Part shown: positions 1 to 64,000 of the stretch, piece after piece | How the letters are laid out: each line of letters opens with the position of its first letter | How positions within the stretch are numbered: the stretch's first letter is position 1 | Origin: Methanoculleus receptaculi | Lineage (GTDB): Archaea > Halobacteriota > Methanomicrobia > Methanomicrobiales > Methanoculleaceae | Reading direction: 5' to 3' | NCBI RefSeq assembly: GCF_033472595.1 | Contig: NZ_CP137642.1 | Coordinates: forward strand, 1,907,384-1,971,383 | DNA length: 64,000 nucleotides | Notes under the pieces: generated by a model | Seen by the model: only the letters and a program-made list of their open reading frames with translations | What the model was told of the DNA's origin: nothing | The model's database searches: none | Position numbers and translations under genes: made by a program

Positions 1-1193
1 CTTGTAGCGTCCTCTATTCCAGCTACGTGCCGGGCGTACTCGATCACGGCAAGCTGAAAACCGAGGCAGAGACCGAGGTAGGGTTTTCTCTCCTCGCGGG
101 CGCAGCGGATCGCCTGGATCTTGCCCTCGATGCCACGTTTCCCAAACCCCCCTGGAACCAGGACACCGTCGACATCGGCGAGATCCCTGGGTTCGAACGC
201 CTCCGCATCCAGCCACTGGATGTTCACCTCGGTGGAGAGAGCCCTGCCAGCGTGCTTGAGCGCCTCCTTGATGGACATGTAGACGTCCTCGATCCCGTAC
301 TTGCTTACTATGGCAACCGTCACCCGGTTGGTGTACTCCCTAGAGACAACCCTGTACCAGGCCGGATCTGGCTGCCTGTTCTCCAGTCCAAGGTAACTGC
401 AGACGACATCCGCAAGCCCTTCTTTCTCAAGTTCCATTGGGATCTGGTAGATGTCAGGGACGTCCTTTGCGGAGATGACGGCCTTTGCCGGGACATCGGT
501 GAAGGCCGATATCTTCTTCTTTGTCTGTTGGCTGAGCACCTCTCTGCTCCTGCCAACGATGATGTCGGGCTGCAGCCCCAGTTCCCGAAGCGCCTTGACT
601 GAGTGCTGTGTGGGTTTGGTCTTGTGATCACCCATGGTGTCTACCGGGACAAGGGTGACGTGGACCAGGATCATCTCCTCCCGTGGAAGTTCACCGTGCA
701 TCTGCCGTATGGCCTCTAAAAACGGCATGCTCTCGATGTCGCCCACCGTGCCGCCAACCTCCACAAGGCAGATCTCGGCTTTCCTGCCACCGTCGATAGG
801 CTCCTCGGCCGCACGCCTGATGCTCTGCTTGATCTCGTCTGTGATGTGAGGGATTATCTGGACGGTCGCGCCGAGGAAGTCTCCCCGCCGCTCCTTCTCG
901 ATGACGTTCCGGTAGACCTTGCCCGTCGTTATGTTGTGGATCGATTTCAGGTTGATATCCAGGAACCGCTCGTAGTTGCCGAGATCGAGATCGACCTCCC
1001 CGCCGTCGGAGAGGACAAAGACCTCCCCGTGTTGGGCAGGGTTCATCGTGCCGGCATCGATGTTCAGGTATGGATCAATCTTTACCGCCGTCACCTCGTA
1101 GCCGCGATTCTTCAAGATGCGGCCGATGGACGCCGTGGTTATACCTTTCCCGAGCCCGCTCATGACGCCGCCGGTTACAACGATATACTTCAA
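1..1193 (-). CDS. pyrG: CTP synthase, C-terminal end cut by window edge
   Basis: Makes CTP from UTP, ATP and glutamine in the cytosol. The protein starts [17 protein letters not shown], the hallmark N-terminus of the synthetase (P-loop) domain, and the last visible part reads [20 protein letters not shown], the start of the class I glutamine amidotransferase domain with its nucleophilic Cys. About 397 residues of the usual 530 or so are visible; the rest lies beyond base 1. The start is a TTG at 1193-1191: translation from it matches the family N-terminus exactly, no ATG lies in that position, and a GGAGGAG Shine-Dalgarno sequence sits 7 bases upstream on the minus strand. The next gene upstream is also on the minus strand but 118 bases away. 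Confidence 0.95.
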
Positions 1194-1311
1194 ACTCTCG
1201 CTCCTCCCCCGATCGTTTCCAGATCTTCTCTCCTAGATATGTGATCCCGCGTATTGAGAATCTATTGTTCGGGAGATCCCGTGCGCCCCTCTCTCTGAAG
1301 GGAGGGCAGTG

Positions 1312-1722
1312 CTACCTCCTGATAACCGCATAAGATGTCGATGTCCGGGACAGGAGCGTCCCGTCCTCACCGCTCGTTACCTCGCCATCTGCAAACGCCA
1401 CCCGGCGGCCTTTGCGGATGACATCCCCGGTGGCGAAGATCGTCCCGGAATTGACACCCTTTATGAAACAGGTATGCTCGTCGATCGTGGCTATACGCTC
1501 ACCCTCCTCAAGGAGGGTGTAGAGGGCAAGCGCGACCGCCTCGTCCGCAAGCGCCACGTAGACACCACCCTGGAGCCACCCGGCACCGTTCAGCATATCC
1601 GGTCTGACCTCCATCGAGAGGGAGGCATGCCCATCTCCAAAACCCTCAATCTCTATACCCATCAGGCTGAAGAAGGGATTCGCATCCCTTCCAACCTCTT
1701 TTAACCTCTCAATGTAGCCCAT
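1312..1722 (-). CDS. PaaI-like hotdog-fold thioesterase
   Basis: A 136-residue hotdog-fold protein of the PaaI/YdiI type, which hydrolyses acyl-CoA thioesters. The sequence DMLNGAGWLQGGVYVALADEA fits the family's active-site segment (N..G..HGG..ALAD) in shape, though the usual HGG histidine is replaced by Gln-Gly-Gly here. Length is normal for the family. I choose ATG at 1722 (MGYIERLKEV): AAGGAGG lies upstream but 13 bases away, a long spacing; a longer frame opening at 1761 begins with a proline/glycine stretch that does not look like protein. Substrate unknown. It stands alone between pyrG and a gene of opposite direction. Confidence 0.75.
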   Translation of the reverse strand: MGYIERLKEVGRDANPFFSLMGIEIEGFGDGHASLSMEVRPDMLNGAGWLQGGVYVALADEAVALALYTLLEEGERIATIDEHTCFIKGVNSGTIFATGDVIRKGRRVAFADGEVTSGEDGTLLSRTSTSYAVIRR

Positions 1723-1945
1723 GCTATCATACCCGCCTCCTTGAGGGTTTGGGATTACCAATGATAAGCATTATGAATACAGGTGCCCCTTGAGAAGGGG
1801 TCACGCAGATCGGCGTTATTCTGTCCTGCAGAGTGTCTACAGGCATTTATGCGATGAAAGGCAGATCAAGCCTCAAAATTCCTGCCGTTTTAGCCCGGTG
1901 AGCATATGACAACAAATATCTCTTCCACCTTCCACCAGTAGATCC

Positions 1946-3121
1946 ATGGAAAGAGCGTGGCAGCCAGAGGCCCTCCAGAACAGGAGACTCGAACAACTCA
2001 GGGCTACCATGGACGACTATATAGCGAAGAACATCGAGAAGATTGAGGGAAACCTCCCGGTCTTCTTCGGGCATGTCGCCGCCACACTCGATCGCTCATT
2101 TCCCGACCTCGATGACAGAACCTACGACGATTTCATTGATGAAACAGGTTTTGCACTTCTTAACGCAAAGCGCGACCCCCCGACACCCGAGTTCCTGGAG
2201 AAGGTGCTGCGGCATGCCGTTGGGAACAAAAGAGAGCAGAAGGGGCGGGCAACGCTTGAGGTGATGGTGGCTCTCAACCTGATCGATATCGGCAGTTACT
2301 ATCAGGCACTTGAATATCTTTCACGCCACAGGAACCATGACGTCCGCATCAACGCCGCAATAGCCTACTGCTACTACGCGCTCTCCCTGGCAAAGAACCA
2401 GAGTCCTGGTCCCCGCCCCGACGACATGGAACTTCAGGCTCGCGAGGAGATGCTGACGCTTGCCCTTGTTCGTCCCCCGCTCAGCCGTCTTGGGCCGCTC
2501 GATCGTAAGGAGAGCCAGCTGAACTCGGTATTCTGGTACATGCTTGACCTGGGGTTCACCTGGTTCCCGAGCGAACCGGCGTTCTATCGCATCGGCATCG
2601 CATGGACAAAACATGTGGGAGATGCTGAACGCCGCCAGCAACTCCTTGACCGTGCCACCGAACATTTTGCAAACGACAGGTACTTCCTGACTGAGGCATT
2701 CAACACCAGTGTGGACCTGCGCAACGGGAGCGGTGCCGCATCCATAGTCAAACAGATGATGCAGCAGTTTCCAGACGACCACGAGCCGCTCTATTATGGG
2801 ATGAAGCTGGCAATCCTTGGTGGAAAACCAGGTTCTTATGCAAGGTTTCGGAAACTGGCAATCCTGAAAGAGTTTCCCCGTCGCCTGCTCCTGCTGCTTG
2901 ACACCGTGCTCGAGGTTATGTGCAATCACAGGACCGAAAGTCTTCTCTGCTTTGAGGAGGTGAAGAAGGCTTCGATGGCGCGCGATTACTACCTGACGGC
3001 GCTGGAATATATCCTCCGGGACTTCGTTGAAGGAGATGAAGAACGTGCAAAACGCGCCAGATCTACGTTTTTCTCAAGCGTTGATCAGTATTGTATGCAG
3101 ACACTCGAGATCAGGATATAA
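1946..3121 (+). CDS. Conserved-looking helical protein, function unknown
   Basis: I do not recognise this 391-residue protein. It has no signal peptide or membrane segment and looks almost wholly alpha-helical; runs such as SYYQALEYLSRHRNHDVRINAA and the spacing of Ala, Leu and aromatic residues resemble TPR or HEAT-like helical-pair repeats, though no clear 34-residue period can be set by eye. Codon use is like its neighbours. An AT-rich TATA-like stretch (ACAAATATC, about 1910-1919) lies 27-36 bases before the ATG and no Shine-Dalgarno is visible, so the message may be leaderless. The gene stands alone. Confidence 0.7.
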   Translation: MERAWQPEALQNRRLEQLRATMDDYIAKNIEKIEGNLPVFFGHVAATLDRSFPDLDDRTYDDFIDETGFALLNAKRDPPTPEFLEKVLRHAVGNKREQKGRATLEVMVALNLIDIGSYYQALEYLSRHRNHDVRINAAIAYCYYALSLAKNQSPGPRPDDMELQAREEMLTLALVRPPLSRLGPLDRKESQLNSVFWYMLDLGFTWFPSEPAFYRIGIAWTKHVGDAERRQQLLDRATEHFANDRYFLTEAFNTSVDLRNGSGAASIVKQMMQQFPDDHEPLYYGMKLAILGGKPGSYARFRKLAILKEFPRRLLLLLDTVLEVMCNHRTESLLCFEEVKKASMARDYYLTALEYILRDFVEGDEERAKRARSTFFSSVDQYCMQTLEIRI

Positions 3122-3160
3122 TGATGTGGTGTTATGATCAGTCTTTAGCGGGGAAGAAAG

Positions 3161-3358
3161 ATGACAGGTGGATGGGGAGAGCGTGCCCCGGCGGACTTTA
3201 TAGCCGGGTTGCATGATGACCTGCTGAAGCGACGATCCTCAAACGTTGAGCAGAAAGGCGTAACGATGGATATATTTACTCCTGAGAGAAGAACATCCTG
3301 CAAGGCGTGCCTGAAGGGCCGAATATGCAGAGATCCAGCGGAGGTCCGGTTACGATGA
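3161..3358 (+). CDS. Possible small ORF coupled to the PAS gene
   Basis: A 65-codon frame whose TGA stop overlaps the ATG of the following PAS gene (ATGA at 3355-3358), the arrangement seen in translationally coupled genes. It has one CxxC-like pair (CKACLKGRIC). No strong ribosome binding site precedes it and the composition is not convincing, so it may be chance. No function can be proposed. Confidence 0.25.
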   Translation: MTGGWGERAPADFIAGLHDDLLKRRSSNVEQKGVTMDIFTPERRTSCKACLKGRICRDPAEVRLR

Positions 3359-4641
3359 GAGGGGAGAGAGGAGAGAACGATACCGTGGAAGCGTCGACGG
3401 CGAGAAGCGATGGCGGCGAATCACCAGAGCCGGGAAGAGAACTCTGCCTCTCGATCCTCCGCAAAGCTCCGGATGGGTTCGTTCTTCTGGACGGGAAAGG
3501 CAGGTACCGCTACATGAACCCGGCTTTTACCAGGATCACAGGGTATACCATGGAGGATCTCCCCGATATCAGCACCTGGTTTGAGTGCGCCTGCCCGAAC
3601 CCGACCTACAGGCAGAAGGTGCATGAACTCAGGCAGGAGCTCTTCAGCGGCAACTGCGACTCCATGGTTGTTACCATTGTCCGGAAAGACGGCCGGGTGC
3701 GCGAGATCGAGGCCCGCCGAACACCCATCGATGACGACTGTATCCTCCTCTCCATAATGGACGTCACCGAGCAGACCCTGATCGAGGAGAGCCTCCAGCA
3801 GACCGCGTCCGAACTGAGCGCGGTGATCGATTCTTTCCCGGATCTCTTCCTCAGGCTGAACGCTGACGGCACGATCCTGGACACAAGGGCCGGCCGACTG
3901 GTGGAGAGGCCGATGATCACCCGGGCGCACCTGGGGCAACGGGTGCAGGACCTGCTACCCCCAGGAGGTAGTGAGGCGTTCCTGGGTGCACTGCGAGAGG
4001 CCGTCAGGACCAACGCCCGCCCCGCGCCTATCGAGTTCGAGTGCAGGGCGGAGGGGGAGACGCGCTGCTACGAAGCCAGGGTTGTGCCGCTCCATGGCAC
4101 GCACCTGATGGCCATAATCAGGGATATAACAGAGAGAAAGAGAGCCGAAGAGGAGCTGCAGCGTTACCGGGAGCACCTGGAGGAGGTTGTTGCCGAGCGA
4201 ACCGCCGAACTCAGGCGGGCGAATGAGCAGCTCGAGCACCTCGTCTACTGCATAGAGGTGACCGAGCGCAAAGCCGCAGAGAGATGGCTGGATCGATCGG
4301 CTGAGAAGGGAACTGTCGCGGTGGATGAACCCGAGAGTGTGAGGATCACCACCAACGAGACCGGGACGATCATCATCGCCGACCTGACAGCAGAACGCCT
4401 CTCTGGTTTCAGCAGGGATGAACTGGTCGGAAAAACGGTCTGGTCGCTCTTTTCCGGCGGTGGTGTGAGAGAGACCCTGAGCCGTGAGGTGCTGGAGGGC
4501 GGCAGATCCGCTGAATGCTCAGAAGGTGTGGCGCTCGTAAGAAAAGACGGGTCGAAAGAGGCGGTTCATATCACCGCCGAACCCATTAAGAGTGCCGCTG
4601 GTGCTGTGATCGGCATGATCTGCACACTGCGGAAAGGCTGA
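3355..4641 (+). CDS. Triple-PAS sensor protein without output domain
   Basis: A 428-residue soluble protein with three PAS domains, at about residues 28-140, 145-260 and 330-428. Each shows the usual core (for example DGFVLLDGKGRYRYMNPAF and TGYTMEDL in the first), and the first two end in DVTE/DITERK linkers. A coiled coil of about 50 residues (AEEELQRYREHLEEVVAE and onwards) joins the second and third. There is no histidine kinase, GGDEF, HTH or methyl-accepting domain, so it must act through a partner, or is a truncated kinase. I choose ATG at 3355 because GGAGGT lies 9 bases upstream; an in-frame GTG at 3307 has no such site. Ligand or cofactor unknown. Convergent with the next gene, 7 bases apart. 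Confidence 0.85.
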   Translation: MRGERGENDTVEASTARSDGGESPEPGRELCLSILRKAPDGFVLLDGKGRYRYMNPAFTRITGYTMEDLPDISTWFECACPNPTYRQKVHELRQELFSGNCDSMVVTIVRKDGRVREIEARRTPIDDDCILLSIMDVTEQTLIEESLQQTASELSAVIDSFPDLFLRLNADGTILDTRAGRLVERPMITRAHLGQRVQDLLPPGGSEAFLGALREAVRTNARPAPIEFECRAEGETRCYEARVVPLHGTHLMAIIRDITERKRAEEELQRYREHLEEVVAERTAELRRANEQLEHLVYCIEVTERKAAERWLDRSAEKGTVAVDEPESVRITTNETGTIIIADLTAERLSGFSRDELVGKTVWSLFSGGGVRETLSREVLEGGRSAECSEGVALVRKDGSKEAVHITAEPIKSAAGAVIGMICTLRKG

Positions 4642-4648
4642 GCGGACG

Positions 4649-5434
4649 TCAGAGCCTGAACCCGCAGGACTCCGGATGCACCGCTCCGGGGTCCTGGGGC
4701 GCCACGCCGACACCCACCCGGTCAGAGTAGAGCCCGAGCCCTTCGAGCGCTGAGAGGCGTACCTTCTCCGGTGTGTTGTTGACCTCGCTAAGATGGGCGA
4801 GCATCGCCACCTGGATATGATCGGCCAGACGCTGGAGGCACCGGGCGGCATCAGGGTTTGAGAGATGGCCTCTCTTCGATCTTATCCGGTTCTTCAAGTA
4901 TGGAGGGTATGGACCGTTCTCAAGCATATCGGGGCAGTGATTGCTCTCAAGCAGAACAGCGTCGCAGGTGGCGAGTCGATCAAAGATTGTGGGGGTGATG
5001 GTGCCGGTATCGGTGCAGCACCCGATACGGAGATCCCCTTCGGCGATACAGAATCCACAGGGTTCCCTGGCATCGTGAGAAGTCGGGAAGGGCTCGATCG
5101 AGAAGTCGCCGAGGGAGAACCTCTCGCCGGAACGGCACCGCCGGAGATCCGCCATGGACGCTTCGGACTTCTCCAGGATAGCCTCCAGGGTGCCGCCGGT
5201 TGCATAGACCGGAACACCGAGCCTCCTTGAGAGGACGTCGAGACCGCGAACGTGGTCGATGTGCTCGTGCGTGACGAGTATGCCCTCGATGAGCGAGGCG
5301 TCCCCCCCGGCGGCATCAAGGCGCCGGAGCGTCTCTCGGGCGGATAGACCGGCGTCGATGAGCAGCGCACCCCGCTCCCCCTGAAGGCAGGCACAGTTGC
5401 CTTTGCTCCCGCTGGCAAGGATCGTCAGTTTCAT
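4649..5434 (-). CDS. MBL-fold metallohydrolase (YycJ/WalJ-like)
   Basis: A 261-residue metallo-beta-lactamase-fold hydrolase. The start MKLTILASGSKGNC and the metal motif THEHIDH (His56, His58, Asp60, His61) are typical of the YycJ/WalJ group; a later TSHDA and AHLSEVNNTP supply further metal-site residues. In bacteria this group is linked to DNA processing and cell-wall control; the substrate in archaea is unknown. I start at the ATG of MKLTIL, the family N-terminus; the frame is open 18 codons further upstream. No good Shine-Dalgarno is visible. A copy of the intergenic repeat family lies about 40 bases upstream. Confidence 0.85.
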   Translation of the reverse strand: MKLTILASGSKGNCACLQGERGALLIDAGLSARETLRRLDAAGGDASLIEGILVTHEHIDHVRGLDVLSRRLGVPVYATGGTLEAILEKSEASMADLRRCRSGERFSLGDFSIEPFPTSHDAREPCGFCIAEGDLRIGCCTDTGTITPTIFDRLATCDAVLLESNHCPDMLENGPYPPYLKNRIRSKRGHLSNPDAARCLQRLADHIQVAMLAHLSEVNNTPEKVRLSALEGLGLYSDRVGVGVAPQDPGAVHPESCGFRL

Positions 5435-5475
5435 CAGTTCTGTTAAGATTCTCTGGAGATAGGGGATAAAGGTAT

Positions 5476-5570
5476 TTGAGGCCATCAAAACCGTTCCTCA
5501 AGGCCGGAGGGCCCGATCTGATGAACCTTTCCGGGAACGGAGCCCTGGGAGGTCTGTATCGCCGCAGACC
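5476..5570. repeat. Intergenic palindrome-plus-motif element, copy 1
   Basis: A perfect inverted repeat TTGAGG (5476-5481)/CCTCAA (5496-5501) encloses a CATCAAAACC core, followed 73 bases after its GAG by the second motif GGTCTGTATCGCCGCAGACC (5551-5570), itself a hairpin GGTCTG/CAGACC. The same two parts at the same spacing recur at 7796, 35617 (reversed) and 39931. It lies between the start of the MBL gene and the stop of the flavin oxidoreductase gene. Confidence 0.6.
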
Positions 5571-5618
5571 GCTTTACCCCATCTGGATCTCGGAGGCCTG
5601 GTTTTCATGGAAAAAAGG

Positions 5619-7574
5619 TTACGTCAGGATCAAGCTGGTGGCATCCAGCAGGGCTGCTCCAGTTGTCCTGGGCGCTGCAGCATCGCCGATTATATCCAGG
5701 CGTGGCACCTTTCCCAGGAGTTCGTAAAAAAGTTCCTGCCGGGGCGCCATGCTGCCAGCGACCACAATCGCATCCACGCTTTCCACCGTGGAGGTGGTTC
5801 CATAGTAAGGGTTGAGCAACGTGACAGTTTTGCCTTCGTAATTGGTGACCACCTGCATGGGTTCATTTCGAACCTGAAGTTTTCCCAGGCGCTGGAAAAG
5901 GGGTAACGAGATGGTCACATCGAGGTTCATTGCCATGGCAAAACCGGGTGTCACCCAGGTCACGCGTCTGCCCTGCGTGGCGAGCAATTCAACAACTCCC
6001 GCCCCTTCAATGGTCCCCCCGTAATCCAGCACCAGCACGTGATTACCCTTCACCCGTCCATCAAGAGCATCCAGAGTTGTAAAGACTCCGGATCTCGCAT
6101 CGCTGCCGTTTATCCCGCCAGACACCATCTGCGAACCAGTGGCTATGATGACCCACTCAGGCCTCTCTTCCAGCACCTTTTCGGCATCAGCTGCCACACC
6201 TCTGTGCAGATCCACTTTGAGAGACCTGAGAGCGTACTCCTCATAGCGTGTAATACCCTCAAACTCGGACCTGCCCGGTAAACGACTCTCCCACTTTATC
6301 CTTCCACCAATCTCCGCCTCCTTCTCAAAGAGCACAACCCGATGACCCTGTCTGGCGGCAATTTCAGCTGCTCTCATCCCGGCAGGTCCACCGCCAACGA
6401 CCACCAACTTCCCGGGCTGCCGGGCTGACCGGGCCTGTTTTTCATGACCGTAGATCTCCTCAAAACCGGCAGCCGGGTTCACAACGCACATGACGGGCTT
6501 ATCAGCCAGAAGGCGACTGAGACAGAAATTACAACCAATACAGGTCATGATACCTTCTTCTTCGCCGTTCTGAGCTTTTTCTGCCCAGAAAGGATCAGCG
6601 ATCAACTGGCGCGTCATGCCGATCATATCGCAGGAGCCATCTGCCAGAGCAGCCTCCGCCTCTTCCGGACGGACAATCCGCCCATGACCGATCACCGGAA
6701 CAGAAATGGCAGACTTCAGGCGCGCTACATCCGGCAGCAAAAAACCATGCTCAATTGGGGAGGGCGGGATCGTCATCCATATCGACTCCCAGGTGCCTGA
6801 ATCACTGGATATGTAATCAGCGATCCCGGTAAACATCCTGGCAAACTCGATGGCATCGTCAACCCCCAGACCATCTGGAAGATACTCATTGATGTCAAGA
6901 CGTATCCCCAGTGGTCTGTCCCCTATGGCCTCACGGATGGCTTGCAGCACCTCCAGCACGATGCGTGCCCGATTTTCGGCCGAACCACCATATTCGTCGT
7001 TCCGGTGATTGGAATGGGGTGAGAGGAACTGGCGAAGCACGCCGTCATGTGCCACCTTGATCTCAACGCCATCGAATCCGGCCTCTATTAGATTGGCTGC
7101 GGAAACACCAAACCCTGCCACGATCTCATGGATCTGCGAGACCGTCATCGTCCAGGGGATCTCACCAATGGTCATGTCAGGCTGTGCTGATGGTGCCCAT
7201 AATGGGCGGTGGGTCTCAATGCTGCGCGACTGGTTGCCGTAATGGGTAAGCTGACCAAAGACCCGGGCCCCAAATTCGTGAACAGCATCGGTGATCGCTG
7301 TCAGGCCTGGAATGCTCCTTTTATCGAAAGCATGAACCATGTGGGCATAACTCCCGGAAGGATGCACGCCCATGCTCGGGACAACAACAAGACCAACGCC
7401 GCCCATGGCACGCTCACGGTAATAGAAGACCTGTTTGCGTGTGGGCATATGGTCTTCCCCACCAAAGGCAGGTTCATGTGGCAGCATCACGATGCGGTTG
7501 CGGATCTCCACATTTCGAATCGTGATGGGCAAAAAAAGGTGTGGATACTTTTTTGAAGCCATTTTTAACCCCAT
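5619..7574 (-). CDS. Old-yellow-enzyme family FMN/FAD/4Fe-4S oxidoreductase
   Basis: A 651-residue enzyme of the 2,4-dienoyl-CoA reductase / 2-enoate reductase / trimethylamine dehydrogenase group. Residues 1-335 form the FMN TIM barrel, with FLSPHSNHRNDEYGGSAENR as the family signature; cysteines 345, 348, 351 and 363 (CIGCNFC...C) bind a 4Fe-4S cluster; GGGPAG at 394-399 begins the FAD/NAD(P)H domain. The usual GVEIHxAH motif reads GVEIKVAH, so one expected histidine is a lysine. Substrate unknown, likely an activated C=C bond. By eye it is richer in A+T than its neighbours and no related pathway gene is adjacent, which fits acquisition by transfer. A TATA-like ATATATAT lies about 30-40 bases upstream of the start (7574; ATG at 7562 is an alternative). 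Confidence 0.9.
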   Translation of the reverse strand: MGLKMASKKYPHLFLPITIRNVEIRNRIVMLPHEPAFGGEDHMPTRKQVFYYRERAMGGVGLVVVPSMGVHPSGSYAHMVHAFDKRSIPGLTAITDAVHEFGARVFGQLTHYGNQSRSIETHRPLWAPSAQPDMTIGEIPWTMTVSQIHEIVAGFGVSAANLIEAGFDGVEIKVAHDGVLRQFLSPHSNHRNDEYGGSAENRARIVLEVLQAIREAIGDRPLGIRLDINEYLPDGLGVDDAIEFARMFTGIADYISSDSGTWESIWMTIPPSPIEHGFLLPDVARLKSAISVPVIGHGRIVRPEEAEAALADGSCDMIGMTRQLIADPFWAEKAQNGEEEGIMTCIGCNFCLSRLLADKPVMCVVNPAAGFEEIYGHEKQARSARQPGKLVVVGGGPAGMRAAEIAARQGHRVVLFEKEAEIGGRIKWESRLPGRSEFEGITRYEEYALRSLKVDLHRGVAADAEKVLEERPEWVIIATGSQMVSGGINGSDARSGVFTTLDALDGRVKGNHVLVLDYGGTIEGAGVVELLATQGRRVTWVTPGFAMAMNLDVTISLPLFQRLGKLQVRNEPMQVVTNYEGKTVTLLNPYYGTTSTVESVDAIVVAGSMAPRQELFYELLGKVPRLDIIGDAAAPRTTGAALLDATSLILT

Positions 7575-8053
7575 TTGTCAGATTGAGCGATATTGACCTG
7601 TAATCATATATATTCTTTATCCTTGATCCTGAGTTACCCACAATATCACAGGCGTGGTTCAGTTTTCCGGGGTCCTTCAGCTCCATCATCTACTGCCGCC
7701 CCCCCGGAGAGGAGCAGTCAGGGATGACACACCTCTTACCCACCGATGATTAACCTCAGACACCCAGACATATCAACAGGTTTACCTCCGCGCATGAGAG
7801 GCTATAAAACCAATATCTTCAGGCCATACGCTGGTTTGATGAAACTCTACCGGGAGGGACCGGGGGGCATGTACATCGCCACAGACCTGCAGATCGCCTG
7901 GTAAGGGGGCGGTTGGGTGAGGGCTTGCAAGATGGAAGAAGGATTCTCCAAAACCCTCATCGGACTGAAGCGATAAGATCTTAATGGCGACTGTTATGGC
8001 CTGGCCGTTTACAACAACAGTTCTGTGGCACTGGAGGAGGTGCGCCTGCAAGG
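7575..8053. other. Divergent intergenic region, 479 bases
   Basis: Separates the flavin oxidoreductase (minus) from the TauE/SafE gene (plus). It holds the minus-strand TATA-like box near 7605-7615 and the repeat-family copy at 7796-7890. Frames in it look non-coding and I see no RNA gene. Confidence 0.6.
7796..7890. repeat. Intergenic palindrome-plus-motif element, copy 2
   Basis: AAACCA (7807-7812) and TGGTTT (7832-7837) form the palindrome, with GAG/CTC outer bases at 7796 and 7844. The second motif, GTACATCGCCACAGACC (7871-7887; reverse GGTCTGTGGCGATGTAC), starts 75 bases after the outer GAG. Same order, orientation and spacing as copies 1 and 39931. Confidence 0.55.
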
Positions 8054-8851
8054 GTGGTTGTTGAGTTCACCATATGGTGGATCCTGCCGCTGATCCTGAT
8101 CGGGTTCACCATCGGTCTGCTGGTGAGCGTCTTCGGCGGCGGTGGCGGTTTCTTCTACGTGCCTCTCCTGACACTCATCTTTCAGGTGCCGACGCAGTAC
8201 GCCGTCGCCACCTCCCTTGCCTCGATCATCCCGACCACCATCCTCGGTTCTCTCGGCCATTACCGCCAGGGCAACCTGGACGTCCCCCTGGGTTTGATCT
8301 TTGGCGTTGGGGGGATCATCGGTGCGTTCTTCGGCGCCTTTGCATCGGGCATGATTCCTCCGCCACTCATGGGAAAACTCTTCGGCATCTTCATGATCGT
8401 GCTGAGCATTCCAATGCTTTTCAGCGCCCGGAGGAGGGCGGGTGCCGGCACCGGCGAGAGCCCTGCGGCCTCACGCCCCCTCACGGCAGTGAGGGCGGTC
8501 GAGGGCACGGTCTTTGGCATCGTTTCCGGCGCCATGGCAGGACTCTTCGGGGTTAGCGGAACGCCGCCGGTCATCGCTGGACTGTACCTCATGGGGCTGC
8601 CTGCTGTAAAAGTGGTTGGAACATCCATATTCGTCCTCCTCTTCAACGCCGTTGCAGGTCTGACCGGCCACCTCGCGATCGGGCAGGTTCACTGGGGGCT
8701 CACCCTCTTCCTTGCGGCGGGGGCAGCTACAGGGGCGTATCTTGGACCGCGATACCTGAGCAGGATAAAGACACCCGGCCTGGAGAGGTTCTACGGCCGA
8801 TTCTTCACCGTGCTGGTCATCGCCCTTGGAATCGTCATGATTCTGGAATGA
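8054..8851 (+). CDS. TauE/SafE family membrane permease
   Basis: A 265-residue integral membrane protein with about eight hydrophobic segments in two halves, each opening with a glycine-rich loop (VSVFGGGGGFFYVPLL near residue 28; GLFGVSGTPPVIAG in the second half), the mark of the TauE/SafE sulfite/anion exporter family. Exports or imports small anions such as sulfite, sulfonates or sulfur compounds; substrate cannot be told from sequence. The start is GTG at 8054; GGAGGAGG lies about 12 bases upstream. It has no operon partner; the ABC fragment downstream is on the other strand. Confidence 0.85.
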   Translation: MVVEFTIWWILPLILIGFTIGLLVSVFGGGGGFFYVPLLTLIFQVPTQYAVATSLASIIPTTILGSLGHYRQGNLDVPLGLIFGVGGIIGAFFGAFASGMIPPPLMGKLFGIFMIVLSIPMLFSARRRAGAGTGESPAASRPLTAVRAVEGTVFGIVSGAMAGLFGVSGTPPVIAGLYLMGLPAVKVVGTSIFVLLFNAVAGLTGHLAIGQVHWGLTLFLAAGAATGAYLGPRYLSRIKTPGLERFYGRFFTVLVIALGIVMILE

Positions 8852-9017
8852 GGGAGAACGGCCAGCGATCCGGATGAGCAAATGAGAGCGGATTTATGCG
8901 GATGCTCCAGCCAAAAAGAAAAGCGGCCCACCCCGATCCGGCCCGGCTCGCGTGCGCTGAATCTCATCTTACAGCAGGCAGGCAAAAATAAGCGTTCACC
9001 CACCTCACAGACTCCGT

Positions 9018-9614
9018 TTATTGCGGTCGCAGTCGCCTCATACCTCGAATGAAAAAGCACTTGCGACGGCACAGAGACGACTCCGTGAAAACACCTACCT
9101 CCGTTTTGTGGGCTGGAAGCAGATCGCGGCCAATGGACTCTAACTCCGGGATGCAGTAGAGGTTCTGGGCCGCGTTTTTCTGCAATTCCGAACTCTCTAC
9201 CCCTACTGCAGGATCCTTGACCGGTATGTCCGCCCTCTCCTCAAGACCCACCGCCCTTAAGACCTCGGCGATCCTCTTTCTCCTCTCCTCCCGGGGCATG
9301 TGATACATGCATGCATGAAAATCCAGATTGTCCCTCCCCGTAAGCTGGACATCCAGACTCGGCTCCTCGAAGACCATGCCAAGGTTTGCCCTGACCTCAT
9401 CCTTCTGGTCGAGAATACTGTATCCGTATATCCTGGCTGAACCTGAGTCGGGATTGAGCACCGTGGCTAGAAGTTTGAGTGTCGTCGTCTTCCCCGCACC
9501 GTTGGGGCCGAGCAGACCAAAACACTCCCCCTCCTCCACATCAAAGGATATGTTATCCACGGCTTTGATATGGCCAAAGCTCTTGCTCAATCCATCAACT
9601 TCAATTGTTTTCAT
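9018..9614 (-). pseudogene. Truncated ABC transporter ATP-binding protein
   Basis: Residues 1-134 from ATG at 9614 are a good ABC-2-type ATPase: Walker A LLGPNGAGKTTT and the following VFEEPSLDVQLTGRDNL. At about 9213 similarity stops, just before where the signature motif (SGGM/Q) and Walker B should be; the frame runs on to 9018 as unrelated sequence (LYCIPELESIGRDLLPAHK and onwards). Without signature and Walker B it cannot hydrolyse ATP. No permease gene is adjacent. The replaced 3' part suggests a deletion or insertion of foreign DNA. Confidence 0.85.
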
Positions 9615-9916
9615 CAAACGTCGTGATAACTTTGGCCCGGGAATATTAAAAAAGGTTGATTGACGGTAAATTTTGTGGCTGAATCTGAGCCCCGCCATTT
9701 TCTGTGTCTCGTATGGGGGACAATCCAATGGAATGCGGTCAACAGTTCACGAGAGGATCTCAACGGGGCTCAGATATGGGGATCACACCTCTGGATTTAA
9801 CCGATAGTCAGGTCTATGCGGATCAACCTCAGGCGGGATAAAAGCCCCTTCCTGCTGCCGCATGGGGTGAAAAATGTTAATCAGGGAAACCCCCACAAGT
9901 TAAAGGTAGCCTTAAG

Positions 9917-10855
9917 ATGATCACATTCCTCTCCGGCGGAACAGAAACGGCCGCTCTTATCCAGGGCTTCAGGCAGATAATGTACGATCGCGAGATTGCC
10001 GTGGTCGCAAACACCGCCGGAGATCTCCAGGTCTCCGGGGGCCATTTTGCACCCGACATTGATACCGCCATCTTCCTCTTCGCGGGCATCCTGGATACCG
10101 GTCGGTGGTGGGGGATCAAAGGAGACACCTATACCACCCACACATACCTCCCGAAGGTCGGTGGCGGCGAACCCTTCCCTATCGGTGACCGTGCCAGAGC
10201 CGTCCAGATCGCGCGGGCAGGGCTCCTCTCCAGGGGGCTTAGCCTGACGGAGGCGGTGGAGGCGCAGTGCCGTTCGCTCAGTATCGGGGCAGCGATCCTC
10301 CCGGTGACGGACGGGGATGCCGCCATCTTCATCGATACCGGCACCGGACTCCTGCCTCTCTCTGTTTACTGGATGACCGCTGACCCCGCAACAGAGGTCC
10401 GCGAGGTTCTCCGGGCCGCTCCGGAACCCCCGGCGGTCACGGAAGATGTGCGGGCGGTGATCGAGGCGAGTGATGCCGTCGTGATCGGGCCTGCCAGCCC
10501 CGTGAGGTGCATCCTCCCCATCCTGGACTGCGATGGTATGCGCGACCTCCTGGGCGATAAGTTTGTGGTCGCGGTCTCACCGTTTAGCGGGGACGCCTGC
10601 CCGAACCCGAAAGATGCCGCGCTGATGTACGCTGCCGGCGAGGCCGCGACAGCCCCGGCGGTCTCCCGGCTTTATGGGGATCTCGTAGATCTCTTCGTCC
10701 AGGACGTCAACGACCCCGACGAGGTGAAAGGGTCGCTCCGTCTTGAGACGCGCCTCCTGCACAGGCGGCAGGCGGAATCACTCGCCTGGGATATCATGGC
10801 GGTGATACGCCAGGCAATTTATTCATCCAATAATACTCTGTCTGTGTTGCGATAA
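9917..10855 (+). CDS. Divergent CofD paralogue (2-phospho-L-lactate transferase-like)
   Basis: A 312-residue CofD-family protein. True CofD transfers 2-phospho-L-lactate to Fo when making coenzyme F420. The fold-wide pattern is kept (MITFLSGGT start, [11 protein letters not shown] near residue 60, [23 protein letters not shown]), but positions that are constant in its intact neighbour have changed: GGTGTPKLL is [19 protein letters not shown] is NTAGDLQVSG, and GPGNPVTSI is GPASPVRCI. Catalysis of the normal reaction is therefore doubtful. AAAGGTAG lies 8 bases before the ATG. It is followed by an IS605 scar and then by the canonical cofD. It may have another substrate or a regulatory role. 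Confidence 0.85.
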   Translation: MITFLSGGTETAALIQGFRQIMYDREIAVVANTAGDLQVSGGHFAPDIDTAIFLFAGILDTGRWWGIKGDTYTTHTYLPKVGGGEPFPIGDRARAVQIARAGLLSRGLSLTEAVEAQCRSLSIGAAILPVTDGDAAIFIDTGTGLLPLSVYWMTADPATEVREVLRAAPEPPAVTEDVRAVIEASDAVVIGPASPVRCILPILDCDGMRDLLGDKFVVAVSPFSGDACPNPKDAALMYAAGEAATAPAVSRLYGDLVDLFVQDVNDPDEVKGSLRLETRLLHRRQAESLAWDIMAVIRQAIYSSNNTLSVLR

Positions 10856-10863
10856 CCAGGCAA

Positions 10864-10969
10864 CATGATACCAGGCGCAGGACGCGCCGTTGGACCTGTG
10901 GACTCGCTCCCGGTGGGGTGGGGGATGAAGCAGCAAGCCACGCCCGATAGGCGCGGGGTAGTTCACTGA
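10864..10969 (+). pseudogene. IS605 scar: TnpB C-terminal tail and right end
   Basis: From ATG at 10864 the frame reads a tail containing AVGPVDSLPVGWGMKQQATP and ending RRGVVH with stop at 10967-10969. The GPVDSLP and MKQQ elements match the tail of the intact TnpB at 45.7 kb (EPVEPRPL, MKQE). The DNA ends GCGGGGTAGTTCACT, identical to the end of that element. Nothing of the catalytic part of TnpB remains. It sits directly after the first cofD paralogue. Confidence 0.8.
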
Positions 10970-11227
10970 GGTTGAAGTCCCCTGCACTTACCACCGGACC
11001 CTCTTCCTGCCCTTATTTCCGTTGGCGGGCAAGTGGAATGGCAAGACTCTCCCATGGAGACCCTGTCAGGGATGCAGATGAGGTTTCTGCCGGCCGACGG
11101 GAAAAACGAGAAAGAACCCGCTCTTCCCCGTCACTCACCGGAATGGCGTCTCTCGCAGATGGCCACCCTTCATCCGGCAGGTTTGGGAAAATTCATATAC
11201 AGATCGGCCCGATACGCTAATTGGTCA
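10970..11227. other. Spacer with cofD promoter
   Basis: Follows the IS scar. A TATA-like AAATTCATATAC (about 11189-11200) lies about 28-39 bases before the cofD ATG with no Shine-Dalgarno, pointing to a leaderless cofD message. An ATG-started frame extends upstream of cofD through this spacer but does not resemble the family. Confidence 0.5.
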
Positions 11228-12130
11228 ATGATAACCTTTCTCTCGGGCGGGACAGGAACCCCAAAACTCCTCCGCGGGATGCGGGACCTGCTGGAAGAAC
11301 GTGAGATTGCGGTCGTCGTCAACACGGCCGAGGATCTCTGGATCACAGGCAACCATCTCTCGCCCGACATCGATACGGTCATCTACCTGTTTGCGGGGAT
11401 CCTGGATACGGGGCGGTGGTGGGGGATTCGCAACGACTCGTACATAACCCACGACCTACTCCGGACGAAGTTCGGTATCGACGAGTACATCGCCATCGGC
11501 GACCAGGATAGAAGCGTCCATGCCGCTCGCGGTGAGATGCTCCGAGGCGGCATGCGGTTGACGGAGATCACGCGGATCCTCTGCCACAGTCTGGGTGTGC
11601 AGGCAACCGTTCTCCCGATGACCGATTCCGTCGTGACGACCTATGTCAGCACGCCTCTCGGCGAGATGCATTTCCAGGAGTACTGGGTGAAGCACCGCGG
11701 CGAGGTGGAGATTGAGGGTGTTTACCGGAGATATAACGAAACACCTCTTGCCACACAGGAGGTTATGGATACGATCGATGCAAGCGATGCTGTGGTTATC
11801 GGTCCAGGCAACCCGGTCACGAGCATATCACCGATCCTCGAGTGCGCCGGGGTGCGGGAGGCGCTAAGCCGTCAATACGTCATCGCCGTCAGCCCGTTCA
11901 TCGGAGATGCCCCCATAAGCGGGCCGGCGGCGGCGCTGATGCGCGCCTTCGGGAGGGAACCCTCATCGGCCGGGACCTACAGTCTCTACGAAGACTTCAT
12001 GGATATCTTCATCCAGGACGTCCGCGACCCGGTCGAGATCGAGGGGGGGTTGCGCATGGACACGCTGATGTTCAATCGTGGGAAGAGCCTTGACCTCGCA
12101 AAGAACATCCTGAACCTGATATATGGGTGA
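11228..12130 (+). CDS. cofD: 2-phospho-L-lactate transferase
   Basis: A 300-residue enzyme that joins the lactyl phosphate unit to the deazaflavin Fo to give F420-0, the core step in making the hydride carrier F420 of methanogenesis. All family blocks are present: [74 protein letters not shown] and [10 protein letters not shown]. The start at 11228 matches the family N-terminus; 65 extra upstream codons are open but not family-like. A diverged copy lies upstream with an IS scar between. Confidence 0.95.
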
Positions 12131-12535
12131 TCCCACGCCTCTTCACCCCCGAACAGCGACCGGTCGGATGAAAAGTCTCAGCCGGATCCACCTTACCGGC
12201 CCCGCTGCAGACAGCGCGCGGTTGGCGGCAAACTTCAGGAATAATACGGTGCTGAAACCACCACCCCCAAGACATCAGATCCTGACCCCCTGGCAGGATG
12301 AATGAACCTGCCAGGACAGAGGTTCGGGCATCCGTGGGGATGAACCGGCCGGTCTGGACCGCGTCATCTCCTTTCGCCTGGGGGGGTGTGATTCGTGGTT
12401 TTACGCGTTTATTTTCTTCATACGAGACTAAATTTCAGCCTTAAGCAGAAAAAGAACAGACATCCGCCGCATTTTTTGATTTGTGACGATTATAACCGAA
12501 AATATTAAAAAATTCAAACGATAAGAAGATCCCTG
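12131..12535. other. Intergenic region with strong hairpin and pdaD promoter
   Basis: No gene is seen. A perfect 9-bp hairpin (CCTGGCAGG 12289-12297, CCTGCCAGG 12307-12315, 9-base loop) stands in the middle. The 3' part is AT-rich; AAAATATTAAAAAA (about 12498-12511) lies 25-38 bases before the pdaD start and is a likely TATA box. Confidence 0.55.
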
Positions 12536-13078
12536 ATGTTCGTTCCGAGCAAGTGTTTCTTTACAAAGGGTGTGGGAATCCACAAAGACAAACTGGCATC
12601 GTTTGAACTGGCACTCAGGCAGGCTGGTATCGAGAAGTACAACCTGGTCCACGTATCGAGTATCTTTCCCCCAAACTGTCGGCTGATCTCAAAAGAGGAG
12701 GGGTTGCGGGAGATCTCTCCTGGCAGCATCGTCTATGTTGTCATGGCTCGGAACGAGACCAATGAACCGAGCCGGCTGGTCTCCGCCGCCATAGGCCACG
12801 CGATGCCGAGGGAGAGCGATGCCTATGGCTACCTCTCCGAGCACCACGCCTTCGGTGAGACCGAAGAGGTCTCGGGTGAATATGCAGAAGACCTAGCAGC
12901 GACCATGCTCGCCACCACGCTCGGAATAGAGTTCGACCCCGACAAAGCGTGGCAGGAGCGGGAACAGATCTACAAGGCAAGTGGCCGGATCATAAGTACA
13001 ACACATATCTGCCAGGCAGCGGAAGGGATTATGGACGGCCGCTGGACGACTGTCGTCGCCGCAGCGGTCTTCCTTTGA
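12536..13078 (+). CDS. pdaD: Pyruvoyl-dependent arginine decarboxylase
   Basis: A 180-residue proenzyme that converts arginine to agmatine, first step of archaeal polyamine synthesis. [11 protein letters not shown] holds the self-cleavage site: cutting between Ser41 and Ser42 would give the beta chain and an alpha chain with an N-terminal pyruvoyl group. Other family blocks are [10 protein letters not shown] and the C-terminal [23 protein letters not shown]. Length fits the family. The likely TATA box about 30 bases before ATG and the weak Shine-Dalgarno suggest a leaderless transcript. Downstream, CTTCTTTTT (about 13084-13092) is a plausible T-tract terminator. Confidence 0.95.
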
Positions 13079-13183
13079 ACCGTCTTCTTTTTAAGACAGA
13101 CCGCCCGGATATTCTCTTTTTCCATTTCAATAAGCGCAAGACAAAATACCTTCCGGGGCCCACAGTGTACCCGGGTTTTTCAG

Positions 13184-14473
13184 ATGCGACTACCAATACG
13201 TGCCGTAACCCCGGAGATAGAGTCTGCAGAGATCGTCGGCTGGGTGCATGAGGTCCGCGACCTCGGGGGTCTTTCGTTCTTCCTGATCCGTGACCGGACC
13301 GGTATCATTCAGGTGACCATGCCGAAGAAGAATGTCCCGGCGGAGATCCTTGAGGTCGCCAGGAGCGTCTCAAGAGAGTCTGTGGTCAGGGTAAGAGGCA
13401 GTGTTAAGGCAATCGATAAAGCACCGGGCGGGCGCGAGATAGTCCCCGATTATCTCGAGATCATCAACCTGGCAGAGACCCCGCTCCCGCTCGACGTCGT
13501 CGAGAAGGTTCCGGCTGACATGGACACGCGGCTCGACTCCAGGTTTCTTGACGCGAGGAAACCACGTGTCCGTGCCATCTTTTTCATCCGATCCGCCTTG
13601 ACCTGCGCCGCGACAGAGTTCCTCGCCTCCAGAGGCTGCATCAACATCACCACCCCGAAGATCGTCGCTGCAGCCACCGAGGGAGGCACCGAACTCTTTC
13701 CGATCGCCTACTTTGAGAAAGAGGCGTTCTTAAACCAGAGCCCGCAACTTTACAAACAGATGCTGATGGCTGCAGGGTTCGAGGCGGTATTTGAGATCGG
13801 CCCAATCTTCCGCGCCGAAGAGCATAACACCGTCAGGCACCTTAATGAAGCCACGTCGCTCGATATCGAGGTCTCGTTTGCCGACCACAACGACGTCATG
13901 GGACTTCTCGAGGATCTGATTGTTCATATATATGGATCCGTCGCAAAGAACTGCGCAGATGACCTGGCGGAGATCGGGATCGATCTCGCAATCCCGGAAA
14001 GACCGTTCCCAAGGATACCATACCTGGAGGCGATAGAGATTGCAAACCGCAGCATCGAGGAGAAGATCTCCTTTGGCGACGACCTCACACCGGCAGCCGA
14101 ACGAGCGATCGGCGAGAGTATGGGAGGTCATTACTTCATCGTTGACTGGCCAACCGATATTCGGCCCTACTACGCGATGCCATACCCGGATCGGCCGGCA
14201 TTCTGCAAGGCGTTCGACCTGATGCACCCCCGCATGGAACTTGCCTCCGGCGCCCAGCGCATCCACGATCACGACCTTCTGGTGGAGCGGATCCGTGCAA
14301 AAGGGTTATCAACTGAGAGTTTCGAGTTCTACCTGAGGACGTTCCGATACGGTATGCCTCCGCATGCCGGCTGGGGGCTTGGCATCGAGCGTCTGGTGAT
14401 GACGATGCTCGATCTGTCAAACATCCGTGAGGCGGTGCTCTTCCCGCGCGACCGGCACAGGCTGACACCATGA
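13184..14473 (+). CDS. aspS: Aspartyl-tRNA synthetase, archaeal type
   Basis: A 429-residue class IIb synthetase that charges tRNA-Asp (and, if non-discriminating, tRNA-Asn) with aspartate. The N-terminal OB fold ([20 protein letters not shown]) binds the anticodon; the catalytic core has motif 2 [30 protein letters not shown], and motif 3 [11 protein letters not shown] at the C-terminus. It lacks the large insert of bacterial AspRS, as expected for archaea. The start at 13184 ([10 protein letters not shown]) gives the usual length. Whether it is discriminating cannot be decided by eye. The methionine synthase gene follows 54 bases later. Confidence 0.95.
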
Positions 14474-14527
14474 GGGTTATAAAGCCTGGAACTGACGGAT
14501 CGATCTATCACTGCTGGTGCTGAGACG

Positions 14528-15430
14528 ATGACCCTGACCGCAATGCATCTCCCGACTACAGTGGTCGGGAGCTATCCCGTGGTGAAAGGCTCGGGGCTTA
14601 TGGCTTTTGTTGACCCGCTGAAACACGCGGTGGAGGTAGCGGTAGACGACCAGATCGCCGCCGGGATCGATATCATATCCGACGGTCAGGTCCGGGGGGA
14701 CATGATCCATGCGTTCACATCTCACCTCCCGGGCATCCGTGGGGCGGCGGTCGTCGGAAAGGTGCAGCCGGCAAGGCAACCAATCACACTAGCCGACACG
14801 AAGTACGCCCTCTCCCGACACCCGAAAGTGAAAGGGATCCTCACAGGGCCAAGCACCCTCGCATACGGCCTCTCGATCGGGACCACGTTCTACCGCGACA
14901 GGGAGGAACTTATCCTGGATCTTGCGCAGGCGCTTGCAGCCGAGGCGGAGCACCTCCAGAACGCCGGTGTTGCGCTCATCCAGATTGACGAGCCCATCTT
15001 CTCCACCGGAGCGGCAAACCTCACCGTCGGCCGCGAGGCCGTGAACGCTATCGCCGGGAGGCTCCGGGTGCCGGTCTGTCTTCACGTCTGCGGGAACCTG
15101 GGGGATGTTATCGACGAGATCCTCCGGGTGAATGTTGAGATCTTCGATTTTGAGTTCTCAAACAACCCGCACAACCGTGAGATCATCTCTAAAAAAGACC
15201 TGCACGGCCGGATGATCGGCTACGGCTGTGTGGATTCGGCCGACCCCGGCATCGAGAGCGTCGAGACGATCCACAAGAGGATTGAGATGGGTATCGAGGT
15301 GTTCTCACCGGCGACAATGCTCATCGATCCCGACTGCGGTCTAAGGATGCAGACGCGTGAAGCGGCATCCGGAAAACTGAAGAATATGGTTGCTGCCGCG
15401 AGGCTTGCCCGGGCGGAACACCCGGGCTAA
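14528..15430 (+). CDS. Methionine synthase, short archaeal MetE-type
   Basis: A 300-residue protein equal to the C-terminal catalytic barrel of cobalamin-independent methionine synthase. In methanogens this core form methylates homocysteine using methylcobalamin or a methyl-corrinoid protein as donor. Visible: TTVVGSYPV at the start, GPSTLAYGL, IQIDEPIFS, HVCGN with a zinc-ligand Cys, and DPDCGLRM with the second Cys. It lies 54 bases after aspS on the same strand and overlaps the stop of the RecA-fold gene by 4 bases on the other strand. Confidence 0.9.
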   Translation: MTLTAMHLPTTVVGSYPVVKGSGLMAFVDPLKHAVEVAVDDQIAAGIDIISDGQVRGDMIHAFTSHLPGIRGAAVVGKVQPARQPITLADTKYALSRHPKVKGILTGPSTLAYGLSIGTTFYRDREELILDLAQALAAEAEHLQNAGVALIQIDEPIFSTGAANLTVGREAVNAIAGRLRVPVCLHVCGNLGDVIDEILRVNVEIFDFEFSNNPHNREIISKKDLHGRMIGYGCVDSADPGIESVETIHKRIEMGIEVFSPATMLIDPDCGLRMQTREAASGKLKNMVAAARLARAEHPG

Positions 15431-16011
15431 AAGACCCTGCTTGTCGTCGATAACTCGATACCCTCTGCCATGATGTTGTAGGGTATCACACGCCGCGGCA
15501 CGTCCTCGTCCCTGAACTTCTCGATGGCAAGCGTCCGTTCGAACTCGTTGCCGTGGATCTCCTGGCGCAGGGTGATGAAGATGTCGGTGGCGCGCATGAC
15601 CCGCGCCTCCTCAAAGGCGGTGTGGTGGTTTGCGTAGAGGAGGTAGACGATGCTTGACCCTTCGCCGATAAGGGCTCCGGTGTCTTCGACGACAAACCTT
15701 GTGACAGCCTCGATCCCGAGGGTGACGATCAGTGTGGATAACGAGTCCACGATGATTCTCTCCCCGCTCATCGCAGAAACCATCTCTTCAAGGCTCATAC
15801 CCCGTGCATCGACCATCCCATCTCCCGGCAGGGCGTCAAGCATCAGATAGGCGCCTGTGCGCCCTCCTTCCTGCCAGAACTGCCGTGCAAGGAGTTCAAG
15901 ACCGCTCAGCGGCGACCCGGAGATGACTATACGGGCGCCCGCAGGGAACCCGCCATCGAGCGCAAGGTCCAGACCTGCAATACCTGTAGAACGTTTGGTG
16001 CTGCCTGCCAC
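15427..16011 (-). CDS. RecA/KaiC-fold protein with degenerate P-loop
   Basis: A 194-residue protein with the layout of the KaiC/Rad55 ATPase core: STGIAGLDLALDGGFPAG start, a P-loop position, IIVDSLSTLI as Walker B-like strand, and FERTLAIEKFR near the end. The P-loop reads SGSPLSGLE (about 31-39) where GxPGTGKT is expected, so the lysine and Ser/Thr are lost and ATP hydrolysis is unlikely. Methanogens carry many such proteins with unclear roles. The gene is convergent with the methionine synthase and lies 40 bases downstream of the acyl-CoA ligase gene; they may share a transcript. Confidence 0.8.
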   Translation of the reverse strand: MAGSTKRSTGIAGLDLALDGGFPAGARIVISGSPLSGLELLARQFWQEGGRTGAYLMLDALPGDGMVDARGMSLEEMVSAMSGERIIVDSLSTLIVTLGIEAVTRFVVEDTGALIGEGSSIVYLLYANHHTAFEEARVMRATDIFITLRQEIHGNEFERTLAIEKFRDEDVPRRVIPYNIMAEGIELSTTSRVF

Positions 16012-16051
16012 ATGGATGCCCCGGTTATATCCTTGAGAGGATCCTTTGCAT

Positions 16052-17635
16052 TTATTGCCTTAATAACTGCACTCCTGCATACGAGCGTCCGCCCTGGATG
16101 CATGCATCACAGTAGTCTTCCTGGAGACGTTTGCGGAGCAGTTTCCAGCCGTTTACACGGGGGATCTCATCGACAAAGATGACACGGCGGGGGACCTTGT
16201 ATCCCGCAAGACGCTCCCGGGCAAAGGCGATGATATCCTCGGGGGTAACCCCGTTTCCGGCGGGGATCACCACGGCTACCGGGACCTCGCCTCGGTGCTC
16301 GTCAGGACACCCGAAGACCGCAGCGTCGCGGACGCCGTGGTGCTGAAGAAGGACATCCTCCACCTCGGTCGGGTAGACCTTCCAGCCGGACATGACGATC
16401 ATGTCCTTCTTGCGGTCGGTGAGATATAGCATCCCGTTCTCGTCCAGGTGGCCTATGTCGCCCGTCAGGAACCAGCCGTCGGGAAGAAAGACATCGGCGG
16501 TCTCCGCCGGCATCTGCCAGTAGCCAAGCGCCACAGCCGGTCCCCGGAGGGCTATCTCGCCATCCTCGCCGGCTCGAAGTTCTCGCGCGGAGTCGTTTGC
16601 ATCGACTATCTTCACCTCCGAGAACCCGACCGGGGTACCGACGCTCCGGAACTCGTCGGCGGTCGCGTAGTGTTCAGGGCGGATGGCGGTTCCTGTACCG
16701 ACGACGATCGTCTCAGAGAGGCCGTAAGCGTTGACGATCGGGATCCTGAAACGTTCGTGGAAGGGTTTCCATATAGCAGGTGTCAGAGGTCCGCCGCCGC
16801 TGATCATCGCCCTGACTGTGGTAAGCGCCTCCTCCGTCCCTGGCGGTGTCTGGAGGAGGGAGTGGATTACAGGGGGCATACCGGCGACGATCGTCGCACG
16901 GTATTTCCGGGCTAGTTCAATGTAGCGGTCGAGATCGAACCGTTCCATGACGATATAGGTTGCACCGGCCCGGAGGGCGGATATGCCCCAGCTGATCCCG
17001 ACGTGCCCCATCGGGTATATCCCCAGGTAGGCGTCCCGGTCTGTGAGGCCGAGGACGTCCCGCTCGGCGTCCATTGCGGCGATCCAGTTGCCGTGGGTGA
17101 GCATGGCGCCTTTGGGTCTCCCCGTAGTCCCGGAGGTATACTGAATCTGGCAGAGGTCGTCAAATCGGCAGTTGACGGCGCGAAGTCCCGGTGGCGACAC
17201 GAGGAGTTCAGACCAGGGGGTTGCAGCCCCCGCCTCCTCCCCACCGACCGCGATGATGTGCCGGAGTCCTGGCACATGCTCCCTGATGCGGCCGACAACT
17301 GCCATACCATCGACGTCGGTGATGACCGCAGCGGCGCCGGCGTCACGAAGAGCGTAGAGCAACTCGTTCTCCCGGTAGACCCGGTTCGTGGGGACTGCAA
17401 CTGCACCGATGCGCCAGAGGGCCAGATAACTCAGCAGGTACTCGGTTGAGGTGTCGAGGTAGATACAGACCCGTTCCCCGGGGGTGATACCGAGGCCCTG
17501 GAACCCGCGCCCTACCCTGGAGACCAGATCAAGGAGTTCGGCGCGGGTGTAACCCTCCCCTGTTGAGGGGACGATGAGAGCAACCCTTGAGGGGCTGGAG
17601 GCGTTGGCGTCGAGGAATGTGGTGCAGTTCGGCAT
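16052..17635 (-). CDS. AMP-forming acyl-CoA synthetase
   Basis: A 527-residue member of the ANL superfamily that activates a carboxylic acid with ATP to acyl-AMP and then to acyl-CoA. Motif A3 is YTSGTTGRPKGAMLTH, A5 NAYGLSETI, A7 GWFLTGDIGHLDENGMLYLTDR, A8 KKDMIVMSGWKVYPTEVEDV. The C-terminal catalytic lysine lies in VNGWKLLRKRL. Substrate cannot be told; the shape suits medium/long-chain or aryl acids. I start at ATG 17635 (MPNCTTFLDANA) because AAGGAG lies 8 bases upstream; the longer frame to 17737 is not family-like. The tail after the lysine (about 24 residues, two Cys) is longer than usual. Confidence 0.9.
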   Translation of the reverse strand: MPNCTTFLDANASSPSRVALIVPSTGEGYTRAELLDLVSRVGRGFQGLGITPGERVCIYLDTSTEYLLSYLALWRIGAVAVPTNRVYRENELLYALRDAGAAAVITDVDGMAVVGRIREHVPGLRHIIAVGGEEAGAATPWSELLVSPPGLRAVNCRFDDLCQIQYTSGTTGRPKGAMLTHGNWIAAMDAERDVLGLTDRDAYLGIYPMGHVGISWGISALRAGATYIVMERFDLDRYIELARKYRATIVAGMPPVIHSLLQTPPGTEEALTTVRAMISGGGPLTPAIWKPFHERFRIPIVNAYGLSETIVVGTGTAIRPEHYATADEFRSVGTPVGFSEVKIVDANDSARELRAGEDGEIALRGPAVALGYWQMPAETADVFLPDGWFLTGDIGHLDENGMLYLTDRKKDMIVMSGWKVYPTEVEDVLLQHHGVRDAAVFGCPDEHRGEVPVAVVIPAGNGVTPEDIIAFARERLAGYKVPRRVIFVDEIPRVNGWKLLRKRLQEDYCDACIQGGRSYAGVQLLRQ

Positions 17636-17815
17636 GAGAGAACTCCTTGTGACATGTATGCACTTCAGTGCATATAATTGTTCATGGTAGTGGCAGGACG
17701 AGTTGACCCCGGTTTTCGGAATTCGTCTGAGATCCAAAAGATCTTCGACATGGAGACTTAGATCCAGAAATCTTTCGGATCGGGGTTGTATCGGCCGAAT
17801 AAGAGAGAATATCCC

Positions 17816-18079
17816 ATGAAATCTAATTCAGCCGATCATACGGGGATAACCTCGCTCGATCATCTCGAGCCGGGATGCCGCTCCCGGATCATAGGCATCC
17901 GTGCCTTTGGTTCTCTCAGGAAGCGTATGCTTGCCATGGGCATGGTTCCGGGGGCCGAGGTGGACGTGATCCGGGCCGCACCTCTCGGTGACCCTGTAGA
18001 ATACCGGGTGAAAGGCTACTGCCTCTCGCTGCGGCGTGCCGAAGCGGGTCTGGTCGAGGTCGCCCTGGAGGGGCAATGA
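17816..18079 (+). CDS. feoA: FeoA, ferrous iron transport accessory protein
   Basis: An 87-residue SH3-like FeoA protein, small partner of the FeoB iron channel: ITSLDHLEPGCRSRIIGI, then LRKRMLAMGMVPGAEVDVIR and GDPVEYRVKGYCLSLRRAEA. It is complete. ATG at 17816 gives the normal length; the frame is open to a TTG at 17786. Its stop overlaps the start of a second, broken feoA (ATGATGG), the usual feoA-feoAB layout. With FeoB destroyed downstream, it has no local partner. Confidence 0.9.
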   Translation: MKSNSADHTGITSLDHLEPGCRSRIIGIRAFGSLRKRMLAMGMVPGAEVDVIRAAPLGDPVEYRVKGYCLSLRRAEAGLVEVALEGQ

Positions 18080-18570
18080 TGGAGAGCGTCTGCCCGCTGG
18101 TGTTCCTGGCTCCGGGAACTGTGGCGAGGGTCGCCGGGTTCAGGGCCGGCAAAGGGCTGCAGACCCGTCTCTTCGGGATGGGTTTCTGCCCGGATGTCCG
18201 GGTAAAGGTCGTCTCTGCGGATCGGGGTTTCAGTCATCGTCTCGGTTGGCGGTGCCCGTGGAGAAGAAGACCGGCCGGCTCAGCCGCAACGGGTATGATA
18301 TCGAGGTAGTAGACCTCCCCGGAACCTACAGCCTTACGGCCTACTCTGCGGATGAGATCATCGCCAGGGATTTCATCCTCGAAGGAAATCCGGACGTCGT
18401 CGTCCAGGTCGTTGATGCGACAAACATGGAGCGGAACCTCTACCTGACGCTCCAGGTTGCCGAACTCGGGGTGCCGATGGTCATCGCCCTGAACCTGGTC
18501 GATCTTGCCAGGGCGCAGGGTGACGAGATAGACCATGAGAGGCTTTCTGCGTCCCTGGGGATCCCGATCT
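18076..18570 (+). pseudogene. Remnant of a second FeoA joined to a FeoB fragment
   Basis: Starts as a good FeoA (residues 1-50: LAPGTVARVAGFRAGKGLQT, MGFCPDVRVKVVSADRG). Near 18228-18262 the frame shifts and FeoB begins at VEKKTGRLSRNGYDIEVVDL in another frame: the end of FeoA and the whole G1 P-loop of FeoB are missing. The FeoB G domain then continues (DLPGTYSLTAYSADEIIARD, NPDVVVQVVDATNMERNLYL, ALNLVDLA for G4) until SASLGIPI near 18569, where homology ends abruptly. All FeoB membrane segments are absent. Deletions at both ends of the fragment explain this; iron transport by this locus is lost. Confidence 0.9.
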
Positions 18571-19042
18571 TCTACGACCCCGGGACCGGGAAGCCCGCGG
18601 TCCTCTGGGAGTCCTGGACACAGCCCCGGCCCAACCGTTACGACGGCCCGGTCGCCATCCTTGTAAGCCCATACACAATCCGGAACGGGCGCGATTGTCT
18701 CGTGGTACGGGACGAATGGGGCATTTGGCATCGAGTCGATCGGCCCGACGCTCCCTCTCGGGAGCATCGCTCGATGAAAGCGGCCGGATCCAGGTGGACA
18801 GCAACGCACCCCGCATCGGCGGGGTGGCGCCGACGGTGCGGGTGCCACTCGACAGGGATACTCTGGCGCGGGCGATGGCCGGGGAGGACGTCCACCTCGC
18901 TTACGCGGTTGACTGGCTCAAAGCTGAGGCAATGACCGGGAGCGCGGAGCACTCCCCCCTTCCCACGCAGAAAGCAACGGCAGCCTGGGTGGTCCCGCTC
19001 GCGGCGCTTGCGTTCATCGTGGTTCGGCACGGCCGGCGATGA
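18571..19042 (+). pseudogene. 3' remnant of an S41-like peptidase gene
   Basis: Directly after the FeoB fragment the reading changes to YDGPVAILVSPYTIRNG, which resembles the active-site region of C-terminal-processing (S41) peptidases (GPVAVLV...T.S.GE). A frameshift follows; GTNGAFGIESIGPTLPL can be read in one frame and ASLDESGRIQVDSN then VAPTVRVPLDRDTLARAMAG in another. It ends in a hydrophobic stretch (WVVPLAALAFIVVRHGRR), a likely membrane anchor. At least two frame breaks are visible. The family call is moderate; the broken state is clear. Confidence 0.6.
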
Positions 19043-19131
19043 GGGGATAGGAGGCCTTCTCCTTTTCCGGCTTCCGCTGGAACGGGACCGCTCACGCTAC
19101 AAAAAGGAGTTTTCCGGGTGCCGGGACACCC

Positions 19132-21549
19132 CTATTGGTATTCGAGCGGCTGGGTCTCTTTCGGCAGCCCGCCCTTGAAGTGATGCTGGATCTTCTGGTA
19201 ATACTCTCGCACCCGCTCGTTCATCGTCGCATGCACACTCTCCCGTGCCCGATCAAAGTGCGTCTGGCTCACTACCGTAGCGCCTTCCCGCATGGCAAGC
19301 ATTGCCGCTTCCCGTGCGAGCGCCTCGAGATCTGAGCCGACAAAACCCTCGGTGTCGGCCGCCACCCTCATGACGAGGTGTGAACGCACCGGGTCATCGA
19401 GGGTTATCTTCTCGCGGGAGAAGAGTTCGACAATTTTCTTTCGCCGGAGATAAGGCTTGAGACCTTCTTTGCCGTCCGGCGTGATCGCAGCAAGGTGCTC
19501 CCTTATCTCATCGAGACTCACCTGCCGGTTTGCTCCGATAGCGAGAACCAGGTCTTCGAGATCGCTCTCGGAGAAACCTCCGGTCATCTCAACAAGTTCA
19601 TGCATGGTCGAACCCTCGATCGGCATGTAACGGGTATGGATGCTGAGGATCTTCTCCCTGTCCTCCCGCCCTGGTTCGCCGATGTAGACGAGCCGGTCGA
19701 ACCGCCCAGGTCGCAGCAGTGCCGGATCGACCATATCAGGGCGGTTTGTCGCCCCCATAACCACCACGCCCCGCAGTTCCTCGAGCCCATCGATCTCGGT
19801 GAGGATCTGGTTCAAAACGCTCTCCGTGACATGCGACTCGGTGCCGCCGCCACGGGCAGGAGTGAGGGCATCAAGTTCGTCAAAGAAGATTATGGACGGT
19901 GCCACCTGCCGGGCCTTCTTGAAGACCTCACGAACCGCCCGTTCGCTCTCGCCGACCCATTTGGAGAGGAGCTGGGGACCCTTTATCGGTACAAAGTTTG
20001 CCCCGCTCTCACTGGCGACTGCCTTTGCAATGAGGGTCTTTCCCGTCCCCGGTGGGCCGTAGAGGAGGACGCCCTTTGGAGGCTCTATACCCAGATTCTC
20101 AAACTGCTCCCGCCGGGTCAGGGGATACTCCACCGCCTCACGGACATCCCGTTTCGCCTCCTCCAGCCCGCCGACATCCTCCCAGGAGACGTGCGGGACC
20201 TCGAGGAGAATCTCCCGCATGGCGCTTGGCCCCACCTCGCGAAGGGCCTCACGGAAGTCCCTGGCCTGCACCTCCATCATCTCCAGGATCTCCACCGGGA
20301 TCTCGTCTGTCTCCAGGTCGATCTCGGGGAGGTAGCGGCGCAACGCCTTTATAGCGGCCTCACGCGCCAGGGCGGCAAGGTCCGCCCCGACAAACCCATG
20401 AGTCTGCCTGGCGATCTCTTCGATCAGAACGTCATCTGCAAGCGGCATGCCGCGTGTGTGTATCTGGAGCACCTGGGATCGATCGTCTTCAGATGGCACA
20501 CCGATCTCGATCTCGCGATCAAACCGCCCGGGGCGGCGGAGGGCGGGGTCGATGGCATCGATCCGGTTTGTGGCCCCTATCACCACGACCTGTCCCCGCT
20601 CTTCAAGCCCGTCCATCATCGTTAGGAGCTGGGCAACAACGCGCCGCTCAACCTCTCCGGTCACCTCCTCGCGCCGGGGGGCGATCGAGTCGAGTTCGTC
20701 GATAAAGATGATCGCAGGAGCATGCTGCCGTGCGTCCTCAAAGACCTCACGGAGCCTCTGCTCGCTCTCACCGTAATACTTCGAGATCACCTCGGGGCCT
20801 GCAATCGAGATGAAGTGTGCTCCGCTCTCGCTTGCAACAGCCTTTGCAATGAGGGTCTTTCCGGTGCCGGGCGGACCGTAGAGGAGGACGCCTTTTGGAG
20901 GCTCGATACCAAGCTTGCGAAAGATCTCCGGATGGCGCATAGGGAGCTCAATCGTCTCGCGAACGCGCTGCAACTCATCTTTCAGGCCGCCGATATCCTC
21001 GTAGCTGATCCTCCTGACACCCTCAAAACCGGCCGCAGGCTTCTCTGAGAACTCGATCTTTGTGTTCCTGGTGATTATCACGGCGTTCTCCGGCTCGACC
21101 ACCACCGCCTTGAAAGCGACAATTTGAGGCTGCATGAATGGCAGCCCCACCTGGATAGGCACGGAATCATCCCTGACGACCGGGAAGTCGATCAGCCTGT
21201 TGACGACGCTGCCGTAGTTGATGGGGAGGTGCTTGGGGAGGTCTTCGGGAGGAGCAAGCACAACCCGTTTAGCCTCGATCTCCTCATCGAGTGTTCGCAC
21301 CCTGACACGGTCGCCTATGCTCGCGCCGGCGTTTAACCGGGTGAAGTTATCGATCCTGACTTTGCCCTGGTGCCAGTCGTTCACCATGGCGCGCCAGACC
21401 TTCGCTACGGTGCGCCGTTTTCCTTCGATGGCGACAAGGTCTCCAGGGTTGAGCCGGAGGTGCAGCATGGTATCGGGGTCAAGCCGTGCCTTGCCTGCCC
21501 CCTGATCCTCCGGGTAAGCGCTATCTACCTTCAAGTATATCTCGGGCAT
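19132..21549 (-). CDS. Cdc48/VAT double AAA+ ATPase
   Basis: An 805-residue archaeal homologue of p97/Cdc48, a hexameric unfoldase that feeds proteins to the proteasome and dismantles complexes. Residues 1-180 are the N domain (double-psi barrel: [14 protein letters not shown]). Two AAA modules follow, each with [20 protein letters not shown], Walker [16 protein letters not shown] in D1 and [17 protein letters not shown] in D2, and sensor/arginine-finger region ([28 protein letters not shown]). Length is normal. AGAGGTA precedes the ATG closely, and TATAAATT (about 21573-21581) lies 24-32 bases upstream on the minus strand, so the leader is very short. Divergent from larC with 46 bases between. 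Confidence 0.97.
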
Positions 21550-21595
21550 TACCTCTAGTTCTTATATTTCGGGAATTTATAGGTACTGGAGTCGC
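21550..21595. promoter_or_regulatory. Overlapping divergent promoters, cdc48 and larC
   Basis: Only 46 bases separate the two starts. Plus strand: TTATATTTC (about 21557-21565) lies 31-39 bases before the larC ATG. Minus strand: TATAAATTC read from 21581 lies 24-32 bases before the cdc48 ATG. The two promoters must overlap, so polymerase binding at one may block the other. Confidence 0.5.
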
Positions 21596-22792
21596 ATGAA
21601 CGTAGTTCTCTTCGATCCGTTCAACGGAGCCGCAGGCGATATGGTAATCGGATCCCTCCTCGACCTCGGGGCCGATGAAGAGGCTGTCCGGACAGCCATG
21701 CGCTCCGTCGTCGGGGAGCCGACAATCGAACGGGTAGGCCGCTGTGGTATCCGGGCGGTGCAGGTGATGACGCATGCCACCGCGCAGCACCGCACCCTGG
21801 ATGAGGTGCTCGACCGCCTGGCAGGGAGCGACGCCCCGAAAGAGGCGCTGGAGATGGCACGAAAAGTCTTTCTCCGGATACACCGGGCGGAGGAGAGCAT
21901 CCACGGGGCGGGAGCGCATTTCCACGAGGTGGGTGCAGACGATGCCATAGCCGACGTGGTGGGGGCGTGCACCGCTCTACACAGCCTGGCCCCGGATGGC
22001 GTCGCTGTCCTGCCCCTGGCGCTCGGCCGCGGTTTTTCGGTTGGAGCTCACGGTATCTTCCCCATCCCCGCCCCGGCTACGGTGGCGATCCTTGCCGAAT
22101 CTCGTCTGCAGATGGTTCCCGGGGGCGAAGAACGGGAACTCTGCACCCCAACGGGAGCCGCGCTCCTCTCCGAGTTCTCGACGATCCGGCCGGACGAACT
22201 GGGCCCGGCGAGTATCAGGGCGGTCGGCTATGGCGCGGGCAGCAGAAACCCGGCGGAAAGACCTAACGTCCTCCGGGCGATGCTCCTTGAAACGGAGGAA
22301 GATAACAGAGGGTCCGACCAGATCGATATACTGGAGACAAACGTGGACGACGTGACGGGGGAGATGCTCACCTACACCCTGGGCCGCCTGATGGAGGAGG
22401 GGGCACGGGATGCAACCGCCATACCCGTGTTGATGAAGAAAGGGCGCAGCGGCCATATCGTCAGGGTGATCTCCCCGCCGGCGGCCACAGACCATCTCAC
22501 GGCGGTGATGGCACGGGAACTCGGGACACTCGGGATACGCTGCCTCCCGATGGTTCACCGTGCAGTTGCTGAACGGACGATCGAGAGCGTTAAGGTGAGG
22601 TTTGGGGGGCAGGAGTGGTGGATCGATGTGAAGTGCGGATGGTCGGAAGGCAGGATCACGTCCATAAAGGCGGAGTATGAGCAGGTGGCACGGTGCGCAC
22701 GGGAGACGGGACTTCCTTTCAGGGAGATTGCCACAAGGGCGGAGGCAACCGCCCGCCGCCTCTTCATCGAGCAGGGTGTGCTCGACCCATGA
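21596..22792 (+). CDS. larC: LarC nickel-insertion family protein (DUF111)
   Basis: A 398-residue protein of the LarC family, which inserts nickel into the pyridinium dithiocarboxylate cofactor of lactate racemase in bacteria; its target in methanogens is unsettled. Start FDPFNGAAGDMVIGSLLDLG, GAHFHEVGADDAIADVVG and the C-terminal LETNVDDVTGEMLTYTLGRL are family blocks. It is one continuous frame, unlike Lactiplantibacillus larC, which needs a frameshift. No larB or larE is nearby. Its stop overlaps the radB start (ATGA), so the two are translationally coupled. Confidence 0.9.
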   Translation: MNVVLFDPFNGAAGDMVIGSLLDLGADEEAVRTAMRSVVGEPTIERVGRCGIRAVQVMTHATAQHRTLDEVLDRLAGSDAPKEALEMARKVFLRIHRAEESIHGAGAHFHEVGADDAIADVVGACTALHSLAPDGVAVLPLALGRGFSVGAHGIFPIPAPATVAILAESRLQMVPGGEERELCTPTGAALLSEFSTIRPDELGPASIRAVGYGAGSRNPAERPNVLRAMLLETEEDNRGSDQIDILETNVDDVTGEMLTYTLGRLMEEGARDATAIPVLMKKGRSGHIVRVISPPAATDHLTAVMARELGTLGIRCLPMVHRAVAERTIESVKVRFGGQEWWIDVKCGWSEGRITSIKAEYEQVARCARETGLPFREIATRAEATARRLFIEQGVLDP

Positions 22793-23466
22793 AAACTGAG
22801 CGGGTCAGCACCGGGAACCAGGCCCTTGACGGCCTCCTCGGCGGCGGGCTGGAGCGTGGCGCCATCACCCAGATCTACGGCGAACCGGCAAGCGGGAAGA
22901 GCGTCTTCTGCCTGATGGCGACGGTGGCCACCCTTAAGGCAGGGAACTCGGTCGTCTACATCGACACCGAGGGGTTCTCGGTGGAGCGGTTTTCGCAGAT
23001 CGCTGGCGGGGATGCAGGTGAACTCGCGGAACGGCTGTACCTCTTTGAACCGCTTGATTTCACCCAGCAGGGAGCGATGATCGCCGATACCGAGGCGCTG
23101 CTCAAGAAGGCCGGGAAGGCCCCGGTGGACCTGGTGGTGATGGACTCGGCGACCGCCCTCTACCGGATGGAGCTTGACCTTGGACGGGAGGCGTTGCGGA
23201 AACTCTCGCACCACATGATAAAACTCCTCGGGCTTGCAAGGAAGTACGAGATCCCCGTGCTGATCACAAACCAGATCTACATGGACGTGGAACGCGACCG
23301 TGTGGCCGGTCTTGGGGGGACGGCGCTTGAACACCTCTCGAAGGCCATAGTTCGGCTTGAAAGGAGAGAGAGTGTCCGGCGGGCGGTTCTTCTGAAACAC
23401 CGGTCCCGACCGGAAGGACTCTCGTTCGATTTTGCTATCACCGGCGAGGGAATCAGAACGTTATAA
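22789..23466 (+). CDS. radB: RadB recombinase paralogue
   Basis: A 225-residue RecA-superfamily protein of the archaeal RadB type, a RadA paralogue thought to assist or modulate recombination. STGNQALDGLLGGGLERGAI, Walker A GEPASGKS (31-38), VVYIDTEG, and Walker B VDLVVMDSATAL are all intact; the N-terminal HhH domain of RadA is absent, as is normal for RadB. ATG at 22789 overlaps the larC stop; the frame is open further upstream only through the larC region. The 3' end overlaps dapF on the other strand by 14 bases. Confidence 0.93.
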   Translation: MKTERVSTGNQALDGLLGGGLERGAITQIYGEPASGKSVFCLMATVATLKAGNSVVYIDTEGFSVERFSQIAGGDAGELAERLYLFEPLDFTQQGAMIADTEALLKKAGKAPVDLVVMDSATALYRMELDLGREALRKLSHHMIKLLGLARKYEIPVLITNQIYMDVERDRVAGLGGTALEHLSKAIVRLERRESVRRAVLLKHRSRPEGLSFDFAITGEGIRTL

Positions 23467-24271
23467 CGCCCGAAAAAACTGTCTCCGCCGGGCCTTCCAT
23501 TGTAACAGTCTCACCAAACCGGATCACGAGCGGGCCGCCTCTCGTCTCCACCTGCACCGTATCCCCGACAAGGCCAAGACGACGGCCAACCGCCGCTGAG
23601 GCGGTGGCGCCGGTGCCGCAGCTCGCGGTCTCGCACTCAACGCCGCGCTCAAAAGTCCTGATCCGGATCTTATCGAACGCGACTTTCTCGGCAAAGTTGA
23701 CGTTTGCACCCTCCGGGAATGTGGGGTGGTGCCGGATTGGTGGGGCGAAGATCTCGATCTCTACAGAGTCGATATCGTCGACAAAGATAACAGCGTGCGG
23801 AACACCGATGTTTGCGGCATAAACGGTAAACCCGCAGATCTCCTCACGGTAATCCCCTCTCCCCGTGGCGGGGATTGCGCTGCGCTCAAAAGCCGGTTCT
23901 GGCATGGAGATAGTCGCGCTGAACTCGTCATCCGCATAACCCATCCTCACCGGTACACCCCCGGCCCCGGTCTCTACTGTGCAGGGCTCTCTGACATAAC
24001 CGGCGTCGTAGGCGTATTTTGCGAGACAGCGGATGCCGTTTCCGCACATGGCGGCCTCGCTCTTGTCGGGCTGAAAGAGTCTCATCCGGATATCCGCTTT
24101 ATCAGACGGCTGGAGGTAGAGGACGCCGTCAGCACCGATGCCAAACCGGCGGTCGCAGTAGAGAGCTGCAAAAGTTCCTTTCATCTCTTCGGGGATTATC
24201 TCCTGATCGAATTCATCGATCAGGATGAAGTCGTTGCCGTTTCCATGCAGTTTGGTGAACGTGATCTCCAT
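23453..24271 (-). CDS. dapF: Diaminopimelate epimerase
   Basis: A 272-residue enzyme that interconverts LL- and meso-diaminopimelate, the step before lysine. The two-fold repeat carries both catalytic cysteines: AAMCGNGIRCLAKYA and ETASCGTGATASA. N-terminus FTKLHGNGNDFILID is typical. The start at 24271 follows AGAGGGT by 6 bases; a longer frame to 24355 runs toward the tRNA gene and is not family-like. Other lysine genes are not in the window. It lies downstream of tRNA-His on the same strand, about 90 bases away. Confidence 0.95.
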   Translation of the reverse strand: MEITFTKLHGNGNDFILIDEFDQEIIPEEMKGTFAALYCDRRFGIGADGVLYLQPSDKADIRMRLFQPDKSEAAMCGNGIRCLAKYAYDAGYVREPCTVETGAGGVPVRMGYADDEFSATISMPEPAFERSAIPATGRGDYREEICGFTVYAANIGVPHAVIFVDDIDSVEIEIFAPPIRHHPTFPEGANVNFAEKVAFDKIRIRTFERGVECETASCGTGATASAAVGRRLGLVGDTVQVETRGGPLVIRFGETVTMEGPAETVFSGVITF

Positions 24272-24360
24272 GGTGTACCCTCTTCTGTAATCATTTGGAG
24301 CAGCGGGTGATAAACCGTGTTGCCTGCTGGAATGCAACACCCAGAACCACGACAAAGAGA

Positions 24361-24433
24361 GGCCAGGGCCGAGATTCGAACCCGGGTCGAGGGATCCACA
24401 GTCCCTTAGGATAACCAGCTACCCCACCCTGGC
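24361..24433 (-). tRNA. tRNA-His (GTG anticodon)
   Basis: 73 bases, minus strand. Acceptor GCCAGGG/CCCTGGC pairs in 7 bp; anticodon stem AGGGA/TCCCT with loop CTGTGGA gives anticodon GTG; T arm CCGGG-TTCGAAT-CTCGG. Discriminator base is C73, as required for tRNA-His. The base before G1 in the DNA is T, so the extra G at -1 is not encoded in this register. There is no intron and no encoded CCA. Confidence 0.93.
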
Positions 24434-24709
24434 AAAGTACTCATGATAGTTGGAAGTCGGGTTTGATTAAGGTATCCCTCCCCCTGTAGACGTCTTCCGC
24501 GCCTCTCGAACGGTAACTTCTTCCTCTCTCCACTCACCACCACAAGTTAATAGTGTCCATGCTCTATAACGTACCAGTATCAGGCATCTGTTGACGCCCA
24601 ATTGTCAGCAGAACCAATCCAGATCCTGGCGTGGTTCTGGAGGGTTCGAGGTCAATGTCACAGGCTTTTCGGGTTAATTTGTCCACACAATATACTGCAG
24701 GTGATTATC
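24434..24709 (+). promoter_or_regulatory. infB upstream region
   Basis: 276 bases without a gene. TCTATAAC (about 24562-24569) is the best TATA candidate, which would give a leader of some 115-120 bases before the infB ATG. CAGGTGAT, a Shine-Dalgarno match, lies 5-12 bases before that ATG. No other structure is clear. Confidence 0.4.
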
Positions 24710-26491
24710 ATGGCTAACCAATCAGCGATCAGAACGCCCATCGTCTGCGTGATGGGGCACGTGGATCACGGCAAAACGTCCCTCCTTGACAGGATCCGGG
24801 GCTCATCCGTGGTATCCACCGAAGAAGGTGCAATTACGCAGCATATCGGCGCCACTCTCGTTCCAATCGATGCAATAATACGCATGAGCGGGGCGCTGAG
24901 CAGGGTCAACATCAACGTTCCGGGCCTCCTCTTCATAGATACCCCGGGGCATCATGCCTTCACCACGCTGCGTGCGCGCGGTGGAGCGCTCGCCGATATG
25001 GCGATCGTGGTCGTGGACATCAACGAGGGGTTCCGCCCTCAGACGATCGAGGCGCTCCAGATCCTTCGCAACTACAGGACGCCTTTTGTGATCGCGGCAA
25101 ACAAGATCGACCGCATACACGGCTGGCGCGTCCATGAGGGGCAGCCATTTTTAAAGACGTTTGCACAACAGAACGAGCGTGTCCAGGGGGTGCTCGAGAC
25201 ACGGGTCTACGAACTTGTCGGCAAACTCTCCGACCTCGGTTTCAACTCCGAGCGTTTCGACCGGGTCTCGGACTTCGCGCGGAACATCTGCATCGTCCCC
25301 ACAAGTGCCCTCACTGGCGAGGGTATTCCGGACATCCTGATGATGCTGATAGGGCTTGCCCAGCGCTACATGACCGGGAGCCTCAGGGTCACCGCCGATG
25401 GCCCCGGCGCCGGCACGGTGCTTGAGGTGACGGAAGAGCGCGGGCTCGGGATGACACTCGATGTTATCCTCTACGACGGCACGCTCAGGGTCGGAGACGA
25501 TATCGTCGTCGCAGGAAACGACCAGATCGTCGAGACAAAAGTGCGTTCACTCTTAAAACCCCGGCCGATGAGCGATATACTGGTCGAAGAGCGGTTCGAG
25601 CGGGTCAGATCTGTCACCGCAGCGGCGGGTATAAAGGTCGCCGCCCCGAAGCTCGCCGATGTAATAGCGGGTTCCCCACTCCGTGTCGTCCGGGGCGGGA
25701 ACCGGGACGAGGTGATCGAACAGGTCCGCCACGAGGTCCAGGATATCCAGGTGAAACTCTCGGATACAGGTGTCATCATACGGGCAGACACCATCGGGGC
25801 CCTTGAAGCTCTATCAAAAGAACTCGATAGCCACCAGATCCAGGTTATGCGGGCAGCCGTTGGCCCGGTCACCCGCCATGACGTCATTGAGGCCGGGACT
25901 ATCAGGGATCCCCTCTACAGCGCGATCATAGCCTTCAGCACCCCGGTCCTGCCGGACGCGATCGACGCTCTGGCAGACACGTCGATGTCCCATGTCAGCA
26001 TATTTGAGGGTGGGGTTATCTACCAGCTGATCGACGACTACATCGAGTGGCGGGAGGAGAAGAAACAGGAACTCGAACGGCAGAGGTTTGAGAAGGTGAT
26101 CATGCCTGCCAGGATCCGGATCCTTCCAAATTGCATCTTCCGGCAGAGCAACCCGGCGGTGGTGGGTGTCCGTGTCCTCGGCGGGAAACTCCAGAGCGGG
26201 GTTGACCTTGTCCTGCCAGAGGGGAAGAAGGTGGGCCGGATCAAACAGATCCAGGAGAGGAACGAGACCATCCAGGAAGCTGAGGCGGGTAAAGAGGTGG
26301 CGATCTCGATCGATGGGCCAACAGTCGGCCGCCAGATCAATGTCGATGACGAACTCTACGTTGATATACCTGAACGGCATGTGAAGGTGATCGAGCGCGA
26401 GATGCTAGATAACCTGCGCCCTGACCTCCGCGAGACCCTGGAGGAGTTCACCGCTATCAAACGCCGGGAAAACCCTTTCTGGGGGAAGTGA
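24710..26491 (+). CDS. infB: Translation initiation factor aIF5B (IF-2 homologue)
   Basis: A 593-residue GTPase that helps join ribosomal subunits and places the initiator tRNA. G1 GHVDHGKTS, G3 DTPGHHAF, G4 NKIDR and the archaeal G domain are followed by the EF-Tu-like domain (GAGTVLEVTEERGLGMTLDV), domain III and the C-terminal domain (RILPNCIFRQSNPAVVGVRV). No intein, which interrupts this gene in some archaea. I start at ATG 24710 (MANQSAIRTPIVC) with CAGGTGAT just upstream; the frame is open to 24602 but that part is not conserved in type. Length equals the family norm. Confidence 0.96.
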   Translation: MANQSAIRTPIVCVMGHVDHGKTSLLDRIRGSSVVSTEEGAITQHIGATLVPIDAIIRMSGALSRVNINVPGLLFIDTPGHHAFTTLRARGGALADMAIVVVDINEGFRPQTIEALQILRNYRTPFVIAANKIDRIHGWRVHEGQPFLKTFAQQNERVQGVLETRVYELVGKLSDLGFNSERFDRVSDFARNICIVPTSALTGEGIPDILMMLIGLAQRYMTGSLRVTADGPGAGTVLEVTEERGLGMTLDVILYDGTLRVGDDIVVAGNDQIVETKVRSLLKPRPMSDILVEERFERVRSVTAAAGIKVAAPKLADVIAGSPLRVVRGGNRDEVIEQVRHEVQDIQVKLSDTGVIIRADTIGALEALSKELDSHQIQVMRAAVGPVTRHDVIEAGTIRDPLYSAIIAFSTPVLPDAIDALADTSMSHVSIFEGGVIYQLIDDYIEWREEKKQELERQRFEKVIMPARIRILPNCIFRQSNPAVVGVRVLGGKLQSGVDLVLPEGKKVGRIKQIQERNETIQEAEAGKEVAISIDGPTVGRQINVDDELYVDIPERHVKVIEREMLDNLRPDLRETLEEFTAIKRRENPFWGK

Positions 26492-26580
26492 AACCACTTC
26501 GTGAGTTTCAGCCCGCGCAGAGGTAGTCTTTTAATACCATATTCTCAAAGTGTATAGGTAGTTTTGAAGGAGTCGTCAAG

Positions 26581-26979
26581 ATGGCAGAGTTCAAAATAGT
26601 TCTATCCGACCGGGAGACCGGGCGTTCATACAAGATCGATGCGACCGGTCCCGCCGCAGGGGCACTCATAGGCAGGCGCATAGGTGAGGAGATCGAGGGT
26701 GGTGTTCTCGGTTTTGCAGGCTACAGGATCCGGATCACCGGCGCCTCCGATCGAACAGGTATTCCCGCGCGCCGCGACCTTCCAGGGCCGGCACGCAGAA
26801 GGCTCCTCCTATCCAGGGGTGTCGGGTTCCACCCCGTGAGAGAGGGTGAGCGCCGGAGGAAATCAGTGCGCGGCAACGAGATCAGTGCTGATATCGTCCA
26901 GGTCAACGCCGTTGTGACACAGCGCGGTTCAAAGCCCCTGGATGAATACTTCAACCGTCCGGAAGCGGCAGCCGAGTAA
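26581..26979 (+). CDS. rps6e: Ribosomal protein S6e
   Basis: A 132-residue small-subunit protein of the archaeal/eukaryal S6e family. MAEFKIVLSDRETGRSYKI, LIGRRIGEEIEG, GASDRTGIPARRDLPGPARR, and GVGFHPVREGERRRKSVRGN are the family blocks. AAGGAG lies 10 bases before the ATG; a TATA-like TTTTAATAC (about 26530-26538) lies about 45 bases upstream. It often neighbours infB in archaea, as here, with 89 bases between. Confidence 0.96.
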   Translation: MAEFKIVLSDRETGRSYKIDATGPAAGALIGRRIGEEIEGGVLGFAGYRIRITGASDRTGIPARRDLPGPARRRLLLSRGVGFHPVREGERRRKSVRGNEISADIVQVNAVVTQRGSKPLDEYFNRPEAAAE

Positions 26980-27131
26980 ACGAAATCCCTATTTTCTGGT
27001 CTACCGGCAGTATCCGGGCTCTTCTGAGAATATCAAGCAGCACGGCAGGGCCACGGCCCCATACATCATGGCGGTGTTATCCGTATTCCTGCGATGGTGG
27101 CAGGGAGTTGGCCATCCAGGCGATATCGCCT

Positions 27132-27860
27132 TCAGCGACGCCCCCGCTGCGGGACTCTCCGGAGAGCACCAGCCATGACCCCCATGAACTCTTCGGGACG
27201 GTTTAAGAACGCAACCAAACGGGGCTGCCCGACGAGATCGTAAAGCCCGCATCCTCTCCTGATCCCGATCTCCGGAACCTCAACCGGGTCGCAGCAGCGC
27301 ACCGGCGGAGCGTCTGGATAGCGAGGGTTCTTCACCAGCGCCCCCCCTTCCATCTCGTAGTAGGCTGCACCACGCTTTTCAATGTAGGGGCCGTAATCGC
27401 TGGAAAAATCCGAGGAAACCAGGTTTGCCATAACGAGTTCCTCCCTCCCGGGGTTTATGGTCACGTGGCCGTAGCCTGGCGGGATCAGGACCTTCTCGCC
27501 GATGGAGGCCTCGATCATCACAACGTCATCGGCAGTGCATGTCTGGAGGAGGTAGTGTCCCCTGCCTTTGAGAACCTCGTAGACCTCAGGATAATACTCC
27601 CCTGCAGCGTTCCGGGGGTGGTAGTGCCCCTTCGTCTTGACATACTCCCCGCAGAGAACGCGAGCCGGGATGACGGTGATGTCGTAGCGGATATGGTGCT
27701 GCCGGAGCCACTCCCGGTCACTCCTGCTCCTGGCGAGATCCCGATACATAAAATAGAGGGGTTGATCAGAGGTGCAGTCGGGATCTGCAAGCACATCCCG
27801 CATATCCTCGATCGTCCTTACCTGCGGCTCCGGTATTGGTCCGTCCCAGCAGCCGTTCAT
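27132..27860 (-). CDS. pgiA: Glucose-6-phosphate isomerase, archaeal cupin type
   Basis: A 242-residue cupin enzyme that interconverts glucose-6-phosphate and fructose-6-phosphate, unrelated to bacterial Pgi. Metal ligands: HYHP (His79, His81), Glu in PEVYEVLKG (about 92) and His132 in PPGYGHVTINPG. Its ATG overlaps the stop of the upstream surface-protein gene by one base (TGATG), so the two are co-transcribed and coupled. A long C-terminal tail after the cupin is richer in arginine and cysteine than the core. Confidence 0.93.
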   Translation of the reverse strand: MNGCWDGPIPEPQVRTIEDMRDVLADPDCTSDQPLYFMYRDLARSRSDREWLRQHHIRYDITVIPARVLCGEYVKTKGHYHPRNAAGEYYPEVYEVLKGRGHYLLQTCTADDVVMIEASIGEKVLIPPGYGHVTINPGREELVMANLVSSDFSSDYGPYIEKRGAAYYEMEGGALVKNPRYPDAPPVRCCDPVEVPEIGIRRGCGLYDLVGQPRLVAFLNRPEEFMGVMAGALRRVPQRGRR

Positions 27861-29140
27861 CAGTGTTTCTTACGGTACACGAGTATATAATACCCTGCCC
27901 CGATGATAACAGCCAGAACGACGATGATGAAGATGGGGTTTGTGAAGAAAGCACCCTGTCTGCGCTCGAGCACAACCTCCACCTTTATGGTGTCGGATAT
28001 CTTGCTGTTGTCGAGTGCATCGCGGTAACGGATCTCAGAATCGATCCCATACTCCTTCTCGGTGGCATCGGTATCGACGTTCACCTCAAACCGTGCCGTT
28101 GCAGTCTCGCCGGGAGCGAGGTCGCCGAGGTAAGCGGTGTCATCGCTGCTCGTGAATGGGTCGACAGCACTGATACGGGCCTGAGCGCTGTAGACCGGCG
28201 CCGCCCCGACGTTCTTATACACGACCTCGAGGACGCTCTTCTGACCCAGGTAGAGGGTTGTGGGCGGTGAGACCACCTCAAAGTCGATCTTGCCGCCGAC
28301 CGGAAGCCCCACCGTCACCGCCTTTGATGTCACCGTCTCACCTTCGTAGTTCTCATAGGTTACCGCAACATCCAGTGGGTAGGACTGCTCTTCGGCGGTG
28401 TTGGCAACCGAGACCTTGAACTTCACGTCAACCGTTTCTCCCGGTTCAAACGTCCCTATGTAGGCGCTGCCGTCGGTGGGGATGAGGGGGCTTGTTCCGC
28501 TTCTCGCGATCTTTACGATGGCATTCTCGCCAATATCGTGCCCGACGTTCTTTATGGTCATGTAGACGTAGCCCTCGGTGCCGACGTTCAGCGATTCGGT
28601 GCGCACGTCAAGAACCTCGACCCTGAGGTCAGGGGTGACACGAACCTCTAGTGGCAGGGTCACGGTCTTCTCGATGTAGTTGTAGCGGAGTAAATCGGTG
28701 TAATCATCCATCGTCTCCATGTAGGTGTAGGTCACATCAAGCGGCAGCGTGTATGTGCCGGGTTTTGCCGAGTCCGCTACCTTCATGTTGAATGTGGCGA
28801 TCACAGATGAACCGCCCCTGATGTCGCCCACAAACTGCGGGTCTGTCTTGACGGTGAACGGCGCATCTCCACTCTTCAGCGCCACGGTGGCCAGTTTTGC
28901 TGTGTTCGGCTGGTCATCTGGAGGCATCGACGGGACGGCGATCTTGACGGTATTCAGGCCGCTGTTGGATATGGTGACCGTGACCGCGGTCTCGTCCCCG
29001 GGTGCAAACTCGTTTGTGCCGGCGATCGATGCAGAGAGATCGGGGCTCCCGTAGAGGTACTTGACGCCCTGCGCCGAGCCGGGCGCAACGGCCAGGAGTG
29101 CCAGCAGGAGCACCAGGAGAGGTATGTAGTTCAAACGCAT
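27860..29140 (-). CDS. Secreted, C-terminally anchored repeat protein (COG1361-like)
   Basis: A 426-residue exported protein. An N-terminal signal peptide (MRLNYIPLLVLLLALLAVAPGSA, written here as a hydrophobic run ending AxA near residue 23) is followed by three or four Ig-like repeats of the COG1361 type, each with FAPGDETAVTVTISNSG, YVYMTIKNVGHDIGEN or SVLEVVYKNVGAAPVY as its opening strand and an LAPGETATARFEV end. A single C-terminal transmembrane helix (PIFIIVVLAVIIGAGYYILV) and KKH tail anchor it. Such proteins are S-layer-associated in methanogens. It heads an operon with pgiA and faces the trmB gene across a perfect inverted repeat. Confidence 0.85.
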   Translation of the reverse strand: MRLNYIPLLVLLLALLAVAPGSAQGVKYLYGSPDLSASIAGTNEFAPGDETAVTVTISNSGLNTVKIAVPSMPPDDQPNTAKLATVALKSGDAPFTVKTDPQFVGDIRGGSSVIATFNMKVADSAKPGTYTLPLDVTYTYMETMDDYTDLLRYNYIEKTVTLPLEVRVTPDLRVEVLDVRTESLNVGTEGYVYMTIKNVGHDIGENAIVKIARSGTSPLIPTDGSAYIGTFEPGETVDVKFKVSVANTAEEQSYPLDVAVTYENYEGETVTSKAVTVGLPVGGKIDFEVVSPPTTLYLGQKSVLEVVYKNVGAAPVYSAQARISAVDPFTSSDDTAYLGDLAPGETATARFEVNVDTDATEKEYGIDSEIRYRDALDNSKISDTIKVEVVLERRQGAFFTNPIFIIVVLAVIIGAGYYILVYRKKH

Positions 29141-29150
29141 CTCTTCACCC

Positions 29151-29175
29151 TGTTGTTGTTATGTTAACAACAACA
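29151..29175. promoter_or_regulatory. Perfect inverted repeat, likely TrmB-family operator
   Basis: Arms TGTTGTTGTTA (29151-29161) and TAACAACAACA (29165-29175) with a 3-base spacer, in a 67-base divergent gap. A TATA box TGTATATATACA (29189-29200) lies just beyond; for the minus-strand gene, transcription would start about 25 bases on, inside the repeat, so a bound protein would block it. ATTTATT (29175-29181) could serve as TATA for trmB, 26-33 bases before its ATG. Confidence 0.7.
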
Positions 29176-29207
29176 TTTATTGCCAAACTGTATATATACA
29201 TGATGGA

Positions 29208-30023
29208 ATGACGGCTTCCCGGGAAGTTCCTGCCCCCCTGATCGAGTCGCTGAAATCCCTGGGTCTTACGAAGTACGAAGCCCTGGTTTATATAGGTCTT
29301 CTGAGGGTTGCGGACGCGACGGCAACGGAGGTTCACGAGATCTCCGGTGTGCCGCGCGCATCCGTCTACCCGGTTCTCGACCACCTTGTCCAGAAAGAAC
29401 TGGTCATAGTCTCCCACACGATGCCAAAGCGCTTCGACGCTGTCCCCCCTGCGCAGGGTATCGAGAACCTTATGCGCAAGATCAGGAGCGATGCGGAGAG
29501 CGCACGGGAGGCCCTTGAGGTCTTCTACCGGGAAAAAGAACTGATAGACCGGGGTGCCCGGGAGCTGATCTGGACGATCTACGGCGAGGAGAATATCAAG
29601 ACCCGGCTTGCGGATATCTTCCGCAGCGCGGAAAAAAGCGTGGAGGTGCTTGCGACCCGGCATCTCCTGCGCGAGACTCTCCTCCCCCTGCTTGAATCCC
29701 TTCCAGACGCGGTGGAGGTTGAGATCATCACCGCCCGCTGGGAGGGTGAGATGCCGCCGCGGTTCAGGCTCCGTCTCCTGCCTCTGGCAAGTTCTCCGGG
29801 GAAACTGCTGCCCTACGAGAGGTCAGGCGTCTTCCTGGTGGATGACGCCCGCGCGCTGGTCTGGGTGGGAGAGGTTGACGGCCAGCCGTCTGCTCTCTAC
29901 TCGGAGTCGGGGGGGCTTCTCCTCTTTGTGCAGCGGCATATCAACACGGTCAAGGAATGGGCAATGACGGTGGTCAATAATCAGCCAGGTAACCCATCTT
30001 CTGTATATCGATCAACCCCTTGA
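29208..30023 (+). CDS. TrmB-family transcriptional regulator
   Basis: A 271-residue regulator. Residues 8-75 are the TrmB winged helix (SLGLTKYEALVYIGLLRVAD, EISGVPRASVYPVLDHLVQK); a helical linker and a C-terminal effector domain follow. TrmB proteins control sugar uptake and gluconeogenesis genes in archaea by binding sugars. The gene faces the surface protein-pgiA operon across a perfect inverted repeat, so control of that operon, tied to glucose-6-phosphate metabolism, is a reasonable inference, as is self-control. Its 3' end overlaps the NrpR-domain gene on the other strand by 50 bases. Confidence 0.9.
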   Translation: MTASREVPAPLIESLKSLGLTKYEALVYIGLLRVADATATEVHEISGVPRASVYPVLDHLVQKELVIVSHTMPKRFDAVPPAQGIENLMRKIRSDAESAREALEVFYREKELIDRGARELIWTIYGEENIKTRLADIFRSAEKSVEVLATRHLLRETLLPLLESLPDAVEVEIITARWEGEMPPRFRLRLLPLASSPGKLLPYERSGVFLVDDARALVWVGEVDGQPSALYSESGGLLLFVQRHINTVKEWAMTVVNNQPGNPSSVYRSTP

Positions 30024-30720
30024 GCGCCCGGGTCACCACAGGCTTTCCTGCTTCCCTGAGCGCCGCCATGGTGTTCGTGCCCCCGACGAATGCCACGCCC
30101 AGGTACTGCGGACTCACAGGGACACCGAGCAGCGGGAGATTTGGAGCGCCGAGATCCAGGATGCCGGAGAAACCGTATCCGGATAGTTCGTCGAGCACCG
30201 TCTCCAGGAGGTGCTCGGCCTCCATATGGCATTCCCGGATGTTTGCAAGGATGTTTCCAGTCCCGTGCCGCATTACATCCAGGATCGACGTTATCTCCTG
30301 GGATATCAGGACCTCCAGGGGATCGAGCGTGGTATCGCGGTAGAGGATCATGCTTGTGAACCGGCGGGGTGTCCTCCCTTCGATCTCGACTGTCCCGCCC
30401 CCGATGGGGTTGAGCGGAATCCCCCGCTGGATGAGGAGGGCATCAAAGGTGATGCTGCAGATCGTGCATATGGCGTTTCGACCTTCAGCCACGGTGTAGC
30501 CGTCAACCTGCTCTCCCGGACCGGCGATGAGCAGCCTGTCGCTGATGGTGATGCCCTGCCGGTGCGCCTCCTTCATGATGGAGATTGTGAACTCGAGGTC
30601 TCGGCTCTCGATAACCGAGAGGTTGTAGATCACCTTCCCCGCATTCTCCTCCGGGCGGTAGGTTACCTTGAACGCGTATTCCTCGATGCTGTGGTTGGTA
30701 AACTTCAGGGGAGCATGCAT
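29974..30720 (-). CDS. NrpR-type regulatory domain protein (DUF128), no HTH
   Basis: A 248-residue protein made of one NrpR regulatory domain: FKVTYRPEENAGKVIYNLSV, GITISDRLLIAGPG, AICTICSITFDALLIQRGIP, and VGGTNTMAALREAG. NrpR represses nitrogen-assimilation genes in methanogens and is released by 2-oxoglutarate. Full NrpR has an N-terminal winged helix before this domain; none is encoded here or in the 250 bases upstream that I could read. It therefore matches NrpRII-type proteins, which act with a separate DNA-binding NrpRI. The C-terminus overlaps trmB on the other strand by 50 bases. Confidence 0.8.
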   Translation of the reverse strand: MHAPLKFTNHSIEEYAFKVTYRPEENAGKVIYNLSVIESRDLEFTISIMKEAHRQGITISDRLLIAGPGEQVDGYTVAEGRNAICTICSITFDALLIQRGIPLNPIGGGTVEIEGRTPRRFTSMILYRDTTLDPLEVLISQEITSILDVMRHGTGNILANIRECHMEAEHLLETVLDELSGYGFSGILDLGAPNLPLLGVPVSPQYLGVAFVGGTNTMAALREAGKPVVTRALKGLIDIQKMGYLADY

Positions 30721-30966
30721 TACCAGACTTCTGCCGCAGCAGGGGAAAAAGGGTTGCCTTCAGGATCAGGTGAACCTCATTCGGGCTGCAGGCTTCTTTT
30801 CGGCCCTCGATCCGATTCATCACCTCACGGCAGCCAGGCTGCATTCTGGGAGTTCGCCGTCAACGTTGAGGAGGACGATGCTCTCAACTCCCTGCAGGTT
30901 TTCGAGATTGGCCATCGGCCCTTCACGTACCGCTGTCGTTATCTCTGCACCCCCGCCCTCACCTTC

Positions 30967-31081
30967 GAGGCCGTCAAACCAGTTTGATCATGGTTTGATG
31001 CTCAATAATCACCGCGCTGAAACATCTTTTGTTACTGAGCAACCGCCACTGAGAGGGGGGCGAGCAGTCTGTGGCGATTGA
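30967..31081. repeat. Intergenic palindrome element, copy 3 (variant)
   Basis: Perfect arms TCAAACCA (30974-30981) and TGGTTTGA (30991-30998), 9-base loop, outer GAG/CTC at 30967 and 31001. The second motif appears as GTCTGTGGCGATTGAC (31067-31082), 100 bases on and in the opposite orientation to copies 1, 2 and 39931. Confidence 0.55.
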
Positions 31082-31189
31082 CCCGATGGCCGTGTCCATG
31101 GATGGATATGGGATTTCAAGGGATTACCAGGTGAGACCGTGAAGAGAGGGTCTCCTCACGGATACTGTATCTATGGAGAACCGCCACGC

Positions 31190-31226
31190 GGGGAGGGGGA
31201 AGGCGGAGACGGGGCTCCCCCTCCCC
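31190..31226. other. Strong GC hairpin
   Basis: GGGGAGGGGGA (31190-31200) pairs perfectly with TCCCCCTCCCC (31216-31226) across a 15-base loop. No T-tract follows, so it is not a typical terminator. A second near-perfect hairpin (CCGTGA...TCACGG) lies at 31137-31161. Confidence 0.6.
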
Positions 31227-31342
31227 TGTCTCTATGTACCCTGGAACGGCGTATTCTTCTTCAAGACGCCCCCGCCTCCCGGCCGCTCCGGAGCCGGATG
31301 GGAGGGGGGCACGGCGGTGCCGCCCGGGACTCCGTCCATGGT

Positions 31343-31382
31343 GAGGTTTATCAAACCGGGGAAGTATTGGTTTGATGGCCTC
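31343..31382. repeat. Intergenic palindrome element, copy 4 (palindrome only)
   Basis: GAGG (31343) - TCAAACC (31351-31357) - 11-base loop - GGTTTGA (31369-31375) - CCTC (31379-31382). Lies 65 bases before the next gene. The second motif is not found at the usual distance. Confidence 0.6.
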
Positions 31383-31446
31383 GCCTTTCCCCGGGGGCCT
31401 ACAAAAGGAAAAGTTGTTCTACCACCCTGTAATATCAGTTAGATGA

Positions 31447-32409
31447 ATGGATAGTGGGACCCGGGAAAAAGCTCGGAACATGTTGAAGTGGATCCTTGCC
31501 GCGGCATCTTACGATGTCGAAGAGGTAGGCGACCCGCTGGACCTCTCAGCGGTCGGGAGTGAGGACGCTCTTGTTGTGCTCTGCTCCAACGACCCTGAGA
31601 CGATCGAGAGTTTTGATTCTATGACATACCGCCTGCGCATAGGCGATGAGGACTGGGTCTGCAGGAAACTGCTCTTTACGCTGAATCCAGAGGTGCGGAC
31701 GGACGACTGCATCCAGTGGGGCCCGAATGAGTTTGTCCGGCAGGCCGGCAGAGCCGCTCTGGCGGAGGTTCTCGGGCAACACCTGATCCTGGACATTCCA
31801 TCGACAGACCGCGAGACGCCGAGGAATCAGGTCGAGGCCACACTCCTGGTGGATCAGGAACTGGAAGAGGATCCGGAGATCCCACATCTGCCGATTAAGG
31901 TCCCGGAGAAGCGCGCCTGTAAAATCGCAGGGATACAGGGGACGGCGAAATGCCGGTTCATCCCATACTGGAGTTACAACTACGTGAGCAGGGGCGAGCG
32001 CGAGGTCAAGAACCGGGCGATCTCCTTTGATGCTGAGGGAGGGGGCGCGATCAACGCCATCAACGGCCTGAAGATGGAGATCGACCCAGGCGAGATCGAG
32101 CGTGGTCAAATCCCAGCTGGCTCCGAGATCGTGCCTCCCCGCCTCATGCGTGAGGATGTTGAGGAGGAGATCGTGCAGGAGGTCACCGAACTCCTGACCC
32201 AGCGAATCCGGTTCCGCTACGAGAAAGGAGATACCATCTTTTACGAGGAGAAGACTCTCAAACCGGACCGTAACAATATCAGGGTCGAACTTGAGACAGT
32301 CTACGTGCCTGTCTGGCAGGTCAGGGGCGGGAGTAAGATCGTTGAGGTCAATGCGTTCAGCGGCGAGATCCTCTCTATGCCGATGGACGAGGGAGTTGAA
32401 CTTCTGTAG
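31447..32409 (+). CDS. Unknown protein coupled to a dithiol oxidoreductase
   Basis: I do not recognise this 320-residue soluble protein. The N-terminal third (ARNMLKWILAAASYDVEEVG, DALVVLCSNDPETIESFDSM) has alternating strands and helices like a restriction-endonuclease or Rossmann-type fold but no catalytic motif that I can point to. The C-terminal part has VYVPVWQVRGGSKIVEVNAF and SGEILSMPMDEGVELL, an ordered beta-rich domain, preceded by RFIPYWSYNYVSRGEREVKN. Cysteines near the middle (CKIAGIQGTAKC) form a possible pair. The next gene starts 8 bases after the stop, so they form an operon. Confidence 0.8.
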   Translation: MDSGTREKARNMLKWILAAASYDVEEVGDPLDLSAVGSEDALVVLCSNDPETIESFDSMTYRLRIGDEDWVCRKLLFTLNPEVRTDDCIQWGPNEFVRQAGRAALAEVLGQHLILDIPSTDRETPRNQVEATLLVDQELEEDPEIPHLPIKVPEKRACKIAGIQGTAKCRFIPYWSYNYVSRGEREVKNRAISFDAEGGGAINAINGLKMEIDPGEIERGQIPAGSEIVPPRLMREDVEEEIVQEVTELLTQRIRFRYEKGDTIFYEEKTLKPDRNNIRVELETVYVPVWQVRGGSKIVEVNAFSGEILSMPMDEGVELL

Positions 32410-32416
32410 GTAAACC

Positions 32417-33742
32417 ATGATCATCGTCATCGGTGGAGGGCCTGCAGGCAGGCTCGGTGCGATGCACCTTGCGCAGGCTGGCAGGGAGGTCCGGCTTGTC
32501 GAGCAGCGCAAGATCGGAGGGCAGTGTCTCCACGACCGGTGCATGACGATCTGCGCGTTAAACGACGTGGCACGACTTATAGAGCAGACCAGGATACAGA
32601 AGGATCTCGGGATCCTTGACTGCGTTCCGACCATCTCCTACCCCATGATCTGGAGACGGATGCGCGAGGTTCAGGAGAGACTCTCCTCCGTCCTCGACGC
32701 CGAGACGCGGGAGGCGGGGGTCGAGATCGTATATGGGGCTGAAAGTCGGCTTGAGGGGGGCCGGGTCTTCATCGACGATGAAGAGGTCAGGGCGGAGGCC
32801 GTCCTGGCGGCGACGGGGTCGCGGGCGGCGATCCCCGACATTCCGGGCACCGATCTCCCGGGGGTATACACCTATCAGACGCTTCCCGCAATGTCAGACC
32901 TCCCCCGCCGCATGGCGGTGATAGGCGGCGGAGTGGTCGCAGCTGAGTTTGCCTACATATTCAATGCCTTCGGAGTTGAGGTCGAGGTGATCGCCCGTCA
33001 TGGACTGCTCAAGGATCTAGATCCCAGGATGCGGTCTGCAGCGCTGCGCGACCTTGCCGGCGTCGGGATTCGGGAGCAGACCACTGTGGCGAGCATCGAG
33101 GGGGGCGGACGCGTCCGCTCGATCATACTTGCTAACGGCGAAGAGGTCGAGGCCGGGGCAGTCCTGCTGGCGACGGGTCTTGTACCCCGTTCGGAGTCGC
33201 TCCAGGGTCTTTTGAAGCGGCCGGACGGCGCGGTCATCGTGGATCAGAGGATGCAAACGAGCGTTGAGAATGTATATGCCGCAGGTGACGTCATAGGTCC
33301 GCCATACCTCACACCCGTCGCCCGCCGGGAGGGGCTGGTTGCGGCCGAGAACATCCTTGGTCACGAGGCTGTAATGGATTACAGATGCATCCCGCAGGCA
33401 ATATCTCTCCGCTACGACCTCGCTTTCGCCTCGACCGACGGAGATGATGGATCGCTCACCCTATCTGCTCCGGCGCCGTCCGGGTCGGGCTCATTCTGGG
33501 ATGTGGCAACCGGATGGACAGGACTTGCACGTATCCAGGTTGATCCTGAGAGCGGCAGGCTCGTCGGGGCGGCAGCCGCCGTTCCCGGGGCATCGTCCCT
33601 CTTCTCGTATCTAGCCCATCTGATGAAGCAGGGCATCACGGTGGCCGATTTTGCCGATATCATCGAGGTACATCCCTCGACCGACGGGATCTACTGGCTT
33701 GCCCGATACGCCGGGGATATACTGCAACAGAAGAAGAGGTGA
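32417..33742 (+). CDS. FAD-dependent pyridine nucleotide-disulfide oxidoreductase
   Basis: A 441-residue relative of dihydrolipoamide dehydrogenase and mercuric reductase. FAD-binding GGGPAG (6-11), redox pair Cys37 and Cys42 in GGQCLHDRC, NAD-binding VIGGGVVAAEFAYIF, and second FAD motif VENVYAAGDVIGPPYLTPVA are visible. The C-terminal dimer interface ends IEVHPSTDGIYW; the usual His-Pro-Thr-x-x-Glu of the catalytic base pair has Asp or Gly where Glu is expected. There is no lipoyl partner or dehydrogenase complex nearby; the physiological disulfide is unknown. The unknown gene upstream in the same operon is the best partner candidate. Convergent with ppaC, 15 bases apart. Confidence 0.9.
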   Translation: MIIVIGGGPAGRLGAMHLAQAGREVRLVEQRKIGGQCLHDRCMTICALNDVARLIEQTRIQKDLGILDCVPTISYPMIWRRMREVQERLSSVLDAETREAGVEIVYGAESRLEGGRVFIDDEEVRAEAVLAATGSRAAIPDIPGTDLPGVYTYQTLPAMSDLPRRMAVIGGGVVAAEFAYIFNAFGVEVEVIARHGLLKDLDPRMRSAALRDLAGVGIREQTTVASIEGGGRVRSIILANGEEVEAGAVLLATGLVPRSESLQGLLKRPDGAVIVDQRMQTSVENVYAAGDVIGPPYLTPVARREGLVAAENILGHEAVMDYRCIPQAISLRYDLAFASTDGDDGSLTLSAPAPSGSGSFWDVATGWTGLARIQVDPESGRLVGAAAAVPGASSLFSYLAHLMKQGITVADFADIIEVHPSTDGIYWLARYAGDILQQKKR

Positions 33743-33757
33743 GTTTGAGGGGGTCTT

Positions 33758-35380
33758 CTAGGCCTGCCGGAGCATCCGCCCGAATTTCGGGATGAAATCG
33801 TTTTTCCGGGACATGACACCCTCGAGCCTGAGGGGTTGGTCGCGCAGTCCCAGTCTGGAGAGACAGCCATCATCGCCGGCGGCAAAGAGATCGCTTGCGT
33901 TCTCAAAGATGTTTGTAAAAAGGGCGAAGAAGCAGTCGACTCCAAACGCCGTTCTCAGGCGCTCAAGTTCAGCACGGATCTCATCTGCATGGTTCTGTGA
34001 GAAATCGAAGGATGATGTCATCACCTGCGAGACCATGACGCTCTTCCCGAAGAGGTTGTAGCGCTTCATGTCCCGCGTGAGGAGTTCATCTTTCGGGAGT
34101 GAGTTGAGATCCATACCCTTCTTGATAAGTTCAGCGCCGAAAACGGCAGGATCAACCCCTGCGATCTCCGCAAGGTAGTCAGCTGCTCTTATATCCGCAG
34201 GGGTTGTGGTTGAGAGCCTCATCACCATTGTGTCCGAGAGGATTCCTGCAAGCAGGACACCGGCGGTTGACGGTGTGGGCTCCAATCCAGCCTCGATAAA
34301 CTTGTTCGTGATGATGGTCGAGATCGACCCCACCGGATCGTTGAGGAACTTCACTGGCTTTAAGGTGGAGATCGCACCGAGACGGTGGTGATCTATGATC
34401 TCAAGGATGTCCGCCTTCTCAATCCCATCTACGGCCTGGGAATACTCGTTGTGGTCGAGCAGGATCACCGACTTCTGGACATCCTGCATCAACGTCGTCC
34501 GCGACACGAGTCCTATGTGCTCTCCATCTTCCCCCACGACACAGGCCGTCCTGAACTTGGAGTTCGAGACGACATCCTTTGCGTAATCAAGTGAGTCTTC
34601 AAGCCGCACCGTGGGAACGTCAGTCTCCATGATCATGCGCGCGGGAAGCGAGAGGCTGATCATCTTGCCGACGCTGAAAGCGTCAAGCGTTGTCGCGAAG
34701 ACTGATGTCCCCCGCGACCTGGCGGCCTCAATAACCCGTTCACCCACCGGCGCCCCTTCGGCGATTATGAGCGCGGCAACCCCTGCCGATATCAGCGCAA
34801 GCTGGGCGGGCTCGTTGTCCCCGACGATCGCGATATCGTCTGGAGTCATCCGGGAGAGGGTGACGTGCAGGGCGTCGATGACGGTGTAGACCCGGCCTTC
34901 CCCGAGCATCTCGCGCGCCTGGACGACCACCCGCGCATCCAGGATACGTGCGATGGTCTCAAGCGGCATCGGGATCAGTGAGAGTTGTTCTTTCGGGTTC
35001 TTCCGGACGTAGGCCCGTGCAAGACCATACTCGCTGACCAGACCGACCAGTCTTCCTATATCGTCCGTGATCGGCATGTTGCGCATATCGTAAGTATCCA
35101 TCATGGCAGCCACATCGATCGCCGGGAGATCCTGGCGGGCGCACCGGGTATCGAGCGGGATGTCCGAGACGGTGGGCTCGACGCTTGCTATGTAGACTGG
35201 CGGCTCAACGTTGAACGTCTCGAGAGCAAACCGCGCTTCCGGCCCCACCTCCCCGCAACGGGCGGGGATGTACTTCCCCGGTTCAGTGTGGTTGAGTAAC
35301 TCCGCGTAACCGATGACGCTACAGATGCTGTCGGTGTCGGGCTGCTTGTGACCGATGATGTAGATCTTATTCTGTCCCAT
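33758..35380 (-). CDS. ppaC: Manganese-dependent inorganic pyrophosphatase with CBS/DRTGG insert
   Basis: A 540-residue family II pyrophosphatase. The DHH catalytic part is split: GHKQPDTDS (10-18) at the N-terminus and EIIDHHRLG plus NDPVGSISTII later, with a DHHA2 domain at the C-terminus. Between lie two CBS domains (PITDDIGRLVGLVSEYGLAR; TACVVGEDGEHIGLVSRTT) flanking a DRTGG domain (AALIIAEGAPVGERVIEAAR). In this subtype adenine nucleotides bind the CBS pair and adjust activity, so pyrophosphate removal is tied to energy charge. It is transcribed away from a 471-base gap with a repeat copy. Confidence 0.95.
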   Translation of the reverse strand: MGQNKIYIIGHKQPDTDSICSVIGYAELLNHTEPGKYIPARCGEVGPEARFALETFNVEPPVYIASVEPTVSDIPLDTRCARQDLPAIDVAAMMDTYDMRNMPITDDIGRLVGLVSEYGLARAYVRKNPKEQLSLIPMPLETIARILDARVVVQAREMLGEGRVYTVIDALHVTLSRMTPDDIAIVGDNEPAQLALISAGVAALIIAEGAPVGERVIEAARSRGTSVFATTLDAFSVGKMISLSLPARMIMETDVPTVRLEDSLDYAKDVVSNSKFRTACVVGEDGEHIGLVSRTTLMQDVQKSVILLDHNEYSQAVDGIEKADILEIIDHHRLGAISTLKPVKFLNDPVGSISTIITNKFIEAGLEPTPSTAGVLLAGILSDTMVMRLSTTTPADIRAADYLAEIAGVDPAVFGAELIKKGMDLNSLPKDELLTRDMKRYNLFGKSVMVSQVMTSSFDFSQNHADEIRAELERLRTAFGVDCFFALFTNIFENASDLFAAGDDGCLSRLGLRDQPLRLEGVMSRKNDFIPKFGRMLRQA

Positions 35381-35851
35381 ACTCCCCTCGGATCCCCGGG
35401 CCAGCCGGAGAACGATTGTCTCTTAGAGGTATCAACCTCTGCCATCAAATCTTTTGTCCAGGGGGTGCCTCTTCCAGGGGGCACATCCTGAGATCTTCAG
35501 GTCAACGACCAGGATACAATCTCTCCGCCTTCTGCCGGTAGTATATGCGCGGGGAGCATAAAACCATCTCCCGTCAAAGTCTCTTCTGTCAATCCCCTAC
35601 CACAGATGCGGGCAGGCGGTGTGTGGCGATTGCGCACCCGCCGGCAGATCCATCCCCGAAGAAGTCAACCAAACCAGTGTAAAGCCTGATGCCACTGGTT
35701 TGAGAGCTTCCATCTGCAACAGGGGTCATGCGTAATTTCATAGTCCAGGAGAGCCGAAACTCTTATGAGCACGTCCTTGGCGGTCGACGCCCGAAACGGA
35801 TGTGCTCCGACCCTCATTCGGCCCTCAATACGATAACAATACCCAGGCTGT
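35381..35851. other. Divergent intergenic region, 471 bases
   Basis: Separates ppaC (minus) from an unknown gene (plus). It holds the reversed copy of the palindrome family at 35617-35711. I see no gene and no tRNA in the rest. Confidence 0.55.
35617..35711. repeat. Intergenic palindrome-plus-motif element, copy 5 (reversed)
   Basis: Arms AAACCAGTG (35671-35679) and CACTGGTTT (35693-35701), 13-base loop, outer GAAG/CTTC at 35661 and 35707. The second motif GGTGTGTGGCGATTGCGCACC lies at 35619-35639 (partly paired with itself). Read on the minus strand, palindrome then motif are about 79 bases apart, as in copies 1 and 2. Confidence 0.6.
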
Positions 35852-37048
35852 GTGGAACAGATGTTACAGATGATTTCGTGGCTTGACGGAAATTTCAGGT
35901 CGCTTCAACCAACGCGTGCGACCATCATGAGAGCGCTGCGCCACCTGCGCCCTGCAGATCGAAAGAACCTCTTCTCCAGCGACATCCCCCAGATGCGGAC
36001 TGCCGAAGGCCGCTGGTTTGAGGCGATTGTCTATGAGATGTTCCTGGAACTGTCGGTGCAGACCGACCTGATCCAGGCCGTTGTGGCGCGGGGGGCTGAT
36101 GGACCCACAAAAGTCAGGCGCGCGCAACTCGGCCAGAACGGACTGTTCTACTCGAACATCGGGGACATCAAGGTCCGCGGCAACGGCCAGGATCTCGCCG
36201 AGGTGGACCTCGTGCTACTGGACCATACGGGATCGTTGACATTCGGGGAGATAGTCACCTCACCTGCCGACTTAAAAGAACTTGAGGAGGAGATCCACTA
36301 CAAAAAGCACCTCTTCGGATACCTCTACGGGCAGCCGATCGTGCCGTTTCTTCTCATATCCTCTGTCGATATCTCCAAAACGGCTGTCGTCCGTCGTCTC
36401 CTGAAAGAGCCGGACAACGTCATCCTAACGACGCCGACCTGCGAGGAGTTGAAGACCCTGATCCGACAGAGTGACCTGAAACGCAGCCCGGTACGGCGAG
36501 TCCGGCACGACAAGTTGATCTCCATCAGTGATATTCCTCCCCGCCGTCCGTTTGATTACAAGAGACTGCATGATGAACGGTTGCAGAACATCATAGCGAC
36601 GGTCACATCAGAGAGCGGTGCGCGGGAACTCGGTAGACCCGACGAAATCCCGCCGATCGTGAAGAAGGTCATCTTCGGGGGGCTCTATCCCTCCGCTGTC
36701 CGGATGCTCGACACCCGATACCCCATCCAGATCAGGGGAGAGACCTACGACCCTGATATGATCCAGAAAAGGTTCTCAAAGGTTGTCCTCGCGGTGAACA
36801 TCCCGGAGTACCGGCCGATCATCTACCTGCGGACAAGGAGCAAGAGGGAGTACCTCAAGATGGTGCCAAGCAAGACCGGCGGATTTAGATTCGAGAGTCG
36901 GCGGACACCCCACATGGCGGGATTCTTCCTCTGGCTCGAGTCAATCCAGCCCTCGGTCGGGGCCGAACTGACGCGGGACCTCCTGGATGCGTTCCCTGCG
37001 GTTTCTGCTCCTGAAACGGTGGAGGTTGTCGAAAGGGGCATGCTGTGA
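35852..37048 (+). CDS. Unknown protein with nuclease-fold-like core
   Basis: A 398-residue soluble protein I cannot name. Residues about 40-165 run helix (RTAEGRWFEAIVYEMFLEL), then AEVDLVLLDHTG and LTFGEIVTS, then a helix with EEIHYKKHLFGYLYG: the order of a PD-(D/E)xK nuclease core, except that the E-x-K lysine would be Val in GEIV. The C-terminal half is beta-rich (RPIIYLRTRSKREYLKMVPS). It may be an inactive nuclease fold used for binding. Start is GTG at 35852, or ATG at 35861 or 35867; none has a clear ribosome site. Stands alone. Confidence 0.75.
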   Translation: MEQMLQMISWLDGNFRSLQPTRATIMRALRHLRPADRKNLFSSDIPQMRTAEGRWFEAIVYEMFLELSVQTDLIQAVVARGADGPTKVRRAQLGQNGLFYSNIGDIKVRGNGQDLAEVDLVLLDHTGSLTFGEIVTSPADLKELEEEIHYKKHLFGYLYGQPIVPFLLISSVDISKTAVVRRLLKEPDNVILTTPTCEELKTLIRQSDLKRSPVRRVRHDKLISISDIPPRRPFDYKRLHDERLQNIIATVTSESGARELGRPDEIPPIVKKVIFGGLYPSAVRMLDTRYPIQIRGETYDPDMIQKRFSKVVLAVNIPEYRPIIYLRTRSKREYLKMVPSKTGGFRFESRRTPHMAGFFLWLESIQPSVGAELTRDLLDAFPAVSAPETVEVVERGML

Positions 37049-37097
37049 GAGAGGGTAGGCGTGAACCGCCGGTTACCCGAAGAGGGTGAGTCTTTGA

Positions 37098-37188
37098 CTC
37101 TATGGCGCCTGCGGGAACGGTCAGGGGCCGGTCACTTACAGCACAACTGGAGGTCGTCAAACCATGGGTATCCCGGCTTGATGGGCTC
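37098..37188. repeat. Intergenic palindrome element, copy 7 (degenerate)
   Basis: GAG (37150) - TCAAACC (37157-37163) - 11-base gap - GGCTTGA (37175-37181) - CTC (37186-37188), one mismatch in the arms. A weak form of the second motif, CTCTATGGCGC, lies at 37098-37108, about 90 bases before the right end, as in copy 5. Confidence 0.4.
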
Positions 37189-37260
37189 TGATTGGAAGAT
37201 ACTTCGAATGCATTATTTTTTGCCCTGACCGACCAGACCTTCTTTTCAGGCCAGGTTGAG

Positions 37261-38235
37261 ATGCCCGATATCCAGATCGAACTTATCCAGGCCCTCCAGA
37301 CGGGGGCGGCATGGCTTGAGGCTCCGATGAAGGTCTTCTCCCTCTTCGGACACCCGGGGTTCTTCCTTATCGTCATCCTCTTCCTCTACTGGTGCCGGAA
37401 CCCCCGTCTCGGACTCCGTCTTGCGCTCCTCATGGGGGTAACCGTCGGGCTCAACCTGGCGCTCAAGGCCGCGTTCCATCTCCCCCGCCCATACTGGGTC
37501 GGCCAGGGTGTTCTGGCGCTCGAAAACAGCCCGTCGTTTGGGTTTCCATCGGCGCACGCCCAGTGCTCGGCAACGTTCTGGGGGCTGATCGCCATTGACA
37601 GGCGGCGCAGATGGTTCTCAATCTTCGCCGTCGCCATGGTGGTTCTCATCGGCGTATCACGACTATATCTTGGCGTCCATTTCCCCGCCGACGTTCTCGC
37701 AGGCTGGGCGATCGGCGCCGCCGTCCTCCTCGGCTTCCTTGTTCTGGAGGGGGCCGTTGGCCGCCGGGTTGGCGCCATGCCGCTGCACCGGCAGGTGTTC
37801 GCCGCATTTGCGGGCTCGCTTGCCCTGCTGGCAGCCTCTCTTCTCGCCATAATGGCTGCCGGGGACTGGCAGGTTCCTCTTGCCTGGGCGACGGCGGCGC
37901 TTGAGAACTCAGGGGTGCCGATACATCCACTCTCACTGCATGAAGCCGTGATGACATCCGGGCTCTTCTTCGGGTTTGCGGCAGGTGCAGCGGGGTTGAG
38001 CTGTCAGGAGAGGACGCCAGACAGAGGGAGTGGTTCGACCTGCCTCTTTCGCTTCATCGCGGGTCTCGCGGTGGCCGGGGCGATCTGGTATGGGTTCGGG
38101 ATCCTCATTCCGCATGACGCTCTGCCTGCAACCTACTTCCAGGCAACCGTTGCCGCTGCCTGGGTATCCTGCGGTGCCCCGATTCTCTTTACCCGCCCAA
38201 AACCGGGCGCAAATGACCGGAAAAGAAAGGCTTGA
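37261..38235 (+). CDS. PAP2-family membrane phosphatase
   Basis: A 324-residue membrane protein with a type 2 phosphatidic acid phosphatase domain in its N-terminal 190 residues. The three catalytic motifs are KAAFHLPRP (Lys69, Arg76), PSAHAQ (residues 96-101; the common form is PSGH) and SRLYLGVHFPADVLAG with the catalytic His and Asp. Three or four more hydrophobic segments follow. Likely substrate is a lipid pyrophosphate or phosphatidate-like archaeal lipid. I start at ATG 37261 (MPDIQIELIQ); the frame is open to a TTG at 37192. Confidence 0.88.
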   Translation: MPDIQIELIQALQTGAAWLEAPMKVFSLFGHPGFFLIVILFLYWCRNPRLGLRLALLMGVTVGLNLALKAAFHLPRPYWVGQGVLALENSPSFGFPSAHAQCSATFWGLIAIDRRRRWFSIFAVAMVVLIGVSRLYLGVHFPADVLAGWAIGAAVLLGFLVLEGAVGRRVGAMPLHRQVFAAFAGSLALLAASLLAIMAAGDWQVPLAWATAALENSGVPIHPLSLHEAVMTSGLFFGFAAGAAGLSCQERTPDRGSGSTCLFRFIAGLAVAGAIWYGFGILIPHDALPATYFQATVAAAWVSCGAPILFTRPKPGANDRKRKA

Positions 38236-38331
38236 GACGTTCCCGGGTCTCCATGGGTCGGATGAAGGGTGTTCCACGTCCCATAAGGTTTTTTCAGATC
38301 CTTTTTATCCCCCGCACACCATCTATCATCC

Positions 38332-38790
38332 ATGCTTCTTGAGGGGATGACACTGGGCTGGATCATGATCGTGCTCGGGGCGGTGCTGCTCCTGATTGAG
38401 GTCTCCCAGCCGGGGTTCTTCCTCGCCGTCCCTGCAACTGTCCTCTTCATCCTGGGGGTTCTTCTCCTGCTCGGAGTGGATATCCTGACCTCTCCATGGG
38501 GGCTGGTCATCGGGATAATTGCGGCGATCCTTGCAGCTATTGTCACCATCTGGCTTTATGGCCGTATCACCCCGGCCGGAAAACCTCCGACAACGCTCTC
38601 TCGCGACTCGCTTGTCGGTCTTGAAGGGGTGGTGGTCAGGGAGGTCGATGACGAGACGCTCGCCGGGAAGGTGCAGATAGGAAGCATGGAGTGGAGTGCG
38701 CGTTCAGAATCCGGTCGTATCCCGGCGGGGCAAAGGGTTGTTGTTCTCCGGGCCGAGGGCGTGCATATCGTTGTGAAGGAGGTGGCCTGA
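38332..38790 (+). CDS. NfeD-like membrane protein
   Basis: A 152-residue short NfeD protein: three hydrophobic segments (residues 8-75) followed by an OB fold (SLVGLEGVVVREVDDETLAG, WSARSESGRIPAGQRVVVLR). NfeD proteins work with SPFH-domain partners in membrane quality control. The SPFH gene begins one base after its stop, with the AAGGAGG ribosome site of that gene inside the nfeD 3' end, so they are translated as a pair. Confidence 0.9.
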   Translation: MLLEGMTLGWIMIVLGAVLLLIEVSQPGFFLAVPATVLFILGVLLLLGVDILTSPWGLVIGIIAAILAAIVTIWLYGRITPAGKPPTTLSRDSLVGLEGVVVREVDDETLAGKVQIGSMEWSARSESGRIPAGQRVVVLRAEGVHIVVKEVA

Positions 38791-38791
38791 G

Positions 38792-39883
38792 GTGGCATTG
38801 CTAGAGAGCGCCCCCTGGACGGGGCTGATCACCATATTCCTGATCATCGTCATCGTCATCATTTTTGCCAGCGGTGTGGTGATAGTGCAGCCTTACGAGC
38901 AGGGTCTCCAGATTCGTCTGGGGCAGTACATAGGGAGACTGAACCCGGGGTTCAGGTGGGTTGTGCCGCTGATCACGACGGTCAGGAAACTCGATCTCCG
39001 GACAGAGGTGATGGACGTCCCGCGGCAGGAGGTGATCACAAAGGACAACTCCCCGACAAACGTGGACGCGATCGTCTATGTCCGGGTGATCGACCCCGAA
39101 AAGGCCTTCTTCGAGGTGATGAACTACCGCTCTGCGACGGTGGCGCTGGCGCAGACAAGCCTGCGCGGGATCATAGGCGACATGGAACTCGACGAGGTCC
39201 TCTACAACCGTGATATCATCAACGCACGTCTCCGGGACATCCTTGACCGGGAGACGGACGCCTGGGGTGTCAAGGTCGAGCGGGTTGAGATCAAGGAGGT
39301 CGACCCGGTCGGACCGGTCAAGCAGGCGATGACCGAGCAGACCGCGGCCGAGCGTGAACGCCGGGCCGCGATCCTCCGTGCAGACGGAGAGAAGCGGGCG
39401 GCGATCCTTCGGGCGGAAGGCAATCGGCAGAGCATCATCCTCGAGGCTGAGGGCGAGCGGCAGAGCAAGATCCTGCGGGCCGAGGGCGAACGCCTCTCCA
39501 GGATCCTGCAGGCGCAGGGCGAGGCGCAGGGGCTGCGCATCCTATCGGTAGGCGCCAGGCCGCTTGACAAACGGGCGATCACGGTGCTCTCGCTCGATGC
39601 CCTCAAACAGATGGCTGATGGTCAGGCGACAAAGATAATCTTCCCATTTGAGTTGTCGAGCGTCGTCAAACAGGCCGCGGATTACCTTGGCGCAACGGCC
39701 GAGGCGCCCGAAGTTCCGGAAGGAGGAGACCTGCCCCCGGAGGATATCCTCGGGGAGATCCCGGGACGGGACGTGGTCAGAACTGCGGAGGAGGCGGTAA
39801 AGAGCATCGAGACCGATATCGACGTGGAGATGCAGAAGAAGTCGGGAGACCTGATCGGTCGGGGGGAGAGAGAGGATCAGTAA
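38792..39883 (+). CDS. SPFH/stomatin-prohibitin family protein
   Basis: A 363-residue stomatin-like protein. One N-terminal membrane helix (LITIFLIIVIVIIFASGVVI), then the SPFH domain (VVIVQPYEQGLQIRLGQYIG, EVMDVPRQEVITKDN, ALAQTSLRGIIGDMELDEVL), a long charged coiled coil (TEQTAAERERRAAILRADGE repeats of AEGERQSKIL type) and a C-terminal tail. These proteins form oligomeric rings in membranes and recruit proteases. Start is GTG at 38792 with AAGGAGG 9 bases upstream. Co-transcribed with nfeD. Confidence 0.94.
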   Translation: MALLESAPWTGLITIFLIIVIVIIFASGVVIVQPYEQGLQIRLGQYIGRLNPGFRWVVPLITTVRKLDLRTEVMDVPRQEVITKDNSPTNVDAIVYVRVIDPEKAFFEVMNYRSATVALAQTSLRGIIGDMELDEVLYNRDIINARLRDILDRETDAWGVKVERVEIKEVDPVGPVKQAMTEQTAAERERRAAILRADGEKRAAILRAEGNRQSIILEAEGERQSKILRAEGERLSRILQAQGEAQGLRILSVGARPLDKRAITVLSLDALKQMADGQATKIIFPFELSSVVKQAADYLGATAEAPEVPEGGDLPPEDILGEIPGRDVVRTAEEAVKSIETDIDVEMQKKSGDLIGRGEREDQ

Positions 39884-39930
39884 GACCTGACCTCCTGCCC
39901 TGGCTCTTTTTTCTCCATGGCAATCACATT

Positions 39931-40027
39931 TTGAGGCCATCAAACCGGTTTACAGGCGCTGCCCTGGTATGGATGATCCTCACCAGATGGCAGATAACAG
40001 CAGGGGTCTGTATTGCCGCAGCCCCTG
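39931..40027. repeat. Intergenic palindrome-plus-motif element, copy 6
   Basis: GAGGCCATCAAACCGGTTT begins at 39933 (arms AAACC/GGTTT with no loop). The second motif GGGGTCTGTATTGCCGCAGCCCC (read in two parts, core at 40005-40024) starts 72 bases after the GAG. Lies between the convergent SPFH and M50 genes. Confidence 0.6.
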
Positions 40028-40148
40028 CCAACCCATCCGGCGGGATCGCGGCCCTTCGTGAAGCCAGCCTTGAGGGTCAGGAGAGGGGACGGTCGGTGAT
40101 ACGGGGGAGAGAGAGCGTCGCGGTTACAGCCAGGGGCGGGGGGGCATC

Positions 40149-41486
40149 CTACCCCATCGCCAGCACCGAGCGCACCGCAGCGCCGATCAGCGGCATCGTG
40201 ATGAGTAGGATCAGCATCACCGTGACGAACCCGCTGATCGAGGCGACAACACGTTGAGCGTACTGCTGGGACCAGCCCAGACGCTCGAAGAGCCGCTCGA
40301 CCCCCTCCTTCATCATGTAACCGCCGTCGAGCGGGACGATCGGTATGGCGTTGAACATCCCGACAAGCAGGTTGAACCAGCCTGTCCAGAAGAGGAGGTG
40401 GACCAGCCCCCAGAAGAGGGGGAACGGTTCCTCCCAGGCCATCCGTTCGGGGGTGTCTGCAAGCAGGATGGCAAGCTGCATCGTGTTGCCCTGGATGAAA
40501 GCGTCGATCGGGACTATAGTCAGGTAGAGAGGTGCAAGCAGCCCGAGATCCGCGATCATGTCAAGACGCTCTTTCACTGCAGGAGCACTGTAGTAGTAGA
40601 CCCCCATGAACCCGGAGTCCCGGTCATCACCGAGCACCTCCGGCCATTCAGCCAGGGTGAGGGTGCAGGTGCTCTCAACCCCGTCTTTTACGGCCGTCAG
40701 GGTAACGGTATCCCCCGGCCGCGTTCCCTCCATGATCGCGGCTATCTCTTCCTGGGTCTTCACGGGGATGCCGTTTATCTCCGTGATGACCGAGTAGCCC
40801 TGGATCCCGGCCTCTGCCGCAGGGTAGTCCTGGTAGACCCCCTGCACCAGGGGTATCGGGAGCGGTGTCGCCATCCCGATGAGAAGGAACATCACTGCAA
40901 AGCAGAGAAGGCCGAAGACTATGTTATTCGTGATCCCGGCGCCGAACATCCGGATCTTGGGCATCCCCCGGGCTCTCTCAACATCCTCCTCGTCGGGCTC
41001 GACAAACGCCCCTATCGGGACGACGGCTATGAGGAGACCCATGCTCCGCACCCGCATATCCTCGATCCGGGCAAGGATCGCATGCCCGAACTCATGGATG
41101 ACGATCGTGAGGAGGAGACCCAGGATGACGGCCGCTGTGATCGGGATCGCCTGGTTGAGACCGGGTATCGCAAGGAGGTTGCGGGGGTCGTAGATCCCTG
41201 TAGGTTCAGGGGTATGCACCAGGTACTGAGGGACGGTGAGGATGAGGGCAAGCGTCATGAAGACCGAGACCACGACAACCATCACGACACCCAGGGTGGC
41301 GTAGGCCCTGAGCGGTGCCGCAAACTTCCGGAACCAGTCGAAGAACTCGACCCTCTCGGTCTTGATGGCCAGGATCGGGCCAAAGAACATGACGTGCTCC
41401 TTGAATAGCCCCCGCTTCCGGATGTAGAGGGCTATCGCCAGGTATGCCACAACGATGAGCAGGAGCATCTGGATCCAGGTCATCAC
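40149..41486 (-). CDS. Site-2-protease-type M50 metalloprotease with PDZ domain
   Basis: A 445-residue membrane protease of the S2P/RseP family. HEFGH (131-135) in a hydrophobic segment binds zinc with the Asp of NAIPIVPLDGGY near the C-terminus; a PDZ domain lies between (AGIQGYSVITEINGIPVKTQ, GTRPGDTVTLTAVKDG). Six or so transmembrane segments. It cuts membrane-bound substrates inside the bilayer, often to release regulators. No substrate candidate is adjacent, though the nfeD/SPFH pair, another membrane quality-control unit, lies convergent to it. Confidence 0.93.
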   Translation of the reverse strand: MMTWIQMLLLIVVAYLAIALYIRKRGLFKEHVMFFGPILAIKTERVEFFDWFRKFAAPLRAYATLGVVMVVVVSVFMTLALILTVPQYLVHTPEPTGIYDPRNLLAIPGLNQAIPITAAVILGLLLTIVIHEFGHAILARIEDMRVRSMGLLIAVVPIGAFVEPDEEDVERARGMPKIRMFGAGITNNIVFGLLCFAVMFLLIGMATPLPIPLVQGVYQDYPAAEAGIQGYSVITEINGIPVKTQEEIAAIMEGTRPGDTVTLTAVKDGVESTCTLTLAEWPEVLGDDRDSGFMGVYYYSAPAVKERLDMIADLGLLAPLYLTIVPIDAFIQGNTMQLAILLADTPERMAWEEPFPLFWGLVHLLFWTGWFNLLVGMFNAIPIVPLDGGYMMKEGVERLFERLGWSQQYAQRVVASISGFVTVMLILLITMPLIGAAVRSVLAMG

Positions 41487-41524
41487 TCAAGGGTTGTGGC
41501 GCGCGAGGCATAAATCCTTCCAGG

Positions 41525-42184
41525 TCACGAAAAGTCCAGGATCGTTCTCTGGGAGAGGTTTGCGACTGTCTTCCATGTCCTGCGGGCGCAGGGCGGCGGG
41601 GTCCCGTGATCACGGATGTAGCCGCGGAGAAACTCGACGGTTGCGGGGTCTGAGGGGTAGCCGCTCCCGATTTTCCCGTACCGCTCCTCAAGCTCCTCTA
41701 TTGCGCGGTCACGGGTGACCTTTGCGACTATGCTGGCCGCGCCGACTATGATGCAACGGGCATCCGCCCGGTGTTCGGCGACGACATCACAGGGGAAGTC
41801 CAGGAGCGCGGCCACCGTCCGCCCGTATCGGTCAGCGTTGACATCACAGGCATCCACGTAGGCGCAATCCGGGCGGAGCCTCCGTATAACATCGGCATGG
41901 AGTTCGGCCACGCATGTGTTCATGCTCATCCGGCTCCGGGCCTCATCGATACCGGGGGCATCGATACTGACGATGGCAATCGAGAATTGCCGGGTCAGGA
42001 GATCATACAGCGCCTCACGCTGCCGGGGCCGGAGGGCCTTGGAATCCCGGATGGGGAGGTCTGCAAGGTCCTCGACTCGCTGACATCCCACGGCCGCGAC
42101 CACCATCGGCCCGAGAACCGAACCTTTTCCCGCTTCATCAACCCCGCAGATCACGCATTCTGGTTTATTCGCAAGGTATTTCAA
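41525..42184 (-). CDS. rnhB: Ribonuclease HII
   Basis: A 219-residue enzyme that removes RNA from RNA-DNA hybrids. GVDEAGKGSVLGPMV holds the first catalytic Asp-Glu, IRDSKAL follows, YVDACDVNADRYG holds the next Asp and IVAKVTRDR the family's conserved block. The track start is TTG at 42184; most archaeal homologues begin right at ICGVDEAG, so the GTG at 42154 is also possible. Neither has a clear Shine-Dalgarno. Back to back with trkA, sharing the start region. Confidence 0.93.
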   Translation of the reverse strand: MKYLANKPECVICGVDEAGKGSVLGPMVVAAVGCQRVEDLADLPIRDSKALRPRQREALYDLLTRQFSIAIVSIDAPGIDEARSRMSMNTCVAELHADVIRRLRPDCAYVDACDVNADRYGRTVAALLDFPCDVVAEHRADARCIIVGAASIVAKVTRDRAIEELEERYGKIGSGYPSDPATVEFLRGYIRDHGTPPPCARRTWKTVANLSQRTILDFS

Positions 42185-42207
42185 TGCTGAGGGTTGAATC
42201 CAGATGG

Positions 42208-42873
42208 ATGTATACGATCATCGTCGGCCTGGGTGGCATCGGCCGGAGCCTGACCGCGATCGCTGTCAACGCCGGTGATTCGGTGGTGGTGATCGACCAG
42301 AACGAAGAACGTGCAAGCGATGTCCTGGAACACTACGATGTCCTTGCGATCATCGGGAACGCGACAGACAAATCGGTGCTCGAGGACGCGGGGATCGACC
42401 GTGCCGACGCCCTGGTCGCCACAACGAGCGATGACGCCGTGAACCTTATGACCTGCTGGCTTGCAAAACGCTACAACGTCAGGAACGTCGTCTCGATCGT
42501 AAACCAGAAGGAGCATTCCGATCTCTTCAAGGAGGTCGGCGTCAGGATCAGCGAGAACCCCGACGAACTGGTGGCGACACGGTTATACTACTGGACAAAG
42601 AGCCCGAACCTCCAGCAGGTAGCCTCGATCCCTGGCGGCACCATATTTGAGATAGTCGCCGAGGAGGGGGCGCCAATAGTCGATCACGAGATCCGTGAAC
42701 TCGATGTTCGGGACTTTGTCTTCATCGCCATCAGGCGTGCCGGAGGGGATCTCATCATCCCGAGCGGCACCGTCCGTATCCGTCCGGGGGATGTCATAAC
42801 GGTGTTTACGAAAAAAGAGGCGGAGGCGGAGACCCTAAAGACCCTCAATAAACAACTGACGCGCTCAGGATAG
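42208..42873 (+). CDS. TrkA-type potassium channel regulatory protein
   Basis: A 221-residue KTN/RCK protein: Rossmann NAD-binding [42 protein letters not shown], then a TrkA-C domain ([36 protein letters not shown]). It gates a Trk/Ktr potassium transporter in response to nucleotides. No membrane partner (TrkH) is in the window. ATG at 42208 gives the typical start [10 protein letters not shown]; an in-frame ATG at 42184 adds eight residues. Overlaps the end of the reductase gene on the other strand by 9 bases. Confidence 0.92.
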
Positions 42874-44061
42874 GGCATCCCTGAGCGCTTTCAGCTCAAG
42901 GATCATCTTCGGGTTGCGCTTGATCAGTTCTTTGATGATGGCCCGTACAGAGAACTCTTTGAGACTCGCGCTGGCGATCGAGTCCGCCAGGGTGTTGAGT
43001 TTTGCATCGTCAAGGGTGACAAAATACTCTTTTATCCTGTAGTTTCTCTCAATCGATGCGCCCATCTTTGAGTTGCGCCATCCCGTGTCGTATGCCATCA
43101 GCGCTTCCTTCGAACAGTCGCCCGCGGCTATGCAGTCTGATGCGACCTGGCCGGCAAGCCTCCCGGTGAAGAGGGCGTTGCCTATCCCGCCGCCGGTGAT
43201 GGGATCGACCACCCTGGCCGCGTCCCCGACGACCATGAGCCCGTCGGCGACCGTGCACTCAAGCGGCCGGCAGACGGGGACGCCGCCGACGATCGCCTCG
43301 ATCATCTTCCCGTCGGGGAAGTTCTTTGCGACGAACCGGTCAAGGTAGTCCTTCGCCCTCGATCCATCCCGGCTCCTGCGGCCGGAGATGCCGATCCCGA
43401 CGTTTGCCGTTCTCTCACCCTTCGGGAAGATCCAGAGGTAGCCTTCGGGCGCGATCGCGTTGCCAAGGTAGAAGTCCGTTGAACCGGCGTCGATATCTAT
43501 ATCGGTCATAAGATACTGGGCGCAGCTCATCATCTCCCGGAGAGGTACGGTGGTCTCGAGTCCGGCCCTGCGCGCGAACCGTGCCTCGACGCCGTCGGCG
43601 GCGATGACCACATCAGCCCGGATCTCTGCCGGAGTGCCGATCGAGATGACATTTGCGCCACGGACTGCGCCGTTCTCCATGATAGGCGCGGTTGCCCGTG
43701 TCTTGACGAAGACGTCCGCACCGGCCTCGGCCGCCTGCCAGACGAGTTCCCGGTCGAATATCTTGCGGTCGAGGACGTAACCAACCTCGTTTCCGGCTTT
43801 ATCCTGTTCGAGGCTGATTGTTGTTCCGTTGGGGGCGATTATCCTGGCGCGCTCTATATCGGCGGATATCCAGCAGGGGTCGGGTTTTACATACTCTTTC
43901 AGGAGATCTTTGCCTATCCCTTCCGCACAGCGAACAGGGGTGCCGATTGCGGGACGTTTCTCGATGAGGCAGACCGAGTTCCCGGCCTCCGCTGCCGTCT
44001 TCGCCGCGAGAGCCCCTGCAGGCCCGCCCCCTATGACGAGGATATCGTATTTACTCTTCAT
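42865..44061 (-). CDS. Digeranylgeranylglycerophospholipid reductase
   Basis: A 398-residue FAD enzyme of the geranylgeranyl reductase family that saturates the isoprenoid chains of archaeal membrane lipids. [17 protein letters not shown] (10-26) binds [52 protein letters not shown] and [20 protein letters not shown] are characteristic. The start overlaps the upstream ferredoxin gene by 11 bases, which suggests that ferredoxin supplies its electrons, as known for the Methanosarcina enzyme. Confidence 0.94.
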
Positions 44062-44236
44062 TGCTGACCTCCAGTGCTCCGAGCGGGCACGCCCTGGCGC
44101 AGATACCGCAGGCTATGCACTCACCCTCCAGGCTGAGGTAGGCGTCGATCAGCTCAAGCGCATCCTCGGGGCAGACTGCGACGCAGGTGCCGCAGTATCC
44201 ACACTTGTCTCGGTTTATCCTGAGCATTGTACTCAT
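44051..44236 (-). CDS. 2[4Fe-4S] ferredoxin
   Basis: A 61-residue ferredoxin with two full cluster motifs: Cys12, 15, 18, 22 ([12 protein letters not shown]) and Cys40, 43, 46, 50 ([12 protein letters not shown]). It overlaps the geranylgeranyl reductase gene and is the likely direct electron donor. ATG at 44236 or 44227. Upstream lies the IS605-family element. Confidence 0.94.
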
Positions 44237-44439
44237 AATATCGCCTGTCCCCCAAAAACCTTTATGCTCCTTGCTTCAGTTGCTGCACCGGCGCCTCGAT
44301 GCAGGTGGGAGCGGGGGCCACTACCCCATTTAACTTGCGGGGGTGAAGGGGGCGGAGCGGGAAGTCCCCGGTCGAGAGGAGAGGGGATGAAAGCGGAGCC
44401 GCCCTTCCTTCCTGCGATAGATATATTCCTCTTGAGTAT

Positions 44440-45756
44440 TCTATTATAATTCACCCAACATGAGGTATAAACTTGATAGGTCTGCACATTCGGTACAGGT
44501 ACGTCAGGACAGGTAAGCCTCGATGCGCTGAAGGAGTATGTTGACTCGCAGATAGAGAAGTAAATGATCGTTTCCTACAAGTACCGGGCGTATCCAGACG
44601 CAACCGTGGAAACACGGCTGAACACTGCACTTGATACCTGTAGATGGCTCTACAACAAACTTCTCGAAGAATGCAACACGGCACGAGAGGGTGGGATCTC
44701 TCCGACGATGCGGGGAACGCAGGCGCGGATCGTCACGCTGAAAGAGGAGAATCCTGCACTCAAGGACGTGTACTCTAAAGTGCTCCAGATGGTCAACTAT
44801 ACCCTCTGGAGCAACATCGCTGCACTCTCGCAGACAAAGAAGAGAGGACGGAAGATCGGCAAACTCCGATTCAAGAGTGCAGCCCGATACCGGACGCTCA
44901 ATTATAATCAGTCGGGTTTCAAGATCGATCGCGAGCATAGTTCGATTACGTTCTCGAAGATCGGAACGATTCCGTTCAACATGCACCGACCCTACACCGG
45001 GAAGGTGAAGGGTGTCCTGATCACCCGTTCCGGCGATAGATGGTATGTGATCATTCAGACAGAGCAGGAGGTCTACAAGTCAAAGCGTGAAGGGCAGTCT
45101 GTCGGTATCGATGTCGGTCTGAACTCGTTTGCGGTCGATAGTGACGGTGCAGTGATCGAGAACCCCAGGTTCTATGAACATTCTCTGGGCAGGATCAAGA
45201 AGATCCAGCGGAGTCTTGCCCGGAAACAACGGTTCTCGAAAAACTGGAAGAAGGCAAAAAGGAAACTGGAGAAGGTCTATGATCATGTCACCAACCAGAA
45301 GAACGATTTCCTGCACAAACTCTCCCGTCAGTACGTTGACACCTATGCGACGATCTGTGTTGAAGACCTGAATATCAAGTATTTGAAAGAGAACGGCAAA
45401 TCTCGCGGGCTCCGGAGAAGTATCCACAGTGCGTCGTGGGAACGATTTTATTCTTACCTCTCGTACAAGGCTGAAAGTGCTGGTACGGAACTCGTCAAAG
45501 TCGATCCCCGCGACACGACACAGATGTGTTCGAACTGTGGAAGCATCGTGAAAAAGACGCTCTCCGAGAGAGTCCACGAATGCCCATACTGTGGGTTTGT
45601 TGCCGATAGAGATTACAATGCTGCGGTAAATATCCACCGCGTGGGGATGGAACAGCCCTTTGAGCCTGTGGAGCCAAGACCTCTACATCACATCTCTGTG
45701 GTGCAAGTGTTGGCCATGAAGCAGGAACCCCCCCCTGAAGGGCGGGGTAGTTCACT
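44440..45756 (+). mobile_element. IS605-family insertion with intact TnpB, collapsed TnpA
   Basis: Contains the TnpA remnant, a complete tnpB and a right end of C8-TGAA-GGGCGGGG hairpin followed by TAGTTCACT. The right boundary (about 45756) is set by comparison with the scar at 10.9 kb, where identity ends after the same GCGGGGTAGTTCACT. The left end is not precisely defined; it lies between the TATA-like TATTATAAT (44442-44450) and ATG 44460, or somewhat before. The element stands between the ferredoxin and cbiT, 34 bases from the cbiT start. Confidence 0.8.
44460..44563 (+). pseudogene. Internally deleted IS200-type TnpA
   Basis: From ATG 44460 the frame reads MRYKLDRSAHSV, the exact style of a Y1 (HUH) transposase N-terminus. 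After about 12 codons the sequence jumps, in another frame, to TSGQVSLDALKEYVDSQIEK with its stop at 44561-44563, the style of the same protein's C-terminus. The HUH motif and catalytic tyrosine (about 100 residues) are gone. TnpB starts directly after the stop (TAAATG). Confidence 0.85.
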
Positions 45757-45778
45757 TAGCACAAATTTCTCAGGATAA
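44564..45778 (+). CDS. tnpB: TnpB, RNA-guided nuclease of IS605 family
   Basis: A 404-residue TnpB. RuvC-I Asp183 in GIDVGLNSFAV, RuvC-II Glu267 in ICVEDLNIKYL, zinc finger Cys322, 325, 340, 343 (CSNCG...CPYCG) and RuvC-III DRDYNAAVNI (Asp348/350) are all present, so the nuclease looks active. TnpB proteins cut DNA under guidance of an RNA made from the element's right end, with the guide in the flanking DNA. The frame runs past the element end (stop 45776-45778) through an eight-C tract at 45728-45735; one base more or less would end or change the tail. Confidence 0.95.
   Translation: MIVSYKYRAYPDATVETRLNTALDTCRWLYNKLLEECNTAREGGISPTMRGTQARIVTLKEENPALKDVYSKVLQMVNYTLWSNIAALSQTKKRGRKIGKLRFKSAARYRTLNYNQSGFKIDREHSSITFSKIGTIPFNMHRPYTGKVKGVLITRSGDRWYVIIQTEQEVYKSKREGQSVGIDVGLNSFAVDSDGAVIENPRFYEHSLGRIKKIQRSLARKQRFSKNWKKAKRKLEKVYDHVTNQKNDFLHKLSRQYVDTYATICVEDLNIKYLKENGKSRGLRRSIHSASWERFYSYLSYKAESAGTELVKVDPRDTTQMCSNCGSIVKKTLSERVHECPYCGFVADRDYNAAVNIHRVGMEQPFEPVEPRPLHHISVVQVLAMKQEPPPEGRGSSLSTNFSG
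45690..45776 (+). ncRNA. Putative TnpB guide RNA 3' part and guide
   Basis: By analogy with known IS605-family elements the guide RNA overlaps the tnpB 3' end and stops at the right end, here the hairpin CCCCCCCC-TGAA-GGGCGGGG (about 45728-45747) plus TAGTTCACT. The guide would then be the flank from 45757, TAGCACAAATTTCTCAGGAT, which is the leader of cbiT. The 5' end is not determinable. No promoter is visible. Confidence 0.4.
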
Positions 45779-45789
45779 CAGGGATCTTC

Positions 45790-46320
45790 ATGGAACTGAG
45801 GGCCGGTCCTACACAGGACGAAGTCATGGCGGTCTCGCTTGCAAAACTCGGCATCCGGCCGGGCGACCGGGTGGTCGATGTGGGCTGCGGGACAGGAAAA
45901 GTTTCCATCGCTGCATCGAAGACGGCTGAAACTGTCTATGCGATCGACCGCCGGGCTGAGGCGATCGCCTGCGCCCGGCAGGAGGCCGCCGCCGCCGGCG
46001 CCGGGAATATTGAGTTCTTCGAGGGCGATGCGGTGGACGTCCTTCCTGATCTCGGGCGGCTCGACGCCGCATTTGTCGGCGGGTCGCGCCGCCTCCCGGA
46101 GGTGCTCGATACCCTGGCGCGGATGGTGCGGGGGAGGATCGTCGTGAACGCGGTTATGGTCGGGACGCTTCACGAGGCCATAGTTAGCATGCAGCGTCTC
46201 GGGATCTTTATCGAGGCCGTTCATATCCAGGTCTCTAGATCGGCCGGTATAGCCGGCGGGGTGATGTTCAAACCGCTGAACCCGGTCTACATCATCGTGG
46301 GGGGTGCGGGATGCTCGTAG
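45790..46320 (+). CDS. cbiT: Cobalt-precorrin-6B C15-methyltransferase/decarboxylase subunit
   Basis: A 176-residue SAM-dependent class I methyltransferase (GPTQDEVMAVSLAKLGIRPG, DVGCGTGKVSIAASK, AIDRRAEAIACARQE) that decarboxylates and methylates C15 with CbiE. First gene of the anaerobic cobalamin operon cbiTLFGHCDE. An IS605-family element ends 34 bases upstream, so the native promoter may now lie beyond that element. The 3' end overlaps cbiL by 10 bases. Confidence 0.93.
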   Translation: MELRAGPTQDEVMAVSLAKLGIRPGDRVVDVGCGTGKVSIAASKTAETVYAIDRRAEAIACARQEAAAAGAGNIEFFEGDAVDVLPDLGRLDAAFVGGSRRLPEVLDTLARMVRGRIVVNAVMVGTLHEAIVSMQRLGIFIEAVHIQVSRSAGIAGGVMFKPLNPVYIIVGGAGCS

Positions 46321-46928
46321 GCGTGGGGCTCGGCCCGGGCGACCCGGAACTCCTGACTCTGCGGGCGGTCAGGCTCCTTCGAGAGGCAAAAGCCGTGTTT
46401 GTCCCGGGCAAACTGGCCTGCGACCTGGTCAGGCCGTACCGGGCCGATGCGGTCGTCCTTAAATTCCCTATGACGAACGATGAGGGCTACATCCGGAGGT
46501 GTCTTGAGGAGAACGCCGACCGGATTGCGCCTCACGCCATGGAGGGGCTTGCGGTATTCGGGATCCTTGGCGACCCGAACTTCTACTCGACATTCTCCCG
46601 GCTCGCCGGGGTGATCGCAGAGCGCCACCCGGGAGTCTCGTTTGCGACCGAACCCGGGGTCAGTTCCATCACGGCGTTTGCATCGGTGGCAAACGTCCCG
46701 GTCTCCGGGCGGGTTCTGGTCTCTGACGGGAACGGAGAGGAGTCAAGGGTCATCATGAAGGTCCGGCGGCCGGCGGCGCTTGCGGCTGACCTGAGAGAGG
46801 AGGGGTTCTCGGAGTTTGTGCTGGTGGAACGGATGTTCATGCCGGAAGAACGGGTCTACCGCGGGGACGAACTTCCCGAGGAGAGCGACTACTTCTCGAT
46901 CCTCTTTGCGAGGCGGTCGCATGAATAA
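46311..46928 (+). CDS. cbiL: Cobalt-factor II C20-methyltransferase
   Basis: A 205-residue member of the tetrapyrrole methylase family: GVGLGPGDPELLTLRAVRLL, GILGDPNFYSTFSRLA, EPGVSSITAFASVANVPV, which adds the C20 methyl group to cobalt-factor II. FPMTNDEGYI and the length fit CbiL rather than CbiF or CbiH. Overlaps cbiT at its start and cbiF at its end (8 bases), a tightly coupled operon. Confidence 0.93.
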   Translation: MLVGVGLGPGDPELLTLRAVRLLREAKAVFVPGKLACDLVRPYRADAVVLKFPMTNDEGYIRRCLEENADRIAPHAMEGLAVFGILGDPNFYSTFSRLAGVIAERHPGVSFATEPGVSSITAFASVANVPVSGRVLVSDGNGEESRVIMKVRRPAALAADLREEGFSEFVLVERMFMPEERVYRGDELPEESDYFSILFARRSHE

Positions 46929-47637
46929 GGTCTACATAGTTGGCGCGGGGCCGGGAGCGCCCGACCTGATCACCGTCAGGGGTATGGATCTGCTCCGGAA
47001 AGCGGACGTCCTGATATACGCGGGCTCTCTTGTGAACCCGGCGCTTGTTGAGGAGTCGGGGGCGGCGCTGAAACTTGACAGCCAGAATATGAAACTTGAT
47101 GAGATAGTCGGCGCGATCGAGGAGCACATCCGCGCCGGGGAACTCGTGGTCAGGCTCCATTCCGGCGATCCGTCGCTCTACGGCGCGATAGTCGAGCAGA
47201 TGGCCGAACTTGAGCGCCGGGGGATCGAGGCCGAGATCGTGCCCGGGGTCTCATCGCTCTTTGCGGCCTCGGCGGCGCTCAGGACGCAGTTTACCCTTCG
47301 CGATGTCTCCGAGAGCCTGGTCATCACCCGGCCGGCGGGGGCGACGCTTGAACGTGACCTGATCCCGGAGTTCTCCAGGCTCGGCCAGACTATGGTGGTC
47401 TTTCTCGGGACGGAACGGATGGAGGATGTCCTCGCCCGGGTCGAGTGCCCACCCGATACACCGGCGGCGGTTGTCTACCACGCATCCTGGCCTGACGAGA
47501 AGGTTGTCCTGGGGACTGTGGCCGATATCGCCGGGAAGGCCCGTGCTGCCGGGATCGAGCGGACGGCGCTGATAATCATCGGCAGGGTGGTGGACCCGGC
47601 AAGATCAGGGTTCAGGAGGTCGGTCCTCTACTCATGA
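46921..47637 (+). CDS. cbiF: Cobalt-precorrin-4 C11-methyltransferase
   Basis: A 238-residue tetrapyrrole methylase. MNKVYIVGAGPGAPDLITVR, ADVLIYAGSLVNPALVE, LHSGDPSLYGAIVEQM, EIVPGVSSLFAASAALR and the closing TALIIIGRVVDPA are typical of CbiF/CobM. Start ATG 46921 lies inside the end of cbiL; the stop overlaps cbiG (ATGA). Confidence 0.95.
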   Translation: MNKVYIVGAGPGAPDLITVRGMDLLRKADVLIYAGSLVNPALVEESGAALKLDSQNMKLDEIVGAIEEHIRAGELVVRLHSGDPSLYGAIVEQMAELERRGIEAEIVPGVSSLFAASAALRTQFTLRDVSESLVITRPAGATLERDLIPEFSRLGQTMVVFLGTERMEDVLARVECPPDTPAAVVYHASWPDEKVVLGTVADIAGKARAAGIERTALIIIGRVVDPARSGFRRSVLYS

Positions 47638-48506
47638 CCGGGACTGTCGTGGTCGCTCTCGACCGGTTCCTGCCTTCCGCCCGGAGGATCGCCGAGACGC
47701 TCGGTGCCGACCTGGTCGCCTACACATCCGGGGTCTTCGCGGATCTCTTCGGCCGATACGACCGGATTGTCGCCCTGATGTCTGCCGGGATAGCCGTCAG
47801 GGGGGTGGCGCCGCTCTTGGTCGAGAAGTGGCGCGACCCTGCGGTGGTGGTTGTGAGCCCCGACCTACGTTACGCCGTCCCGATCGTCGGGGGGCATCAC
47901 GGCGGAAACGACCTTGCGCGGGAACTTGCCGGGATCGGGATCACGCCGGTGATCACGACCGCGACCGAGACACAGGGCCGGGACTCTGTCGAGGGTATTG
48001 CCGCGCGGTCGGGCTGCGATATCGTGAACCGCGACTCCACCAGGGCGGTGAACGCTGCGATGCTCGATTCGGATCTGCCGCTCTACGCCATCAGGGGCCC
48101 CGCTATCGTCGTTGCGGGGCCGGGAGTCTCCATCCTCGTCCGGAAGGGGGACTACGTTGTTGGTATTGGTTGCCGGAAGGGCGCTGCGGCAGGCGCTGTC
48201 GCCGGAGCGCTGCGGCAGGCGCTGGAGCAGGCCGGGATCGCGCCTGAAGACGTATTTATCTATGCAACCACCGCAAAGAAACGGGGGGAGGCGGGTCTGC
48301 GTGATGCTGTTGCGGAACTCGGGGGCAACCTGGTCTATTTAGACGACGATACCCTGAACGCCCAGAGAGCCCCATCCCCCTCCCGCGCCCAGTTGATCGG
48401 GCTGGCCGGGGTTGCAGAACCGGCGGCTCTTGCGATCTCGAAGCGAAAAGAACTGGTTCTTGCCAAACAGACCTATGGATGTGTCACCGTTGCAATCGCA
48501 CGATAA
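47634..48506 (+). CDS. cbiG: Cobalt-precorrin-5A hydrolase
   Basis: A 290-residue CbiG, which opens the delta-lactone and releases the two-carbon fragment as acetaldehyde during ring contraction. IVALMSAGIAVRGVAPLL, VVSPDLRYAVPIVGGHHGGN and the C-terminal VGIGCRKGAAAGAVAGALRQ are the family blocks. Start overlaps cbiF by 4 bases, and the 3' end overlaps cbiH by 32 bases. Confidence 0.94.
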   Translation: MTGTVVVALDRFLPSARRIAETLGADLVAYTSGVFADLFGRYDRIVALMSAGIAVRGVAPLLVEKWRDPAVVVVSPDLRYAVPIVGGHHGGNDLARELAGIGITPVITTATETQGRDSVEGIAARSGCDIVNRDSTRAVNAAMLDSDLPLYAIRGPAIVVAGPGVSILVRKGDYVVGIGCRKGAAAGAVAGALRQALEQAGIAPEDVFIYATTAKKRGEAGLRDAVAELGGNLVYLDDDTLNAQRAPSPSRAQLIGLAGVAEPAALAISKRKELVLAKQTYGCVTVAIAR

Positions 48507-49269
48507 AAGAGGCAAGTTATACATAGTCGGCACGGGTCCCGGCGACCTGCTGCACATAACCCCCCGGGCTCTGAAAGCCCTGGCCGAGGCCGAGTGTGTC
48601 ATCGGTAACGGCATCTACCTTGACCTGGTGATGCCGGTGATCGCGGGCAAAGAGGTCATCCGTAGCAGCATGGGCCGGGAGGTCGAGCGGGCCTCGCGTG
48701 CGCTCGACCTTGCACGTGACCGCACGATCGCGATGGTGAGCGGCGGCGATGCCGGGGTATACGGGATGGCAGGCATAGTCCTGGAGGTGGCCGAAAGTTC
48801 GGGCTCGACGGTCGAGATCGAGGTCATCCCCGGGATCACGGCCGCTCTCTCGGCAGCGGCACGACTCGGTTCGCCGTTGTCCGGGGACTACGTGACGATT
48901 AGCCTCTCGGATCTCCTGACGCCGCTGGAGGAGATCGAGCGGAGGCTCGACCTTGCGTTCCAGATGGGGGTGCCGGTCGTCCTCTACAACCCTCGTTCCA
49001 GGGGACGGCCGCACAACCTGGAAACGGCGATCGGGATCGCCCGCCGGCACCTCCCGGACGAGACGCCGGTCGGGGTGGTCAGGAACGCCTACCGGGATGG
49101 GGAGGAGCGGCTTATCACGACGCTCGGGGAGTTTAACGAGCACATCTCATTTGTGGATATGCACTCGATCGTATTTGTCGGCGGAGAGGAGACAAGGATC
49201 TGGAGGAATGAGACTGATGAGAGAGGGATCATCACCCCGAGGGGATACCACCGGAAGTACGTATACTGA
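48475..49269 (+). CDS. cbiH: Cobalt-factor III C17-methyltransferase
   Basis: A 264-residue tetrapyrrole methylase that adds the C17 methyl and triggers ring contraction. KLYIVGTGPGDLLHITPRAL, MVSGGDAGVYGMAGIVLEVA, EVIPGITAALSAAARLGSPL, LYNPRSRGRPHNLETAIGIA identify CbiH/CobJ. I start at ATG 48475, inside cbiG; the frame is open further but that is the cbiG region. Overlaps cbiC by 53 bases at its end, the longest overlap of the operon. Confidence 0.94.
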   Translation: MDVSPLQSHDKRGKLYIVGTGPGDLLHITPRALKALAEAECVIGNGIYLDLVMPVIAGKEVIRSSMGREVERASRALDLARDRTIAMVSGGDAGVYGMAGIVLEVAESSGSTVEIEVIPGITAALSAAARLGSPLSGDYVTISLSDLLTPLEEIERRLDLAFQMGVPVVLYNPRSRGRPHNLETAIGIARRHLPDETPVGVVRNAYRDGEERLITTLGEFNEHISFVDMHSIVFVGGEETRIWRNETDERGIITPRGYHRKYVY

Positions 49270-49906
49270 CCTTGCGGCGGTCACCCCGGAGGCTTACGCG
49301 ATAGCAAGCGCGAGCAGGAGCCTGGCGCGGGAACAGCTGGGGAATGCCACGCCCGAGGACAGGATCCGGCAGCGGTGCTCGATCGCGGTCGGAGACTTTG
49401 CAATGGCCGATCTGATGCGGTTCTCCGGCGGCCCGGTCGAGGCCGGGGTCGCCGCGCTTGAACGCCGGGCGCCTATAATCGTCGATATCCGGATGGTACA
49501 GGCAGGGGTATTGAGACGGGGGCATTCAAGCGAGATCATCTGCGCCCTTGACCACGGGGAGGAGATCGCGATGGAGCGCGGGATCACCCGGACGTCGGCG
49601 GGGTTCCTTGCCCTGCGCGACCGCCTGGAAGGCTCGATCGTTGTCATAGGGAACGCTCCCTCGGCGCTTCTCGTCGTCTGCGGGATGATACGGGGGGGTG
49701 TCCACCCGGCGCTGGTCATCGGGACGCCGGTGGGGTTTGTTAACGCTGCGGAGTCAAAAGAGGAGCTCCGGGCGCTTGGTACTATCCCCTCGGTCTCGAA
49801 CATCGGCACCCGCGGCGGGACGCCGGTAGCGGTTGCGGCGGTAAACGAGATCATCACGATCTATGCCGAGCGTGAAGGTCATGCGGGATCCGGTCACTGG
49901 GTTTGA
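49217..49906 (+). CDS. cbiC: Cobalt-precorrin-8 methylmutase
   Basis: A 229-residue enzyme that moves the C11 methyl to C12 to form cobyrinate. RQRCSIAVGDFAMADLMRF, APIIVDIRMVQAGVLRR, and SALLVVCGMIRGGVHPALVI with GTPVGFVNAAESKEEL are CbiC/CobH blocks. ATG 49217 is chosen since GGAGG lies 10 bases upstream; ATG 49208 is too close to it. The N-terminus overlaps cbiH and the C-terminus cbiD (26 bases). Confidence 0.94.
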   Translation: MREGSSPRGDTTGSTYTDLAAVTPEAYAIASASRSLAREQLGNATPEDRIRQRCSIAVGDFAMADLMRFSGGPVEAGVAALERRAPIIVDIRMVQAGVLRRGHSSEIICALDHGEEIAMERGITRTSAGFLALRDRLEGSIVVIGNAPSALLVVCGMIRGGVHPALVIGTPVGFVNAAESKEELRALGTIPSVSNIGTRGGTPVAVAAVNEIITIYAEREGHAGSGHWV

Positions 49907-50894
49907 GTATCCGAATGAGTGGGTCGCGGCCTGCCGCTCTCCGGAACTCCTCGACGACGTGCAGCGTGGTCTTGCGGTTCTGACAGCCTCGGGGCTGGTT
50001 CTCCGTCGGGGGTTCTCGACCGGGACGACTGCCGCCGCGGCCTGCAAGGCAGCGGTTCTCTCGCTTGCCCTCGGTACCGTGAAGGAGGTGGAGGTCAGAC
50101 TGCCATGCGGCATCGCCGTCAGGCTCCCGGTGGACGCCTGCCGCGGTCAGGCGTCGTGCCGGAAGGACGCGGGGGACTACACCGCGGACGTGACCGCGGG
50201 GCTTGAGTTCGTCGCGACGGCGGCACCCTCTCTCAATGATGGAGCACACTTCGTCCCGGGGGAGGGGATAGGGAGTTTCGCCCGCGACACCCCACGCCAT
50301 CGCCAGGGGACGCCCGCGATCAGCGCCCCGGCGCTTGAGTGTATCCAGCGCTCGATCGACGAGGCGATGGAGGAGACCGGGTTATCCGGGGCGACGATCA
50401 TCCTCACCGTCCCGCGGGGTGCTGAGGTGGCGCAGAAGACACTGAACCCGAAGGTCGGGGTGCACGCCGGGATATCGGTGCTCGGGACGACGGGGCTTGT
50501 GGAACCCTGGGACGACCACGTGACGGAGGGGGTTCTCGACCGGATTGCACGCTCTGCTGCGGTGGTGCTGACGACCGGACGGCTCGGGCTGCGATACTCC
50601 CGGCTCCTCTTCCCGGAACGCGAGGCTATCCTGGTCGGGAACCATCTTGATGAAGCGCTCCAGGCTGCCGCGGGCGGTGATCCGATCGTCTGCGGGTTGC
50701 CGGGCCTGATCCTGAGGTTCATGAACCCGCAGATCCTTGAGGGAACGGGCTGTGCGACGGTGGAGGAACTGATGGCGACCGCCGGGGGGGAGGTGGTGCT
50801 CCGCCGCGAACTTGAGGCGTTCCGGTCGCGGTATCCCGGTGTCAGGGTCGTGATCGTCGACCGCGGTGGCCGGGTTCTCGGGGAGTCGCCATGA
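49881..50894 (+). CDS. cbiD: Cobalt-precorrin-5B C1-methyltransferase
   Basis: A 337-residue CbiD, which methylates C1 using SAM without a standard methylase fold. MRDPVTGFEYP start, RRGFSTGTTAAAACKAAVLS, KDAGDYTADVTAGLE, NPKVGVHAGISVLGTTGLVE, LGLRYSRLLFPE are family blocks. ATG at 49881 with AAGGTC just before it matches the family; six further codons are open upstream. Overlaps cbiE by 4 bases (ATGA). Confidence 0.95.
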   Translation: MRDPVTGFEYPNEWVAACRSPELLDDVQRGLAVLTASGLVLRRGFSTGTTAAAACKAAVLSLALGTVKEVEVRLPCGIAVRLPVDACRGQASCRKDAGDYTADVTAGLEFVATAAPSLNDGAHFVPGEGIGSFARDTPRHRQGTPAISAPALECIQRSIDEAMEETGLSGATIILTVPRGAEVAQKTLNPKVGVHAGISVLGTTGLVEPWDDHVTEGVLDRIARSAAVVLTTGRLGLRYSRLLFPEREAILVGNHLDEALQAAAGGDPIVCGLPGLILRFMNPQILEGTGCATVEELMATAGGEVVLRRELEAFRSRYPGVRVVIVDRGGRVLGESP

Positions 50895-51478
50895 AGATAA
50901 TCGGTGTTGGCTGCGGTCCCGGGATGCTGACAGCGGAGGCTGTGAGGGTTCTTAAGGATGCGTCGGTTGTCTATGGCTCCGCGAGGGCGATCGCGCTTGC
51001 CCGTGACGCCATCCCGCCGGGGTGTGAGGTGCACGGGATCACGGATTACCGGAGCCTGCGCTCGCTCCCCCGCGATGCGGTCGTCCTCTCGACGGGCGAC
51101 CCGATGCTTGCGGGGCTCGGGCCGCTCCTGGAGGGTGATGTCGTTCCCGGGATCTCATCGCTGCAGGTTGCGTTTGCGAGGCTAAGACTCCCGCTCGCGA
51201 GGGTGGCGGTTGTCCGGGCCCACGGGAATGACCATGACCACGCCGTCGCCAGCGCCATTGAAGAGATAGAGAGGGGCCGGGTCGTCTTCATCATAACCGA
51301 CCCTGCCTTTGAGGTCAGTGCGCTTGCGGCTCTCCTCCCCCCGGCAGCCCGGGTCGCCGTCTGCGAGGACCTGGGTTACCCGACGGAGCGGATCGCTACC
51401 GGAACGGCGGCAGAGCCGCCGTCGCCACGCGGGGATCTCTTCGTGGTGGTGGCCTGGGAGGATGAGGCGGCGCCCTGA
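50891..51478 (+). CDS. cbiE: Cobalt-precorrin-6B C5-methyltransferase subunit
   Basis: A 195-residue tetrapyrrole methylase, partner of CbiT: MKIIGVGCGPGMLTAEAVRV, AVVLSTGDPMLAGLGPLL, VVPGISSLQVAFARLRLP, AHGNDHDHAV. Last gene of the operon. The operon has every ring methylase and CbiG, CbiC, CbiD, but no cbiJ (precorrin-6A reductase) and no cbiX/cbiK chelatase in the window. Convergent with the DNA methyltransferase, 12 bases apart. Confidence 0.93.
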   Translation: MKIIGVGCGPGMLTAEAVRVLKDASVVYGSARAIALARDAIPPGCEVHGITDYRSLRSLPRDAVVLSTGDPMLAGLGPLLEGDVVPGISSLQVAFARLRLPLARVAVVRAHGNDHDHAVASAIEEIERGRVVFIITDPAFEVSALAALLPPAARVAVCEDLGYPTERIATGTAAEPPSPRGDLFVVVAWEDEAAP

Positions 51479-51490
51479 GAGGCCCGTTCA

Positions 51491-52507
51491 TCAACGCTGC
51501 TGCCTGTAGACTCTCCCACCGCCGGTCACGACACCCTCTTTCCTGAGCATCTTCTCGATCGCCCACCGGCCCCGGCCGAGTTCTTCCGCGAGCGTCTCGA
51601 CCGCTCTCTTCTTCGTCCCTCCAGACTCGATGACCTCGCTGAACCGGGAGACCAGCGTCTCGCGTTCCGCATCCGACCAGGGCCTGCCCTGGTTTCTGGG
51701 CGCCCCGGTCTCCGGTCTCCTCAGCGTCGGCAGCAGGCATCCCGGCCGGATCGCCCGGGTCTCCTCGATCATGCGCTCGAAGATCTCTTCTGAGACCTCA
51801 AACCCGGTCACCCGCCGGTTGAGACCTATGGCAGCCTTTGCGGTCGAGAACCCGCCCAGGAACATATCGCAGACCAGGTCACCCTCGTTGCTGCTGTACT
51901 GGATCATCTTTGTGAGGAGTTGGGCCGGGAGTTCGTTCTTGTTCTTTGCCCGGCCGGGTTTGTAGTCGCGGTTGATGCACCAGACGTCCTCGCGGTCACT
52001 GTAGTTCAGCGACCGGTTATCCGGCCCGCGTTCCAGAGCGCCGTAACGCGACTCTAGGTTAAAAGTCCTCTCTCCACCCGGTTTTTCGTAGAAGAGGATG
52101 TGGTAGTGGGAGGAGATGTACTTCCGGCTGGTGTAGACTCCGAAGTTGTAGCGCCAGATGATGTGGTTGACCTCACGAAGATGCGTCCCCCGGAGAGCGT
52201 GGAGGATGTGGTAGAGGTTTGTGTAGCCCGAGACTATGTATATAGAGCCCCCGGGTCTTAGTATACGTTCAGCCTCAGCGATCCATCTACAGCTGAACTC
52301 ACCGTAGTCGGCTGCGGCGACCTCGACATAACCGTCGATGACAAACCTCTCGTCCCGGTTGTAGTGACGGTGCAGCCGGCCGCCGTTGATACCGTAGGGC
52401 GGGTCGGTGATGATCAGGTCGATCGAGTCGTCGGGTATGTGTGCAGCGGCCCCGCTGATGCAGTCACCGTTGTAGAAGGTGTTGCCGCAGACCTCCTCCG
52501 ACCTCAT
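51491..52507 (-). CDS. Solitary beta-class DNA methyltransferase with C-terminal HTH
   Basis: A 338-residue DNA amino-methyltransferase (N6-adenine or N4-cytosine). Motif IV DPPYG (35-39) comes first and motif I (DMFLGGFSTAKAAIGLNRRV, about 215-235) later, the beta-class order. A C-terminal block RPWSDAERETLVSRFSEVIE ending in AEELGRGRWAIEKMLRKEGV looks like a helix-turn-helix or SANT-type domain. There is no restriction enzyme gene on either side, so it is an orphan methylase that may mark DNA or guard against a restriction enzyme elsewhere. Confidence 0.88.
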   Translation of the reverse strand: MRSEEVCGNTFYNGDCISGAAAHIPDDSIDLIITDPPYGINGGRLHRHYNRDERFVIDGYVEVAAADYGEFSCRWIAEAERILRPGGSIYIVSGYTNLYHILHALRGTHLREVNHIIWRYNFGVYTSRKYISSHYHILFYEKPGGERTFNLESRYGALERGPDNRSLNYSDREDVWCINRDYKPGRAKNKNELPAQLLTKMIQYSSNEGDLVCDMFLGGFSTAKAAIGLNRRVTGFEVSEEIFERMIEETRAIRPGCLLPTLRRPETGAPRNQGRPWSDAERETLVSRFSEVIESGGTKKRAVETLAEELGRGRWAIEKMLRKEGVVTGGGRVYRQQR

Positions 52508-52625
52508 GCATATCCCCGGTGTACCGGGTTTGACCCTCCATCGCGATAAGATACTCGGATGGTGGGGAGGGGGCTATTGATGTCATGTGGAGGGATTCAC
52601 CCTCCACACAACACAAACCCTCCCC

Positions 52626-53348
52626 TCACCACCACCTTGCCTTACTTTTGCGCTCTCTCAACCGTTTTTTGCGCAGCCTCAGGGCCACCACGGCGGCAAT
52701 GATCGTGACAAGTATGGCGGCCAGTAGACCCAGGCCCAGGGCGTTGTTCACGCGGTATATATCGAGGAGGAGATCAGCGCCAAGAGCGATCAGGAGGCTG
52801 GATAAAAACGATCCCGTGCAGACACAGAGAAAGACCTGTGCCTTCTCCAGCCCCAGCAACCTGCCAAGGAGCGAGCCGTTTGTCGACCCGGTGCCCTGGA
52901 AGGGAAAGAAAACAACGAGGATAAGCCCGATCGTCGAGAAACGCCTGACCCATGGCCGTGCCTCAAAGAATTCCCGGCCTGCCCTCATACCGCTCTCAAT
53001 CAACCGGCCGATGAGCGGAATCTTCAGCGCCAGATCGAAGTTCCAGACGATGAAGAGCGATACCGCTGCATCCACCATGAAGATGGCAAACGTGACAAGC
53101 CACCAGGGGTAACCCACCATTATCGCGATAGGGATGATCGACTCCTTTCCCGCAGGAGGGATGAAGTAGGCGGCAAGCAGCCCCGAGAGGTTGAGGAAAT
53201 CCTGGTATGGCAGGAGGAGGTAGAGGATCGCAAAAAGTATAATCCCGATCCCGAAAGGGAGGAGGAACTTTATGGGACCGGCAATGTAGCGATTCTCGAG
53301 GATGGTCCTCCACCATACCCGCTGCGATACACCCGTTGCATCATCCAT
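52626..53348 (-). CDS. Putative small multidrug-export family membrane protein
   Basis: A 240-residue protein with about five hydrophobic segments. PPAGKESIIPIAIMVGYPWW fits the COG2426/PF06695 family (small multidrug export, named without strong functional proof), whose members have a conserved Gly-x-Glu-x-x-Ile-Pro loop. FFPFQGTGSTNGSLLGRLLG is a second conserved-looking loop. The C-terminal tail is Arg/Lys-rich. It stands alone, with a 118-base gap to the methyltransferase. Substrate unknown. Confidence 0.7.
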   Translation of the reverse strand: MDDATGVSQRVWWRTILENRYIAGPIKFLLPFGIGIILFAILYLLLPYQDFLNLSGLLAAYFIPPAGKESIIPIAIMVGYPWWLVTFAIFMVDAAVSLFIVWNFDLALKIPLIGRLIESGMRAGREFFEARPWVRRFSTIGLILVVFFPFQGTGSTNGSLLGRLLGLEKAQVFLCVCTGSFLSSLLIALGADLLLDIYRVNNALGLGLLAAILVTIIAAVVALRLRKKRLRERKSKARWW

Positions 53349-53468
53349 GATTCGCCCCTCGATCCCGCACGGGAAGGCTTCCCCATTACATCTGGAGGCT
53401 CCCTGTTAATACATTACCCATAGATGGATCCAGCATCTTCAAGTCCGCGGAACGCAAGGATAGGTAGC

Positions 53469-53735
53469 ATGACCTCTCCTCCTGCCACCCGATCGCCCCG
53501 CAACCTCCCGCTCGTCGAGGCAGGGAGCCGGGAGAGCGCCCTCTGCACAATCGCGAACGTCGCGGCCGCTCTTGAGACGCTGCGAGAGGTGCGAAAACAC
53601 GTCCGCGGCGACCACAAGCGCCGCCTCGACGATGTAGCGGTGATCCTCCGCGTAATCGCGTTCGACACCCAGGCAACCTACGCGATCACCGATGACGAGG
53701 CGCGTGAGTTCATCAGGAACTGCCGCCCGGTGTGA
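53469..53735 (+). CDS. Small hypothetical protein
   Basis: An 88-residue frame with a protein-like helical C-terminal part (SALCTIANVAAALETLREVR, LDDVAVILRVIAFDTQATYA). GGATAGGT lies a few bases before ATG 53469. Its 3' end overlaps the convergent gene by 23 bases. The opposite strand here is also open but looks like a shadow. No function is suggested. Confidence 0.5.
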   Translation: MTSPPATRSPRNLPLVEAGSRESALCTIANVAAALETLREVRKHVRGDHKRRLDDVAVILRVIAFDTQATYAITDDEAREFIRNCRPV

Positions 53736-54957
53736 GATCGCCGGGCAGCACCGGATCGGTGAGGATGCGGGCAAAACGTTCCCACCGGTCAGTGCCACTC
53801 CCCACATACTCCCGGACGAGCCGGCAACCCCCGAAGATCGCCACCGGGTATCCCCGGAACTCCTCGATGAACCGGAGCCGGGCCTCTGCCCCCTCCCGGT
53901 CAAGGAGCAGGACGTCCTGGAGGAACCTGCACGCCTCCTCCCGCGAGAGGAGGCTGGCGAGATACCCCCGGGTGATGCGGGCGTTCCCCGCAACTTCCAG
54001 GGCGGCGGCCGCGCCGGCAACGGTATCCAGGAGACCTGCGTCCGCCGGGTCAAACCCCGCCAGCGGAAAGAGAACCTCCTCGTAGAACCGCACGCGTTCG
54101 CGGTCAGGAAAGATCATCTCCTCACCATAGAGGGCGGCACCCTCAGCAACCGTCGTGAACGGTGATGCCAGCGGAATGACCGAGTGCTCGATCCAGCCCC
54201 GGACACGGACGAGCGCCGCCTCCCGGATCGCCCGGATCGTGTGGCGGCCAGGGTAGCCCTGGCGGCAGGCGTGAGAGAGCACCCGATCGATGGTGAATGG
54301 GGTGGTGGTGCTCACCCCGACCAGGCTTCTCCCGCCCCCCTGATAGCGGCTGCAGCCCTCCCCGCTGAGAGCGGCAACCTCAAGATGCTCTCCTGCCGGG
54401 AGCGGCAGGTGTTCCGCTGTCCGCCGGCGGCTTTCGGCAAACGCTGCTGCAAAGACCGTTTCCAGCCGGTCGGCCGGGACAAGGAACGACTCCATAAAAC
54501 CCCGGTAACGGGAGGCAAGGTCCCCCGTGCCGGGTAGATGGGAATCAAGCGTTGTGTGAAGTCCCCCGTAGTAATCCGGATCGTCCTCCGGTGCCGCGAT
54601 GCCAAAGAGTGATCTAACCTCGGCATCGAAGTCGGGGCGCTTCCCCGCCAGGATCGCGGCACGGGACTCAAGCGCCCGGATCATCCCCTGGAGATAGGCG
54701 CGGCGCCTCCTCCACGGATCGTCCAGGTGCCCGGGTTCGATCCGATCAAGGGTCGCAAGGAGGTCTGCGGCGTAACCGGCGACTCGATCCGGCGGGACGC
54801 TGACCGTGAGCGCCTCCTCTCGCACCGCCTCCGGCCCGAAATAAGTCTCCACAAAATTCGGATCGTGTTTCCCCAGCCAGAGCACGCATTTGACGTAGAA
54901 TCGCGCGACAGCATCCATATCTGCGGCGTTCTCTCCTGTGTATGTTGAAGGCTCCAT
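53713..54957 (-). CDS. DUF885-like peptidase relative with altered metal site
   Basis: A 414-residue soluble, helix-rich protein. Its best landmark is SHACRQGYPGRHTIRAIREA (about 228-247), resembling the HE-x-YPGHH zinc motif of DUF885/M32-like peptidases but with the leading His-Glu replaced by His-Ala-Cys and Arg inside the second half. His229 and His239 remain. Either it is a different metal site or an inactive relative; family membership is inferred from this one motif. Divergent from the kinase-like gene, 104 bases between starts. Confidence 0.55.
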   Translation of the reverse strand: MEPSTYTGENAADMDAVARFYVKCVLWLGKHDPNFVETYFGPEAVREEALTVSVPPDRVAGYAADLLATLDRIEPGHLDDPWRRRRAYLQGMIRALESRAAILAGKRPDFDAEVRSLFGIAAPEDDPDYYGGLHTTLDSHLPGTGDLASRYRGFMESFLVPADRLETVFAAAFAESRRRTAEHLPLPAGEHLEVAALSGEGCSRYQGGGRSLVGVSTTTPFTIDRVLSHACRQGYPGRHTIRAIREAALVRVRGWIEHSVIPLASPFTTVAEGAALYGEEMIFPDRERVRFYEEVLFPLAGFDPADAGLLDTVAGAAAALEVAGNARITRGYLASLLSREEACRFLQDVLLLDREGAEARLRFIEEFRGYPVAIFGGCRLVREYVGSGTDRWERFARILTDPVLPGDLTPGGSS

Positions 54958-55061
54958 CCACCACTCCCGGAGACTTATGGGCTCCGGGGCTACTTAACAC
55001 CGCCGTGAGGCTCCATCTCCTTGCAGAGGGTTTAACCTCCCACGCGCCAACCTCAGGGGTG

Positions 55062-55610
55062 ATGAACGAACCGCTCCGCAAGGCTGTCCACCTCATCTTT
55101 GGTCTTGCTATCGCCTGCTTCATCCTCTTCTCGGAGCGCAAACTCGCCCTCTACGCCCTTGTAATCGCCCTTTTTCTGGGTTTCATCCTCTCCGATGCCC
55201 TCTCCCGGGGCTACACCATCCCTGGCGTCTCAAAGATCATCGCGACCCTGGAGCGCCGGGATGTCCTCCCGGGGAAAGGAGCACTCTTCTTTGCTCTCGG
55301 TGCGCTCTTCTCTCTGACTTTCTTTCCAAAGGAGGTCACCTTCATCGGCCTCGTGGTGCTCGCGCTCCTCGACAGCGTCACCACCCTCGTCGGCCTCAGG
55401 TTTGGCAGGACGCGGATCTACAACCACAAATCCATCGAGGCCACACTCGCAGGGTTTGCGGCGACGACCGCCGCCCTCCTCTTCCTCATACCGGCCCACG
55501 CAGCCATCCTCACATCTGCAGCCGCAGCGTTTGCCGAACTCGTAAGCCCCGTGGACGACAACCTGATCGTGCCGGCCGTCGTCTGCATCGTCCTCACGGT
55601 GCTGTTTTAG
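55062..55610 (+). CDS. CTP-dependent polyprenol kinase-like membrane protein
   Basis: A 182-residue membrane protein of the dolichol kinase/VTE5-like group (CDP-type): NEPLRKAVHLIFGLAIACF matches the RK..H start, RRDVLPGKGALFFALGAL is the conserved central block, and VVLALLDSVTTLVGLRFGRT the cytosolic Asp motif. Five or six hydrophobic segments. Likely phosphorylates an isoprenoid alcohol. ATG 55062 follows AGGGGTG closely; forty upstream codons are open but lie across the divergent promoter. Its last 17 bases overlap a small gene on the other strand. Confidence 0.8.
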   Translation: MNEPLRKAVHLIFGLAIACFILFSERKLALYALVIALFLGFILSDALSRGYTIPGVSKIIATLERRDVLPGKGALFFALGALFSLTFFPKEVTFIGLVVLALLDSVTTLVGLRFGRTRIYNHKSIEATLAGFAATTAALLFLIPAHAAILTSAAAAFAELVSPVDDNLIVPAVVCIVLTVLF

Positions 55611-55800
55611 GGACGCTCTTCCCGGAGCCCCCCTGCCCCTCTATCTCAGGATCTCCGCTGGCGTGGGAGTGGTGGTCGCACTCTGGACAGGTGGCGAAGA
55701 CACCACAGGCTGAGCAGTCCTCGCCGGTGCAGGGCTGGACGCGGATCGTGACGTTTGTCCTCGGAAACTCCTGCCGTATGTCGTCCTCCAAGTGTTTCAC
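55594..55800 (-). CDS. Small Cys-rich protein
   Basis: A 68-residue frame from a GTG start: KHLEDDIRQEFPRTNVTIRV then CTGEDCSACGVFATCPEC, five cysteines in 18 residues suggesting a zinc ribbon or metal site. The helix-strand opening looks like real protein. The Gly/Ser/Lys tail does not. It lies 53 bases downstream of pyruvate kinase on the same strand and overlaps the kinase-like gene on the other. Confidence 0.5.
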   Translation of the reverse strand: MKHLEDDIRQEFPRTNVTIRVQPCTGEDCSACGVFATCPECDHHSHASGDPEIEGQGGSGKSVPKTAP

Positions 55801-55853
55801 TCCAGCGGGATAGGGTTTGTGTCCCGGCAGGAGGGGCCAGAGTTCTTTTCCTC

Positions 55854-57338
55854 TCAGTCGAGCGTGAGGATGACAAGCGAGTTCGTCCCCCTGCCACCAG
55901 GGGAGACACCTTCCGTCAGGACCACGCGTTCACCGGGCGCTACCAGTCCCGATTCCCTGATCATATCCAGGATCGCACGATGCCGGTAGTCTTTCTCGCT
56001 CTTGACCAGGAACGGGCAAACCCCGCAGGAGAACGCCAGGAACCTGAAGGTCTCAGGGCTCCGGGTGAAGGCCAGGATCCATGCCGCCGGTTTGAACCGG
56101 GATATGCTGCGTGGCGTCGTACCGCTGCGGGTTGGTGTGAGGACGTAACGGATACCGAGCGCATCCAGCGCCTGGATGACGTTAAGCGAGACCACATCGT
56201 TGACCGTGATCCTCTCCCGTTCCATCCCCTGCCGGAAGTGCTCCAGGGTGGCAGACCCCGTCCCGATAACCTGGCGGCTGGCCTCGGTTGAACGGGCTAT
56301 CTTTGCCATCATCGCGACCGTCTCGACGGGATGGTTCCCGATGGAGGTCTCTTCCGAGAGCATGACGGCATCCGTGCCGTCCAGGATGGCGTTTGCGACA
56401 TCGGTGACCTCTGCCCGGGTTGGCCGGATGTTCTCGGTCATCGACATCAGCATCTGGGTTGCGGTGATCACCGGCCGGCCCAGGATGTTGGCCTTAAGGA
56501 TGATCCGTTTCTGCACGATGGGGACATCCTCGATGGGCGTCTGGATACCCAGGTCTCCACGGGCGATCATGACACCGTCGGTCTCCTGGAGGATGGCATC
56601 GATATTCGCGAGCGCCTCCGCCCGCTCGATCTTTGCGATCACATGGATGGACTTCCCGAACCGCGCTGCATGCTCCCGCGCCCTCCGTATATCCTCCGCC
56701 CGCCGGACAAAAGATATGCCAAAGACATCGAGCCCCTCGGAGAGCCCGAACTCGATGCACTCAAGGTCACGCGGTGTTGGGGCGCTGACCGCAAGGACGC
56801 TCTCACCACCTATAACGCTCACACCCTTCCTGGATAGCAGCGGCCCGCCGAGAACCACCCTGGCCATGACCTCCCGCTCCCGGGCCTCCTCGACCTGCAC
56901 CTGCAGGAACCCGTCGCCCAGGTAGATGGTGCTCCCCGGTGAGACCATCTGCGGAAACTGCTCAAAATCGACCGGGATCGTGAAAGGATCGTCTGATGCA
57001 GCGGCGGGCACCAGGGTGACGCTCTCGCCCTTCTGGAGGATCATGGGCTCCTCTGCGAGGGCTCCAACCCGGATCTTTGGCCCCGGCAGGTCAATCAGGA
57101 TCGTGACAGGCAAACCGGTCTCCTCCGAGGCCGCCCGGATGTTACGGATGTTCTCTCTGTGCTCCTCGAACGTTCCGTGGGCAAGGTTGAGCCGGGCAAC
57201 GTTCATACCGGCCTGGATCATCCGGACAAGCACCTCGCACGACCGGGAAGCGGGCCCGATGGTCGAGACTATCTTTGTCCTGTGGTCAGGGAGGGTTATC
57301 CGTCTCCCCCCAGAACCTGGGGCTGTATTGTATATCAT
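55854..57338 (-). CDS. pyk: Pyruvate kinase
   Basis: A 494-residue enzyme that makes pyruvate and ATP from phosphoenolpyruvate. TKIVSTIGPASRSCEVLVRM, MNVARLNLAHGTFEEH, IDLPGPKIRVG, VIAKIERAEALANID, DGVMIARGDLGIQTPIEDVP and TDAVMLSEETSIGNHPVETV cover the A and B domains; the C domain ends GVSPGGRGTNSLVI. Length is normal. It is downstream of the cbiMNQO block with a 65-base gap and the same strand; a palindrome GGCAGCGCTGCC lies in the gap (about 57352-57363). Confidence 0.96.
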   Translation of the reverse strand: MIYNTAPGSGGRRITLPDHRTKIVSTIGPASRSCEVLVRMIQAGMNVARLNLAHGTFEEHRENIRNIRAASEETGLPVTILIDLPGPKIRVGALAEEPMILQKGESVTLVPAAASDDPFTIPVDFEQFPQMVSPGSTIYLGDGFLQVQVEEAREREVMARVVLGGPLLSRKGVSVIGGESVLAVSAPTPRDLECIEFGLSEGLDVFGISFVRRAEDIRRAREHAARFGKSIHVIAKIERAEALANIDAILQETDGVMIARGDLGIQTPIEDVPIVQKRIILKANILGRPVITATQMLMSMTENIRPTRAEVTDVANAILDGTDAVMLSEETSIGNHPVETVAMMAKIARSTEASRQVIGTGSATLEHFRQGMERERITVNDVVSLNVIQALDALGIRYVLTPTRSGTTPRSISRFKPAAWILAFTRSPETFRFLAFSCGVCPFLVKSEKDYRHRAILDMIRESGLVAPGERVVLTEGVSPGGRGTNSLVILTLD

Positions 57339-57403
57339 TGAGTAGTCTTCGGGCAGCGCTGCCGGATTAACCTTCCCCCGGGGGATGGGTTCTGGAAATA
57401 CCG

Positions 57404-58609
57404 TCAGGAGGAGATCCGTCCTCCAATGGCACCGTGGCGCCCTTTATGTTCCTCCACCGGGATAACCGGGATCTTCTGGCCGCTCTCGGCGCTGTACTCC
57501 GCTATGCGCCGTTTGACATGTTCTACCATTCCACCGCTTGTGATGATGAGCGAGTCCTCCCCGATCAGGGCTTTCAGGATGCACCGGTCGATAACACCGT
57601 AGGTGTAGTCAGGGTAGATCCGCTCGCGGCCGGCAAACTCCTTTGCACGTGTCCCCATGGCGCCGACATGTTCCACGGCCCCGGACTCTATAAACCGCCG
57701 CAGTTCATCGCCGCATACCCTCTCGGCGTCGCAGAGGTAGACATCGCCCACCCGTTCCCCTGTCCGGATGTGGCCGTGGAGGATCCGCTCGATCCTGTCG
57801 GTGAACTCGAGCACGCTCTTTGGGGGAGCGTCCCGGTCGATGATGCCCCGGAAAGCAAGCTCGTTGTAGAGGTCGAGCAGGGCCGGGGGTTTCAACCTTG
57901 CCGCCGCCAGGAGACCGGGGTCGGAGAAGACCTCCTCTGGCGACCCCCGTGCAAGGATCCTCCCCCTCTCCATCAGTATTGCTGAGTCAGCCCAGCGGTA
58001 GGCGAGTTCGACGTCGTGGGTGGATATGAGCACCGTCCGGCCGCTGGAAGCGAGTTCGTCGAGGAGTTCCATCACCTCCTCAGCGCTTGCGGGGTCAAGG
58101 GTGTTCGTCGGTTCGTCAAAGACAAGGACGTCCGGCTCCATCGCCAGGATGCCCGCGATTGCAACCCGCTTCTTCTCCCCGCCGGAGAGGTGGTGGGGCG
58201 GGCGTCTCTCGTATCCCTGGAGACCGACGTAGCCGAGAGCGTCCCGCACCGCCTTCCGGACAGCATCCGGAGGAAGACCAAGGTTCAGCGGCCCGAAGGC
58301 CACGTCCGCCTCCACCGTCGGTGCGATGATCTGGAGATCGGGGTTCTGGAAGACAAACCCGACCCGGCGCCGGAGGTCGCGGAGGCTCCGGTTGTCGTAG
58401 GCGATCGGTCGGCCGGCGAACCGGATCTCTCCCCTGTCCGGCCGGAGCATACCGTTGAACATCAGGAGGAGTGTTGACTTGCCGGCGCCGTTAGGGCCGA
58501 CGATAGCGGTCTTTGACCCGGCCTCGATCCGGAGGCTCACGCCGGCGAGGGCGGCAGGGCCGTTCGGGTAGGTGTAGGTGAGATTCTCGGTCTCGATGAG
58601 TGTTCTCAT
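57404..58609 (-). CDS. cbiO: Cobalt ECF transporter ATPase CbiO with extra C-terminal domain
   Basis: A 401-residue protein. Residues 1-275 are a complete ECF-type ATPase: Walker A GPNGAGKSTL (38-47), Q-loop FVFQNPDLQ, signature LSGGEKKR (141-148), Walker B VLVFDEPTNT. Ordinary CbiO ends here. Residues about 285-401 form an added domain (HIRTGERVGDVYLCDAERVC, EHVGAMGTRAKEFAGRERIY, SLIITSGGMVEHVKRRIAEY, VIPVEEHKGRHGAIGGRI) that I do not recognise; its alternating strands and glycine loops suggest an alpha/beta fold. It may sense nucleotides or metal. Overlaps cbiQ by 4 bases. Confidence 0.92.
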   Translation of the reverse strand: MRTLIETENLTYTYPNGPAALAGVSLRIEAGSKTAIVGPNGAGKSTLLLMFNGMLRPDRGEIRFAGRPIAYDNRSLRDLRRRVGFVFQNPDLQIIAPTVEADVAFGPLNLGLPPDAVRKAVRDALGYVGLQGYERRPPHHLSGGEKKRVAIAGILAMEPDVLVFDEPTNTLDPASAEEVMELLDELASSGRTVLISTHDVELAYRWADSAILMERGRILARGSPEEVFSDPGLLAAARLKPPALLDLYNELAFRGIIDRDAPPKSVLEFTDRIERILHGHIRTGERVGDVYLCDAERVCGDELRRFIESGAVEHVGAMGTRAKEFAGRERIYPDYTYGVIDRCILKALIGEDSLIITSGGMVEHVKRRIAEYSAESGQKIPVIPVEEHKGRHGAIGGRISS

Positions 58610-59382
58610 AGTATCCGCAGACCCCCGGTTGTGAGCGATACCCAGAGCACCGCCCCGAGGTATGCCAGGGCCAGCGCGAGCGATAGACCCGAGACTGTCT
58701 GGCTCTCCTCGGGGACGGCCAGCACCCCATCGTAGCAGCGGGCGTCCATCGCCATAACCAGGGCTTCCCCGCTCTCCCAGGTCCGGATGAACAGCGCTCC
58801 GGCAAGCATCCCGAGAGAGTTCACCGACTCCCTGAACCGGCCATACCCGAGCCGCATCACCTGCGAGCGGTAGATCTCGCCGGCCTCATCGATGAGTATG
58901 AAGATGAACCGGTAGGTCAGCATGGCCAGATCGATGAGAACGGTGGGCACCCGGAGGCGATGGAGCAGATCGAAGACCTCGGTCATCGGTGTCGTGAGCG
59001 CGATGAAGTAGAGCGAGCACATCCCCCCGAAGACCCTTGCAAGGACCAGGATGGCGAGGTTTGCGCCGTCCGTTGTGACCGCGAGCGGGAGGCCGGGAAC
59101 CTCGATGAGGACCGTCCCGCTCCCGGTGACGAAGAGGATGACGATGATGCCCATAACCGCAAACGAGACCGGGATGAGGAGAAGTCTGGCGTAGAACCGT
59201 GCAGGTATCTTTGCAAGAAGAAGGATGGCGGCGCTCATCGAGGCCGCGACCAGCAGGGGGGCGATCGGGCCCGACGATGAGACGCAGAGGAGGATGCTCG
59301 CGACCCCCAGTAACAACTTGAGCCACGGGGCTGTCTCCCGGAGTCCGTTTCCGCGGGCGAGGTCTTCGAGCATCTCGTGCAT
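58606..59382 (-). CDS. cbiQ: Cobalt ECF transporter transmembrane protein CbiQ
   Basis: A 258-residue T-component with six or so hydrophobic segments. AMDARCYDGVL near the C-terminus (residues about 210-220) and SQVMRLGYGRFRESVNSLGM are the conserved cytosolic coupling helices with Ala-Arg-Gly-like motifs that contact the ATPases. It links CbiM to CbiO. Stop overlaps the cbiO start by 4 bases; cbiN ends 14 bases upstream. Confidence 0.92.
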   Translation of the reverse strand: MHEMLEDLARGNGLRETAPWLKLLLGVASILLCVSSSGPIAPLLVAASMSAAILLLAKIPARFYARLLLIPVSFAVMGIIVILFVTGSGTVLIEVPGLPLAVTTDGANLAILVLARVFGGMCSLYFIALTTPMTEVFDLLHRLRVPTVLIDLAMLTYRFIFILIDEAGEIYRSQVMRLGYGRFRESVNSLGMLAGALFIRTWESGEALVMAMDARCYDGVLAVPEESQTVSGLSLALALAYLGAVLWVSLTTGGLRIL

Positions 59383-59396
59383 ACTATCTCATCAGT

Positions 59397-59675
59397 TCAG
59401 GCGGTCTTCTTGCCGGCCTGCCAGTATCCGAAGACGTAACCTATGATCACCGCGCCGATGGCGGCCTGCAGGGCAAAGAGGAGCGACTCGATCTCGCCGC
59501 TCGGCGGCTCCCAGAACGGCTCAATCCAGGGCTCGTAACCCGAGGCCTCGATGAGTTCTGCGGCCTCGCCGTCAGCCCCTTCCCAGGATTTATCGCCGGC
59601 AGAGTCCTGAAACAGGAATACGCAGGCAAATATGATTATTATAGCGGCGACCGCGATCTCCATGCCGTGCTTCAT
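59397..59675 (-). CDS. cbiN: Cobalt transport protein CbiN
   Basis: A 92-residue protein with two transmembrane helices (residues about 6-23 and 68-86) and an external loop containing SWEGADGEAAELIEASGYEP, typical of CbiN. Its presence points to cobalt rather than nickel as the substrate of the transporter. Start overlaps the cbiM stop by 4 bases. Confidence 0.92.
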   Translation of the reverse strand: MKHGMEIAVAAIIIIFACVFLFQDSAGDKSWEGADGEAAELIEASGYEPWIEPFWEPPSGEIESLLFALQAAIGAVIIGYVFGYWQAGKKTA

Positions 59676-60364
59676 GCGGCAGCCTCCTTCAGTTTCTGGA
59701 TGGTGCTCTCGGGAAGGAGGTTCAGGCGGATCAGGATCTCGGGTTTGAGGTGGACTATGTACTTAAAGACCAGGGCTATGATTGCACCCTCGATGATGGC
59801 AAGCGGCACCTGTGTAACGGCAAATATCGCTGCAAATGCCGTGAACGCTCCAACGAACCCAGTGGTGCCAGGGAACGCAAGTGCAAGCTGGACGGATGTG
59901 ACGACGTATGTGAAGAGATCCGCAAGCGCTGCAGCGGCAAAGACCGTGGCGTAGGTGTTCGCGCCCGCCCGCGTCCCTGCCTTGTAGACCAGCCAGGCAA
60001 CGACCGGACCGGCGATCCCCATCGAGAATACGTTTGCCCCGAGGGTGGTTATCCCGCCGTGCGCCAGGAAGACCGCCTGAAAAACTAGGACGATCAGCCC
60101 GAGAACACCTGTGATGCAGGGGCCGAAGAGGACGGCCCCAAGCCCCGTTCCGGTGGGGTGGGAGCAACTCCCGGTGAACGAGGGGAGTTTGAGCGAGGAG
60201 AGGACAAAGACAAAGGCACCTGCAACCGCAAGGAGCGGCAGCGTCTCGCGCCTCTCTTTTACAAGCCGGTTTAACTGGTATACTCCAAAGACTATGAAGG
60301 GCAGGGAGACAAGGAACCAGATCTCCCACCAGGGACTGGGCAAGAATCCTTCCATTATGTGCAT
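59672..60364 (-). CDS. cbiM: Cobalt-binding ECF S-component CbiM
   Basis: A 230-residue membrane protein beginning MHIMEGFLP; in this family the N-terminal amine and His2 bind the metal. Seven hydrophobic segments; SFTGSCSHPTGTGLGAVLFG contains the conserved His of the site. First gene of cbiMNQO. Upstream 128 bases are AT-rich and shared with the divergent cbiA. Confidence 0.94.
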   Translation of the reverse strand: MHIMEGFLPSPWWEIWFLVSLPFIVFGVYQLNRLVKERRETLPLLAVAGAFVFVLSSLKLPSFTGSCSHPTGTGLGAVLFGPCITGVLGLIVLVFQAVFLAHGGITTLGANVFSMGIAGPVVAWLVYKAGTRAGANTYATVFAAAALADLFTYVVTSVQLALAFPGTTGFVGAFTAFAAIFAVTQVPLAIIEGAIIALVFKYIVHLKPEILIRLNLLPESTIQKLKEAAA

Positions 60365-60492
60365 CTTATCACTCCTGACCGCTCTCGCAGCGGTAAAACA
60401 AATTTTTTTGATCTAATGTAAAACATTTTAATATATCATGGTTATTTGTGGTCATATTTATCTCCTCCGGTATTCAACACTCCGGGATCGTT
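60365..60492. promoter_or_regulatory. Shared control region of cbiMNQO and cbiA
   Basis: The AT-rich centre has CATTTTAATATATCATG (about 60424-60440), usable as TATA in both directions, and a perfect palindrome ATGT-AAA-ACAT (60416-60426). A further inverted repeat ACCGCTctcgcAGCGGT (about 60377-60392) lies in the cbiM leader. These are candidate sites for a cobalt or corrinoid regulator; none is a known one. Confidence 0.45.
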
Positions 60493-61824
60493 ATGCACCG
60501 GATTCCACGCATCGTTCTCGCAGGAACCCACAGCGGCTGCGGTAAGACCACGATTGCAAGCGGGCTGATGGCAGCACTCGCGGCCAGGGGGCTCGCTGTC
60601 CAGCCATTCAAGGTGGGCCCGGACTTCATCGACCCCACGCACCACTCGGCCATCTGCGGCCGGCCGTCCCGCAACCTCGACCCATTCATGATGGGTGAGG
60701 CGGGGGTGCGTGAGACGTTTATCAGGGGATCCGCCGGCGCCGGGATCGCTCTCATCGAGGGGGTGATGGGGCTCTACGACGGTCTCGAAGGGACGGATAT
60801 CGCGAGCACGGCGCACGTTGCAAAGATCCTGGACGCCCCGGTCATCCTGGTGGTGGATGCGGGGGGTGCGTCACGAAGCGTCCATGCCATGGTCAGGGGC
60901 TACGCGGGGTTCGACCCTGAGGTCAGGGTCGCCGGGGTCATAATCAACCGGATCGGGAGCCCCCGCCACCTTGCCATGATCGAGGAGACAGAGAGCCTCC
61001 CGATATACGGGGCGGTGCCGCGGCGAAACGATCTCGCGGTCGAGAGCCGGCACCTCGGGCTTGCGATGGCGGCCGAGACCGGGATGATGGCGCGATACGG
61101 CGCGGTGGTGGAGGAGACCTGCGATCTCGATGCGATCATCGGCCTGGCCGCCTCAGCCCCGCCGCTCACTGACCCGGGAATGGCGATGCCCCGCCAGGAG
61201 ACCCGGGTGCGGATCGGTGTTGCTGACGATGCGGCGTTCTGCTTCTACTACGCCGATAACCTGGAGAGACTTGCCCGGGCGGGTGCGGATCTGGCATTCT
61301 TCTCGCCGATGGCCGACCGTCTGCCTGAGGTGGACGCCCTCTACCTCGGCGGCGGCTACCCCGAACTGCACGCGGGGGCTCTCTCCTCGTCCAGGTGCCG
61401 GGAAGATCTCCGCCGGGCGGTCGATGACGGGATGCCCGTATACGCGGAGTGCGGCGGGCTCTTATACCTCAGCGAACGGCTCACCACCGACGGGGCTGAT
61501 TACCCGATGGCGGGCATCCTCCCGGCAACCGCGGAGATGACCGGGCGCATCCAGGCTCTCGGGTATGTGGAGGCCAGGGTTGCCGGCGGGGCACCGGTGC
61601 TTGCGCCTGGCTCCCTCTTCCGGGGCCACGAGTTTCATTACTCGCGCCTGGAGTGCGCCCGCGACGCAAGGTTCGCACTGGAACTCAGCCGCGGCCGCGG
61701 GATCGACGAGGGGAGGGACGGGCTCGCCGCCGGCAGCGCGGTCGGGCAGTACACCCACGCCTACTTCACGGACGAGTTTGCGCAGACGCTTGTTAAAGCC
61801 GCTGCCAGGTTCAGGCGGTCTTAG
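60493..61824 (+). CDS. cbiA: Cobyrinate a,c-diamide synthase
   Basis: A 443-residue CobB/CbiA enzyme that amidates the a and c side chains of cobyrinate with glutamine and ATP. Walker A GTHSGCGKTT (11-20), KVGPDFIDPTHHSAICGR, LIEGVMGLYDGLEG, VDALYLGGGYPELHAGAL, and the class I amidotransferase Cys in YAECGGLLYLSERL are present. The nickel-sirohydrochlorin amidase of F430 synthesis (CfbB) is a close relative and cannot be excluded by eye; the position opposite cbiMNQO favours cobalamin. Start ATG 60493 (MHRIPRIVLAG); a GTG at 60448 is in frame but overlaps the promoter. Confidence 0.88.
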   Translation: MHRIPRIVLAGTHSGCGKTTIASGLMAALAARGLAVQPFKVGPDFIDPTHHSAICGRPSRNLDPFMMGEAGVRETFIRGSAGAGIALIEGVMGLYDGLEGTDIASTAHVAKILDAPVILVVDAGGASRSVHAMVRGYAGFDPEVRVAGVIINRIGSPRHLAMIEETESLPIYGAVPRRNDLAVESRHLGLAMAAETGMMARYGAVVEETCDLDAIIGLAASAPPLTDPGMAMPRQETRVRIGVADDAAFCFYYADNLERLARAGADLAFFSPMADRLPEVDALYLGGGYPELHAGALSSSRCREDLRRAVDDGMPVYAECGGLLYLSERLTTDGADYPMAGILPATAEMTGRIQALGYVEARVAGGAPVLAPGSLFRGHEFHYSRLECARDARFALELSRGRGIDEGRDGLAAGSAVGQYTHAYFTDEFAQTLVKAAARFRRS

Positions 61825-61859
61825 AATCCGGTGCTTGAAGAGGCCAGGAGGATGAGCCG

Positions 61860-63050
61860 TTGAGAGCCGGTGAACTGCGGTGTCTGCGTGAGCGCATCGC
61901 CGCGTCGCCTGACGCGATCCTGGTGATGGTCGTGCTCGTCATCTTCATGGACATGATGATCTACGGCCTCCTGATCCCGATCTTCCCGCAGTATGCCTCG
62001 AGCCTCAGCGTGGAGGAATCGGTCATCGGGGTCATATTCGGGCTGTACGCTGCCATGCTTCTTGTATTCTCCATACCGATGGGGCTCCTTTCCGATCGGC
62101 TGGGGCGCCGACCGCTCATAGTCGTAGGGATGCTCCTCCTTGCTCTTGCAACAGCCCTCTTTGGGCTCTCCAACACGGTTCTGCACCTGGCCGCCGCCAG
62201 GACTGTCCAGGGCATATCGGCGGCGGCGACCTGGTCTGCAGGGCTTGCGCTCATCGCCGATACATGCGATCCCGCCAGGCTCGGGGAGAAGATGGGGATC
62301 GCGTTGTCGTCGGTCGGGCTCGGCACGGTTCTTGGGCCGGTCGCCGGCGGGCTGCTGTTTGAGTATGCCGGCCACACCGCGACCTTCATACTCCCGGCGA
62401 TCCTGGCGGCGGTCATCGGTCTCATCGTCCTTGCGGTCCCGGTGCAGACGTGCCGGCGAGAGAGCCCATACCTCCTCCCGCGGGGCGCGCTCCCCTGCCT
62501 CGCGGTCTGTGCGGCAGTGATCGTCGCGGTCTCCGGGACATACGGCGTGATCGACCCCTACCTCCCCGTCCACCTCTATGCAGCCTTTTCCGCCTCGCCG
62601 GGAATGATCGGGGGCATGTTTGCGGTTCTGGCGGCCGCGGCCATAATCGTCCAGCCAGCCACAGGCCGGGTCTATGACCGCTGCGGCGGGAGCCGCTACC
62701 TTATACCCGGCGGGCTCGTCCTTGCCGGGGCCGCGATCCTGGCTGCCGTGGAGGCGGAGACCGTCCTCCTCACCGCCGTTTCGGTCTTCACGCTGGGGGT
62801 CGGGCTTGGCTCTGCCCTGGTGCCGGTGATGCCGATCCTGGCAGAGATCTACCGCAGCCACGGTTCGCAGGGCGCCGCCTACGGCATATACAACACTTTC
62901 TACTCTGCGGGGCTCTCTGCGGGGCCGTTTGCAGGGGCGGTGATCCTGGCGAAGTGGGCCTTACCGACTCTATTCCTGCTGCTGGCAGTTATCCTCGCGG
63001 CTACAGGGGTCTTATGCTGGTCAGCCATCGGGAGAGCCGGCTGGCGCTGA
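61860..63050 (+). CDS. MFS transporter
   Basis: A 396-residue carrier with twelve hydrophobic segments in two six-helix halves. The loop 2-3 motif is GLLSDRLGRRPLIVVG, a good DHA-type signature; the second half has GRVYDRCGGSRYLIPGG. Most like drug/proton antiporters. The start is TTG at 61860, since GGAGG sits 10 bases before it and no ATG in frame is near. It follows cbiA by 35 bases on the same strand, so a link to corrinoid or precursor movement is possible but unproven. Confidence 0.88.
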   Translation: MRAGELRCLRERIAASPDAILVMVVLVIFMDMMIYGLLIPIFPQYASSLSVEESVIGVIFGLYAAMLLVFSIPMGLLSDRLGRRPLIVVGMLLLALATALFGLSNTVLHLAAARTVQGISAAATWSAGLALIADTCDPARLGEKMGIALSSVGLGTVLGPVAGGLLFEYAGHTATFILPAILAAVIGLIVLAVPVQTCRRESPYLLPRGALPCLAVCAAVIVAVSGTYGVIDPYLPVHLYAAFSASPGMIGGMFAVLAAAAIIVQPATGRVYDRCGGSRYLIPGGLVLAGAAILAAVEAETVLLTAVSVFTLGVGLGSALVPVMPILAEIYRSHGSQGAAYGIYNTFYSAGLSAGPFAGAVILAKWALPTLFLLLAVILAATGVLCWSAIGRAGWR

Positions 63051-63087
63051 AGATACGTTCTTTGCGTTCCCGGCCAAAACGTGAGGT

Positions 63088-64000
63088 ATGTTCCAGGAGT
63101 TCTGCCGCCGTCGCACCCCTGAACTGCTGATCGCCCTCTTCGGGCTCATCTTCGTGGCTGCAGCGTTCGGGGAGGTTGAAGGTGAGGCAGGAGTGTTCCT
63201 CGCCTCGGCACTCGATGTGGCGCTATTTGTCATCCTTGCAATGCTCGTCCATCTCGCAGCGACCCGGCACCCGGCCTACCGCCGGGCTGCCATCATCTGG
63301 CTTTTTGCCGTGGTTGCCGGGCTTGCTGCCGTCACGGCCAGTCTTGGAGCGGTTGCCATCCTTCCGGAGGAGGTCGATCCCGACCTATTCGACCCTGAAC
63401 TTGCCGCCGCGGTTGCCCTTCTCCTCCTGGGCGTTTTTGTTGCCGGGCTTTTGAGCCTCGTCGGGCTCTCGCGCCGGTTCCGGGTCTGGCTTGCAGGCTA
63501 CCTGCCGTTCGACCCGGACTCGCTCCTCCATACGGTCGCGCTCGTCGTCATCCTCGCCATGATCCTCATCCCGCCCATACCGCTCCTTGTCACGGGGGTT
63601 CCGCCCTTCCTCTCGGAGCAGTTCCTCGGCCTCCTGCTTGAGTCCGGGGATCTGCTCGCGAACACCGTCACGCTGGATGTCTATACCCTCTTCTGGACGC
63701 TTGTTGGTTCGTTCTTCATAGCGGGAGCGTTTGTCCGGCGGACGGGGCGCGAAACCCTGGAGCGGCTCGGACTCGTCCGCCCGACGGGGCGGCAGGTCGT
63801 TCTTGCCGTCGTCGCGGCTCTCGCGCTCGTCGCCGCCTTCCACTTCATTGACCTGGCGCTTGCCATGCTTATGGGCTGGCTCGGCATCCCGGTCACCGAC
63901 GAGGATGCCGTCAACCTGCTCTTTGCCGGCGCGCTCACGCTCCCCGGGGTCATCATGGCATCCGTCGCGGCGGGATTCGGCGAGGAGGTGAGCATCCGCG
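63088..64000 (+). CDS. CPBP-family membrane metalloprotease, 3' end cut
   Basis: Open from ATG 63088 to the window edge (304 codons). At least seven hydrophobic segments. The last codons read GFGEEVSIR, the EExxxR motif 1 of CPBP (CAAX-like) intramembrane proteases, so the other two catalytic motifs should follow outside the window. The N-terminal 290 residues before motif 1 are longer than in many CPBP proteins. A GAGGT sits only one base before the ATG, too close to be a normal ribosome site, so the start is uncertain. Confidence 0.75.
   Translation, partial: MFQEFCRRRTPELLIALFGLIFVAAAFGEVEGEAGVFLASALDVALFVILAMLVHLAATRHPAYRRAAIIWLFAVVAGLAAVTASLGAVAILPEEVDPDLFDPELAAAVALLLLGVFVAGLLSLVGLSRRFRVWLAGYLPFDPDSLLHTVALVVILAMILIPPIPLLVTGVPPFLSEQFLGLLLESGDLLANTVTLDVYTLFWTLVGSFFIAGAFVRRTGRETLERLGLVRPTGRQVVLAVVAALALVAAFHFIDLALAMLMGWLGIPVTDEDAVNLLFAGALTLPGVIMASVAAGFGEEVSIR

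Follow-up and report, generated by a model that had tools for sequence, protein, structure and literature searches.

A nearly order-wide gene pair of Methanomicrobiales joins a three-cysteine flavoprotein to a predicted nuclease-like protein

Introduction

The closest described systems to the two-gene locus analysed here fall into two sets, namely flavoproteins of the dihydrolipoyl dehydrogenase and glutathione reductase group (PF07992 plus PF02852) and the 2-oxopropyl-CoM reductase/carboxylase on the one side, and the Mrr-type restriction endonuclease domain (PF04471), the protein TIP26 of Thermococcus and PepSY domain proteins on the other. The usual flavin-side lysine and the glutamate of the C-terminal His-Glu dyad occupy positions that contact flavin or substrate; the 2-oxopropyl-CoM reductase/carboxylase also does without the usual Lys and the His/Glu pair. 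TIP26 is an archaeal TBP-interacting protein with a nuclease-like domain; it binds TBP and blocks TATA binding, and we know of no nuclease role for it.

Here, we describe a gene pair in a window of 64,000 nucleotides from Methanoculleus receptaculi (contig NZ_CP137642.1, positions 1,907,384 to 1,971,383), in which a gene termed U is followed by a flavoprotein gene termed F (Table 1). The pair is nearly universal in Methanomicrobiales, a major methanogen order, and text searches of the open literature found no title or abstract on it; lists of signature proteins possibly include U without a name. If F and U are partners, the locus would combine a flavoprotein disulfide reductase bearing a third active-site cysteine with a purpose-built protein client, and would offer a tangible way to study how strict anaerobes couple reducing power to cell control.

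Table 1. Features of the U-F locus, with positions counted from the first letter of the window
Feature	Position	Strand	Description
NRD1_2 protein	29974..30720	-	stand-alone protein of NrpR regulatory domains, divergent from U; 282.6 bits
Conserved promoter element	31408..31421	+	GAAAAGTTGTTCTA, upstream of U; core match, only one in window (expected 0.03)
Gene U	31447..32409	+	320 aa; predicted N-domain (about residues 1-118) of an inactivated restriction-endonuclease-like kind and predicted PepSY-like C-domain (about 143-320)
U Cys46 codon	31582..31584	+	next to site of the lost nuclease Lys; 99/104 order sequences
U Cys72 codon	31660..31662	+	96/104 order sequences
U Cys88 codon	31708..31710	+	90/104 order sequences
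Gene F	32417..33742	+	441 aa; FAD/NAD(P)H flavoprotein in an order-specific subfamily of the disulfide reductase superfamily
F redox disulfide	32525..32542	+	Cys37-x4-Cys42 (GGQCLHDRC); 105/105 aligned sequences
F third active-site Cys46	32552..32554	+	replaces Lys; 104/105 sequences; aligns with Lys of lipoamide dehydrogenases 1ebd and 2eq6
F His419...Asp423	33671..33685	+	altered C-terminal catalytic site; alignment of F sequences
Diphosphatase	33758-35380	-	manganese-dependent inorganic diphosphatase with CBS and DRTGG domains, adjoining F

A gene pair kept across the order

U and F lie in an operon-like arrangement, and both reading frames stand as originally predicted; the gap between them, which had been given as 8 bases, is 7 bases (32410-32416) from the U stop codon to the F ATG. 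The original statement that lipoyl, thioredoxin and mercury genes are absent nearby also holds among the neighbours that were typed. Elsewhere, the genome carries three thioredoxin-like genes and one gene resembling thioredoxin reductase, whose best match of 304 bits falls short of the cut-off.

The original prediction hung on the pairing being kept outside this genome, and it is. Among this genome and its relatives, U is present in 59/61 and F in 60/61. A sample of 392 genomes from the phylum includes 83 Methanomicrobiales, and 82 of these carry both genes. The two are adjacent on one contig and one strand in 80/82, with 6-137 bases (median 14, stop codon included) between the matched stretches; the exceptions are G406, where they lie apart on the same contig, and G184, where they lie on different contigs. 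Contigs of named genomes agree, as U is followed by F in 78/80 loci and the remaining two contigs end 374 (L138) and 94 (L154) bases past U. One genome of the order, G371 (96% complete), is the only one of the 83 without U and without F above the thresholds used.

Conserved adjacency could also arise if U and F were functionally unrelated genes in a slowly rearranging block, which we consider unlikely. Upstream genes are indeed kept at similar distances (GPI-like in 43/46 loci, CARDB-like in 42/46, TrmB-like in 37/46), and residual rates of U and F show no co-evolution in a small test of 33 loci (partial r -0.06), a result that removes rate co-evolution as backing for U-F contact; the same small test gave a residual correlation of 0.60 between U and the NRD gene. 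Against this explanation, the diphosphatase gene that adjoins F on its downstream side recurs there in only 16/46 loci, the first ones listed, so that the conserved stretch ends with F. The shared strand and short gap in 80/82 genomes, the joint absence of both genes from G371 and cysteines in U that track F across lineages likewise argue against a block held together by synteny only.

A flavoprotein of the disulfide reductase superfamily outside the named families tried

F belongs to a known superfamily but could be assigned to none of the named members against which it was tested. Pyr_redox_2 (PF07992) matches at 166.3 bits against a Pfam cut-off of 26.1, and the dimerisation domain (PF02852) matches marginally, at 27.9 bits against 25.3 and over only profile positions 49-103 of 110; in many F orthologues the latter scores below threshold or gives no match. 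F falls far short of every NCBIfam equivalog cut-off shown. We rejected dihydrolipoyl dehydrogenase (TIGR01350, 210.5 bits against 408.8, with no lipoyl partners), mercury(II) reductase (TIGR02053, 198.9 against 454.45) and thioredoxin reductase (TIGR01292, 77.2 against 343.45). In this genome and 30 relatives, the E2 component of 2-oxoacid dehydrogenases (PF00198) was found in 0/31 and GcvH (PF01597) over its cut-off in 0/31, with four weak GcvH matches in relatives and none in this genome; lipoamide is therefore an unlikely substrate of F.

F resembles the dihydrolipoyl dehydrogenase and glutathione reductase group in its two dinucleotide domains, its Cys-x4-Cys and its C-terminal His-Pro, and differs in having a third Cys in place of the flavin-side Lys and no dyad Glu. 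The description of F as a flavoprotein with a redox disulfide and an altered His/Glu site is thus borne out by the GGQCLHDRC motif, the two dinucleotide-binding domains and the loss of Glu. An alignment of 161 rows, reduced to 105 distinct sequences including that of the window by dropping duplicates with the same last 300 residues, has Cys37, Cys42, Met43 and Arg194 invariant, and the sole exception at Cys46 is Asn in L176. Position 419 has a letter in 101 of the sequences, and in each of them it is His. The Glu expected five residues later is Gly, leaving the dyad incomplete, and Asp423, one residue before that position, is present in 99/101.

F also carries a GxGxxA motif together with the invariant Arg194; in 1ebd the motif reads GxGxxG, with Glu in the region of the Arg. 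Because GxGxxA plus Arg denotes NADPH preference, F probably prefers NADPH. The 2-oxopropyl-CoM reductase/carboxylase is among the best PDB sequence matches of F (7mgn, 6e-36), a match no better than those to lipoamide dehydrogenases; unlike that enzyme, F keeps its His, and no carboxylase context is seen at the locus.

A DNA pattern of the F active site occurs in 76/83 genomes of the order and in 0/309 other genomes of the phylum. Six of the seven order genomes that miss the pattern are spelling variants that keep Cys-x4-Cys-Met-x2-Cys, and the seventh, G371, is without the gene. By this signature, the F type is confined to Methanomicrobiales within the phylum sample. Its nearest relatives outside the order, in G131 (L177) and G252 (L178), share 38% identity and lie away from U; they keep GGEC-x4-C and have no third Cys, with Ile and Asp, respectively, at that position by ungapped count. 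At L177, three flavoproteins stand in tandem, and at L178 the relative lies close to oxidase-like and aldehyde-oxidoreductase-like genes (named by eye).

The main rival to U as the disulfide of F is found among the small disulfides of methanogens. F could be a reductase of a small-molecule disulfide (or of sulfur), such as CoM disulfide, the CoM-CoB heterodisulfide or CoA disulfide, with U merely co-transcribed or regulating F, and we regard this as a serious if doubtful alternative. F retains the redox pair and catalytic His of its superfamily, no second flavoprotein with a dimerisation domain was found in this genome (several other genomes of the order have one more), and the 31 genomes hold no lipoyl E2 or over-threshold GcvH. 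A small-molecule reductase would nonetheless leave the order-wide coupling to U and the cysteines of U unexplained, and it would have to work with an altered His/Glu dyad and flavin-side Lys.

A predicted nuclease-like partner

U had been described as a protein of no known family. This holds at curated cut-offs, as nothing in U scores above any Pfam or NCBIfam threshold, and gives way when domains are compared, since the N-domain appears restriction-endonuclease-like, by a homologue's Mrr_cat match and fold matches, and the C-domain PepSY-like. An AlphaFold2 model built from 55 sequences (mean pLDDT 84, pTM 0.51) comprises an alpha/beta N-domain and a beta-rich C-domain, and the C-domain predicted alone reaches pLDDT 89 and pTM 0.78. 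As modelled, U combines known folds and lies outside any curated family here.

In VIA, residues 2-125 match PD-(D/E)XK structures at Z 5-9.4, and the top entry, AF1548 (1y88; Z 9.4, 96 residues, rmsd 2.9), stands with restriction-endonuclease-fold proteins. Mrr_cat (PF04471) matches the U homologue of L087 at 38.7 bits against a cut-off of 21, an independent sequence link to the nuclease fold, and does not match U itself. The predicted fold of residues 2-125 thus seems to be that of the Mrr-type domain. Unlike an Mrr-type enzyme, U retains only Asp32 of the catalytic residues and has Leu45 at the Lys site (sites assigned by reading). Since Leu45 at that site and the retention of Asp32 only are features of the U proteins of the order, we take U to be a catalytically dead, nuclease-like protein.

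TIP26 (2czr) is the first Foldseek row for U (E 0.012) and aligns in VIA at Z 7.4 over 88 residues (rmsd 3.1). With a Z below 8, this likeness perhaps reflects only a common arrangement; the C-domains are unmatched, and the model suggests a resemblance of fold only. For the C-domain, PepSY (PF03413) gives a weak 15.4 bits, below its cut-off of 24, and VIA gives a single row above Z 5, the PepSY lipoprotein 4exr, at Z 5.8 over 56 residues (rmsd 2.2). The model shows two alpha/beta units of PepSY-like kind (secondary structure by reading), and the domain may be PepSY-like, a weak fold assignment that leaves room for other folds. Foldseek searches with full-length U and with its C-domain alone gave no row at E 0.001 or better, a sequence profile of U against the PDB gave one meaningless match, and phmmer with the L087 homologue gave nothing convincing.

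Thiols of U and a possible electron path

U is more widespread than F, being present in 170/392 genomes of the phylum, and is the older of the two. At 24 hand-picked loci outside the order it keeps other company. Fifteen have an IscA/ErpA-type Fe-S carrier and NAC, and eight of the 15 a KaiC-like gene as well; four have a RecJ-family gene immediately upstream of U and in the same orientation; three have an NRD1_2 protein head-to-head; and two have none of these companions. Identities rest on family scans of one RecJ (L087), one IscA-type carrier (L085) and two NRD members; the remaining neighbours were assigned by similarity to the scanned members, and NAC was named by eye. Such companions indicate that U is more widespread than its link to F, and that its link to NRD is wider than its link to F. 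The carrier and NAC genes (L085, L093 and 13 similar loci) lie downstream of U, and the KaiC-like ATPase is often upstream.

U of this genome has five cysteines. The original prediction gave U a cysteine pair of its own, probably Cys158 and Cys169, and this does not survive comparison, as these residues are kept in only 19/104 and 28/104 order sequences, a level of conservation that rules them out as the functional pair. The cysteines that are kept are Cys46, Cys72 and Cys88 of the N-domain. Among 104 distinct order sequences, obtained after dropping duplicates with the same last 250 residues, 78 have all three, 25 have two and one has one. In the 24 outside homologues, all from lineages in which F does not adjoin U and 15 of them from loci with IscA/NAC neighbours, 20 have none of the three, four have one (in the Cys46 column) and 0/24 have at least two. 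Counted without an alignment, at least two cysteines occur in the first 115 residues in 104/104 order sequences versus 6/24 outside. Cysteine accounts for 3/17 of the order-specific conserved positions in the N-domain and 0/18 in the C-domain. In G131 and G252, the two genomes with the nearest outside relatives of F, the U homologue has no Cys.

Across lineages, the cysteines of U therefore coincide with the presence of F, and the sequences fit a gain of thiols by U when F joined it; this gain possibly happened only once, in a shared ancestor, and the 104 sequences therefore do not count as independent. Within the order, the cysteines of F and U show no joint variation, and losses in U do not track F. 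In L176, Cys46 of F is replaced by Asn, yet the cysteine set of U is full; in G184, F has Asn46 and is unlinked from U, and U has lost Cys72; and in G406, F is unlinked from U and all cysteines are retained.

Three conserved cysteines within one domain could instead bind a metal or an Fe-S cluster, with F acting as electron carrier to the cluster rather than as disulfide reductase. The IscA/ErpA-type carrier gene that follows U in 15/24 outside loci would suit such a role. We nevertheless judge it very unlikely, because 26/104 order sequences miss one or two of the three cysteines, which is unusual for a cluster site, and because, in the very lineages with the IscA-type neighbour, U either lacks all three or has the first alone.

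We tentatively favour, as possible rather than probable, a scheme in which U and F form one operon and a two-part, NADPH-driven thiol system or switch, with F keeping the thiols of U reduced. Electrons would pass from NAD(P)H, probably NADPH by preference, to the FAD of F and then to its Cys37-Cys42 dithiol, and F would hand them on to a disulfide. Given its coupling to F and its cysteines, U fits the role of that disulfide, or of a docking subunit, better than any other single candidate; it would contact F and receive electrons as a non-enzymatic, dedicated dithiol/disulfide client or docking subunit. The state of U, and of whatever U binds, would then follow the reducing power of the cell. 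Since U has its cysteine set where F adjoins, the partnership is directly testable with two proteins.

Upstream region and regulatory setting

The output of U may be regulatory or linked to nucleic acid, as suggested by its dead nuclease fold, by RecJ and other neighbours elsewhere and by its NRD partner. The NRD gene stands head-to-head with U within 1 kb in 59/67 named loci of the order, often with about 61 bases between them. A fuller version would make the pair a redox-sensing regulator of Methanomicrobiales, in which the NADPH-driven, three-cysteine F sets the thiol state of U and U in turn makes contact with nucleic acid or with the machinery of transcription. The pair would have an operator of its own in the U promoter and the NrpR-domain protein as divergent partner; as a whole, this extension seems to us quite unlikely.

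The element upstream of U bears on the operator. Its core is exact in 54/110 order genomes, at 56 sites, and is mostly single-copy; the control, the core pattern read backwards, also gives scattered matches. It lies 23-34 bases upstream of U, and 44/48 sites (47 genomes with a U coordinate) are at U, a distance count that omits 8 sites in 7 genomes where that coordinate is missing. A BRE/TATA promoter of a leaderless transcript has a geometry that also fits this spacing, so the element may be an operator or part of the promoter itself. The NrpR-type operator is GGAA...TTCC, and we rejected it for the U promoter, as the upstream sequences scanned hold one chance-looking match. In Methanoregula-type genomes, the element is a palindrome, ATAGAA-N6-TTCTAT, within CAATAGAAAAATTGTTCTATAAG.

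Outside the order, the RecJ-family and U genes overlap or lie <=5 bases apart at L087, L090, L179 and L182, which represent two families.
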